From a virus, in the IMG/VR virus record IMGVR_UViG_3300025886_000087, positions 1 through 34,558 of that record: DNA of 34,558 nt. One strand, 5' to 3'. Both the position numbers and the translations under genes were made by a program. Shown here in pieces: positions 1 through 34,558 of this stretch (positions within the stretch are counted from its first letter, which is position 1; each line of letters begins with the position of its first letter). Below the pieces are notes generated by a model. The model searched no databases and was not told where the DNA came from. It saw only the letters and a program-made list of their open reading frames with translations.

Positions 1-133
1 TTTACAGAAGAAGAGAGAAGCTACCAAAATTGTTTCGCAGCAGAATTAGAATTAATAAATAAAAATCCACCAGTAGATGAAAAAGATAAGTTTGGCAGAG
101 AAGCTATGTTGAAGTTTGCCGAAGATTGTATTC
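1..133. repeat. Terminal direct repeat, left copy
   Basis: This segment matches 34426-34558 over 133 bases with three differences, at positions 9, 111 and 114 (A/G, G/A, G/A when left is compared with right). Reading frame is kept across the join, so the window is a circular or terminally redundant molecule cut inside a gene. The mismatches argue against a pure assembler k-mer overlap and suggest strain variants in the source population. A true phage terminal repeat is possible, but it would normally be identical at both ends. Confidence 0.9.
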
Positions 134-678
134 CAATTACAAGAAAGGTTGTCCAGGATATTATTGGTAAAGATAAATTAGTTTGTGAAAGGTATGTAGA
201 GAAGAAAGAATTTAATCAAATCAAACCTACTATTGGTCGTATAGATTATGAAAGCAAAACAAAATTTATAGAATTAAAAACTAAGCCACCAAATTTAAGG
301 AAGGTAAAAGGTAAAGAAGAGTGGAATATGATCACACAAGATTTACCTAGTGAACCTACACTTGAGAATTTAACACAGACTTCGTTCTACTACATGACTA
401 CAAAAAAAATACCACACTTGGTATATGTCAATGATAAAGATTATATTGTCTTTGATCAAAGCCATGAGTTGATGAAGGCAGATCATTTGGAATATCTTTA
501 TTTTAAAATGGTTGAGAAGATCTTACTTTGGGAAAGAATGATTATGTTTGCCGAAGGTAAGGTGGAAACATTAGCAATGATGTGTGAGCCACCAGATCTA
601 AATCATTTCTTTTATTATAAAGATTTAGCAGATGAACAAGTACAATTAATCAATAAACTATGGGGTATAAAAATATGA
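1..678 (+). CDS. RecB/Cas4-like PD-(D/E)XK nuclease, C-terminal part (gene continues from 34183-34558)
   Basis: The frame is open from base 1 and joins the ORF starting at 34183 through the terminal repeat, giving a protein of about 306 residues. In full-length numbering the PD-(D/E)XK core is visible as D163 (GRIDYE), then E172-L-K174 (FIELKTK). It is followed by a QxxxY motif (QTSFY), which is typical of the RecB/Cas4 branch. The likely role is a DNA exonuclease that makes single strands for the annealing protein encoded two genes downstream, a classic phage recombination pair. The next gene starts with an ATGA overlap at its stop. The family is clear; end polarity and substrate are not visible. 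Confidence 0.85.
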   Translation, partial: FTEEERSYQNCFAAELELINKNPPVDEKDKFGREAMLKFAEDCIPITRKVVQDIIGKDKLVCERYVEKKEFNQIKPTIGRIDYESKTKFIELKTKPPNLRKVKGKEEWNMITQDLPSEPTLENLTQTSFYYMTTKKIPHLVYVNDKDYIVFDQSHELMKADHLEYLYFKMVEKILLWERMIMFAEGKVETLAMMCEPPDLNHFFYYKDLADEQVQLINKLWGIKI

Positions 679-1037
679 TTAAACAAGGAGAAAGCACAAG
701 AGAAATAAAAAAGTTAAGTGAAGAAAATAAAATTTTATTAGAACAAATAGAATTTATTTTAACAAAAGGTACTTCTGAATTTTTAGCTAATGCAAGAGCT
801 AAAATAGAAAAAAACAAACAAGATATAGAATGTTTAAAAGATATAGATAGGCAATATCAAAAAAAAATAGAAGAAGCTAAATCTATAAATAGATTAAATT
901 CTATTGGCTCTAGTTCTGGTATGTTTGTTAGTAAAAGAAGAGAGCATCAATATCAAAATCCTATTGATAGAGTTGCATACAGAGTTACAGATAAAGAAAA
1001 ATATTTAAAATACAAAGGATCTAAAAACATAAACTAA
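675..1037 (+). CDS. Coiled-coil hypothetical protein
   Basis: This protein of about 120 residues is rich in Lys, Glu and Ile, with a long predicted coiled coil over its first 75 residues (for example LSEENKILLEQIEFIL). I chose the ATG at 675 because it overlaps the upstream TGA as ATGA, a usual coupling; an ATG at 660 would add five residues. It sits between the nuclease and the ERF annealing protein, so a role in recombination is possible by position. I recognise no family. Confidence 0.75.
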   Translation: MIKQGESTREIKKLSEENKILLEQIEFILTKGTSEFLANARAKIEKNKQDIECLKDIDRQYQKKIEEAKSINRLNSIGSSSGMFVSKRREHQYQNPIDRVAYRVTDKEKYLKYKGSKNIN

Positions 1038-1050
1038 AAAAGGAGAAACA

Positions 1051-1731
1051 ATGAGTAGAGAAACAAACAACATATATAAAATGGAGAATAAAAACATGGG
1101 AAACATACACAAAAAATTATACAACGCTTGTAATACTGCAAGTGGTGTTAAGAAAGCAAGCAAGGTTAAAGGTATGCCTTTTAATCCTTTATTACATGAT
1201 GACGTTCAAAGAGTTGCAATGGCAGCTCTATTAGAAAATGGATTATATCCAACTTGTAATTACATTACAGATGTAACAGAGAAGTTTGTAGTCGTAACTT
1301 GCACCATGAAAATAACTGACGTTGATGAACCAAACAATTTTATTATAATTGATGGTTGTACTGCAATGGGTGGATTAGATAAATATGGAACTGGTCAAGC
1401 AATGTCATATTCTAAAAAGTATGCTTTTTTAAATGCACTCAATCTAAAAACAGGAATGGATTTAGAGGATGGTTATAACGCCAAACCATTTAAACAAAAT
1501 TCTTCAGAGCCATCTGTAGAAGCCGAACCACAATATGCTGATGACAGTATAAATGTGGAAGAGATAAAGGATGAACTTAAAAATGCTAAAACTTTAACAG
1601 AGTTCAATGCTGTTAAGGCTAAGTATAGAGAGCAAGTTCAATATCTCATTAAAAATAATTTGCGAGCATACAGACAAGTCTCAGACGTTGCTGGTACTCG
1701 TGAGTTACAAATCAAAAATAATCAATCATAA
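1051..1731 (+). CDS. erf: ERF-family single-strand annealing protein
   Basis: This 226-residue protein has the ERF superfamily signature near residues 110-140: GGLDKYGTGQAMSYSKKYA followed by LLNLK-like LNALNLKTGMDLEDG. In phage P22 and relatives, ERF anneals complementary single strands and allows circularisation and recombination of linear phage DNA. An N-terminal helical part (LYNACNTASGVKKASK) and an acidic, variable C-terminal region (EPSVEAEPQYADDS) also fit. A strong ribosome site (AAGGAGAAACA) precedes the chosen ATG. Together with the nuclease encoded upstream it forms a two-component recombination module. A 7-bp hairpin (1721-1739) covers its stop codon. Confidence 0.88.
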   Translation: MSRETNNIYKMENKNMGNIHKKLYNACNTASGVKKASKVKGMPFNPLLHDDVQRVAMAALLENGLYPTCNYITDVTEKFVVVTCTMKITDVDEPNNFIIIDGCTAMGGLDKYGTGQAMSYSKKYAFLNALNLKTGMDLEDGYNAKPFKQNSSEPSVEAEPQYADDSINVEEIKDELKNAKTLTEFNAVKAKYREQVQYLIKNNLRAYRQVSDVAGTRELQIKNNQS

Positions 1732-1759
1732 AGATTGATATAACTAAGGAGTAAATAAC

Positions 1760-2053
1760 ATGGATAAAATATACATTAACTTAACAAAGAACCCAGATTG
1801 GAAGTCTCCTGCAGACAAAGTTCCAGTTTATATTGGTCCAAAAAACATGAAACATCCAGACAAGAACTGGACAGTTGGAGTAAATGTTAATGGTCAATGG
1901 TATAACCAAGCTGCGTTTCCATCTAAAGATCAAGATGGTAATGTCAAGGAAGGTGAGTTGACAATAATTTTAACACCAAGTGGAGCAGGCAAATCTAGTA
2001 ATAATAGTTTTGCAAGTGAAACAAAAAGTGCTAATAACGAATATACTTTCTAA
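1760..2053 (+). CDS. Hypothetical protein in recombination module
   Basis: This protein has 97 residues and a good ribosome site (AAGGAGTAAATAAC). The body is polar and beta-rich (VPVYIGPKNM, WTVGVNVNGQWYNQAAF), ending in a glycine/serine/asparagine-rich flexible tail and TF at the C-terminus. Size, position beside the annealing protein, and the acidic or flexible tail would fit a small single-strand-binding protein, but no OB-fold signature is visible to me. Function is therefore open. Confidence 0.7.
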   Translation: MDKIYINLTKNPDWKSPADKVPVYIGPKNMKHPDKNWTVGVNVNGQWYNQAAFPSKDQDGNVKEGELTIILTPSGAGKSSNNSFASETKSANNEYTF

Positions 2054-2070
2054 TTAGTTAGAATGTATCA

Positions 2071-2113
2071 AGCAGGGTGGGTTTTTTTCCCTTTCCGTTT
2101 TACCCACCTTGCT
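2071..2113 (+). terminator. Strong hairpin between hypothetical gene and DUF3310 gene
   Basis: AGCAGGGTGGGT (2071-2082) pairs with ACCCACCTTGCT (2102-2113): twelve pairs, one of them G-U on the + strand, with a pyrimidine-rich 19-base loop. On the - strand the same position would be a C-A mismatch, so the structure favours rightward RNA. No U-run follows; the next gene's ribosome site lies about 10 bases downstream. It may be an attenuator, an RNA processing or stability element, or a leaky terminator. Confidence 0.6.
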
Positions 2114-2130
2114 TAAAAAAAGGATTTAAT

Positions 2131-2346
2131 ATGTCAGATAATATAAAAGAACCACCACACTATACTGCTAACAAAATTGAACCTATTGATTTTATAATTC
2201 AAAATGAATTTAATTTCTGTGAAGGTAATGTAATTAAATATATTTCTAGATACAAAAGAAAAAATGGTATCGAAGATTTAAAAAAAGCTAAACAATATAT
2301 AGATTTTTTGATCAAAAAAGAAGTTGAAAAAGGTACAAAAGAATGA
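2131..2346 (+). CDS. DUF3310 family protein
   Basis: From the ATG at 2131 this protein of about 71 residues shows the DUF3310 pattern: PPHYTANKIEPIDFI, then GNVIKYISRYKRKNGIEDLKKAKQYIDFL. The family is common in phages, often next to nucleotide metabolism or replication genes; its biochemical role is not established. I chose 2131 because AAAAAAAGGA sits just upstream; the longer frame from 2077 would run through a hairpin stem and begin with an implausible Phe/Pro-rich peptide. Its TGA overlaps the next ATG (ATGA). Confidence 0.88.
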   Translation: MSDNIKEPPHYTANKIEPIDFIIQNEFNFCEGNVIKYISRYKRKNGIEDLKKAKQYIDFLIKKEVEKGTKE

Positions 2347-2597
2347 CAAAATATATTCGAATCAAGAACGGAGAATGTAGTTTTACTATAATCGAAGAGT
2401 TTGATTCAATAGAGAATGCTGCGAATAGTTCCAATGAAGGGATTAATGCAGAAGTAAAGATCGATAATTTAAAAGTCGATTTTACAACAGTAAAGAAGGA
2501 GCATGATGGGAAACATCAAAATGCGTCTGCAGAAGCTAAAGGATCTTCAAGAGAAGAAACACAAGAAGTATCTGGAAGCCAAGCACAAAGCAAATAA
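2343..2597 (+). CDS. Hypothetical protein
   Basis: This protein has 84 residues. The first 50 look folded (YIRIKNGECSFTIIEEFDSIENA), and the C-terminal 35 are Ser/Glu/Gln/Lys-rich and probably disordered. Its ATG overlaps the stop of the DUF3310 gene. The 3' part overlaps another ORF (2503-2670) in a different frame that has its own ribosome site, so the real end of selected coding here is uncertain. No family recognised. Confidence 0.6.
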   Translation: MTKYIRIKNGECSFTIIEEFDSIENAANSSNEGINAEVKIDNLKVDFTTVKKEHDGKHQNASAEAKGSSREETQEVSGSQAQSK

Positions 2598-2670
2598 GTA
2601 TCAAAAAGATTCTTATAGATTGTTTTGGAAAATAGAAAAGACGCAAGAACAGTTATTATCATTTAAGTAG
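2503..2670 (+). CDS. Small basic helical protein, overlapping
   Basis: This is a 55-residue ORF beginning MMGNIKMRLQKLKDLQEKKH and ending LLSFK. It is preceded by AAGAAGGA two bases before the ATG. It is strongly basic and looks like a continuous helix, unlike most frame shadows. It overlaps the last 95 bases of the upstream hypothetical gene in another frame and fills what would otherwise be a gap before the DnaA-like gene. Probably a real small gene of unknown function. Confidence 0.55.
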   Translation: MMGNIKMRLQKLKDLQEKKHKKYLEAKHKANKYQKDSYRLFWKIEKTQEQLLSFK

Positions 2671-2718
2671 ATAGTAACTAAGGGTTGAAAAAAAACGAAC
2701 ATAAACTGTAGGGGATCT

Positions 2719-3240
2719 ATGACCATAAATATAAGTCAATACTATAACACTCACAAAAAAAATTTAAATCAGAATCACTTTATCTATAAAGTAAAGAAAG
2801 CATTCTACCTTCTAACAAACCATGAAGAAAGATTATATGAGGTAGGGTTTTCAGAAGGGTTTTTATATGCAGCAGAAATGCTACAGAAGAAACCAATAAT
2901 AGATAGCAATGTTAAACATAAAGTTGGTGTCAAATATAAAAATGCAAATATAGAAGTTGTTTCTAAACTTGTAGATAAAGTGTGTGAAAAATATACTGTT
3001 AGCAAGCACGATGTGTTTAGCAAAGGTAGAACTACAGATGTAGTTAGAGCAAGAAGCATTGTCTATAATCTTTTACATGAAGAATATAATGTAAGCGTAT
3101 CTTCAATGAGTAGAGTATTTAACCAGGATCACACAACTGTATTACATTCTCTTAAAAATAAAATAGAGAAGAAACGATATTGGAATCCTGGAAATACTAT
3201 TTGGGAAGAGTTTGAAGAGTTAAGAAAAATTACTTTTTAA
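2719..3240 (+). CDS. Stand-alone DnaA domain IV-like DNA-binding protein
   Basis: This protein has 173 residues. Residues 80-150 match the C-terminal, DnaA-box-binding domain of bacterial DnaA: VSKLVDKVCEKYTVSKHDVF, VVRARSIVYNLL (108-119), and the signature DHTTVLHSL at 137-145 containing the base-contacting Asp-His-Thr. The AAA+ ATPase domain is absent; the first 75 residues are an unrelated helical segment. It should bind DNA but cannot by itself melt an origin, so it may recruit, block or redirect host DnaA, or act as a transcription regulator. The ribosome site TAGGGGATCT precedes the ATG. It overlaps convergently with the next - strand gene by 11 bases. Confidence 0.85.
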   Translation: MTINISQYYNTHKKNLNQNHFIYKVKKAFYLLTNHEERLYEVGFSEGFLYAAEMLQKKPIIDSNVKHKVGVKYKNANIEVVSKLVDKVCEKYTVSKHDVFSKGRTTDVVRARSIVYNLLHEEYNVSVSSMSRVFNQDHTTVLHSLKNKIEKKRYWNPGNTIWEEFEELRKITF

Positions 3241-3355
3241 ATCCAGACTTCATATTCTTATAAGCCTTTGCAGTAATAGTAGATTTCTTTTTAGTATTTG
3301 AAGTACCAGCTTTTTTCTTTTTGTTTATATTATAATACAAACCTTTTTTAGCCAT
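3230..3355 (-). CDS. Small basic protein (41 aa)
   Basis: This ORF begins MAKKGLYYNINKKKKAGTSN and ends KNMKSGFKK. The MAKKGLY-N-IN-K start and the T-AKAYK-NMK-GFKK end resemble small, very basic proteins seen repeatedly in marine phage structural operons. It is the last gene of the leftward late operon and its end overlaps the DnaA-like gene tail to tail. Function unknown; nucleic-acid binding or virion packaging would suit the charge. Confidence 0.7.
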   Translation of the reverse strand: MAKKGLYYNINKKKKAGTSNTKKKSTITAKAYKNMKSGFKK

Positions 3356-3356
3356 C

Positions 3357-3587
3357 TTACCAGTAGCTGTCTTGTGATAACTTTTTTTCATGTTGCTCCT
3401 TATGTTGTTTAATATTTAACTCACAATAATTGTCAAAGCAAGAACCTTCTTTCCCATCATGACAAAAATATTTTTTCTTTGCAGTTACGATCCATCCACC
3501 CATATTACTCATGAGCTGCTTCTTACAAGTCTCGCAAACACCACAAATTAATATATGTTCTTTAGGTTTCTTCCAGGTTTTCTTCAC
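3357..3587 (-). CDS. Cysteine-rich probable zinc-binding protein
   Basis: This 76-residue protein has C15-x2-C18-x2-C21 and later C42-H43, C50 and C55, a spacing suited to one or two structural zinc sites. It starts with GTG rather than ATG: the GTGA overlap with the upstream small gene's stop decides this start. No membrane segment. It belongs to the cluster of tiny genes at the end of the late operon. No family recognised. Confidence 0.65.
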   Translation of the reverse strand: MKKTWKKPKEHILICGVCETCKKQLMSNMGGWIVTAKKKYFCHDGKEGSCFDNYCELNIKQHKEQHEKKLSQDSYW

Positions 3588-3703
3588 TTCTTTTTCTTTT
3601 TCTTCTTACTAAAGTTAGTAAAATCCATAGTAAAAATATCTTCTACTTTTTTAAACTGATCATCTATCCAACTAAAAAGTTTATAAAACATTCTATCTAA
3701 CAT
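3584..3703 (-). CDS. Small protein with Lys-rich tail (39 aa)
   Basis: This ORF begins MLDRMFYKLFSWIDDQFKKV and ends in a run of seven lysines. The N-terminal half forms an amphipathic aromatic helix and the tail is strongly basic. It overlaps the start of the preceding DUF6321 gene's end and the GTG start of the next gene, as expected in a tightly packed operon. An amphipathic helix plus polylysine could bind membrane or DNA; this is inference only. Confidence 0.55.
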   Translation of the reverse strand: MLDRMFYKLFSWIDDQFKKVEDIFTMDFTNFSKKKKKKK

Positions 3704-3978
3704 TTCCATCTTCTTCTTGCCTGTCTTATTCTAGAGTTAGGATCGTTTCTTGTTTTAGCTGACGATCTTTTAAGTTGACCAAGAGATCTAGCACAATAAC
3801 TTTTTCTACGTTTATCAGCTTTTGATCCTGCTTTAACTTTACCAGTAACTGCAGTTTTTAATTTGCTACCAGGATTGGCTCTTCTATATGCTTTAACACC
3901 TTTAGCTGTCATGCCAGCTCCAGACTTTGTTGGTCTGTAGTTTGCGTTCTTACCTTTAGTAGTTTTTCTAATAGCCAT
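3697..3978 (-). CDS. DUF6321-like basic protein
   Basis: This 93-residue, Arg/Lys-rich protein matches a pattern I recognise from many marine phages: GAGMTAKGVKAYRRANPGSK, LKTAVTGKVKAGSKADKRR, YCARSLGQ and a terminal SRIRQARRRWKC. It is probably the DUF6321 family. The function is not established; the charge and conservation suggest DNA or RNA contact or a virion component. It lies downstream of the lysis genes in the late operon. Confidence 0.8.
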   Translation of the reverse strand: MAIRKTTKGKNANYRPTKSGAGMTAKGVKAYRRANPGSKLKTAVTGKVKAGSKADKRRKSYCARSLGQLKRSSAKTRNDPNSRIRQARRRWKC

Positions 3979-4166
3979 TAATTATCTCTTACACTATCGA
4001 TAAAATTATATATTCTACCTATTTGTTTATCAACATTCATTATTTCTTCTGACAACATACCAATATGAATTTGTAACTCAACAATAGTAATTAATACATA
4101 AGTTGATAACCCTAAAAGGATTGTACCTAGTAAAGCAATCAATGCTGTGTTGTGTTGTCGTTTCAT
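3978..4166 (-). CDS. Small membrane protein with coiled coil, possible spanin or holin accessory
   Basis: This 62-residue protein has a short basic N-terminus (MKRQHN), one hydrophobic helix at about residues 8-30 (ALIALLGTILLGLSTYVLIT), then a coiled-coil-like tail ending in RDN. The topology fits a one-helix lysis accessory (XhlA-like or i-spanin-like). It lies within the lysis region, overlapping the upstream gene by ATGA. There is no second spanin or lipobox nearby that I can see. Confidence 0.7.
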   Translation of the reverse strand: MKRQHNTALIALLGTILLGLSTYVLITIVELQIHIGMLSEEIMNVDKQIGRIYNFIDSVRDN

Positions 4167-4327
4167 TTTGCAACTTTACCTTTGTTGATTCCTTTTTTAA
4201 TTACATAATCTTTAGTACCATTAGCACCATGATTTACTTCTTTTTTAAGAAACTTAAATAGATTCATTTCTTTTAATTTCTTTTCAGTATGCTTTATAAA
4301 ACTTTCTAATACTTTATTGTCTCTCAT
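4163..4327 (-). CDS. Small basic hypothetical protein (54 aa)
   Basis: This ORF begins MRDNKVLESFIKHTEKKLKE and ends INKGKVAK. It is soluble, helical and basic. Both ends overlap neighbours by ATGA (with the genes at 4324 and 4166), a strong sign of a real translated gene in this operon. No family recognised. Confidence 0.65.
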   Translation of the reverse strand: MRDNKVLESFIKHTEKKLKEMNLFKFLKKEVNHGANGTKDYVIKKGINKGKVAK

Positions 4328-4524
4328 TTGCTGCCACCTATATAACCACCTATAACTCCAATCAATCCTGTAACTGACATCTTCATAAGTGTAATTACAG
4401 ATTCATCAACTGGTCTGTTCTCTTCTAATGCTACCCAATAGTCTCCTATGATAATGACACCAAGAAGTATTAAGACACCAGTTGTGATTAATAAAACTAC
4501 AATGTCTTTAAAATTTTTAATCAT
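4324..4524 (-). CDS. Two-helix membrane protein, holin candidate
   Basis: This 66-residue protein has hydrophobic helices at about residues 8-28 (VVLLITTGVLILLGVIIIG) and 47-63 (MSVTGLIGVIGGYIGG), separated by an acidic loop, with a basic N-terminus. Size and topology are those of class II holins, which permeabilise the inner membrane at lysis. It sits two genes away from another holin candidate (4776-5153), so which one is the holin and which is an antiholin or accessory cannot be settled from sequence. Confidence 0.7.
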   Translation of the reverse strand: MIKNFKDIVVLLITTGVLILLGVIIIGDYWVALEENRPVDESVITLMKMSVTGLIGVIGGYIGGSK

Positions 4525-4658
4525 CTTCCTTGACCCAAATATCTGTTAGTATTTTTCTGTCTCTTCTCATGTTTACTCATAGATTTTTTGTGCTGACCTG
4601 GACCACGTTTCTTAGGTTTCTCACGAGGAATAAAGTGTGTGAACTTTTGCTTAGCCAT
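4521..4658 (-). CDS. Small basic protein (45 aa) of marine-phage type
   Basis: This ORF begins MAKQKFTHFIPREKPKKRGP and ends NTNRYLGQGR. The order FTHFIPR-KPKKR, HKKS, KHEKR, Y-GQGR resembles a small conserved protein in marine podovirus structural operons. It is very basic and lacks membrane segments. It overlaps the next gene by ATGA and the previous one by a few bases. Function unknown. Confidence 0.68.
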   Translation of the reverse strand: MAKQKFTHFIPREKPKKRGPGQHKKSMSKHEKRQKNTNRYLGQGR

Positions 4659-4774
4659 TACTTTTTCTTTTTGTACTTAGGTTTCTTTTTCTTCTTACCT
4701 GTTTGCTGAGATAGAAGTGTAGGTTTCTTTTTACTGTACTGTGATACGAACATTGTTGGTGCTTGGTTACTCAT
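4658..4774 (-). CDS. Small basic protein with Lys-rich tail (38 aa)
   Basis: This ORF begins MSNQAPTMFVSQYSKKKPTL and ends in a Lys-rich run. It is tightly spaced between the holin candidate at 4776 and the 45-residue basic protein, with which its stop overlaps. One of several tiny polybasic proteins here; no known role. Confidence 0.6.
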   Translation of the reverse strand: MSNQAPTMFVSQYSKKKPTLLSQQTGKKKKKPKYKKKK

Positions 4775-4775
4775 A

Positions 4776-5153
4776 TTATTTCCTCTTAATTAATTCAGTT
4801 CCTTTAATTCCATAGATTGCACCTATAACAGATACAAATAAAATTTGAAACCACATTGGTAGTTCATTGAAGTATTGAAAGAATAGATCTAGCTTTACTT
4901 TAATATCTGGATCGTTGCTAAAAATACTCCAGACCAATAACAAAATAGGAAGAGATATAAGTATAAGAACAAATTCATCTTTCCAAGAATTTTGCTGATC
5001 TGATTTAATAAGTTGTGCATAGTCAATTTCACCTCGTGCCATTTTCTCAGCATGAGCTTTCTCTGCATTTGACATTAGCATTTTAGTTTCCTGTTTATTT
5101 TTATACAGGTGTGATGCTGTCTTTATACCTAATCCTAATAAATTCAACCACAT
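4776..5153 (-). CDS. Holin-like protein (GTA/3TM holin type)
   Basis: This 125-residue protein has a hydrophobic N-terminal segment (MWLNLLGLGIK), a charged cytoplasmic part (AEKAHAEKMARGEIDYAQL), then two clear membrane helices at about 61-79 (FVLILISLPILLLVWSIF) and 101-117 (WFQILFVSVIGAIYGI), ending in KRK. The order, including the SWKDEFVLIL-type entry to the first helix, resembles the three-helix holins of gene transfer agents and marine phages. It overlaps the end of the endolysin gene by about 10 bases, as holin and endolysin genes commonly do. Confidence 0.78.
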   Translation of the reverse strand: MWLNLLGLGIKTASHLYKNKQETKMLMSNAEKAHAEKMARGEIDYAQLIKSDQQNSWKDEFVLILISLPILLLVWSIFSNDPDIKVKLDLFFQYFNELPMWFQILFVSVIGAIYGIKGTELIKRK

Positions 5154-5620
5154 CTTATATCTCCTAGTATTGGTTTGTATTTTGTCTTACCATCTTCTTT
5201 GTAAGCACTCAAGAATTGTTTTCTCTCAAGTTTATTTGTTATACTACAATGAATCCATCCAGAGTTAGGTTGACCAGGTGTGTAAAATTCTAAAATCATT
5301 TGATCCCAATTAGGAATATTATCTTTAATCCAATAAGCTACATCAGCATTATCGACACCTTCAACTTCAAAATCTACAGCTTCAGCTTTGGTGTGTTGGC
5401 TATTAACTGAGCTGCCAATAGCTTGGCAAAGTTCTGGAGATCTGTAGCCAGACGTTACAGTTACTGGACCAAACTTATCTCTAACTGGTTGCAAGATAGT
5501 CTCGCAAAGAAGTTTAAGTTTTTCTATCTCATCTGTGTTAGGCTCATTAGATATACCTTTTCTAATTGCTGTGTCTGATTTTGTTAATTCTTTTAAAGTA
5601 AAATTTTGTGTTAATTTCAT
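5144..5620 (-). CDS. Endolysin, M15 family peptidase
   Basis: This 158-residue protein shows the M15 fold motifs: SGYRSPELCQAIGSSVNSQH with H76, then D83 (AVDFE), catalytic E111 (MILEFY), and the last zinc ligand H124 (GWIHCS). Proteins of this kind (M15_3) cleave peptide cross-links in peptidoglycan, here for host lysis. No signal peptide is present, so export would depend on the adjacent holin. The gene overlaps the holin-like gene downstream and the nuclease gene upstream by four bases. Confidence 0.9.
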   Translation of the reverse strand: MKLTQNFTLKELTKSDTAIRKGISNEPNTDEIEKLKLLCETILQPVRDKFGPVTVTSGYRSPELCQAIGSSVNSQHTKAEAVDFEVEGVDNADVAYWIKDNIPNWDQMILEFYTPGQPNSGWIHCSITNKLERKQFLSAYKEDGKTKYKPILGDIRCG

Positions 5621-5916
5621 TCGTATATAATTTTTATGTTAAGTCTCTTTTGTTCTTTAGTTGGGGATCTATGAATGAAAGATCCTATTCTTTGTCTAGT
5701 ATATCCATCCTTATGAGTGTAGTTTTTCTTTCTATAGTTCTTAGCTTTAACATCATAACATTGAAACTCTCCTGTTGTTAGATCTAAGGTTACTATATCT
5801 ACTGGACCAAGACCACCCACAGGAGTGAACACTATTATATTAGGATCTTCTGCAAGACGAGCCTGCACTTTTAGTTCACAAGTTAAACCTACTGTTTGAG
5901 TATTTCTGTTAGCCAT
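5617..5916 (-). CDS. Small PD-(D/E)XK endonuclease, Holliday-resolvase-like
   Basis: This 99-residue protein starts with GLTCELKVQARL (E14), then GPVDIVTLD (D40) and CYDVKAK (D55-V-K57), which fits the E...D...(D/E)xK core of small PD-(D/E)XK enzymes such as archaeal-type Holliday resolvases. It probably trims or resolves branched phage DNA before packaging, or degrades host DNA. It is unusual to find it inside the lysis cassette, directly before the endolysin with an ATGA overlap. The exact family is inferred. Confidence 0.72.
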   Translation of the reverse strand: MANRNTQTVGLTCELKVQARLAEDPNIIVFTPVGGLGPVDIVTLDLTTGEFQCYDVKAKNYRKKNYTHKDGYTRQRIGSFIHRSPTKEQKRLNIKIIYE

Positions 5917-6178
5917 TATAATTAAAGTAGCCTACCACAGTAGCTAAAATACTACCAAGAATTATAAGCAACTTAAAACCACCCTTACTTTTATTTGCAT
6001 ATTCTTTTAATTCACTAATGTCACCACTTAAAGTTTTTATTTCTTTATTCATATTATCAATTTTATTAAATAAAGTTTTCATTCTTTCTGCACAAACCTT
6101 CTCATGGTATGATATTCTAATACCATTGTGATCTTCTAAGTTAGATCTTTGTGATACTTTTTTATTAGGCATCTTCAC
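5909..6178 (-). CDS. XhlA-like membrane protein with coiled coil
   Basis: This 89-residue protein has a charged N-terminus, a coiled coil at about residues 33-62 (LFNKIDNMNKEIKTLSGDIS), a Gly-Lys hinge, then one membrane helix at about 68-86 (FKLLIILGSILATVVGYF). This is the topology of the haemolysin XhlA family found with phage lysis genes. It probably cooperates with the holin. It overlaps its neighbours at both ends. Confidence 0.72.
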   Translation of the reverse strand: MKMPNKKVSQRSNLEDHNGIRISYHEKVCAERMKTLFNKIDNMNKEIKTLSGDISELKEYANKSKGGFKLLIILGSILATVVGYFNYNG

Positions 6179-6380
6179 CTTTAACCTCGTTACAAAAATA
6201 AGTTACATATAATTTTTCTTCGTTAAATTTTTCTTCGTTTTCATTAACAATTTGAACAGTTGATAATGAACCTGCTTTAACACAATCACTCCAGGAATTA
6301 AATTCTACTGGTGATACTTCTGTATTAGTACACATTCCAGTTATTGCTGAACAGATAGTGTAAGCCAATACAAACTTCAT
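6165..6380 (-). CDS. Small secreted or periplasmic protein
   Basis: This 71-residue protein has a short hydrophobic N-terminus (MKFVLAYTICSAITGMC) that may be a signal sequence, though it is weak in basic residues. Four cysteines, an FNSWSDCVKAG segment and a C-terminal YVTYFCNEV suggest two disulfides outside the cytoplasm. It sits between the tail genes and lysis genes. It might affect lysis timing or the periplasm, but I recognise no family. Confidence 0.65.
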   Translation of the reverse strand: MKFVLAYTICSAITGMCTNTEVSPVEFNSWSDCVKAGSLSTVQIVNENEEKFNEEKLYVTYFCNEVKGEDA

Positions 6381-6382
6381 AG

Positions 6383-6670
6383 CTATGGTTTAGTTGGAAA
6401 AGTAACAGCATTAACTTCATCTAGTGTAGTTAAGCCATTAGTTAAATCTCTTAATGCCTGTCTGTATGTAGACATTTCAGTTGTTAAAGTATTATCAGAT
6501 AATGCAAGATAATCAGTAGCAGTTAAAAGACTATTTCTTTTTTGTCTTAAATCTGCCATTGCTCTATCAAATGCACCATTAGCATAAGCTGATTCTTCAG
6601 CATCTCTTTGTGCTTCTTCTTCTGCTGTAAAAGGAACTATGTTCCCATTTATATTGTGATGTCTAGCCAT
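6383..6670 (-). CDS. Tail fibre assembly chaperone-like protein
   Basis: This 95-residue protein has the C-terminal pattern LRQKRNSLLTATDYLALSDN, then TYRQALRDLTNG and a final Pro ending, characteristic of the phage tail assembly chaperone family (Phage_tail_APC type): arginine-rich helix, WxxLxD-like turn, YRQALRDL. It lies directly downstream of the three tandem fibre paralogues, so those are its likely clients. An SD-like AAGGAG precedes the start on the - strand. Confidence 0.78.
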   Translation of the reverse strand: MARHHNINGNIVPFTAEEEAQRDAEESAYANGAFDRAMADLRQKRNSLLTATDYLALSDNTLTTEMSTYRQALRDLTNGLTTLDEVNAVTFPTKP

Positions 6671-6696
6671 AATTATTTATACTCCTTTGTTAAAAT

Positions 6697-7317
6697 TTAT
6701 GCAATACCATAAAGGCAAATATCTCCAGCATCTATGTTGCCAGAACTCATTTGAAATCTAATGGCATTTACTGCTGATGTTGTGTTTCCGTATCCAGCTA
6801 CAAATGTATTCATACTATAATTACTACTTTGAACAGAATTAATATTAGCAATAAAATGTTTTACAAATGTTGTTGAAGATGGGTTAAATAAATGTAAATA
6901 ACCAGAACTTGCTTCATCATTTTCATTTCCATTATAATCACTTAAATCTTGAAAACCAGTTGATTGAGCTAAATCATTTCCTGTTTCATAAAACAATCCT
7001 GTATCTGTATCTGCCTCATCATGGTATGCTCTAAAACTTGTTGTAGTTTTAGTAACATTGTAATTACTACCACTATCTGTACTTAAATTAAATTGTAATC
7101 TAGTTCCATCAACACTTGGGTGGGAATTAAACCAATAAAAAACATACTCCTTATAAGTATCATCTAGCACCACACCATCTGTACCATCAACAAAAGATAA
7201 AGTAGCAGATGAACTAGCTGTTAGCTTTTTAATAAACGTCATGCTACCTAAAGAAGTAATGCTACCAAAAGCTGTTGCGTTAGATACTGCTTTGTTATTT
7301 AATTTTACTATGCTCAT
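6697..7317 (-). CDS. Putative tail fibre/receptor-binding paralogue 3
   Basis: This 206-residue beta-rich protein is homologous to the two genes transcribed just before it. Shared blocks are SATLSFVDGTDG-VVLDDTY near 35-55, HLFNPSSTTFVKHFI around 145-160, and the ending SSGNIDAGDICLYGI. It is closer to the third copy (7924-8532) than to its immediate neighbour (7317-7937): both have GYLHLFNPSSTTFVKHFI and KMSSGNID/QMSSGNID. It probably decorates the tail or fibres and contacts the host surface. Confidence 0.72.
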   Translation of the reverse strand: MSIVKLNNKAVSNATAFGSITSLGSMTFIKKLTASSSATLSFVDGTDGVVLDDTYKEYVFYWFNSHPSVDGTRLQFNLSTDSGSNYNVTKTTTSFRAYHDEADTDTGLFYETGNDLAQSTGFQDLSDYNGNENDEASSGYLHLFNPSSTTFVKHFIANINSVQSSNYSMNTFVAGYGNTTSAVNAIRFQMSSGNIDAGDICLYGIA

Positions 7318-7937
7318 TAACTATCCTTTATTCCGTAGAGTTTTATTTTACCAGCATCTATATTGCCAGAATTTAATTTAAACTGAAACCTAGTTAAAGC
7401 TGTTGTAGTGTTAAAATATCCAGCTTTCATAAATCTCCAAGCATACACATCATTTCTCATACCATGAAATTCTGAAATCCAATGTTTAACAAAAGTGTCT
7501 GAACTAGGAGAAAAAATTGTTAATGTTCCAGAACAACTTGCATCATCAACACTCATAATCTCACTTGCTAAATGTATAAATGATGTGCTTTGTGCATTAT
7601 CATATTGTGTGTCATATCTTAATTCAACATCATTATCTGGTTCATTATGATATGCTTCAAATGAAGTTGAAGTACAAGCTATATTGTAGTTTGTATTAGT
7701 TCCTGTATCAGTTTGAAAAGTTAAACTTCTTGCATTAGCAGATGGATGCATATTAATAAACTCAAACTTATAAATAGGATATGTGCTATCCAAGACTACT
7801 CCATCAGTTCCATGTACGAATGACAATGTTGCAGAACCACTAGCAGTTAAAGTTTTAATAGGTACTAGGCTTCCTGTTGCTAATCCTGTAGAGGTTACAG
7901 CACTTATGCTATTGTTGTTGTATTTAACTAATGCCAT
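7317..7937 (-). CDS. Putative tail fibre/receptor-binding paralogue 2
   Basis: This 206-residue protein is the middle member of a tandem family. It keeps SATLSFVHGTDGVVLDSTY, FSPSSDTFVKHWISE and NSGNIDAGKIKLYGI but has diverged in between (RNDVYAWRFMKAGYFNTTTA). ATG/stop overlaps join it to both flanking copies. Divergent central parts with fixed ends are what host-range diversification would produce. Function by analogy only. Confidence 0.72.
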   Translation of the reverse strand: MALVKYNNNSISAVTSTGLATGSLVPIKTLTASGSATLSFVHGTDGVVLDSTYPIYKFEFINMHPSANARSLTFQTDTGTNTNYNIACTSTSFEAYHNEPDNDVELRYDTQYDNAQSTSFIHLASEIMSVDDASCSGTLTIFSPSSDTFVKHWISEFHGMRNDVYAWRFMKAGYFNTTTALTRFQFKLNSGNIDAGKIKLYGIKDS

Positions 7938-8532
7938 ATAATTTTATTACTCCACTATCTATGTTGCCTGATGACATCTTGAATTGTATTTCGTTAATTG
8001 CTGATGTAATGTTAAAATATCCAGCAACATAAGTATCTAAAGCTCTATCAGAAGGATGATAAGCACTTGTTCTTGATATAAAATGTTTTACAAAAGTAGT
8101 AGATGATGGATTAAATAAATGTAAATATCCTGCTAAAGACTCATCAGCACCATTACCTAAATTTTGATTAAGTTTTTGAAATCCTGTTGCTTGAGCTAAA
8201 TCATAACCATTATCATCATAATCTAATTGAGCTGAACCATCATCTTCACCATGTTGTGAACGAAACATTGTTGATGTAATAGTTTCATTATAACCACTTC
8301 CTCCAGCAACATTAGCTTGAAAACTAAAGTGAGTGCTATCTGTTTCAGCATGAATATTAATAAACTTAAACACATAAGAATCATAAGTATCATCTATGCC
8401 AGATGTAAAAGATATTGTAGCTGAACCAGATGCAGTTTGCTCTGATATTAAAGTCATACCACCACCACTAATACTTGATGGTAATGCAGTTATATTTGCA
8501 AGTGAGGAATTGTTGGCAAGGTTGATAGCCAT
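7924..8532 (-). CDS. Putative tail fibre/receptor-binding paralogue 1
   Basis: This 202-residue protein is the first transcribed of the three paralogues. It opens MAINLANNSSLANITALPSS, followed by a TASGSATISFTSG block also seen in the copy at 7317-7937 (TASGSATLSF). It ends with MSSGNIDSGVIKLYGIS. No enzyme motif is present. The repeated, beta-rich, Ser/Thr/Asn-heavy composition is typical of marine phage adhesins. It follows the chaperone-like gene at 8536. Confidence 0.72.
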   Translation of the reverse strand: MAINLANNSSLANITALPSSISGGGMTLISEQTASGSATISFTSGIDDTYDSYVFKFINIHAETDSTHFSFQANVAGGSGYNETITSTMFRSQHGEDDGSAQLDYDDNGYDLAQATGFQKLNQNLGNGADESLAGYLHLFNPSSTTFVKHFISRTSAYHPSDRALDTYVAGYFNITSAINEIQFKMSSGNIDSGVIKLYGIS

Positions 8533-8535
8533 TGA

Positions 8536-8832
8536 TTAAACTCCTATTAGTGCTTTAACTTCTTCTTCGGATAATCCTAAGTCTAGTAACTTTTGTTTGC
8601 CAGATGCTTTTTTAGTTTCTCTATCTGTTTCTGCATCTTTTAATTCTTGTATCTTTGAATTAACTTCTGCTTCAGTTGGTATTGTTGCACCATCTTTAAT
8701 GACTTCAATATTTGCGTAAGTCATTCGTTGGTCGTTAGGAATTTTGTTTCCATCACTATCTGTTTTTTTCCAACCATACCAATTACCACCATTGAAAGTA
8801 TGTAATGCTTCTTGTAAGTAATCTCTATTCAT
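8536..8832 (-). CDS. Chaperone-like tail protein
   Basis: This 98-residue protein has an aromatic N-terminal half (TFNGGNWYGWKK, YANIEVIKDGATIPTEAE) and a helical, charged C-terminus ending KQKLLDLGLSEEEVKALIG, a tail-chaperone-type ending common in marine phage fibre loci. It sits between two fibre genes. A role in assembly of the adjacent fibre protein is inferred from position and from the similar layout of the 9691-10023 gene. Confidence 0.65.
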   Translation of the reverse strand: MNRDYLQEALHTFNGGNWYGWKKTDSDGNKIPNDQRMTYANIEVIKDGATIPTEAEVNSKIQELKDAETDRETKKASGKQKLLDLGLSEEEVKALIGV

Positions 8833-8833
8833 C

Positions 8834-9685
8834 TTATGTATCTCCTAATCTTATAAATGTGAAAACAGTTCTATTAGCATCTGTATTTCCTTGCAAACCA
8901 GTATTTCCATTTTCTGCTGTGAAATTAAATTTAATTTTACAATTAGATGTATTAGTTACATCAAAAAATATTTTTTGTTCAGAATTAGTATAAGTGTAAC
9001 TACTTACATAGTTTATATAAGAATAAGAATTTGCAACTGTTGTATAGCTAGAATTATCTGTTGTAGTTAAAAATTCTATTAATGCGTATCTACTACTTGT
9101 AATATTATTATATATAGTTCCATTTGCAGAAATTAAATAAATTCCAGTAGACGGAAATGTAAATATTCCAGAACTTTGTGTCATTCCACTTCCAATGTAA
9201 CCAAATCCAGAACTATCGTTTCTTTCTAAATTAGATGAAATAGGAGAAGAATTACCAACTATAGTTGTAGTTAATCTCCATTGGTCAGCTTCTGTAATTC
9301 CACCAGCAGGTACTTCTGCAAAAGTATTATCTCCTCTTAAAAAGGTTGTAGCATCTTTAGTTCCTGTTGCTGTTAGTTTAGCAAGTGAAACTGTATTATC
9401 TGATGGAACTCCTACATCTAAAACATTACCTAGTATCTGAATAAAATCTATTACATCACCAGTAACCAGATTTGATGCAAAGGTAATTGTAGAACCACTA
9501 ACTGTGAATGAACTTGTTGGTGCTTGTAAAATACCATTCAAACTAACTAGCATATGGTTAGCACTTTCTGGAGATACATTAACTCCACCTACTTGCATAG
9601 TGTATGCTGCTTGACCATTTACAACACTTATTGCATCACAAACTTGAAAGTTTCCTATTGTTGGTGTCTTACCTATATATGCCAT
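8834..9685 (-). CDS. Tail fibre protein with C1q-like head
   Basis: This 283-residue protein has an N-terminal attachment-like part (MAYIGKTPTIGNFQV ... SLNGILQAPTSSFTVSGS), a linker containing TGTKDATTFLRGDNTFAEV, and a C-terminal beta domain (FTFPSTGIYLISANGTIY...FTFIRLGD) that looks like a C1q/TNF-type jelly roll. The linker motif LRGDNTF also occurs in the fibre at 10592-11392. It probably trimerises and binds the host surface. Confidence 0.8.
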   Translation of the reverse strand: MAYIGKTPTIGNFQVCDAISVVNGQAAYTMQVGGVNVSPESANHMLVSLNGILQAPTSSFTVSGSTITFASNLVTGDVIDFIQILGNVLDVGVPSDNTVSLAKLTATGTKDATTFLRGDNTFAEVPAGGITEADQWRLTTTIVGNSSPISSNLERNDSSGFGYIGSGMTQSSGIFTFPSTGIYLISANGTIYNNITSSRYALIEFLTTTDNSSYTTVANSYSYINYVSSYTYTNSEQKIFFDVTNTSNCKIKFNFTAENGNTGLQGNTDANRTVFTFIRLGDT

Positions 9686-9690
9686 TTATA

Positions 9691-10023
9691 TTAACTCTTT
9701 GGGTTATCTGTTTTAACTTGTGCAATTCTTGCTTTCCAACTGTCAATTCCATCATCATAGATTTCTTCTAGTTGAGATTCCCAAGAACCATAAGCTGCTT
9801 TTCTTGTAGAAATTACTACATTGTTAGCTTCTTCAGTTGTTGCTGCAGTTTCGTATGATGCTAGTTGTGTATCAGTAGGCTTAGCAATATCTAAATTCCA
9901 TTCCTTGATATAAACACCAGCTCCATTACTGTCATCTTGCAACATAACATCAGAACTAAAATCAACACTAGCAACACCATTTGCTGCTGCGTATAATTTT
10001 ATTTTTGTACTTAGTTGTGCCAT
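9691..10023 (-). CDS. Tail fibre assembly chaperone-like (XkdW-type) protein
   Basis: This 110-residue protein has an N-terminal beta part with EWNLDIAKPTDTQLASYE and a C-terminal helix ending in RKAAYGSWESQLEEIYDDG, SWKARIAQVKTDNPK. This order is common in marine phage tail loci and resembles XkdW-type chaperones. It sits between two C1q-bearing fibre genes and is the likely chaperone for one of them. Confidence 0.7.
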   Translation of the reverse strand: MAQLSTKIKLYAAANGVASVDFSSDVMLQDDSNGAGVYIKEWNLDIAKPTDTQLASYETAATTEEANNVVISTRKAAYGSWESQLEEIYDDGIDSWKARIAQVKTDNPKS

Positions 10024-10047
10024 GTTATTATCCTCATTGTTGTGTTG

Positions 10048-10524
10048 TTATTCTATAATTTTATATGCTCCGAAAAGTTCTTCATTTGTCGATGTCATAA
10101 CTGTACCACCACCACCATTATCTATTCTACCATATACCTCAAGATAATCTGATGCAGATAAATTAACTACATAACTAATTTGTACACCAGAGTAATAAGT
10201 AGTAGTAGCTGCAGCAGTTCTACTGTTAGAAGCAAGAGAGCCATTTATATAAATAGCTACTTGTATTCTTCTTGTTGTACTATCAGCATTTTTTATTCTA
10301 GCATAAACATGGTATTTTCCACCTTGTCCAGTAGGAATAGTATATTTATCGTTTGTAAAATCAAAACCACTTGCTGTGTCATAAACATTTGTCCAACCCA
10401 CCAATTTAGTCCAAGTTCCAGTTGATAAAGTTTGACCTGTATCTGGAGATTTAACTAAAAAGTTTGGAGTGTTAGCTACTGCTCCACTTGTAATACTGTC
10501 TGCTATTATTTTTGTTATTGCCAT
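10048..10524 (-). CDS. Short fibre protein with C1q-like domain
   Basis: Most of this 158-residue protein is a jelly-roll-like domain: FTNDKYTIPTGQGGKYHVYA, IQVAIYINGSLASNS, SYVVNLSASDYLEVYGR, ending ELFGAYKIIE. The same domain end (FSAFKIIE) closes the fibre at 10592-11392, so the two heads are related. The N-terminal 35 residues would anchor it to the tail. No collagen-like or coiled stalk. Confidence 0.75.
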   Translation of the reverse strand: MAITKIIADSITSGAVANTPNFLVKSPDTGQTLSTGTWTKLVGWTNVYDTASGFDFTNDKYTIPTGQGGKYHVYARIKNADSTTRRIQVAIYINGSLASNSRTAAATTTYYSGVQISYVVNLSASDYLEVYGRIDNGGGGTVMTSTNEELFGAYKIIE

Positions 10525-10591
10525 TTAATTTATCTCCTTAAAATTTTCTTTGCATGAATGTAATGAATGTAAAGCCATAATTCTATATTCC

Positions 10592-11392
10592 TTATTCTAT
10601 AATTTTAAATGCTGAAAAATAAGCACCTTCATTTTGTAAAGACCAAGCACTTCCAAAAACTTTTGCATATACTTCAATATAATCTGTTGCACTTAAATTT
10701 TCTATTGTTGTTACTGATGAATTATTTGTTCTAGTAGCATGAAGATTATCTCCAGCAGTTGCTGTTTGACTTTCAGTTAAAAAAGAACCATTTTTATAAA
10801 GTCTACAAGTTTTACCAGAATGAGCACCATCAGCTCTAGTATGTATGTGAGCAGTTATTAAATATTTACCATCTTCTCCACTTGGTACTGTAAATCTAAA
10901 ATTTGAACTGTGGTCATAACAAGAACCTATATCATAAGTTTCAGTATTAAATGAAACTTTTGTATTAGCTTCAGACGAAAGACCTGTTTGATTAGCAGAC
11001 ATTGTTGCTCTAAAAGCTGGAGTGTTAGCACCACCAGCACTAGCAAAAGTATTATCACCTCTTAGAAATGTAGTTGCATCTTTTGTACCAGTAGCTGATA
11101 GTTGTGATATTCCAACAGAACCATTAGGAGGATTTACTGTTTGAACAGCTTTACCTAAAAACACACAGTACATATCATCTGTTGCACTTGTTGCTGAAGT
11201 TAAAGTCAAACTTGTACCACTTGCAGAGTATGCAGTAGTAGGCTCTTGTCTTACAAAGTTAATAAAAAGAGCCAATTCATTTGCGTTAGTTACTGGATTA
11301 TCTAATGTGTAAGATGTAGTCGCACTTGTAGTGAAGTCTTGCTTAGCAAAACTTGTGTAAGATAATGCTGGTTGATTTCCTATGAAAGGCAT
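10592..11392 (-). CDS. Tail fibre protein with C1q-like head
   Basis: This 266-residue protein has an N-terminal anchoring part (MPFIGNQPALSYTSFAKQDF ... LALFINFVRQEPTTAYS), a linker with SATGTKDATTFLRGDNTFAS, and a C-terminal C1q-like domain (FRFTVPSGEDGKYLITAHIH, CRLYKNGSFLTES, LSATDYIEVYAKV). The N-terminal plan is shared with the fibre at 8834-9685, which points to duplication of a whole fibre gene followed by head divergence. Confidence 0.8.
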   Translation of the reverse strand: MPFIGNQPALSYTSFAKQDFTTSATTSYTLDNPVTNANELALFINFVRQEPTTAYSASGTSLTLTSATSATDDMYCVFLGKAVQTVNPPNGSVGISQLSATGTKDATTFLRGDNTFASAGGANTPAFRATMSANQTGLSSEANTKVSFNTETYDIGSCYDHSSNFRFTVPSGEDGKYLITAHIHTRADGAHSGKTCRLYKNGSFLTESQTATAGDNLHATRTNNSSVTTIENLSATDYIEVYAKVFGSAWSLQNEGAYFSAFKIIE

Positions 11393-11400
11393 TTATTCTC

Positions 11401-11727
11401 CTATGAACTAATTGCGTCAACTGTTGATACCCAAACGTCTAAAGATGAAGCTGTATCACTAATTACTTTTAAAGCATCACCAGATTGAACAACAAACTTT
11501 GCTCCACCATCTAAAACTTGTAATGATGAACCACTTGGTATTGGTGCATCTTTAACTAAATAAATATCGTTTGAACCATCATTAATATAAACTGATGCTA
11601 CTACAGCTGATGCTGTTACGTTTGAAACTGAAATACCTACAACAGTATCATAACTGTCTGCTGTAAATAAAGTTGCAGCAGATGTTCCTACGTCATTGCT
11701 TGTGTATCTTCTAAAGTTCTGTGCCAT
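11401..11727 (-). CDS. Conserved small structural protein of tail region
   Basis: This 108-residue beta-rich protein begins MAQNFRRYTSNDVGTSAATL. It contains VVGISVSNVTAS, DIYLVKDAPIPSGSSLQVLDGG and ends DVWVSTVDAISS. I recognise this pattern from many marine phages, where it occurs near tail fibre or head genes; its exact role is not known. It looks like a small beta-sandwich decoration or tail component. Confidence 0.72.
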   Translation of the reverse strand: MAQNFRRYTSNDVGTSAATLFTADSYDTVVGISVSNVTASAVVASVYINDGSNDIYLVKDAPIPSGSSLQVLDGGAKFVVQSGDALKVISDTASSLDVWVSTVDAISS

Positions 11728-11739
11728 GTATACTCCTTA

Positions 11740-13233
11740 TTATAAAGCTATCGCCATTGCAATAGCAAATCCATTAGTTGCAAAATTACTTGTGTCTACT
11801 GCTTCTACATTATTCCATGCAGAACCATCCCAATATTTAAGTACATTACCAGTAGTATTGAAATATAATGCTCCATCAATTAATGCGTCTCCATCATTAT
11901 CTAATGTAGGATCGCTGGCTTTTGGACCAAGATACCTATCGTCAAAATTATCGTATGCTAATTCTGCAGCAGCTTGAGCAGTTTGAGCAGCAGTAGCCGA
12001 TGTAGCAGCATTAGTAGCTTGAGTAGTTGCTGTACTTGCAGATGTAGCAGCATTAGTCTCAGACGTTGATGCGTTTGAAGCAGACGTTGAAGCAGCACTA
12101 GCAGATGATGCAGCATTAGTTTCGCTTGTTCCAGCATTAGTCTCACTAGTTGCAGCATTGGTAGCAGATGTCGCAGATGCTGTAGCAGAGTTTGAAGATG
12201 CAGTAGCTGAAGTAGCAGATGCAGTAGCAGAACCAGCCGAAGCAGTTGCACTCGTTGCAGCTTGTGTAGCAGGAGCATCCCAAGTTGAACCATTGTAAAA
12301 TCTAATATCATTGTCTGTAGAATTGTAGTACATCGCACCTTCAACAAGAGCATTACCATCATTGTCTAAAGTTGGATCACTTGCTTTAGTTCCTAAAAAT
12401 CTGTCATCAAAACTGTCAAAACTATTAGCTGCATTAGTTGCTGAAGTAGCTGCATTTGTCTCACTAGTTGCTGCATTAGTTTCAGAAGTTGCTGCATTGG
12501 TTGCTGATGTTGCTGCAGCAGTTGCTGAGTTAGCAGCATTCGTAGCACTTGTTGTAGCACTAGCTGCGTCTACCAATAAATCCCATTTAGCACTATCTGT
12601 ATTAGTTGTTAGAGGTTCAACACCAGATGATGTGTGACCAGTATTACATAAAAATATATTATTTGTTGATGTGTCTTTTACAATATCTCTAGCAGCATAA
12701 GTAGTTGATGCAGACCAATCACCTTTAAAAGTTCCTAGTTCTTGCGATACAACTAATTCACCATTGTCATCAAATCCAAAAATTTTACCAGCTCTATCAG
12801 TTGAACCTACAGCAAACTCGGTTGAAGTCATTGTGTTTGTTCTTGATAATTTAATTGATCTATCTATTTCTTCTTGCAACTGTTGAATTGCCATCATAGA
12901 TCTATCTAATCCTTCTTCGTGAGATTCAGCAGGGAATGGATCGTTTGCAATATAATCGATTGCTTGAGTTTGTGGTGATGCTCTTCTTATAACAACTGTT
13001 TCTGTAGCACTTGGAATGTTACCTGCTGTGAATACAATAGTTCCACCAGAAGCAGAACCTGCACCTGTAACTGTGTAGTGAGTAGTTAATGTCTTAACTG
13101 TTTCAGTAGCTGAAGCATCTCTAATAATAACTTGAATATCTGCGTCTACAAAAATTTTAAAAGTATAGTTAAAGGTATCTAAAGTACCATTACCAGAGTA
13201 GGAATTTTTTACTGTAGTTGAAGATATTGTCAT
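11740..13233 (-). CDS. Tail fibre with T7-type N-terminal domain and Ala-rich heptad shaft
   Basis: This protein has 497 residues. Residues 1-140 resemble the N-terminal, tail-attaching domain of T7-like fibres (SYSGNGTLDTFNYTFKIFVD, IRRASPQTQAIDY, SHEEGLDRSMMAIQQLQEEI). A GDWSAST-type carbohydrate-module-like segment follows. Then come two Ala/Thr/Ser/Asn-rich stretches with a seven-residue period (ATSETNA repeated), each followed by a copy of a DDR-LG-KASDPTLDNDG module. The shaft probably forms a long trimeric coiled coil. The C-terminus (FAIAMAIAL) is short, so the receptor-binding head may be supplied by the fibres encoded downstream. Confidence 0.85.
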   Translation of the reverse strand: MTISSTTVKNSYSGNGTLDTFNYTFKIFVDADIQVIIRDASATETVKTLTTHYTVTGAGSASGGTIVFTAGNIPSATETVVIRRASPQTQAIDYIANDPFPAESHEEGLDRSMMAIQQLQEEIDRSIKLSRTNTMTSTEFAVGSTDRAGKIFGFDDNGELVVSQELGTFKGDWSASTTYAARDIVKDTSTNNIFLCNTGHTSSGVEPLTTNTDSAKWDLLVDAASATTSATNAANSATAAATSATNAATSETNAATSETNAATSATNAANSFDSFDDRFLGTKASDPTLDNDGNALVEGAMYYNSTDNDIRFYNGSTWDAPATQAATSATASAGSATASATSATASSNSATASATSATNAATSETNAGTSETNAASSASAASTSASNASTSETNAATSASTATTQATNAATSATAAQTAQAAAELAYDNFDDRYLGPKASDPTLDNDGDALIDGALYFNTTGNVLKYWDGSAWNNVEAVDTSNFATNGFAIAMAIAL

Positions 13234-13278
13234 ACTGCTTTCTCTTTATCTATATTTAACTTAATAATCAACATTATA

Positions 13279-16200
13279 TTATGGTAAAAGTCTATTAATA
13301 TCTGCTTCATCCATAGATGTTTTCTTTTTTCTTTTACTGAATTTAGTCTTTTTAGCATCATTAATTGCATTAGCAACATCTTTATATTTTATAAGCATAT
13401 CTCTTTCGGCTCTCTTTTTATAGTTTTCTATAATTTTTTTAATCTGATATTCTTTACCACCATCATAATTAACATCACCTTCTTGAAGTTTAAGATAAGA
13501 ATAACTTTTAAACTGTCTATCTAATCTCATCATTAATGTTTCTCCTCTACTATTGGTAGTTTTACCTATTCTCTCAAGCATAAAATTATAAGCTGATTGA
13601 CCATCCATTTTATATTCAGTTAAATCTACTGTTTTAAATTTAATTTTAGCAGGTTCTGTCATGGGTATTTTAAGTCTAGCAACTTCAAATAAAACAGGAT
13701 TATCTTTAACCTCTGTTTCTCTACCAACTAAACTAAATCCTTGAAATATAGATGAGTAAGATAAGATTCCATCTGGATTTAAATATAAACTATTAGGTGT
13801 TTTAACAATAGGTTCACCAGTTAAAAAATCTCTTTTAGGTTCTAAATCTTCTTTCATTCCTGCTCTGTTTTTAATTGAATCTACAAATCCTCTTATCTCA
13901 TAAGCATTTTCATCTGGTTCTAATATATATGGTATACCTTGATTTCTTAATGAAGCATAAGGAATAGCATTTCCAACTACACCACCAAAAAATTTTGAGA
14001 ACTTATTAGGAGAATCAGTTGATAATAATTCCATTGCATCAGAGATACCTCTTAAATAAGTTTTGTTAGTTGCGTTTTTAAAAACAGATATAGCAGCAGA
14101 AGTAAACATATCTTGTTTTTGTTCATCATTAATATTCTGTGAATTTTCTTTTAAGTCTGCAATAATCCCTAAAATATAAAATCTAGGATCCATTCTATTA
14201 TATTGCTTATAACCTATTGAACCATCTTCTTTTTTATAACCTATAGAATAAGGTTGCCATCCAAGAGCCATCCATGCTTTTTTAATCTGAAAGTTAGATG
14301 GTCCATTACCAGTTAATTTTGGAAAACCTTTTCCATTTTTATCTGTAATAGTTTCTGTTGCTAAGTGGTAACCATAGAATGCTGCAGATATTCCTAACAT
14401 TTGTCTACCTAAAACTTCTGCTCTTGCTCTTCTATCTCCAGACTTCCAAAGATCCATATTTTGTTTTGTAAATAATCCTAATCCTGGAATACGATTACTA
14501 AAGTGTCTCCAAAGATTAGTAGGTGTTCTAATAAAAGGTGCTAAGAATCTAAACTCTGGATTTTTATTTAACATATTTTGTAATGCACTACCCCAGTTCA
14601 GATGAGAACCACCTCTTAAATCATTTGTATAAGTAGATTCTCTTGCATAATCTAATGCTTCTTTATTAAAAGGATTGTCTTTAACATTTGCTGCACCATT
14701 AGCATCAAATCCATCTTTAAAAATTTTATCTATATTTTCTTTACCTTCTTTAGATGAAAGTTTTAAACCTCTCTCCATAGTATTATCAAGAGCATTTTGA
14801 AATAATCTTCCACGATAGTTTGCTTGTTTTAAAAATTCATCACCTGTCATTAGTAGTCTTGATGGAAACTCAAGTATATTACCAACCCAATCAATAGCAG
14901 TTCCTGCTGCACCATTAAATCCAAGATTAGATCCACTAATGGCTCTTTGTGCTTTTCCACCAACAATAGTTAAGTTATCTTGAGTTCTTGAAAGAGGATC
15001 GAGAATAGCATCACCTTGTCTTATTGCTAAACCTGTTGCTCTTATTGTGTCACCCATAGTCATAATCATTCCTTGATATTGAGCAAAACCTAAACGAATG
15101 GATCTACCATCAGCTCTAATTGCACCACCTGCAATTTGTTCTAGTGGTCTAATAATTGCTTCATACAATCCAGATTTCATGTTTAAAGCATTTGTGTAAA
15201 TTCCAGAAAGAAGTGAGTTAATATATAATGAGTTAAATACTTCTACTGCTTTATGACCTTTTGTTTTACCAGAAGTTTCAATAACAGTTTGTATATTTCC
15301 ATCTCTCCATTGTTTTGAAATAGTAACAGGATCTCCAGAAAATCTTTTAACTATGTCTGCCATTTTTTCTACTTCTAATACATTTCCTTTTGAAGCTGAC
15401 ACAGGAATATTACCTGCTTGAGTAACTCTAGCTGCTCCTCTAATTTGTTCTTTTAAATAATAAAGAGTGTCTCGCAAGATTGCAGATCTTAAAGCAATTT
15501 CTGTTTTAGCTTCTTTGCTCCACTTAGTGGCATCATCACCAAACTCTTTTAAATATTTTTCACCAGAATTTTTAGCATCTATAGCAATTTCTTGTATTAC
15601 TTTTTTAGTTGCTAACATTCTAATAACAGCTTCTTTTGCTCTAGCAGCTTCTTTAGGTAATGCTCTTAATACTTCAGATTTATCTCTAGCCATTATTGTT
15701 GCAAGTTCGTCGGCAACATCATTTCTTAAAACATCATTAGTTAAAAACTCTTTAGCTTGTTCATCAAACAAATCAGACAAGTCATCAATAGTTTTTAAAA
15801 CTTGGTTAGCATTTTTAAATGATTTTACATTTAAAATTTTACTCATAAAAGATTCTGAATCTGCTCTTGCATTTGCTTTGGATATTTCAATATCCTTAAT
15901 AGCTTGTTCTACATTTATAATAGCTGCGTTACCTTCTGCTATTTTCTTTTTAACAATAGGATCTAATTTTAATGGAGTTTTATCTATTGATTTTAATTCT
16001 GATTTTTTAAATGTTTTAGTTGCTCTTAAACCTTCTTTAGAAATAAACTCAACTTTTATAGCACCTCTCTCCATACTTAATACGGTACCAACATTACCTC
16101 TATCATCAGCTACAACCCTAACACCAACATCAATAGGTTTTAGTTTTTGTTTCTTTTTGGCTTCTTGTAAACTCTTAATAGCAGCACCATACTCTTTATG

Positions 16201-16977
16201 AATTTTATTTTTTTCTGAAATATTTTGAGTTGCTTTTTGTCTTTTAAATGCTTTAATACCCATTAAAATTTCTAATGGTCCACCAATAACAATTCCTTCT
16301 AAAACATTTTTTAACCTTCCTTCCATTTCAGTATCATCTTCATCTGTTGCAAGATATTGAGTAACAGCATTATTTAGTAAAGGAGAATTAAACTCAACTA
16401 ACATATCTGATAATCTTCCTTCATCTGGATCAAATACAGTAAGATCGGCAACAGCTCCTGCTGTCATTCCTCTTATTCCTGTTTTAACAAAACCACCTGT
16501 TAAACCTACTCCTTTTAAAAATTTGTTTGGTCCATAAAAGCCTGTAAGGAATCTTGACACACTTTCTGTCATATTACCTGCCATAGTTTCTGGTTTTGAA
16601 AAAGTTGCTATTCTTCTATCTTTTGATTTCCACGCAGAAGGTGGAACATATCTAGGTATAAAATCTCTAAAAGTTGATTTAGTTTCTTCATAATATTTTT
16701 TTGCAAGAATAGGATTGACTAGTGTTAATGCTTGTAATTTATTAACTTCTATTCCACCTGCATTAACAATATTTTCATCTGAAAAATCACCCCCTTCTTC
16801 TACTGCATTAACAACTCCTTTAGGTACAGCTAATGCCATATCTCCTAAAGTTTTCCAAAATCCAATATCATCTTCATTTGGTTCTTTAACTAAACCAGAG
16901 TTAACAGGTTTAATTACTTCGTTAGATTCTCTAATTGATTGAAGAATATCTTTAGCTTCTTGAGAAAGTTCTGTCAT
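13279..16977 (-). CDS. Large internal virion (DNA ejection) protein
   Basis: At 1232 residues this is the longest gene of the window and lies where T7-like phages encode gp16. It is mostly helical, with several short hydrophobic stretches (for example GPLEILMGI, IRTPTNLWRHFS) but no clear transglycosylase signature, so peptidoglycan cleavage cannot be claimed. By position after the two smaller internal proteins it would be ejected into the host with the DNA and help form the trans-envelope channel. It ends with a basic stretch (KKTKFSKRKKKTS). The N-terminus is hydrophilic. Confidence 0.72.
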   Translation of the reverse strand: MTELSQEAKDILQSIRESNEVIKPVNSGLVKEPNEDDIGFWKTLGDMALAVPKGVVNAVEEGGDFSDENIVNAGGIEVNKLQALTLVNPILAKKYYEETKSTFRDFIPRYVPPSAWKSKDRRIATFSKPETMAGNMTESVSRFLTGFYGPNKFLKGVGLTGGFVKTGIRGMTAGAVADLTVFDPDEGRLSDMLVEFNSPLLNNAVTQYLATDEDDTEMEGRLKNVLEGIVIGGPLEILMGIKAFKRQKATQNISEKNKIHKEYGAAIKSLQEAKKKQKLKPIDVGVRVVADDRGNVGTVLSMERGAIKVEFISKEGLRATKTFKKSELKSIDKTPLKLDPIVKKKIAEGNAAIINVEQAIKDIEISKANARADSESFMSKILNVKSFKNANQVLKTIDDLSDLFDEQAKEFLTNDVLRNDVADELATIMARDKSEVLRALPKEAARAKEAVIRMLATKKVIQEIAIDAKNSGEKYLKEFGDDATKWSKEAKTEIALRSAILRDTLYYLKEQIRGAARVTQAGNIPVSASKGNVLEVEKMADIVKRFSGDPVTISKQWRDGNIQTVIETSGKTKGHKAVEVFNSLYINSLLSGIYTNALNMKSGLYEAIIRPLEQIAGGAIRADGRSIRLGFAQYQGMIMTMGDTIRATGLAIRQGDAILDPLSRTQDNLTIVGGKAQRAISGSNLGFNGAAGTAIDWVGNILEFPSRLLMTGDEFLKQANYRGRLFQNALDNTMERGLKLSSKEGKENIDKIFKDGFDANGAANVKDNPFNKEALDYARESTYTNDLRGGSHLNWGSALQNMLNKNPEFRFLAPFIRTPTNLWRHFSNRIPGLGLFTKQNMDLWKSGDRRARAEVLGRQMLGISAAFYGYHLATETITDKNGKGFPKLTGNGPSNFQIKKAWMALGWQPYSIGYKKEDGSIGYKQYNRMDPRFYILGIIADLKENSQNINDEQKQDMFTSAAISVFKNATNKTYLRGISDAMELLSTDSPNKFSKFFGGVVGNAIPYASLRNQGIPYILEPDENAYEIRGFVDSIKNRAGMKEDLEPKRDFLTGEPIVKTPNSLYLNPDGILSYSSIFQGFSLVGRETEVKDNPVLFEVARLKIPMTEPAKIKFKTVDLTEYKMDGQSAYNFMLERIGKTTNSRGETLMMRLDRQFKSYSYLKLQEGDVNYDGGKEYQIKKIIENYKKRAERDMLIKYKDVANAINDAKKTKFSKRKKKTSMDEADINRLLP

Positions 16978-16983
16978 AACTTA

Positions 16984-18408
16984 TTAACTCCCAGAATTTT
17001 GTCTGCTTTTTATAAGTGGTAGGTAAAAATTTAAAAAACCATTAACATCTGGTTTACCTTTCTTATCAACATAACCATTTAGTTTAGCTAAAGATTTCAA
17101 CGTATTTGGATTTTCTGGATTAGCATAATATGTAGAAGCAGCAAGTTCAACTTCATTTAATTCTCTATTAATATTAAATTTATTTTTTTCTAAATTAAAT
17201 GTTGTTAATTGTTCTAAATCTACTTCAGTATATTTATCTACCAACATTAAATTTAATTCTAAAGCAAATTGTTTTTTTTCAAATGATGATGCTTGTTGAT
17301 TAGCATTCAACCAAGAATCATATCTAGTTTCATATTCTGCAATTGCTTCATTAGATAATGCTTTTGCAGTAGCACCACTTTTTTCTAAAATCATAGGATT
17401 GTAAAATGCTCCACTTAATGCTTTTGATTGAGCTTCTTTATATTCTGTTACTTCTTTACCTTGAACAATTTGAAACATTAGATCATCATGGGTAATAGAT
17501 TCAGTTAATATTTTAGTTTTTAAATCAGCAAACTTTTTCTCTCTAACACCATCAATAACTTTAGTTCCATTAGATCTTTCAAATTTTTCTAATTCAACTA
17601 ATAATTCTTGTGCTTGATCATAATCAGCATTTGGATCACCTTTAACAGTTAAAGATTCAATTTTATCTGAATATAATTTATACATTGATTCACTAAATGT
17701 TTCGTTATTTAGTTTCATATCTCCAGTATCAAGTTTTTTAATTGCTTCTACACCACCATCAGTACCAATAAGATCTTCAGAATCTGTAAGAAATAAAGCA
17801 TTATTAATATTATCAATTCTTTTCTTTAAATCATTTTCTCCTAATTGATGAGCATCATTGTAAGTTTCTGCTGCTCTAATCATTTCATTTTTATAAATAT
17901 CTTTTTGTTGTTGATTATCTGAAGTTTTATATTTACCAATATTAGATGCTTGAGTATCATTATAAATTTTAATACTTTCTGCTTCAAATGCTTTGAATGA
18001 TTGTGTTTTTAAAGTGTAAATATTTTCAGCATTCTCTAAAATCATTCCATCTTGAATTAATTTTTTAACTCTTTTATTTTTTATTCCACTAACAGTTTTA
18101 TTTACTATTGGTTCAAACTGTGTCTTAAAAGTATTGATAGCATCATCTTCATTAATGTTATCTTTTTGAGAATGTTTAAGTTTATCTGATTCAGCTTTTA
18201 ATTCTAATATAACTTTTTGTGCTTCTAGTTTTTCAGTAGCGTCTCTTTTTTTAACTGCATAAGTTGTTACAGCATCTACTGCTGGCAATAAAGATGCTGC
18301 TACAGATGATCTTGGATCAATTTGAAGATTAGATGCAACACCTGTACTCTGTGTTGTCATTTGAGTTTGTCCAGATGTAAATGTAGGTATCTTAGGCATA
18401 TTATCCAA
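16984..18408 (-). CDS. Internal virion protein (T7 gp15 position)
   Basis: This 474-residue protein is highly charged and helical, with no membrane segment and no enzyme motif. It lies between a gp14-like and a gp16-like gene, the conserved order of ejection-channel proteins in T7-like podoviruses. The start overlaps the end of the upstream gene by a few bases. The assignment rests on position and character, not on sequence motifs. Confidence 0.68.
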   Translation of the reverse strand: MDNMPKIPTFTSGQTQMTTQSTGVASNLQIDPRSSVAASLLPAVDAVTTYAVKKRDATEKLEAQKVILELKAESDKLKHSQKDNINEDDAINTFKTQFEPIVNKTVSGIKNKRVKKLIQDGMILENAENIYTLKTQSFKAFEAESIKIYNDTQASNIGKYKTSDNQQQKDIYKNEMIRAAETYNDAHQLGENDLKKRIDNINNALFLTDSEDLIGTDGGVEAIKKLDTGDMKLNNETFSESMYKLYSDKIESLTVKGDPNADYDQAQELLVELEKFERSNGTKVIDGVREKKFADLKTKILTESITHDDLMFQIVQGKEVTEYKEAQSKALSGAFYNPMILEKSGATAKALSNEAIAEYETRYDSWLNANQQASSFEKKQFALELNLMLVDKYTEVDLEQLTTFNLEKNKFNINRELNEVELAASTYYANPENPNTLKSLAKLNGYVDKKGKPDVNGFLNFYLPLIKSRQNSGS

Positions 18409-18859
18409 AAGCCTTTAGTAAACTTGTTCCTGCTTGAGAGTAATAACCAATAGATTGTTGTCTAGCATTATTCATTGCAATATCGCCTTGAATTTTAGAG
18501 AAGTTTGCTTGTTCAAATGCTCTTGCCTTACCAACTTCTGCATTATAATCTATAACATTTTTTTCTAATTCAGCTTGCTCTGCATTACTTCTCATAACTC
18601 TCATACCAGAACCACTTAACTCTGCACCACTTGTAGAAATAGCTACAACAGTTGATCCTTCAAACTGTCTAAATTTTTCATCAAATTTTGCTAAGTCTAA
18701 TTCTTTTTTAGCTTGTATAGCTTCTGCTTCTTGAATTTTTAACTTAGCATTTCTTTCTGCAACTTGTTTATTAAATTGTCCATTAGCAGATGCTTGTTGT
18801 GCTGCTGATACTGATAATACTGCAGAAGTTGCTGCAGCTACTGGTGCGACCCATCCCAT
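18401..18859 (-). CDS. Internal virion protein (T7 gp14-like)
   Basis: This 152-residue protein has an Ala/Ser-rich hydrophobic N-terminus (MGWVAPVAAATSAVLSVSAA), a long charged helix (FNKQVAERNAKLKIQEAEAI), the segment STVVAISTSGAELSGSGMRV, and a QSIGYYSQAGTSLL end. This matches the usual look of gp14-like ejection proteins, which insert in the outer membrane. ATG/stop overlaps couple it to both neighbours. Confidence 0.76.
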   Translation of the reverse strand: MGWVAPVAAATSAVLSVSAAQQASANGQFNKQVAERNAKLKIQEAEAIQAKKELDLAKFDEKFRQFEGSTVVAISTSGAELSGSGMRVMRSNAEQAELEKNVIDYNAEVGKARAFEQANFSKIQGDIAMNNARQQSIGYYSQAGTSLLKAFG

Positions 18860-19311
18860 TAGAATAACCTCGCATACATATATTGATCTGAACCATCAAA
18901 ACCAAATTTTTTCATTAATCCTTCTTCCTCTAATCCTAACCATTTAGCAAATTTTAAACCAGTTGTATAGTCAGCTCTTATAGCAGTTTGAACTCTATTG
19001 ATATTATTTTCTTTAGCAGTTTTTGCAAAACCTTTTTTAATTGCTCTTGCTACAAGTAAAGGATGATCTAAAGTATCTTTAGTAGCCAACACCCAACCTT
19101 CTGCAACACCATTCCAAATAATTTTCATGCCTGCAGCAAAGATAGGTTTACCATCAATCATACCTGTAAATGCTAAATTATCTTGTACCAAGTTTTTTGC
19201 GTCTCCTTCAAATTCCATATCTTTATCCATCAATACATGATTCATTTGTTGTTTCATTATAAATTCACCATGTTCACCTTTATATTTAACAATATTTAAT
19301 ATTCTATCCAT
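18859..19311 (-). CDS. T7 gp13-like protein with GNAT-like fold (DUF2833 type)
   Basis: This 150-residue protein carries AFTGMIDGKPIFAAGMKIIW, EGWVLATKDTLDHPLLVARA, and ANNRVQTAIRAD-like NNINRVQTAIRADYTTGLKF, followed by KWLGLEEEGLMKKFGFDG. This is the acetyltransferase-like pattern seen in T7 gp13 homologues (DUF2833). It sits directly between the tail nozzle gene and the internal virion genes. Catalytic activity is not established; in T7 gp13 acts in assembly. Confidence 0.78.
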   Translation of the reverse strand: MDRILNIVKYKGEHGEFIMKQQMNHVLMDKDMEFEGDAKNLVQDNLAFTGMIDGKPIFAAGMKIIWNGVAEGWVLATKDTLDHPLLVARAIKKGFAKTAKENNINRVQTAIRADYTTGLKFAKWLGLEEEGLMKKFGFDGSDQYMYARLF

Positions 19312-21331
19312 CGTTTGTTTGAAGTTTAGGATATAATGACAATATAGTCAAAGGTAAGGGTTGTGTTTGTCTAACAACTATAAAACCATCTGTTTCATAG
19401 TTACCTCTAAACTCTACATCTTTATCCCCAGTAAATACATTAACTCCACTATCCATTAAGTTAGCTGAAGATCTAAATGGTATTCGTTCCATGTTGTCTA
19501 GATCTGGACCAATCTCAATACCAATACTTTCGTAAAGTCTAGCAGTGATTTCATAAATTCTTTTAGTCTTACTTTGTGATGTACCATTTTGCGATCCAGC
19601 ATCTATTCTCATTGTTTGTAATAATGAAACATAAGGTAAACCAACTTTAACTTTAGTTGAAAATCTATCTAAAGTAATTGCACCAGAGCTTACAGTTTTA
19701 TTTGGATGAGTTGCACCATCTGCAAGTATAGAAACTTCTTCACCTTCTAAATGATCTAAGCCAGATATAGTTGTTGTTGCAGATCCATCATAAGCTAATT
19801 GAGAATCTAAATAATTAAATGAAGTATCATCTGTTTCATCAAAGTCTTGATTGTGTAAATACTCTACATATCTTTTTGTTGCACCATCAATAGTTCTTTT
19901 AACTATAACCCAAACTTGATATTCAGAATTATCTGTTGGTAATACTTCAACACTTTCGCATACTGCGTTACCACTACCAAATGATCCACCAAATATATGT
20001 CTGTGCCAAGCAGTAACTTGTTGTTCTCTTTGATAAGTAAAACCTAAAAGTTGACCATCAGTTCTAACACACCATACAATACTATTAGGTTCTTCCTGGT
20101 ATGCCATTTGTGTAATACCAGATTCAGTAACGTGTTCGGCAAGGATTGTTAAGTCTGGAGCAACATAACCATCAACATCAAAGTTGTAAGCTAGTTCTCT
20201 AATTTTTCTTTTAGCACGTTGTAAAAATAATGTTGCATTACCTACAGCAATACCATCTACATTTGCTGCACCATGATTTGATTGTTTGTTAATTAAAATA
20301 TTTGTTGGAGTAATAGCTTCGCCTGTACCACCACCATTAACTGCAAACTCACCCCCTGCTGTACCTATAATTAATGTTCTAGTTGCTGTTAAGAATCTAA
20401 TTGCATTAACTTGGTTAGAAGCGATTGTATAAACAATAGCATCATCATCAGCTACAGTTTGGTGATATTGATCATCAAAGTTTTCGTAGTCTGCTGATCT
20501 TGAAAAGAATAAAGTTTGAGGTTGAGCAGTAGTTCCTGCAAATACTAGTCTTTGTTCAAAGAAAGTAACACAAGCAGGATAACCTGTAGTATCACTAAAT
20601 GATCCTAGTGCAAAGTCTGTAACAGGAGTAGTAATTCCTAAATCAACAATAACAGTTCCAACTACAACAGTAGTAGAAGTAACACTTGTTATTTTTAAAT
20701 GACCATCTTTAATGTGAAGTAGTCTACCAACATCTGTGGATAAAAATCCTTGACCACTATTAATGCCTGTTACAGCACTTGCAGTAACAGTTGTAGTTTG
20801 ACCAACAACTTTATGTGATGGAGTTAAAGTAGTTAATTCTACATTGTGATCCATGAATGGTCCATTAATTATAACGTCATTAGTTAATGTCCAGTTAGTA
20901 TGACCAGATCTAGTTAGTTTTCTAGGGTGGTGATTAGGATGACACAGATACATGGTGTCTGCAGATTGAGCAAACTTAATATCAAATAGTTCTGCTTCTA
21001 AATAAGGTGAAGCTATTTCATAAGCTGAACCACCAGATAATATTTGACCATTGTCTTTATAAAATCTAATGTATTGATCTCCAAACTCAAGAATGTAAGT
21101 TTGTACTGTTGAAAATTCAAAAGAAATTAATCTAGTTTTTTTTGTGCTATCTTTTACTTCTGCAACAAACTGTGTGCCAGATCTTCTTGATGCCGAACCA
21201 TGTGGATATACAATCATGTTCTCTAAAGTTTTACATCCAGAATTATATTTGGCTAAATCATTTCTACCATCTAATCTTGGTGATAATTCTCCACCAGTAA
21301 AATTGGTTAATTGAACAGCAACTCTACCCAT
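19304..21331 (-). CDS. Tail tubular protein B / tail nozzle
   Basis: This 675-residue protein begins with a pattern typical of podovirus nozzle proteins: LTNFTGGELSPRLDGRNDLA, KYNSGCKTLENMIVYPHGSA, SRRSGTQFVAEVKD. Further blocks include FEFSTVQTYILEFGDQYIRF and an aromatic ending. It forms the lower tail tube, to which fibres attach. It overlaps the gp13-like gene and follows the tail tubular A gene, the standard order. Confidence 0.88.
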   Translation of the reverse strand: MGRVAVQLTNFTGGELSPRLDGRNDLAKYNSGCKTLENMIVYPHGSASRRSGTQFVAEVKDSTKKTRLISFEFSTVQTYILEFGDQYIRFYKDNGQILSGGSAYEIASPYLEAELFDIKFAQSADTMYLCHPNHHPRKLTRSGHTNWTLTNDVIINGPFMDHNVELTTLTPSHKVVGQTTTVTASAVTGINSGQGFLSTDVGRLLHIKDGHLKITSVTSTTVVVGTVIVDLGITTPVTDFALGSFSDTTGYPACVTFFEQRLVFAGTTAQPQTLFFSRSADYENFDDQYHQTVADDDAIVYTIASNQVNAIRFLTATRTLIIGTAGGEFAVNGGGTGEAITPTNILINKQSNHGAANVDGIAVGNATLFLQRAKRKIRELAYNFDVDGYVAPDLTILAEHVTESGITQMAYQEEPNSIVWCVRTDGQLLGFTYQREQQVTAWHRHIFGGSFGSGNAVCESVEVLPTDNSEYQVWVIVKRTIDGATKRYVEYLHNQDFDETDDTSFNYLDSQLAYDGSATTTISGLDHLEGEEVSILADGATHPNKTVSSGAITLDRFSTKVKVGLPYVSLLQTMRIDAGSQNGTSQSKTKRIYEITARLYESIGIEIGPDLDNMERIPFRSSANLMDSGVNVFTGDKDVEFRGNYETDGFIVVRQTQPLPLTILSLYPKLQTNDG

Positions 21332-21334
21332 AGG

Positions 21335-21916
21335 TTAGTACCTTGAGTTTATGAACGAAGAAGATCCAATAACATCTGATTGACCATTATCTGGATTTGT
21401 ACTTTGACCCTCAGTTGCATCTACGAATCTTGCTTCTCTTAATTTGTCTTGAAATAAATTATACATATTTTGTGTAGTCGGATTAGATGAAGTTACAGCA
21501 TAAGCAATATCTGCTGCTAATGATGCTGAAATAGTTTCTCTTAATAATTCATCATACTGATTAGGATCTTCTATTCTAGCTATGTATTGAATTTTTAATG
21601 TACCATGATTTGCTAAAATTTTTCTACCTTCAACCTTATAATCGTAATCATAATTTAAAATTGTAACTACTCTCAAACAATCTGCAGGTAATGTAAACTG
21701 ATATGAAAAACCCCAAGAAGGAACTTCAGTATCTTTTGCAAGTTCAACTCTTTTGGTTAAACAATTCCAAAGATGAGATCTAAATAAACTATCTCTAACT
21801 TGTGTGTATCTTGCGTTGCAAAGTCTTGCGTTCTTTGAATCTTCTGTAAGTGTAAGTATAGTTGACGCACCTAGTTGATTTAATGCTCCATTACAAATGT
21901 CTACTACTGATGCCAT
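21335..21916 (-). CDS. Tail tubular protein A / tail adaptor
   Basis: This 193-residue protein has the gp11-like features ICNGALNQLGASTILTLTED, NARYTQVRDSLFRSHLWNC, and FTLPADCLRVVTI, with a C-terminal LREARFVDATEGQS. It connects portal to nozzle. It lies between the capsid region and nozzle gene as in other podoviruses. No anomalies. Confidence 0.88.
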   Translation of the reverse strand: MASVVDICNGALNQLGASTILTLTEDSKNARLCNARYTQVRDSLFRSHLWNCLTKRVELAKDTEVPSWGFSYQFTLPADCLRVVTILNYDYDYKVEGRKILANHGTLKIQYIARIEDPNQYDELLRETISASLAADIAYAVTSSNPTTQNMYNLFQDKLREARFVDATEGQSTNPDNGQSDVIGSSSFINSRY

Positions 21917-21917
21917 A

Positions 21918-22121
21918 TTACTTCCTTATTATATACTTGCGTCTTATTTGTCTATCTTTTTTTAAAGCAAAAATTTCTTCTATTGTCTTACCTTGTTTTT
22001 TGTCAAAACCATAATGATTTTTACCATCATGTTGAAACCTGTCTACTAAAACGTATCTGTAAATATAATTACCTTTCTTTAAATGTACTACAGCTTCTAA
22101 AGTTTTTGTTTCTTTTATCAT
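21918..22121 (-). CDS. Hypothetical protein downstream of capsid
   Basis: This 67-residue basic protein reads like a small beta barrel (AVVHLKKGNYIYRYVLVDRF, KNHYGFDKKQGKTIEEIFAL). The ribosome site is weak, and a strong hairpin ends only about five bases before the start codon, so its expression may depend on RNA structure or processing after the capsid gene. No family recognised. Confidence 0.62.
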   Translation of the reverse strand: MIKETKTLEAVVHLKKGNYIYRYVLVDRFQHDGKNHYGFDKKQGKTIEEIFALKKDRQIRRKYIIRK

Positions 22122-22125
22122 GCAC

Positions 22126-22161
22126 TCTAGGGGGTTTTCACTCTCGCTTCCACCCCCTAAA
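22126..22161 (-). terminator. Hairpin after the major capsid gene
   Basis: On the - strand a ten-pair stem (core TAGGGGGT/ACCCCCTA, outer pairs including one G-U) encloses a 16-base loop, starting about ten bases after the capsid TAG. The wobble pair exists only on the - strand RNA. There is no U-run after it. It could partly terminate transcription or protect the capsid mRNA 3' end so that more capsid than tail protein is made. Confidence 0.62.
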
Positions 22162-22170
22162 ATTTATTTA

Positions 22171-23034
22171 CTATGCTTCGTGAGCCTGTACTTCTACAAC
22201 TTTAGCTTCTTCCATTCTAGTCGCACCGAATGCAGCAGAATAGTAAACTTGAGTTGCGTAGCCTTTATCAGATCTCTCATCGATTCTAGCAGTAGAATCT
22301 TTACCAACAGCTAATGCAACACCATCAGATACGAAAGCGATACATTTTCTTTTGCTTGAAGCAATAGCTAGTCTGTTAGTTACACAGAAGTTGAAACCTA
22401 AGAAAGAATTAACATCACCAGATGCTAATGCTTTTACTGTGTTGAAATCACTTGAAGTCACTTCAGTAGTTCCTAATAGATCAGAGATCTGTTTTGGAGA
22501 TACAATGATGTGTCTCGGTAGTGAAGGATCAACGTCAGCTAGATCTATGATTTCTTTCGCTTCTCTTAATTTAGCGATAGTTAAACCAGCAGTTCCAGCT
22601 TCAACGATTTTTTGACCAGCAGGTAATGCAACAGCAGTACCACCAGCAACACCTGTGTCAGATGAACCGATTGCAGCAGCTATGATAGCATCATCCATTG
22701 CTCTACCCATTGCATAAGCAGCAGCTTGTGCATAGCTAGAAGTAGGATCTACTAACATTCTTACTTTATCTAGATCATCAACTAAGTCTGCAAACTCGTA
22801 GTCTACCAAGCTAACTCTTCTTCTTGAGTGAGGAGTATCTGCTTGTGGAGTGTCAGAGTGTCTAGTTGTTCTTACTGTAGCAGTAACGCTTCCGATTTGA
22901 TCGAAGAATGCGTTCTTACCAGTTACAGATTCTAATCTTACTTTATCTCTAAGAAGAGAACCTTTTTGTTGTGATAACATTTGTATGTTTGAACTATATT
23001 GTTCTACAAATGCTTTTGTTATTTCAGTTGACAT
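22171..23034 (-). CDS. Major capsid protein
   Basis: This 287-residue protein has the order of an HK97-fold podovirus coat protein (Phage_capsid_2-like): N-terminal VEQYSSNIQMLSQQKGSLLR, then TVRTTRHSDTPQADTPHSRR, DYEFADLVDDLDKVRMLVDP, AMGRAMDDAIIAAAIG, LREAKEIIDLADV, and a C-terminal AVGKDSTARIDERSDKGY. It lies between scaffold and tail adaptor. Codons look richer in G and C than in flanking genes, suggesting selection for high expression. An AGGAG ribosome site precedes the ATG. Confidence 0.92.
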   Translation of the reverse strand: MSTEITKAFVEQYSSNIQMLSQQKGSLLRDKVRLESVTGKNAFFDQIGSVTATVRTTRHSDTPQADTPHSRRRVSLVDYEFADLVDDLDKVRMLVDPTSSYAQAAAYAMGRAMDDAIIAAAIGSSDTGVAGGTAVALPAGQKIVEAGTAGLTIAKLREAKEIIDLADVDPSLPRHIIVSPKQISDLLGTTEVTSSDFNTVKALASGDVNSFLGFNFCVTNRLAIASSKRKCIAFVSDGVALAVGKDSTARIDERSDKGYATQVYYSAAFGATRMEEAKVVEVQAHEA

Positions 23035-23134
23035 ATTATGTCTCCTATTATTGTTAAGTTAATGTTAAAACAAAACAGAGACGTTCTCAGAAATTCTGGC
23101 TTCTCTTGGATTTAAAGTCTTTTAGACTACAAGT
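23035..23134 (-). promoter_or_regulatory. Capsid leader region with small hairpins
   Basis: This 100-base noncoding gap is one of very few inside the late operon. It holds a five-pair hairpin (AGTCT/AGACT, 23116-23128) and a nested pair around CAGA-ATT-TCTG. A TTGTTT and TAATAG pair 17 bases apart is only a weak promoter match. It may hold a capsid-specific promoter or a stability element; the sequence does not decide between them. Confidence 0.35.
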
Positions 23135-23317
23135 CTATTCCTTGTTGTCAGTAAGGTTCTTTCGAATTGTCTTACTTTTCTTAGGCGAATTTTCACTCGC
23201 CTTAGAAACCCATGTATAATATTTTTCACAGCTTGGCAAGGGATCAGATTTTATTTTTTCTGATCCACTTTCCAATACCATTCTTAATATTTCTAATCTT
23301 ATCTCTTCTTTATCCAT
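23135..23317 (-). CDS. Hypothetical protein between scaffold and capsid
   Basis: This 60-residue protein has an acidic helical N-terminus (MDKEEIRLEILRMVLESGSE) and a basic C-terminus (KKSKTIRKNLTDNKE). It starts within the last codons of the scaffold gene. Small genes at this position sometimes encode head accessory proteins, but I see no recognisable family. Confidence 0.6.
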   Translation of the reverse strand: MDKEEIRLEILRMVLESGSEKIKSDPLPSCEKYYTWVSKASENSPKKSKTIRKNLTDNKE

Positions 23318-24164
23318 TCATCATTGTTCTCAAAGTAAATACTTGTTGAACTACCTTGTCATGTTCTGGGTGAGCTTTATTCCAATATGGACCATCTTTA
23401 TCATTAACAAGAGAATTAATCTCACTTTGGTAGTCTCTTCCAGATGTTGAATTATCTTCTCCAGTTCCAATCATTTTATCTTCAGACATAAGATTAGCAA
23501 TGTTTGCAAAACCTTTAATAACTGCAGGATGATCTCCTAAACGAGTACCATCTTTTAATTGCATATCTAAAATTTCTGGATTCATATTTGCTTTAGCAAC
23601 TGCTCCAGCTTTTTTAATATTTTCATCAAAAGATCTACCCCATTCTTTTCGAAGTTCAGCTTCTGCATTTGCTTGTGCAGTTTCTGTATCAATTTGTGCT
23701 TGTTGTGCAGAGCCTTCCATAGAGTTTTTATAATACTCCAAGATACCTTGAGCCTGTTTATTATTTAAACCAAGTTGGTGAGCATTCTCTGCAAACGATT
23801 TAATTGTACCTTCATCTAATGGAACTACTTCAGATTTTACATCTAGTTTATATTGATCTGGAGATTCTGGTCTACCTAATTTAGAATATACTTCATTCCA
23901 TTGATCATCTGTTGAGTTTTGATTTGGTACAGCAACTTTATCTTGACCAATCATTCTAGTTGCGTTGATATAACTTTTAGCTAACGCATCTATTTCAGTA
24001 AATTTAGAAATGTTTGGATCTTCTCTAAACTCTTGTGAAATTGAATCTTTCCAAGTTGAAGGTGTTGAATTATTTGTTGTTGCTATAGTTGGTGCAACTG
24101 GTTCTGTAGTTTGTGTTGTCTCTGCTACAGGCTCAGTTGTTTGAGTTGTCTGTTCTTCTGACAT
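23310..24164 (-). CDS. Scaffolding protein
   Basis: This 284-residue acidic protein has a Thr/Glu/Pro-rich disordered N-terminus (repeats of TTQTTEPVAET), the segment STWKDSISQEFREDPNISKF that recurs in podovirus scaffolds, a long helical middle (QAQIDTETAQANAEAELRKE) and a C-terminal YWNKAHPEHDKVVQQVFTLR. Scaffold directs capsid assembly and then leaves. Position between portal and capsid genes fits. Confidence 0.85.
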   Translation of the reverse strand: MSEEQTTQTTEPVAETTQTTEPVAPTIATTNNSTPSTWKDSISQEFREDPNISKFTEIDALAKSYINATRMIGQDKVAVPNQNSTDDQWNEVYSKLGRPESPDQYKLDVKSEVVPLDEGTIKSFAENAHQLGLNNKQAQGILEYYKNSMEGSAQQAQIDTETAQANAEAELRKEWGRSFDENIKKAGAVAKANMNPEILDMQLKDGTRLGDHPAVIKGFANIANLMSEDKMIGTGEDNSTSGRDYQSEINSLVNDKDGPYWNKAHPEHDKVVQQVFTLRTMMNG

Positions 24165-24166
24165 AT

Positions 24167-24397
24167 TTATTTATCCTTATTTGTTTGAAGCATTTGTTTA
24201 ATAAATAGAAGGATGCTTCGTTGACCCTCCATATATGCACTCTCATGACTATCACCTTTAACATTGGTAGTAGAATGATAATGACATCTTTTTTCTAAAT
24301 CAGATAAAACTTCCTTACCTTCATCTGATGTAAAAATATGTTTATAATTTTCTTGTAGTTTTTTTATATAAGCGTGTACTGCTTTCTCATCTTGCAT
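24167..24397 (-). CDS. Bbp19-like small head protein
   Basis: This 76-residue protein contains GKEVLSDLEKRCHYHSTTNV and the ending SAYMEGQRSILLFIKQML, which matches the small conserved protein encoded between portal and scaffold in many podoviruses (Bbp19 family). The role is not known. It is closely spaced with both neighbours. Confidence 0.75.
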   Translation of the reverse strand: MQDEKAVHAYIKKLQENYKHIFTSDEGKEVLSDLEKRCHYHSTTNVKGDSHESAYMEGQRSILLFIKQMLQTNKDK

Positions 24398-24418
24398 ATC
24401 TATCCTTTTGTTTTTTTA

Positions 24419-26047
24419 TTATTCTTCAACTTCAGCATTAGCTAGTGCTTGTGCTTCTTCTGGTAATGCTTTTGCCAAAGGTGCTATTTGTCCACCAGCT
24501 TGTGCTACTTGTTGCATCTGTGCCATTTGTTGTGCTTCTTGTTCTTGTTGTTGTTTTTCTTCTCTGGTAGCTTGAACTTCACTTGCAGATTTTAAAACTT
24601 TTTGTGGAACACCTACAACATCCATTAAATGTTTAACAAGTTTATCCATATTAACATGATCGAATACTGGAGCAACATTTGCAAGTGATCCTAGTATTTC
24701 TATACCTCTCATAATAGATTGTAGTTCATTTGACTTTTGTGCTTTAGCTAGTGGAGATACATATTCAATTTCTATATCTTGACCAGATAATTCTTCTGGT
24801 GCAGGTCTAAACATATTTTTTCTTAAAATAATTGCAAAGGCTCTATCAATTAATGGTTTTAATAATTCAGATTGAAGTCTACCAAGAACTGGACCAAGTA
24901 ATCTCATCTTCTCTTCATTACGTTGAATAACTTCTGTAGCTGTCATTTGTGGACCATTCTGCATTTGTAATTGGTTTACATAGAAAGCGTTTCTAATTGA
25001 ATCTCTTCTTTGCTCTTCCATATTTAAACCTAATGGAGTGTTCGCACCAATGTTTAAAGTTTCAATTCTATCTCTAGTTCCTGCTCTGTAGAAATTTAAT
25101 CCACCAGGAACTGTTCTTACTGGTAAAATAAATCCATCATCTGGAACAAGTAAAGGTGGATCAACTTGTTTCTGTGCAGACTTGATTGTAGTCTTAGACA
25201 TTTCATTTAGCATCTTAACGTCTGGCAAAGCTGTCATTGCTGGAGATCTACCATAAATTTCGTGTGATGCTTTTAAGTATCTTGGTACTACAAAAGGAAA
25301 TTCTTTAAATCCAGATACAGATAATTCATCACCTGTTCCTGCTTCTAGGTAAACAGATTCAAAAGGCATATTAGCTTTATCTTGTTTCTTAGGATTAAAA
25401 TCAGATCTTGGATATATTGCGTGAAGTATTTCTATTTCTTCATATGGATCTTTTCTATTTACAGTTACAATATTATCAGAAACATTAGCACCAAATTTTT
25501 GTATTGCAGCTCTAGCTGTTAATCTAAATTTTCTAAAGATAGTATCTATTCTACCTTTATCATTTTCTGAAATATACATTTCATTAATATGTCTTGTAGA
25601 AAATTTTAAAGTATCTTCTTCATCATCTTCAATAAACATTGCTGCAGTACCAAATGTAATTAGATCATGGTACAGTTCAAATATTTCTTGTTGGAAGTTA
25701 GACTTATTAAAAGCTGTGTACATAACTTCTGTAGCATCTTCTAACCAGGCTTTAGCTTCATCATTATCTTCAAATTCTCCACCTTTAAATCTTAATGAGA
25801 ACCAAGTTGTAGAAGGGTTCGTTAACATACCATGAAGTGAAGAAGCAAGTAACTCTACTGCTTGTAGTGGTGAACTATCAAAAATAAGTTCTGTTCTTTT
25901 ATCACCTTTAGATCTTGTTTTAGTTACATCAGCTTTTCTTGGTTGCATATAGTCTGCAACTTCTTGCCAATGACTTTCCCAATTCTGTCTGTTAGATTTT
26001 AATCTGTCAAATCTTTTTAATAATTGTTTTGCTAAATCTGTTTGCAT
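24419..26047 (-). CDS. Portal (head-tail connector) protein
   Basis: This 542-residue protein shows the T7-type portal pattern: LLKRFDRLKSNRQNWESHWQ, VADYMQPRKAD, SSPLQAVELLASSLHGMLTN with TTWFSLRF, ELYHDLITFGTAAMFIE, GRSPAMTALPDVKMLNEM, and MTATEVIQRNEEKMRLLGPV. The C-terminal tail is Gln/Glu-rich (EEKQQQEQEAQQMAQMQQ). It forms the dodecameric packaging channel. It lies between terL-side head genes and scaffold. Confidence 0.92.
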   Translation of the reverse strand: MQTDLAKQLLKRFDRLKSNRQNWESHWQEVADYMQPRKADVTKTRSKGDKRTELIFDSSPLQAVELLASSLHGMLTNPSTTWFSLRFKGGEFEDNDEAKAWLEDATEVMYTAFNKSNFQQEIFELYHDLITFGTAAMFIEDDEEDTLKFSTRHINEMYISENDKGRIDTIFRKFRLTARAAIQKFGANVSDNIVTVNRKDPYEEIEILHAIYPRSDFNPKKQDKANMPFESVYLEAGTGDELSVSGFKEFPFVVPRYLKASHEIYGRSPAMTALPDVKMLNEMSKTTIKSAQKQVDPPLLVPDDGFILPVRTVPGGLNFYRAGTRDRIETLNIGANTPLGLNMEEQRRDSIRNAFYVNQLQMQNGPQMTATEVIQRNEEKMRLLGPVLGRLQSELLKPLIDRAFAIILRKNMFRPAPEELSGQDIEIEYVSPLAKAQKSNELQSIMRGIEILGSLANVAPVFDHVNMDKLVKHLMDVVGVPQKVLKSASEVQATREEKQQQEQEAQQMAQMQQVAQAGGQIAPLAKALPEEAQALANAEVEE

Positions 26048-26048
26048 A

Positions 26049-26525
26049 TTATCCTAATAAAGTTTTATTACTTAAAGTTAAACCTTCATTACTTAAACCT
26101 TGTGATGAAGTTTGCAACATATTTAAAGATCTTCCTCTCCCTCTTCTTTTTTTTAAAATTAATTCATTTGCTGATGCTCTTGCTTCTTCTGATGTAATTT
26201 CTGGTACAACTTGAGAAACTTCTGCTGTTGTTGGACCATTAACTTTTGTAACTACTGGAGCTTGAACAACTTGATTACTATTGTTGTCATTACCACCACT
26301 TTCGTTAGTAACATAAGTGCTACCTCTTTTAGTTTTATAAGCAGCACCCTCATAATCTAAAGCAGTTTGCATATCTTTTTTTTGTTTAGTTTCTTTTATA
26401 TTTTTAGTAATAGCTTTAACCACTTTAACTGTTGGAGATGCTTCAAAAATTTTTTGAACTATATTTTTTTTTGGTGGTTCATATCTATTTGATCCACCAC
26501 CACTAGAAGCATTATTGCTACCCAT
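26049..26525 (-). CDS. Head-region protein with RGR and KTLLG C-terminal motifs
   Basis: This 158-residue protein is mostly low-complexity (Asn/Gly/Ser N-terminus, Thr/Val middle). The last 40 residues contain KKRRGRGRSLNMLQTSSQGL and end SNKTLLG. The 72-residue protein encoded at 26697 ends in the same way (RKRKGRKSTIKTSPL...KKTLLG). The shared end suggests a common binding target, for example portal or DNA. This kind of protein beside the portal is common in marine podoviruses and has no assigned role. Confidence 0.68.
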   Translation of the reverse strand: MGSNNASSGGGSNRYEPPKKNIVQKIFEASPTVKVVKAITKNIKETKQKKDMQTALDYEGAAYKTKRGSTYVTNESGGNDNNSNQVVQAPVVTKVNGPTTAEVSQVVPEITSEEARASANELILKKRRGRGRSLNMLQTSSQGLSNEGLTLSNKTLLG

Positions 26526-26527
26526 AA

Positions 26528-26692
26528 TTATTTTCCAAATGTTAAAGAAGATTTAGTTTCAGATTGAGTTTCAGATTTAACTTCTGACTTAACTTCTTTT
26601 GCAATCTCAATAGAAGTGTTTACTTGCTTCTTAAATTCTGACTTAACTTCTTTTTTTGTTTTGCTAAATGCTTTTTTAATTTTATCTAACAT
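26528..26692 (-). CDS. Small Lys/Glu-rich helical protein (54 aa)
   Basis: This ORF begins MLDKIKKAFSKTKKEVKSEF and ends SSLTFGK. The middle has repeats of KEVKSE. It occupies an otherwise empty gap between the two KTLLG-ending genes, in the same operon and strand. It is probably one amphipathic helix with a disordered end. No family recognised. Confidence 0.6.
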   Translation of the reverse strand: MLDKIKKAFSKTKKEVKSEFKKQVNTSIEIAKEVKSEVKSETQSETKSSLTFGK

Positions 26693-26696
26693 AGTA

Positions 26697-26915
26697 TTAT
26701 CCTAGTAATGTTTTCTTCTCTACGTCTGCTTCTTCCATAGCAATTAGTGGAGAAGTTTTGATTGTTGATTTTCTACCTTTTCTTTTTCTTTCTTTAGCAG
26801 CAAACTCTGCGTCTAATTTTTTTTGTTCAGCTTCAGATAGTTCTGTTGAAGGTGGTTCTTCTAATGGTTGCACAGGTGGTAATTCTGGCATTTTTGGTTT
26901 TAAAATTGATCCCAT
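26697..26915 (-). CDS. Small head-region protein with KTLLG end
   Basis: This 72-residue protein has a Pro-rich N-terminus (PKMPELPPVQPLEEPPSTE), a charged helix (EAEQKKLDAEFAAKERKRKG), then GRKSTIKTSPL and the terminal KKTLLG shared with the protein at 26049-26525. It sits between terL and portal, a place usually occupied by head completion or unknown proteins in this phage group. Confidence 0.68.
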   Translation of the reverse strand: MGSILKPKMPELPPVQPLEEPPSTELSEAEQKKLDAEFAAKERKRKGRKSTIKTSPLIAMEEADVEKKTLLG

Positions 26916-26917
26916 AA

Positions 26918-28189
26918 TTAAATAATCCTATAATCATTATCTGCTACACTTTGTGGAGCGTTTTGTCTAGTATTTAATTCTTGTAACCCTACTGCTAGAT
27001 ACCTCATTGCATCGCAGGCATGACTACTCCAATCGTGTACAGGTTTCGATCTGAACATTCTATTTTTGTCGATGTACTTCCTATGGTAATGTCTTAACGC
27101 ATCTATTAAACTTTTGCAATGGTCTGTATCTATCCAACATCGGTTGAGCAACATAGTTACTGCGTGGATTCCTTCCTCTACTGGTAGCTTCGGCACAACT
27201 TTGAAACGCACCCCTAATTGGTAGGCTATCTCACGTCTAGTCTTGCCATTGCCAAACTCCTGTACTTCAATATCATGTGGTGCGTAATGCTCCTTGTAAA
27301 CGTATGGTTTTTCGTTTAGCAACTGAATATAGTGTGGTAATCCATGACCACGTTCTTCATGGTAATCTATTATCTGTATTGCTGTTCCTTTTTGCTGAAA
27401 GAATATAATACTACTGTGGTCTGCGACACCGAGATCCCATGCAGTTGAGACAGGCAAAGTAGGATCGTAGGGAACTCTAGCTAGTTGATTCTTATCATCT
27501 AACTTAGCGACTTCATCTCCATAGATCGCACCTTCAATGTTGGCAATCCAATCACACTCAAATTCCTGTAGGTACTTCTTCTCACCCATAACTTCTCTTG
27601 CTTTTTCTAATTCTTCTGGATCTACAATCTTTGTATCACTTGCTTTAGCTTTATAGTTAAACCAATCATCTGCTCCATTAGCGTGTTGGTATAGATCATA
27701 AAAGTTATTGTTCATTCCAGCAGGTGTACCAATAAATACACAGTAACCTTTTCTGTCAGATAGAGCTGGTCTAATTATCTCTGCAAATAGTTTTCCTTCA
27801 ATGTTTGCGTATTCATCAATCACACAACCATCCAGGTATATACCTCTTAACCCATCTGAGTTCTCAGCTCCTAGTAATGTTATTCTTGCACCATTTGGCA
27901 GATCTACTCTTAGTTCTGTTTCATTGAACTTTGTTGCTGGGATTTTTGCAGTAAACTGTTTCATGTAATCCCAAGCGATTGACTTCGCTTGTTTAAAGGT
28001 GGGTGCAATATAAGCAAATCTAGGATTCTTATGTTTGCACATTAATGCTGATTTAATAAGATGGTTTATCATGCATACTGTTTTGCCAAACCTTCTGTGA
28101 CAAACTAGCACACTCCATCTATGTTTGTTAATCTGTTGATGTAGATAGTTCTGATGTTTTCTAGGAGTATAAGGAATCTTAATGTTCAT
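26918..28189 (-). CDS. terL: Terminase large subunit
   Basis: This 423-residue protein has Walker A CHRRFGKT at 30-37, Walker B GCVIDEY with D125-E126, a following GTPAG coupling motif, and a C-terminal RNase H-like nuclease with TAWDLGVADHSS and SSHACDAMRYL. It powers DNA packaging and cuts concatemers. It is near the head of the leftward late operon, preceded only by a 63-residue gene. The probable small subunit is not adjacent: it lies across the rightward early cluster at 31832-32311. Confidence 0.95.
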   Translation of the reverse strand: MNIKIPYTPRKHQNYLHQQINKHRWSVLVCHRRFGKTVCMINHLIKSALMCKHKNPRFAYIAPTFKQAKSIAWDYMKQFTAKIPATKFNETELRVDLPNGARITLLGAENSDGLRGIYLDGCVIDEYANIEGKLFAEIIRPALSDRKGYCVFIGTPAGMNNNFYDLYQHANGADDWFNYKAKASDTKIVDPEELEKAREVMGEKKYLQEFECDWIANIEGAIYGDEVAKLDDKNQLARVPYDPTLPVSTAWDLGVADHSSIIFFQQKGTAIQIIDYHEERGHGLPHYIQLLNEKPYVYKEHYAPHDIEVQEFGNGKTRREIAYQLGVRFKVVPKLPVEEGIHAVTMLLNRCWIDTDHCKSLIDALRHYHRKYIDKNRMFRSKPVHDWSSHACDAMRYLAVGLQELNTRQNAPQSVADNDYRII

Positions 28190-28192
28190 CTG

Positions 28193-28384
28193 TTAATGTA
28201 TCATTTTGGAACGAGTGGTCTCGCTTAAAGGATGGTAATCAACTCCTAATGTCATCATGACATAATCTGTAAATAGTTCTGCAGCTTGTTTATTAGGTAT
28301 ACCAATAAACTTTATTGTTAAGTTATTATTCTTCTCATCAATAAAAGCAATACAATCAAAGCTATTACTATCTAAATCATCCAT
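28193..28384 (-). CDS. Hypothetical protein, first gene of the late operon
   Basis: This 63-residue protein (FDCIAFIDEKNNNLTIKFIG, ELFTDYVMMTLGVDYHPLS) is probably a small alpha/beta fold. There is no ribosome site, and an eight-base inverted repeat with a promoter -10-like TATACT sits on and just before the start codon, so it may be read from a leaderless or nearly leaderless mRNA. No family recognised. Confidence 0.6.
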   Translation of the reverse strand: MDDLDSNSFDCIAFIDEKNNNLTIKFIGIPNKQAAELFTDYVMMTLGVDYHPLSETTRSKMIH

Positions 28385-28402
28385 ATACTAGATGTAGTAT
28401 AT
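28383..28402 (-). promoter_or_regulatory. Operator-like dyad and -10 element at late operon start
   Basis: ATATACTA (28383-28390) and TAGTATAT (28395-28402) form a perfect eight-base inverted repeat with a GATG spacer. On the - strand the right arm supplies TATACT, a good -10 hexamer, but no convincing -35 is visible 16-18 bases upstream. A dyad over a -10 is typical of a regulator binding site. The start codon of the first late gene lies in the left arm. Confidence 0.5.
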
Positions 28403-28727
28403 TCGGTTTTTAAAACAACTAAAAAATAATTTTTGGAAAAGGTTTGTATAACTGGTGCAGGGTGTCTGTGTGTGTCTGTTAGCAAATCCCATGTATAATG
28501 ATATGTATATCGCACGCCATTTTCTGGGGTGTACCCCCTCTCTATATTTCAAAAATCTTTTTTTTTTGTAGGTTTATTCAATAAATATTACTAACGATAA
28601 TTCCAGACTATCAATACTAATAAAAAAAAATCTTTTAGTATGGTCTATTCTTTTAATTAACCGTCTTATTGTTTCCGTTCTTTATATCGCATAAAAAATT
28701 CCAGGTTGAGTGTGTTTCTTTTTAGTA

Positions 28728-28769
28728 TACTTATCTCTCTATATTTATCTCTCTATACTTATCTCTCTA
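28728..28769. repeat. Three tandem copies of a 14-base unit
   Basis: TACTTATCTCTCTA, TATTTATCTCTCTA and TACTTATCTCTCTA follow each other without spacers; copies 1 and 3 are identical and copy 2 differs at one base. A partial match (CTCTCTATATTT) lies 190 bases upstream at 28538. The units are in noncoding DNA and strongly strand-asymmetric (pyrimidine-rich). They may bind a phage protein, perhaps the DnaA-like or terminase small protein. Confidence 0.75.
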
Positions 28770-28832
28770 TAATATCTATCTCACTCATTCAATAATACTT
28801 TAGAACTATTCTAATCTATTTGATGCGTCAAC

Positions 28833-28860
28833 TTGTCATGTTCTAATTTTCAATTATATC
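28833..28860 (+). promoter_or_regulatory. Probable early promoter
   Basis: TTGTCA (28833-28838) and TATATC (28855-28860) are 16 bases apart and would start RNA about 38 bases before the first early gene at 28905. The match to a sigma-70-type promoter is fair, and the phage has no visible RNA polymerase of its own. Strength and regulation unknown. Confidence 0.45.
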
Positions 28861-28904
28861 TATAACTTGTTTTTTAAAGACAACTTAAACAAAAAAGGGA
28901 AAAT

Positions 28905-29099
28905 ATGACTACAAAAACAAATAAAAAAACAATCAATCTTAATGACTTTGGAAAATGGGAAACTCAATTGCCTTTATATTTAGATTTATATTCTAAATTA
29001 ACTGATGAAGGCAAAAAAGAAATGAAAATGCAAGTTTCAACTTTGGGAAAATTAGTTGATATAATCCAAAAAGCAAAAAATGATAAGGGGGTAAAATAA
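28905..29099 (+). CDS. Early hypothetical protein (64 aa)
   Basis: This is the first gene of the rightward small-gene cluster, preceded by AAAAAAGGGAAAAT, a leader repeated before several genes here. The sequence (INLNDFGKWETQLPLYLDLY, SKLTDEGKKEMKMQVSTLGK) is helical and basic. Its stop overlaps the next start. No family recognised; early position suggests a host-takeover or regulatory role. Confidence 0.65.
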   Translation: MTTKTNKKTINLNDFGKWETQLPLYLDLYSKLTDEGKKEMKMQVSTLGKLVDIIQKAKNDKGVK

Positions 29100-29287
29100 T
29101 GTCATTGAGTTATAATGAAAAACACTTATTGAAAAAACTTGAAAAAGATAATTCACCAATGGAATTTGTGCTTTTTAAAGAGGATAATTGTCCATCAAAT
29201 TTTAGTGATGAATTTCACAAAAAATTTAATGAGTTAGAAGATCAAGTAATTTATAATAATCAATTAAAGAAAGGTACTGACTTATAA
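29099..29287 (+). CDS. Early hypothetical protein (62 aa)
   Basis: This charged, helical small protein (LSYNEKHLLKKLEKDNSPME, FHKKFNELEDQVIYNNQLKK) is coupled to both neighbours by one-base stop/start overlaps; GGGGG lies just before its ATG. No motif or family recognised. Confidence 0.62.
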   Translation: MSLSYNEKHLLKKLEKDNSPMEFVLFKEDNCPSNFSDEFHKKFNELEDQVIYNNQLKKGTDL

Positions 29288-29445
29288 TGCTTACAGTTAT
29301 TAAATGGGTTTTATTATTATTATGTTCAGTTCTAGGTATAATTATCCTGGCAACTGATCCAAGTAAGCAATCATTAGGTTTAATATTAACCTTCGGTTGC
29401 TTTTTATTATTTGCTTTAGATGTGGCAAAAAGTTTTATAGATTAA
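29287..29445 (+). CDS. Two-helix membrane microprotein (52 aa)
   Basis: This ORF begins MLTVIKWVLLLLCSVLGIII, giving one membrane helix, then a short polar loop (ATDPSKQS) and a second helix (LGLILTFGCFLLFALDVA). Its ATG overlaps the upstream stop (TAATG). Such proteins in early phage clusters can block superinfection or alter the membrane; here that is inference. No family recognised. Confidence 0.6.
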   Translation: MLTVIKWVLLLLCSVLGIIILATDPSKQSLGLILTFGCFLLFALDVAKSFID

Positions 29446-29469
29446 CGCAACAGTAAGAAAGGGTAAAAA

Positions 29470-29532
29470 ATGGAACATCTTTATTTGGCTTTAGTATTAG
29501 CAATAATAATAACTTTAATATTTGGTAAATAG
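29470..29532 (+). CDS. Single-helix membrane microprotein (20 aa)
   Basis: The 20 residues MEHLYLALVLAIIITLIFGK form one transmembrane helix with a terminal lysine. The leader AAGAAAGGGTAAAAA is the same type that precedes longer genes in this cluster (for example at 30393), which supports translation. It is very small, so confidence is limited. Confidence 0.45.
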   Translation: MEHLYLALVLAIIITLIFGK

Positions 29533-29607
29533 GTGCGACAATTTAGCAACTTTAAAGAAATACCAATAAAACTAATATAATTAAAAAAAACAAAAAAAAG
29601 GGAAAAT

Positions 29608-30369
29608 ATGACAGTACAAAAAACAAAGCCTACTTATAAAGATTTAACAAAAATAATGTTTACAAGTGGAAACCCAAAATTAGATAAAAATCTAAAAGAT
29701 GAAGATTTAAAAAAATATTGGATTAAAAGATTAAATTTAGCACCTTCAAAAATATCTGGATATGAAACTTGTGCCAGTAAATCTGAAGGTTGTGCAAATG
29801 CTTGTTTACATGAAGCAGGCAATCCAGTTTTTATGCCACAAAAAACACTAGGTAGGGTTAATAGAACTTTATTATATTTTAAAGATAGAGCAAAATTTTT
29901 AAGTATGATCACAAGAGAAATTAGAAATCATGAAATTTTATGTAAAAAATATGATCTTAAACCAGTTATAAGATTAAACACAACTTCAGATATTATGTGG
30001 GAAAATCACAAAATATTTGAATTGTTTCCTAATGTTCAATTTTATGACTACACAAAGCATTTTAAAAGAATGATTAAATATCTTAAAGGTGATATGCCAA
30101 AAAATTATCATTTAACATTCTCAAGAAATGAAGCTAACGATTTTCAATCAACTCAAGTTTTAAAAGCAGGGGGAAACGTAGCCGTAGTTTTTAGAAAGGA
30201 ACTACCAGAGACTTATAAAGGTTTTAAGGTTATTACTGGGGATGAACATGATTTAAGGTTTCTTGATGAAGCTAACGTAGTTGTAGGATTAAAAGAAAAA
30301 TTAAGTCTTAACAAAAAAACTGGAAAACTAGATAGAGACACGTCTGGATTTGTAGTTGATTTAAAATAA
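29608..30369 (+). CDS. GP88-family protein with three-cysteine motif
   Basis: This 253-residue protein, much larger than its neighbours, has LNLAPSKISGYETC followed by C55-x6-C62-x3-C66 (CASKSEGCANACLHEAG), matching phage gene-product-88-type proteins. Later, VIRLNTTSDIMWE and VQFYDYTKHFKRM resemble the strand order of TIM-barrel radical-SAM-like phage proteins, and three clustered cysteines could hold an Fe-S cluster. The cysteine spacing is not the classic CxxxCxxC. The function of the family is not established. A leader AAAAAAGGGAAAAT precedes the ATG. Confidence 0.75.
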   Translation: MTVQKTKPTYKDLTKIMFTSGNPKLDKNLKDEDLKKYWIKRLNLAPSKISGYETCASKSEGCANACLHEAGNPVFMPQKTLGRVNRTLLYFKDRAKFLSMITREIRNHEILCKKYDLKPVIRLNTTSDIMWENHKIFELFPNVQFYDYTKHFKRMIKYLKGDMPKNYHLTFSRNEANDFQSTQVLKAGGNVAVVFRKELPETYKGFKVITGDEHDLRFLDEANVVVGLKEKLSLNKKTGKLDRDTSGFVVDLK

Positions 30370-30392
30370 CAATAAAAAAGAAAGGGTAAACA

Positions 30393-30665
30393 ATGGCGAC
30401 ACTAATGGAACTTGTAAAGATACAAGCCGTAATAGATAACAGAGCGATAGCAAGCGATACAATGGAAACACTTGAAACAACTTATAGATATTCAAAATCT
30501 AAAGGTGTTAATATTAAAATAGGAGATATGCATATCGATCATTTTTTGAGATCTTTGAATTTAGAAAAATTTCAAAAAAATGTAGTTGATATTCAAACGG
30601 CTCAAATAATAGAGCGACAGAAAAAAACATTAATAAAAATAAAGAGGTTAATCAATGAAAAATAA
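30393..30665 (+). CDS. Early hypothetical protein (90 aa)
   Basis: The N-terminal helix is MATLMELVKIQAVIDNRAIA, and the middle reads YRYSKSKGVNIKIGDMHIDH. The C-terminus is basic (RQKKTLIKIKRLINEK). The ribosome leader AAGAAAGGGTAAACA is strong. Its end overlaps the next gene's start by about ten bases. No family recognised. Confidence 0.65.
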   Translation: MATLMELVKIQAVIDNRAIASDTMETLETTYRYSKSKGVNIKIGDMHIDHFLRSLNLEKFQKNVVDIQTAQIIERQKKTLIKIKRLINEK

Positions 30666-30834
30666 AAATTGGAAGGATAAATTTATCAATTTAATCAATA
30701 AGATAAGCAAAAAAAAAGGGTGGGAGAGTAGCGACATCAACCCATTTTTTAACGTAGTACATCATATAGGAAGTACAGACGCTCAAACCTTGAGACAATT
30801 TAAAAAAGAAATAAGGGGGTTAAAAGATGAGTAA
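30655..30834 (+). CDS. Small basic early protein (59 aa)
   Basis: This ORF begins MKNKNWKDKFINLINKISKK and ends KKEIRGLKDE. It has a C-terminal DAQTLRQFKKEIRG helix. It overlaps the preceding gene and ends over the ATG of the next one (ATGAGTAA arrangement), so the cluster is translationally coupled. No family recognised. Confidence 0.6.
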   Translation: MKNKNWKDKFINLINKISKKKGWESSDINPFFNVVHHIGSTDAQTLRQFKKEIRGLKDE

Positions 30835-30985
30835 AGACAAGGCTACAAAATTTGATGGTATTAGTAGACCCTCAAATGATCTTTATAAAAAAAATTTTGA
30901 TTTAATTTTTAAAAATAAAAAAATCAAAAAAACCAACAAGAAAACAGAGGTGAAAAATGATAATAAAAAATACAGTAATTCATAG
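30827..30985 (+). CDS. Small lysine-rich early protein (52 aa)
   Basis: This ORF begins MSKDKATKFDGISRPSNDLY and continues with a very Lys/Asn-rich tail. GGGGG lies about seven bases before the ATG. The low-complexity end is AT-driven, so the later part may be weakly constrained. It overlaps the next small membrane protein gene. Confidence 0.5.
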   Translation: MSKDKATKFDGISRPSNDLYKKNFDLIFKNKKIKKTNKKTEVKNDNKKYSNS

Positions 30986-31058
30986 ACGCTATGTCGCAGC
31001 GATTAAATATATTTTAATTGCTATAAGTTTAATAACAACTTTAATAATTTTAATATGA
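30957..31058 (+). CDS. Single-helix membrane microprotein (33 aa)
   Basis: A basic N-terminus (MIIKNTVIHRRYVAAIKY) is followed by a hydrophobic helix ILIAISLITTLIILI. Its TGA overlaps the next ATG (ATGA) and an AGAGGTGAAAA ribosome site precedes it. Positive-inside topology is clear. No family recognised. Confidence 0.5.
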   Translation: MIIKNTVIHRRYVAAIKYILIAISLITTLIILI

Positions 31059-31237
31059 ATAAACAATTACAACAACAAAATTTAAGAGCGTTAACTAAAG
31101 AACTGTTCTTAAACCTTATGAGTGTTGACGGTGTAATGGCTAAAACAATCATAAGAAATTATAACAATAAAAAAACAAATGGAGAAAACAATGACAACAA
31201 ACAACTACGAGACTTGGCTACAAACTGCTCAATCTAA
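31055..31237 (+). CDS. Early hypothetical protein (60 aa)
   Basis: The first 40 residues (MNKQLQQQNLRALTKELFLN, LMSVDGVMAKTIIRNYNNKK) look like a real helical protein, coupled to the upstream microprotein by ATGA. The last 15 residues overlap the next gene in another frame and are probably not selected. No family recognised. Confidence 0.5.
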   Translation: MNKQLQQQNLRALTKELFLNLMSVDGVMAKTIIRNYNNKKTNGENNDNKQLRDLATNCSI

Positions 31238-31424
31238 TGAGACAATAACTTATCATAAAGGCTACTTAGCAAAAGATAGGTTTTATAATAATGATGTAAG
31301 AGATACAGCAAATTTATTTATGCGTAATGCAAAAAATAATACTGTGGTTTTATATCAAAAAAGAATCACTTATGCAGCAGGATCTAAAGATCCCATTTTT
31401 GATTACATAGCTAAAAAAATCTAA
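31191..31424 (+). CDS. Early hypothetical protein (77 aa)
   Basis: I chose the ATG at 31191 because GGAGAAAACA directly precedes it; an upstream ATG at 31179 lacks a site. The sequence (TTNNYETWLQTAQSNETITY, HKGYLAKDRFYNNDVRDTAN, NNTVVLYQKRITYAAGSKDP) is well mixed and has aromatic residues, so it is probably a folded protein. A segment like this reads as a DNA- or RNA-binding candidate only by its basic character. No family recognised. Confidence 0.65.
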   Translation: MTTNNYETWLQTAQSNETITYHKGYLAKDRFYNNDVRDTANLFMRNAKNNTVVLYQKRITYAAGSKDPIFDYIAKKI

Positions 31425-31490
31425 ATGATCTATATAGTTTTAGGTTATTTGGTATTGGTATGGATGTTTTTATCTCCATACTTTCACTAA
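31425..31490 (+). CDS. Single-helix membrane microprotein (21 aa)
   Basis: MIYIVLGYLVLVWMFLSPYF plus His forms one transmembrane helix. The ATG abuts the preceding TAA without gap, which would allow translation by restarting ribosomes. There is no separate ribosome site. It is one of four such microproteins in the cluster; on its own the evidence is weak. Confidence 0.4.
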   Translation: MIYIVLGYLVLVWMFLSPYFH

Positions 31491-31512
31491 CAAAAAATAG
31501 GAAAGGAAAAAT

Positions 31513-31665
31513 ATGTACGTTATAGACTATCCAAAACAAAAGATTAAAAAGTTTTCTAATCAAGAATTGGAAAGTTTTTTAAATACAATAATTAAAAAAA
31601 GATTTATCTTTGTAAAAGACAAAGTGAAAGCAAAGAAATTTCTTAAACAAATAATTAAAAAATAG
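31513..31665 (+). CDS. Small basic early protein (50 aa)
   Basis: This ORF begins MYVIDYPKQKIKKFSNQELE and ends KFLKQIIKK. The leader GAAAGGAAAAAT is strong. It is lysine-rich and helical at the end. No family recognised. Confidence 0.58.
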   Translation: MYVIDYPKQKIKKFSNQELESFLNTIIKKRFIFVKDKVKAKKFLKQIIKK

Positions 31666-31676
31666 AAAGGGAAAAT

Positions 31677-31835
31677 ATGAAAAAAATAACATTACAATAC
31701 AATGTGCAAAAAACATTTTATGTTAATGCTAAAGATGATGAGGAAGCATTGGACAAAATATTAGAGGGTAATACTAAAGATGTTCAAAGCGATAAATCAT
31801 TAGAGGATTGGAAATACGAAGATATTTTAAGTTAA
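31677..31835 (+). CDS. Small acidic early protein (52 aa)
   Basis: This ORF begins MKKITLQYNVQKTFYVNAKD and ends WKYEDILS; YNVQKTFYVNAKDDEEALDK reads as a beta strand and helix unit seen in small phage proteins. The leader AGAAAGGGAAAAT precedes it. It is the last gene of the rightward cluster and overlaps the stop of the converging terminase-like gene by four bases. Confidence 0.62.
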   Translation: MKKITLQYNVQKTFYVNAKDDEEALDKILEGNTKDVQSDKSLEDWKYEDILS

Positions 31836-32311
31836 TCTTTATTATCTGGGGGTATAACTTCTGTTATATCCTCAGATACATCAATAATATTATCCTCATC
31901 ACTCTCCCAAGAAATAGTCATTTTAGAATCAATATTTTGTTTAATAGGTTTATTATCAGAATAAAGATCTGTTAATTTATTAGCTAAGAAAGTTATAAAT
32001 TTAGTTTTCTCCCTAATCCAAAGTATGGCATTAGGATTTTCCAATTCTTGATATTGGAATACTTGCAGCAATTTATCAATTAAAGTCTGAACTCCGTATT
32101 TCCGTGCTTCAGTTATTCTTATCTCTAATTCTGGATTTTTTTTTAAGTACGAATAAAACTTCATCAAGCTGAACGGATATACTTTGTGATCTTCTAGAAT
32201 TTCTGTAAGGGTTTTTCCACTTGCTAGTTTCTCGCAAATTGTATCTGCTTGGTCTATTGTTATCAATTCCTGGTTTGATTTTTTCGTGGTAATATTTTTG
32301 GAGCTGTTCAT
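31832..32311 (-). CDS. terS: Probable terminase small subunit
   Basis: In this 159-residue protein residues 20-85 (QADTICEKLASGKTLTEILE, PFSLMKFYSYLKKNPELEIR, EARKYGVQTLIDKLLQVF) follow the helix-turn-helix pattern of Sf6-like small terminases: cyclic helix, FYSYLKKNPE, then A/Y-rich helix. The acidic C-terminus (SDEDNIIDVSEDITEVIPPD) could contact the large subunit. The start is not well supported: no ribosome site, and the first 200 bases overlap the upstream gene in another frame, so a later start or coupling is possible. It is separated from terL by the early cluster. Confidence 0.7.
   Translation of the reverse strand: MNSSKNITTKKSNQELITIDQADTICEKLASGKTLTEILEDHKVYPFSLMKFYSYLKKNPELEIRITEARKYGVQTLIDKLLQVFQYQELENPNAILWIREKTKFITFLANKLTDLYSDNKPIKQNIDSKMTISWESDEDNIIDVSEDITEVIPPDNKD
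31843..31878 (+). terminator. Sixteen-pair hairpin at convergence of early and terS transcripts
   Basis: TATCTGGGGGTATAAC (31843-31858), loop TTCT and GTTATATCCTCAGATA (31863-31878) pair completely in rightward RNA, with two G-U pairs. In leftward RNA the same two positions are A-C mismatches. It lies eight bases after the last early gene and inside the 3' end of terS coding. No U-run follows, so termination may need Rho or another factor, or the hairpin protects the mRNA end. Confidence 0.65.
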
Positions 32312-32537
32312 CTGTATAATTTTTAAATTGAATTAATCCTTTTAGTTGTTTTATTCTAGTTTCATCTGAGTAGTTTTTTTTAAATCCCTTAACATTTTGA
32401 TAGCCATGATATTTACACTTGTATGTATTATTTGCAAGTAGATAACCCTTCATTTTACAAGGTATTTTTTTACCTACTCTTAACCCAGCTCTAGTATTTC
32501 CTTGACAAAATACTTTTCTCATTGGTCTGCCTGGCAT
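32109..32537 (-). CDS. HGG-like zinc protein upstream of terS
   Basis: This 142-residue ORF has an N-terminal part with a phage-type zinc motif: KVFCQGNTRAG, KIPCKMKGYLLANNTYKCKYHGYQN, comparable to the C...C...CxxHGG proteins often found with terminases. LKGLIQFKNYTDEQLQKYY around 65-83 also looks real. Beyond about residue 76 it overlaps terS in another frame and the end (FVLKKKSRIRDKNN) is unconvincing. AGGAG precedes the ATG. It could help packaging or late regulation. Confidence 0.6.
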   Translation of the reverse strand: MPGRPMRKVFCQGNTRAGLRVGKKIPCKMKGYLLANNTYKCKYHGYQNVKGFKKNYSDETRIKQLKGLIQFKNYTDEQLQKYYHEKIKPGIDNNRPSRYNLRETSKWKNPYRNSRRSQSISVQLDEVLFVLKKKSRIRDKNN

Positions 32538-32590
32538 AAATTAACTCCTATTAATTATTTGTTTATTGAATTTATGAAATAAACCTGGCA

Positions 32591-33292
32591 TTATTTTGGT
32601 TCTCCTTTCCAATTTAAATTGTTTCTTTTATTGTATTCAACTTTAGCCTTATAAAAAGGATTAGCTTTTTTCTTTTGGTTTTTTAAGTTTGTTAACGCAG
32701 CTACAATTTTATCTCCAGATACATAGGTTTTACCCTCAGAATCTTTTTTTCTTTCAATAGCAAGTTTGCAATAATAAACATTAGCTTTATCATTTTCTAA
32801 CTCTTCCAGAGGTAGCTTAGATAGTTGATCTACAATCCTTTCCTTATCACCTGCAAATCTCTTTAAAATATTACTTATATTATTAATGTATAATGCTTCT
32901 TCTAATGTAGCCGTAAAACGGCTATCTGGTGATGGTTTAACGGCTATCTGGGAGCGTGAGATAGGTGTATTACGGCTATCTGGATATGTGTTTTCAGATT
33001 TTAAAAATACTTCATTGACAATATAAGTTTTTCCAGATCTCCCTCGAATAGCTTTAACAATATTTAATTTGTTTAAAGTCTCCAGGCAAGATTTGATTGT
33101 AGTTCTACATAATCCAGTATCCTTATGGATTGTCTCATGTCTAAGATCTGCTTTGTATCCATTTTTTTTCCAAGCATATTTCATCACAGATAAGAATACA
33201 TTTAAGCAATGCGACTTTCTTTCTCCATCTAAAATATCCATATGATGATAGATTTTATAAGTTATGTGTAAAAATCCTCTTGATGTGTTCAT
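32591..33292 (-). CDS. Winged-helix replication protein (lambda O-like organisation)
   Basis: In this 233-residue protein residues 20-95 form a winged helix: helices ATIHKDTGL-type HETIHKDTGLCRTTIKSCLE, then LNKLNIVKAIRGRSGKTYIV as the wing. Residues 98-130 are a linker encoded by DNA that contains three exact 12-base direct repeats. Residues 131-233 are helical and basic, ending NPFYKAKVEYNKRNNLNWKG. The plan, with an N-terminal DNA-binding domain, repeats within the linker DNA and a C-terminal domain for partners, is that of lambda O. It probably initiates phage DNA replication. No helicase loader gene is adjacent. Confidence 0.75.
   Translation of the reverse strand: MNTSRGFLHITYKIYHHMDILDGERKSHCLNVFLSVMKYAWKKNGYKADLRHETIHKDTGLCRTTIKSCLETLNKLNIVKAIRGRSGKTYIVNEVFLKSENTYPDSRNTPISRSQIAVKPSPDSRFTATLEEALYINNISNILKRFAGDKERIVDQLSKLPLEELENDKANVYYCKLAIERKKDSEGKTYVSGDKIVAALTNLKNQKKKANPFYKAKVEYNKRNNLNWKGEPK
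32862..32895. other. A/T-rich candidate DNA unwinding element
   Basis: This stretch is A/T except for a couple of positions, inside the winged-helix gene and downstream of the iterons in the gene's direction. In ori-lambda the A/T-rich opening region lies in the same place relative to the O iterons. The whole genome is A/T-rich, so the content alone is weak evidence; the position is the argument. Confidence 0.45.
32918..32983. repeat. Three 12-base iterons, candidate replication origin
   Basis: ACGGCTATCTGG occurs exactly at 32918-32929, 32940-32951 and 32972-32983, with spacings of 22 and 32 bases. An imperfect inverted copy lies at 32958-32968, and TAGCCGT at 32908-32914 forms a seven-base inverted repeat with copy 1. 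Copies 1 and 3 encode Pro-Asp-Ser-Arg, but copy 2 is in another frame (Ser-Gln-Ile-Ala-Val), so the DNA sequence rather than a peptide is conserved. Interpreted as binding sites for the encoded winged-helix protein. Confidence 0.75.
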
Positions 33293-33681
33293 TATTTTCC
33301 CTTTCGTTTTGTTGATTTACATAGTGTTTTGTGGTGGTCGTGCAAAGATCTTAATATTTCTACCCATTCATTCTCATTCATAAGCTGAAATTCCGTCTGA
33401 GACGCTTTTATACGCTTGATTCTAAAGGTTAGGCTTGTGTGGTTCAGTTCCTTATAGAATACTAAAAAGCAGGGTATATTTAAGCGACTAGCGATGATCT
33501 TTGAAAGGGTTGTAGCCTTCCAGGTTTGACCTTTATCATAACACGTCTCAATTATAGCAAGAGGTTCATAACAGTACATACAACACTCAACTGAATCTAC
33601 ATCAATATAAGCAATGCCATCGTATTTTCTGTGCCAATCAGAATACTTACCATTACTGAAAGCATAAATATCTCTAGCCAT
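33292..33681 (-). CDS. Conserved hypothetical protein, possible nuclease-like fold
   Basis: This 129-residue protein has SDWHRKYDGIAYIDVDSVEC, then CMYCYEPLAIIETCYDKGQ, and LSKIIASRLNIPCFLVFYKE. This order (acidic strand, Cys pair, PLAIIET, then a helix and IP-LVFY strand) is known to me from phage and actinobacterial hypothetical proteins and resembles restriction-endonuclease-like folds, with D and E as possible metal ligands. CC-x2-C may bind zinc. The activity is unproven. Its stop overlaps the start of the replication protein. Confidence 0.62.
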   Translation of the reverse strand: MARDIYAFSNGKYSDWHRKYDGIAYIDVDSVECCMYCYEPLAIIETCYDKGQTWKATTLSKIIASRLNIPCFLVFYKELNHTSLTFRIKRIKASQTEFQLMNENEWVEILRSLHDHHKTLCKSTKRKGK

Positions 33682-33839
33682 TATTTTTTTAATCTTTCTC
33701 TTAATTTTTCAATTTGAAAATCTTTTATAGTTGCGTGAGTTTCAAGAAGATCTATTTCTTTTTTTAATTTATTAATTTCATCTTTAAGTTTTTTAACTTC
33801 TTTAAGATCAACCTCATCGAAGATTCCAGAATATGTCAT
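33681..33839 (-). CDS. Small coiled-coil protein (52 aa)
   Basis: This ORF begins MTYSGIFDEVDLKEVKKLKD and ends EKLRERLKK. Leucines and isoleucines at heptad spacing from residue 11 indicate a coiled coil, perhaps a dimer. It overlaps the following gene by TAATG and the preceding one by four bases, filling the gap between them. It may pair with a DNA-binding partner; that is inference. Confidence 0.62.
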   Translation of the reverse strand: MTYSGIFDEVDLKEVKKLKDEINKLKKEIDLLETHATIKDFQIEKLRERLKK

Positions 33840-34096
33840 TTTAAAACCTCAATCTTTTTAACTACAGATCTAGGATAAGCAGTAATATTACCAACAGATA
33901 ATTTATCACCATCAAAAGTAAATGAAGTAAAAATTTTAACTACTTTAGAATCTTTATAATATAGGTAGCCAATATCTTCACACCAGGAATAACTAAAATC
34001 ATCAACATCTTTTAGATCATCATACCATTGACTCGAGCTGCAAATATCAACCCAAATTATTTTTACCCTTTTATATTTTAATTTATTTTTCAACAT
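33836..34096 (-). CDS. Hypothetical protein, first of the leftward replication operon
   Basis: From ATG 34096 this protein of about 86 residues reads MLKNKLKYKRVKIIWVDICS, DVDDFSYSWCEDIGYLYYKD, YPRSVVKKIEVL. It resembles small phage proteins with a W-D start and a GY/W-L middle strand, perhaps a beta-rich regulator. I prefer 34096 because GGAAAG lies just upstream; the longer frame from 34135 starts inside promoter-like sequence. No family recognised with certainty. Confidence 0.65.
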   Translation of the reverse strand: MLKNKLKYKRVKIIWVDICSSSQWYDDLKDVDDFSYSWCEDIGYLYYKDSKVVKIFTSFTFDGDKLSVGNITAYPRSVVKKIEVLK

Positions 34097-34106
34097 TTTT
34101 CTTTCC

Positions 34107-34155
34107 GTTATATAATTAAAATTATCCGTTGACAACTAATTAAAATCATTGTAAT
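34107..34155. promoter_or_regulatory. Divergent promoter pair with shared -35
   Basis: On the - strand, TTGTCA (34135-34130) and TATAAC (34112-34107) are 17 bases apart. On the + strand, TTGACA (34129-34134) overlaps it and is followed by TGTAAT (34150-34155) at a short 15-base spacing. The two -35 elements are the two strands of one TTGACAA, so polymerase can bind only one side at a time. It would drive the leftward replication operon and the rightward nuclease/ERF operon. Confidence 0.5.
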
Positions 34156-34182
34156 TGTTAAAAAAAAACGAAAAGGAAAAAA

Positions 34183-34558
34183 ATGGAAGATAAAATAAAA
34201 AAAGCATTTTCAATATTTAATGGTGGTGAAGGATTAGATCATTGGTCTTATAGTTCTACAAGTACACCCTTTGCAAAAAATTTAATTGGTTATACTTTCC
34301 CACAAGAAGTTAGAAGAACTTTCGCATTTAGATACAAAGCTAACTTTGGAAACCTGGTTAACAATGTGGTCCAGAGAATGATTGCAGATGTTATTTATAA
34401 AACAAAAACAATTAAGCAAGATGAGTTTACAGAGGAAGAGAGAAGCTACCAAAATTGTTTCGCAGCAGAATTAGAATTAATAAATAAAAATCCACCAGTA
34501 GATGAAAAAGATAAGTTTGGCAGAGAAGCTATGTTAAAATTTGCCGAAGATTGTATTC
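34183..34558 (+). CDS. RecB/Cas4-like PD-(D/E)XK nuclease, N-terminal part (continues at base 1)
   Basis: The ATG at 34183 follows AAAAGGAAAAAA. The translation begins MEDKIKKAFSIFNGGEGLDH, includes GNLVNNVVQRMIADVIYKTK (a helix that often precedes the RecB-type core), and runs open to the end of the window. The frame is the same as that of base 1 after the 133-base repeat, so the two parts form one gene of about 306 codons. The catalytic residues lie in the part at 1-678. Confidence 0.85.
   Translation, partial: MEDKIKKAFSIFNGGEGLDHWSYSSTSTPFAKNLIGYTFPQEVRRTFAFRYKANFGNLVNNVVQRMIADVIYKTKTIKQDEFTEEERSYQNCFAAELELINKNPPVDEKDKFGREAMLKFAEDCI
34426..34558. repeat. Terminal direct repeat, right copy
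   Basis: This is the second copy of bases 1-133 with three third-position differences. It lets the window be closed into a circle of 34425 unique bases. The choice of which variant is the major one cannot be made from this sequence. Confidence 0.9.

Follow-up and report, generated by a model that had tools for sequence, protein, structure and literature searches.

A candidate lambda-like replication origin within an O-like winged-helix gene of HTVC010P-type pelagiphages

Introduction

The plan of a self-contained origin, placed inside an initiator gene, is already known from the phages lambda and SPP1. In lambda, four iterons (at 39034, 39054, 39078, and 39101, with spacings of 20, 24, and 23 bp) sit in the middle of gene O, just past the part encoding the N-terminal winged helix (offset 348), and are followed by an AT-rich tract. 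Stx phage origins contain six iterons, two more than lambda (PMC7466680), and the same article, which refers to Dodson 1986 and to Wickner and McKenney 1987, describes the two AT-proximal iterons as a core that is enough for unwinding and in vitro replication. In SPP1, oriL lies in gene 38 and the host polymerase is used (PMC6316719). SPP1 additionally possesses another origin and encodes both a helicase loader (gp39) and a helicase (gp40), none of which was found in the phage studied here.

Phages of the HTVC010P type belong to the most abundant viruses of the ocean, where they infect the commonest bacteria. To our knowledge, none of the described members encodes a DNA polymerase. These pelagiphages have been proposed as Ubiqueviridae, and Skadi-1, which belongs to this family, is without DNA polymerase, helicase, and primase genes (PMC10504331). 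A "helicase loader" is mentioned for Skadi-1 in the same work (PMC10504331), although no gene in the Skadi-1 record carries this name. In the openly accessible literature that we searched, no replication origin was described for the HTVC010P-type family.

Results

The whole stretch of DNA analyzed here (hereafter, the window) is IMG/VR virus record IMGVR_UViG_3300025886_000087, positions 1 to 34,558, with a length of 34,558 bases. Because its first and last 133 bases (1-133 and 34426-34558, within a nuclease gene) match with three mismatches, the genome is essentially complete and circularly permuted, at about 34.4 kb, a status previously unrecognised for this record. Judging by gene order and tblastn matches, it is an HTVC010P-type pelagiphage. 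The gene under study (Table 1) has homologues in 19 phage records, pelagiphages without exception, and the isolate records name them "putative transcriptional regulator" or "hypothetical protein." The sole relative in the host genomes searched (L432) was on a contig of a GTDB genome labelled Woesearchaeota; this contig is probably of viral origin within that bin, because at 17,456 bp it is equal in length to IMG/VR record 2785511133_000004.

The conserved downstream gene (32109-32537, 142 aa) sits between the gene under study and the small terminase, and its product retrieved no Pfam or PHROG matches and has relatives in pelagiphages only; some records label it "putative methylase." A P-type helicase loader was recognised neither directly downstream nor elsewhere in the genome. 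In a separate observation, a short protein encoded at 2077-2346 aligns with PHROG "nucleotide kinase" families in their C-terminal part only (E 3e-29), and as it lacks the kinase part, that label would mislead.

Table 1. Features of the putative initiator gene and its repeats, in window coordinates.
Feature	Coordinates	Strand	Basis or remark
Putative initiator gene, 233 aa, O-like winged-helix protein	32591..33292	-	Homology and profile matches
Winged-helix domain, codons 6-92	33017..33277	-	AlphaFold2 pLDDT mostly 80-93; winged-helix/HTH profile matches
Linker, codons 100-135, encoded by the iteron region	32888..32995	-	Mostly predicted disordered
All-helical C-terminal domain (predicted), codons 138-223	32624..32881	-	AlphaFold2 model; conservation
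Iteron 1, CCAGATAGCCGT	32972..32983	-	Exact copy; missing in short-linker relatives
Imperfect inverted copy, core CTATCTCA	32957..32968	+	4 mismatches; accompanies site 1 in long-linker relatives
Iteron 2, CCAGATAGCCGT	32940..32951	-	Exact copy; frame encodes QIAV
Iteron 3, CCAGATAGCCGT	32918..32929	-	Exact copy; 22 bp from iteron 2; frame encodes PDSR
Inverted half-site, ACGGCTA	32908..32914	+	Immediately after iteron 3
AT-rich putative unwinding element	32864..32893		Least stable 30-mer of genome; high codon identity into it

Profile searches relate the encoded protein to replication initiators. Seven of eight diverse members matched PHROG replication-initiation families, O-like or other (best E-values 1.3e-7 and 3.7e-7); against phrog_678, a family of O-like replication initiators, the window protein gave an E-value of 1.7e-4, and seven of the eight members matched, the best at 3.7e-7. 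The curated O models were matched weakly, PF04492 (phage replication protein O) by two of eight members and TIGR01610 by three of eight (best E 0.0018 for each), with no match to either from the window protein itself. Among the fold matches to viral proteins are "lambda GpO, N-terminal" and also replisome organizers, and a profile comparison with lambda O alone by hhalign yielded a weak match (probability 8%, E 0.004). A sequence search of the PDB retrieved no credible relative, and PDB fold matches were to generic winged-helix proteins, mostly repressors, each with an E-value above 0.01. The only tblastn match outside the pelagiphages was the replication initiation O-like protein of Aggregatibacter phage S1249 (E 5e-3), which aligned with the winged helix of L334, a distant relative, at 30% identity across 36% of the query. 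The AlphaFold2 model, for which the alignment came from contig sequences only and the mean pLDDT was 76, places the recognition helix at residues 63-75 and has pLDDT below 50 at residues 100-121 and 132-135 of the linker.

Three exact copies of ACGGCTATCTGG (CCAGATAGCCGT on the gene strand) lie in the region encoding this linker, and no further exact copy occurs anywhere in the 34,558-base record. Copies 1 and 2 are 32 bp apart and copies 2 and 3 are 22 bp apart, with 54 bp between copies 1 and 3; because of these spacings copy 2, which encodes part of QIAV, is read in a different frame from copies 1 and 3, both of which encode PDSR. Taken alone, the window's inverted copy and its half-site are weak, and relatives have better versions at the equivalent place, as with GATAGTCGT in L008. 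No 12-mer occurred three times within 100 nt in any of 200 order-2 Markov simulations of the window, and the genome itself has one other cluster of three 12-mers, in a tandem array near 28731-28772. When the gene was recoded synonymously 20,000 times, no recoding contained the 12-mer even twice, and out-of-frame repeats reached at most 11 nt, compared with the 13 nt observed. What the sequence-only reading of the window had reported was thus confirmed: three exact copies with the second out of frame, an imperfect inverted copy and an inverted half-site, and a repetition that protein constraint is insufficient to explain.

The A/T stretch which the same reading placed after the repeats in the gene direction is also present, and at 93% AT it ranks first of 34,528 30-mers for weakness by nearest-neighbour energy. 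The 30-mer at the equivalent site ranks 2 in Skadi-1, 3 in Greip, 18 in Lederberg, 23 in HTVC203P, 40 in HTVC100P, and 72 in HTVC010P. In 4 of 11 genomes (HTVC204P, HTVC024P, HTVC035P, and HTVC034P), the gene has its weakest 30-mer away from the iterons; when segments of 45 bp are used, the weakest stretch adjoins the iterons in HTVC204P, HTVC024P, and HTVC034P, but still not in HTVC035P. An easily melted AT-rich element adjacent to the iterons, on the side encoding the C-terminus, is therefore a property of most, not all, isolates. Codon use was compared among 58 representatives sharing 60% or more identity with the window protein. Where a residue is conserved, the same codon encodes it at a frequency of 0.92-1.00 over codons 122-134, higher than in any other stretch of the gene. 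Codon identity stays high at most positions on to about codon 150, such that the frozen codons cover iteron 3 and the half-site and reach into the AT-rich element.

We compared 202 unique near-full homologous genes from IMG/VR contigs and isolates, which group into 94 clusters at 90% identity and into 16 when the threshold is 60%. A repeat pair was scored when at least 10 of 11 positions matched within the linker, with synonymous recodings as the null. A pair at exactly 22 bp was found in 77 of the 94 clusters, against a recoding mean of 4.6 and maximum of 10, and a pair at 21-23 bp in 85 (recoding mean 13, maximum 20); with clustering at 60%, 9 of 16 clusters have the 22-bp pair (recoding mean 0.4, maximum 2). 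By comparison, the N-terminal part of the gene has a pair at any one spacing in at most six clusters. The place of the pair in the linker shifts by about 50 nt among homologues, and the repeat sequence differs between lineages, while the spacing remains constant. The prediction that the repeats would persist with their frame offset as the linker changes is thereby strongly supported, and homologues without repeats, named in advance as contrary evidence, are a small minority, for example the HTVC203P group, in whose linker a clear repeat pair was not found.

The GATAG-17-GATAG pair is present in 116 genes, with its copies in frames 2 and 0 in all 116. The four bases following GATAG vary by lineage and tend to agree between the copies, the matched variants encoding AV and SR (CCGT), DV and RR (ACGT), AT and SH (CCAC), AH and SS (CTCA), or AK and SQ (CCAA). 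In L027 and L383, a C-to-A change in both copies replaces Ala with Asp in one frame and Ser with Arg in the other. The copies are identical in 43 of 55 representatives, compared with a mean of 24.4 and a maximum of 32 in a shuffle that ignores descent. Mixed copies (ACGT/TCGT, ACGT/CCGT, and CTAA/CCAA) also occur and may be intermediates of the matched change. With two frames, matched substitutions, and frozen codons, the iterons are conserved as DNA and not as protein.

Outside the linker, the strongest association with iteron type, confounded by descent and linkage, is at residue 68 in the recognition helix, and each of the CTCA and CCAA iteron types goes with a set of changes, common to its members, around residues 53-72. 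Changes in the recognition helix and in the iterons could travel together by recombination, since both fall within about 150 bp. Unrelated iterons with a period of 21-23 bp were found as ATGGGTATTAAAGAACAC in HTVC034P, TGTATAWAAAAGATCA in Skadi, ATGTATAAAAATGAAACATC in L191, and AGGGGGTATAAAA in L229 (23 bp), and L334 and L338 (28-29% identical) have yet other iterons with this period. Separately, TRF reported more repeats of 22-bp period near the rep gene of HTVC034P (L098), outside the linker, at 2038-2080 and 2602-2645.

Alternative explanations

The gene product could instead be a transcriptional regulator and the repeats its intragenic operators, serving autoregulation or control of downstream genes, which we regard as unlikely. 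The database label noted above, weak profile matches to winged-helix regulators, and the mostly repressor-type PDB folds would agree with such a role; nevertheless, the phage profile matches are to replication initiators, the repeats sit mid-gene, and an origin better accounts for the AT-rich stretch next to the repeats and for the codons frozen beyond them. A general transcriptional operator is disfavoured because the exact core is confined to the initiator gene in GATAG-type genomes, being absent elsewhere, including from early promoters. Promoters and terminators near the gene showed no excess over shuffles.

It is quite improbable, in our view, that replication starts elsewhere and that the linker repeats serve another role. 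One candidate would be the DnaA domain-IV protein encoded at 2719-3240, which matches Bac_DnaA_C (E 1e-14) and whose gene is annotated in nine of ten isolate genomes, in several as "DNA replication initiation." This protein, however, is without the AAA+ part, and exact TTATNCACA boxes number zero to three per genome and are unclustered in the 11 genomes, with near-matches rarer than in shuffles. An oriC-like origin for it is disfavoured because DnaA boxes are so few and unclustered; the domain-IV-only protein possibly acts on host DnaA boxes. The other candidate would be the divergent intergenic region 28553-28904, between the terminase side and the early genes, which holds a 14-bp tandem array (TATACTTATCTCTC, 3.3 copies, 28726-28771) and in or near which the skew minimum falls (28,938), but the array is not common to relatives and the skew turns coincide with gene-orientation switches. 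These turns, at 28.9 kb and 3.2 kb, stand in place of the one anticipated near 32.9 kb by the sequence-only reading, which is absent. The skew of plus-strand genes, compared between the left and right sides, likewise leans weakly against a simple bidirectional origin here, in 9 of 11 genomes (p=0.014). Skew mainly follows the coding strand and is thus mostly uninformative on the origin, and we have counted it as evidence against. As an aside, the region of HTVC204P that corresponds to 28726-28771 contains another, 26-bp array.

That the repeats act in RNA, their inverted copies forming mRNA structure, is very unlikely: RNA of the window linker folds better than shuffles (z -3.5), but the mean over 48 representatives is -1.5 with one third below -2, the strongly repeated HTVC034P and L027 show little or no folding excess, the linker RNA has no Rfam match, and RNA structure leaves the fixed 22-bp phase unexplained. 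Selection for repeated peptides, or recent duplication, can practically be dismissed, for although in-frame 21-bp copies in HTVC034P and L191 do encode repeated peptides, the third HTVC034P copy lies at 22 bp and out of frame, the conserved pair occupies different frames in the window and in all GATAG-pair genes, and the encoded linker is predicted by AlphaFold2 to be disordered.

Discussion

We consider it highly probable that this locus is a lambda-like, self-contained origin, bound by the protein of the same gene. The sequence-only reading had proposed this plan, and it is supported by the widespread pairs at their fixed 22-bp spacing, the out-of-frame matched change, and the codon freeze, together with the AT-rich neighbour and the O-like homology. 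Further support comes from the confinement of the exact GATAG-type core to this gene, from the lack of polymerase, helicase, and primase genes in Skadi-1, and, given its confounding, to a lesser degree from the residue-68 association. The repeats would be iterons, that is, binding sites for the winged-helix protein, which would contact two to three direct iterons and the inverted half-site from a single side of the double helix, as a spacing of 22 bp, about two helical turns, would put the sites on the same face. The bound complex would then strain and open the AT-rich element, which begins about 25 bp further in the gene direction. The C-terminal helical domain, a candidate helicase-recruiting part, may act directly or via a phage or host protein to recruit the host replicative helicase and polymerase III, and the site would in this way serve as an origin in the cell. 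Clearly less probable is a one-protein origin in which the O-like protein marks the origin and its C-terminal domain also brings SAR11 DnaB without a loader, the DnaA domain-IV protein frees the host replisome by competing for host DnaA boxes, and recognition helix and iterons are swapped as a module within the family.

The lambda-like origin proposed here shares with lambda the position of the iterons mid-gene just past the N-terminal winged helix (offset 309 in the window), their mutual frame offsets, and the AT-rich element after them in the gene direction. As in lambda and the Stx phages, iteron number varies by in-frame insertion within the window family, and the two AT-proximal iterons form the core. 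The use of two reading frames, which the earlier reading emphasized, is real here but not new, as the four lambda iterons occupy all three frames. Unlike lambda, the window phage has an iteron with a 12-bp core and without the 18-bp dyad, has no neighbour resembling the lambda P helicase-loader gene, and carries the small terminase in the operon; its protein has very low sequence similarity to lambda O, and this single family has seen several switches of iteron sequence. What is new is the probable lambda-type plan in the HTVC010P family, the re-reading of the gene as an initiator, and the record of iteron switching.

The HTVC010P-type family thereby gains a specific candidate origin, in a gene earlier called a transcriptional regulator while a DnaA fragment was called the initiator. 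A caution follows for such genes, in that conserved codons reflect DNA sites and not protein function. With at least six iteron types in about 100 clusters, the family offers a natural data set on an initiator and its binding site changing together on shared DNA.
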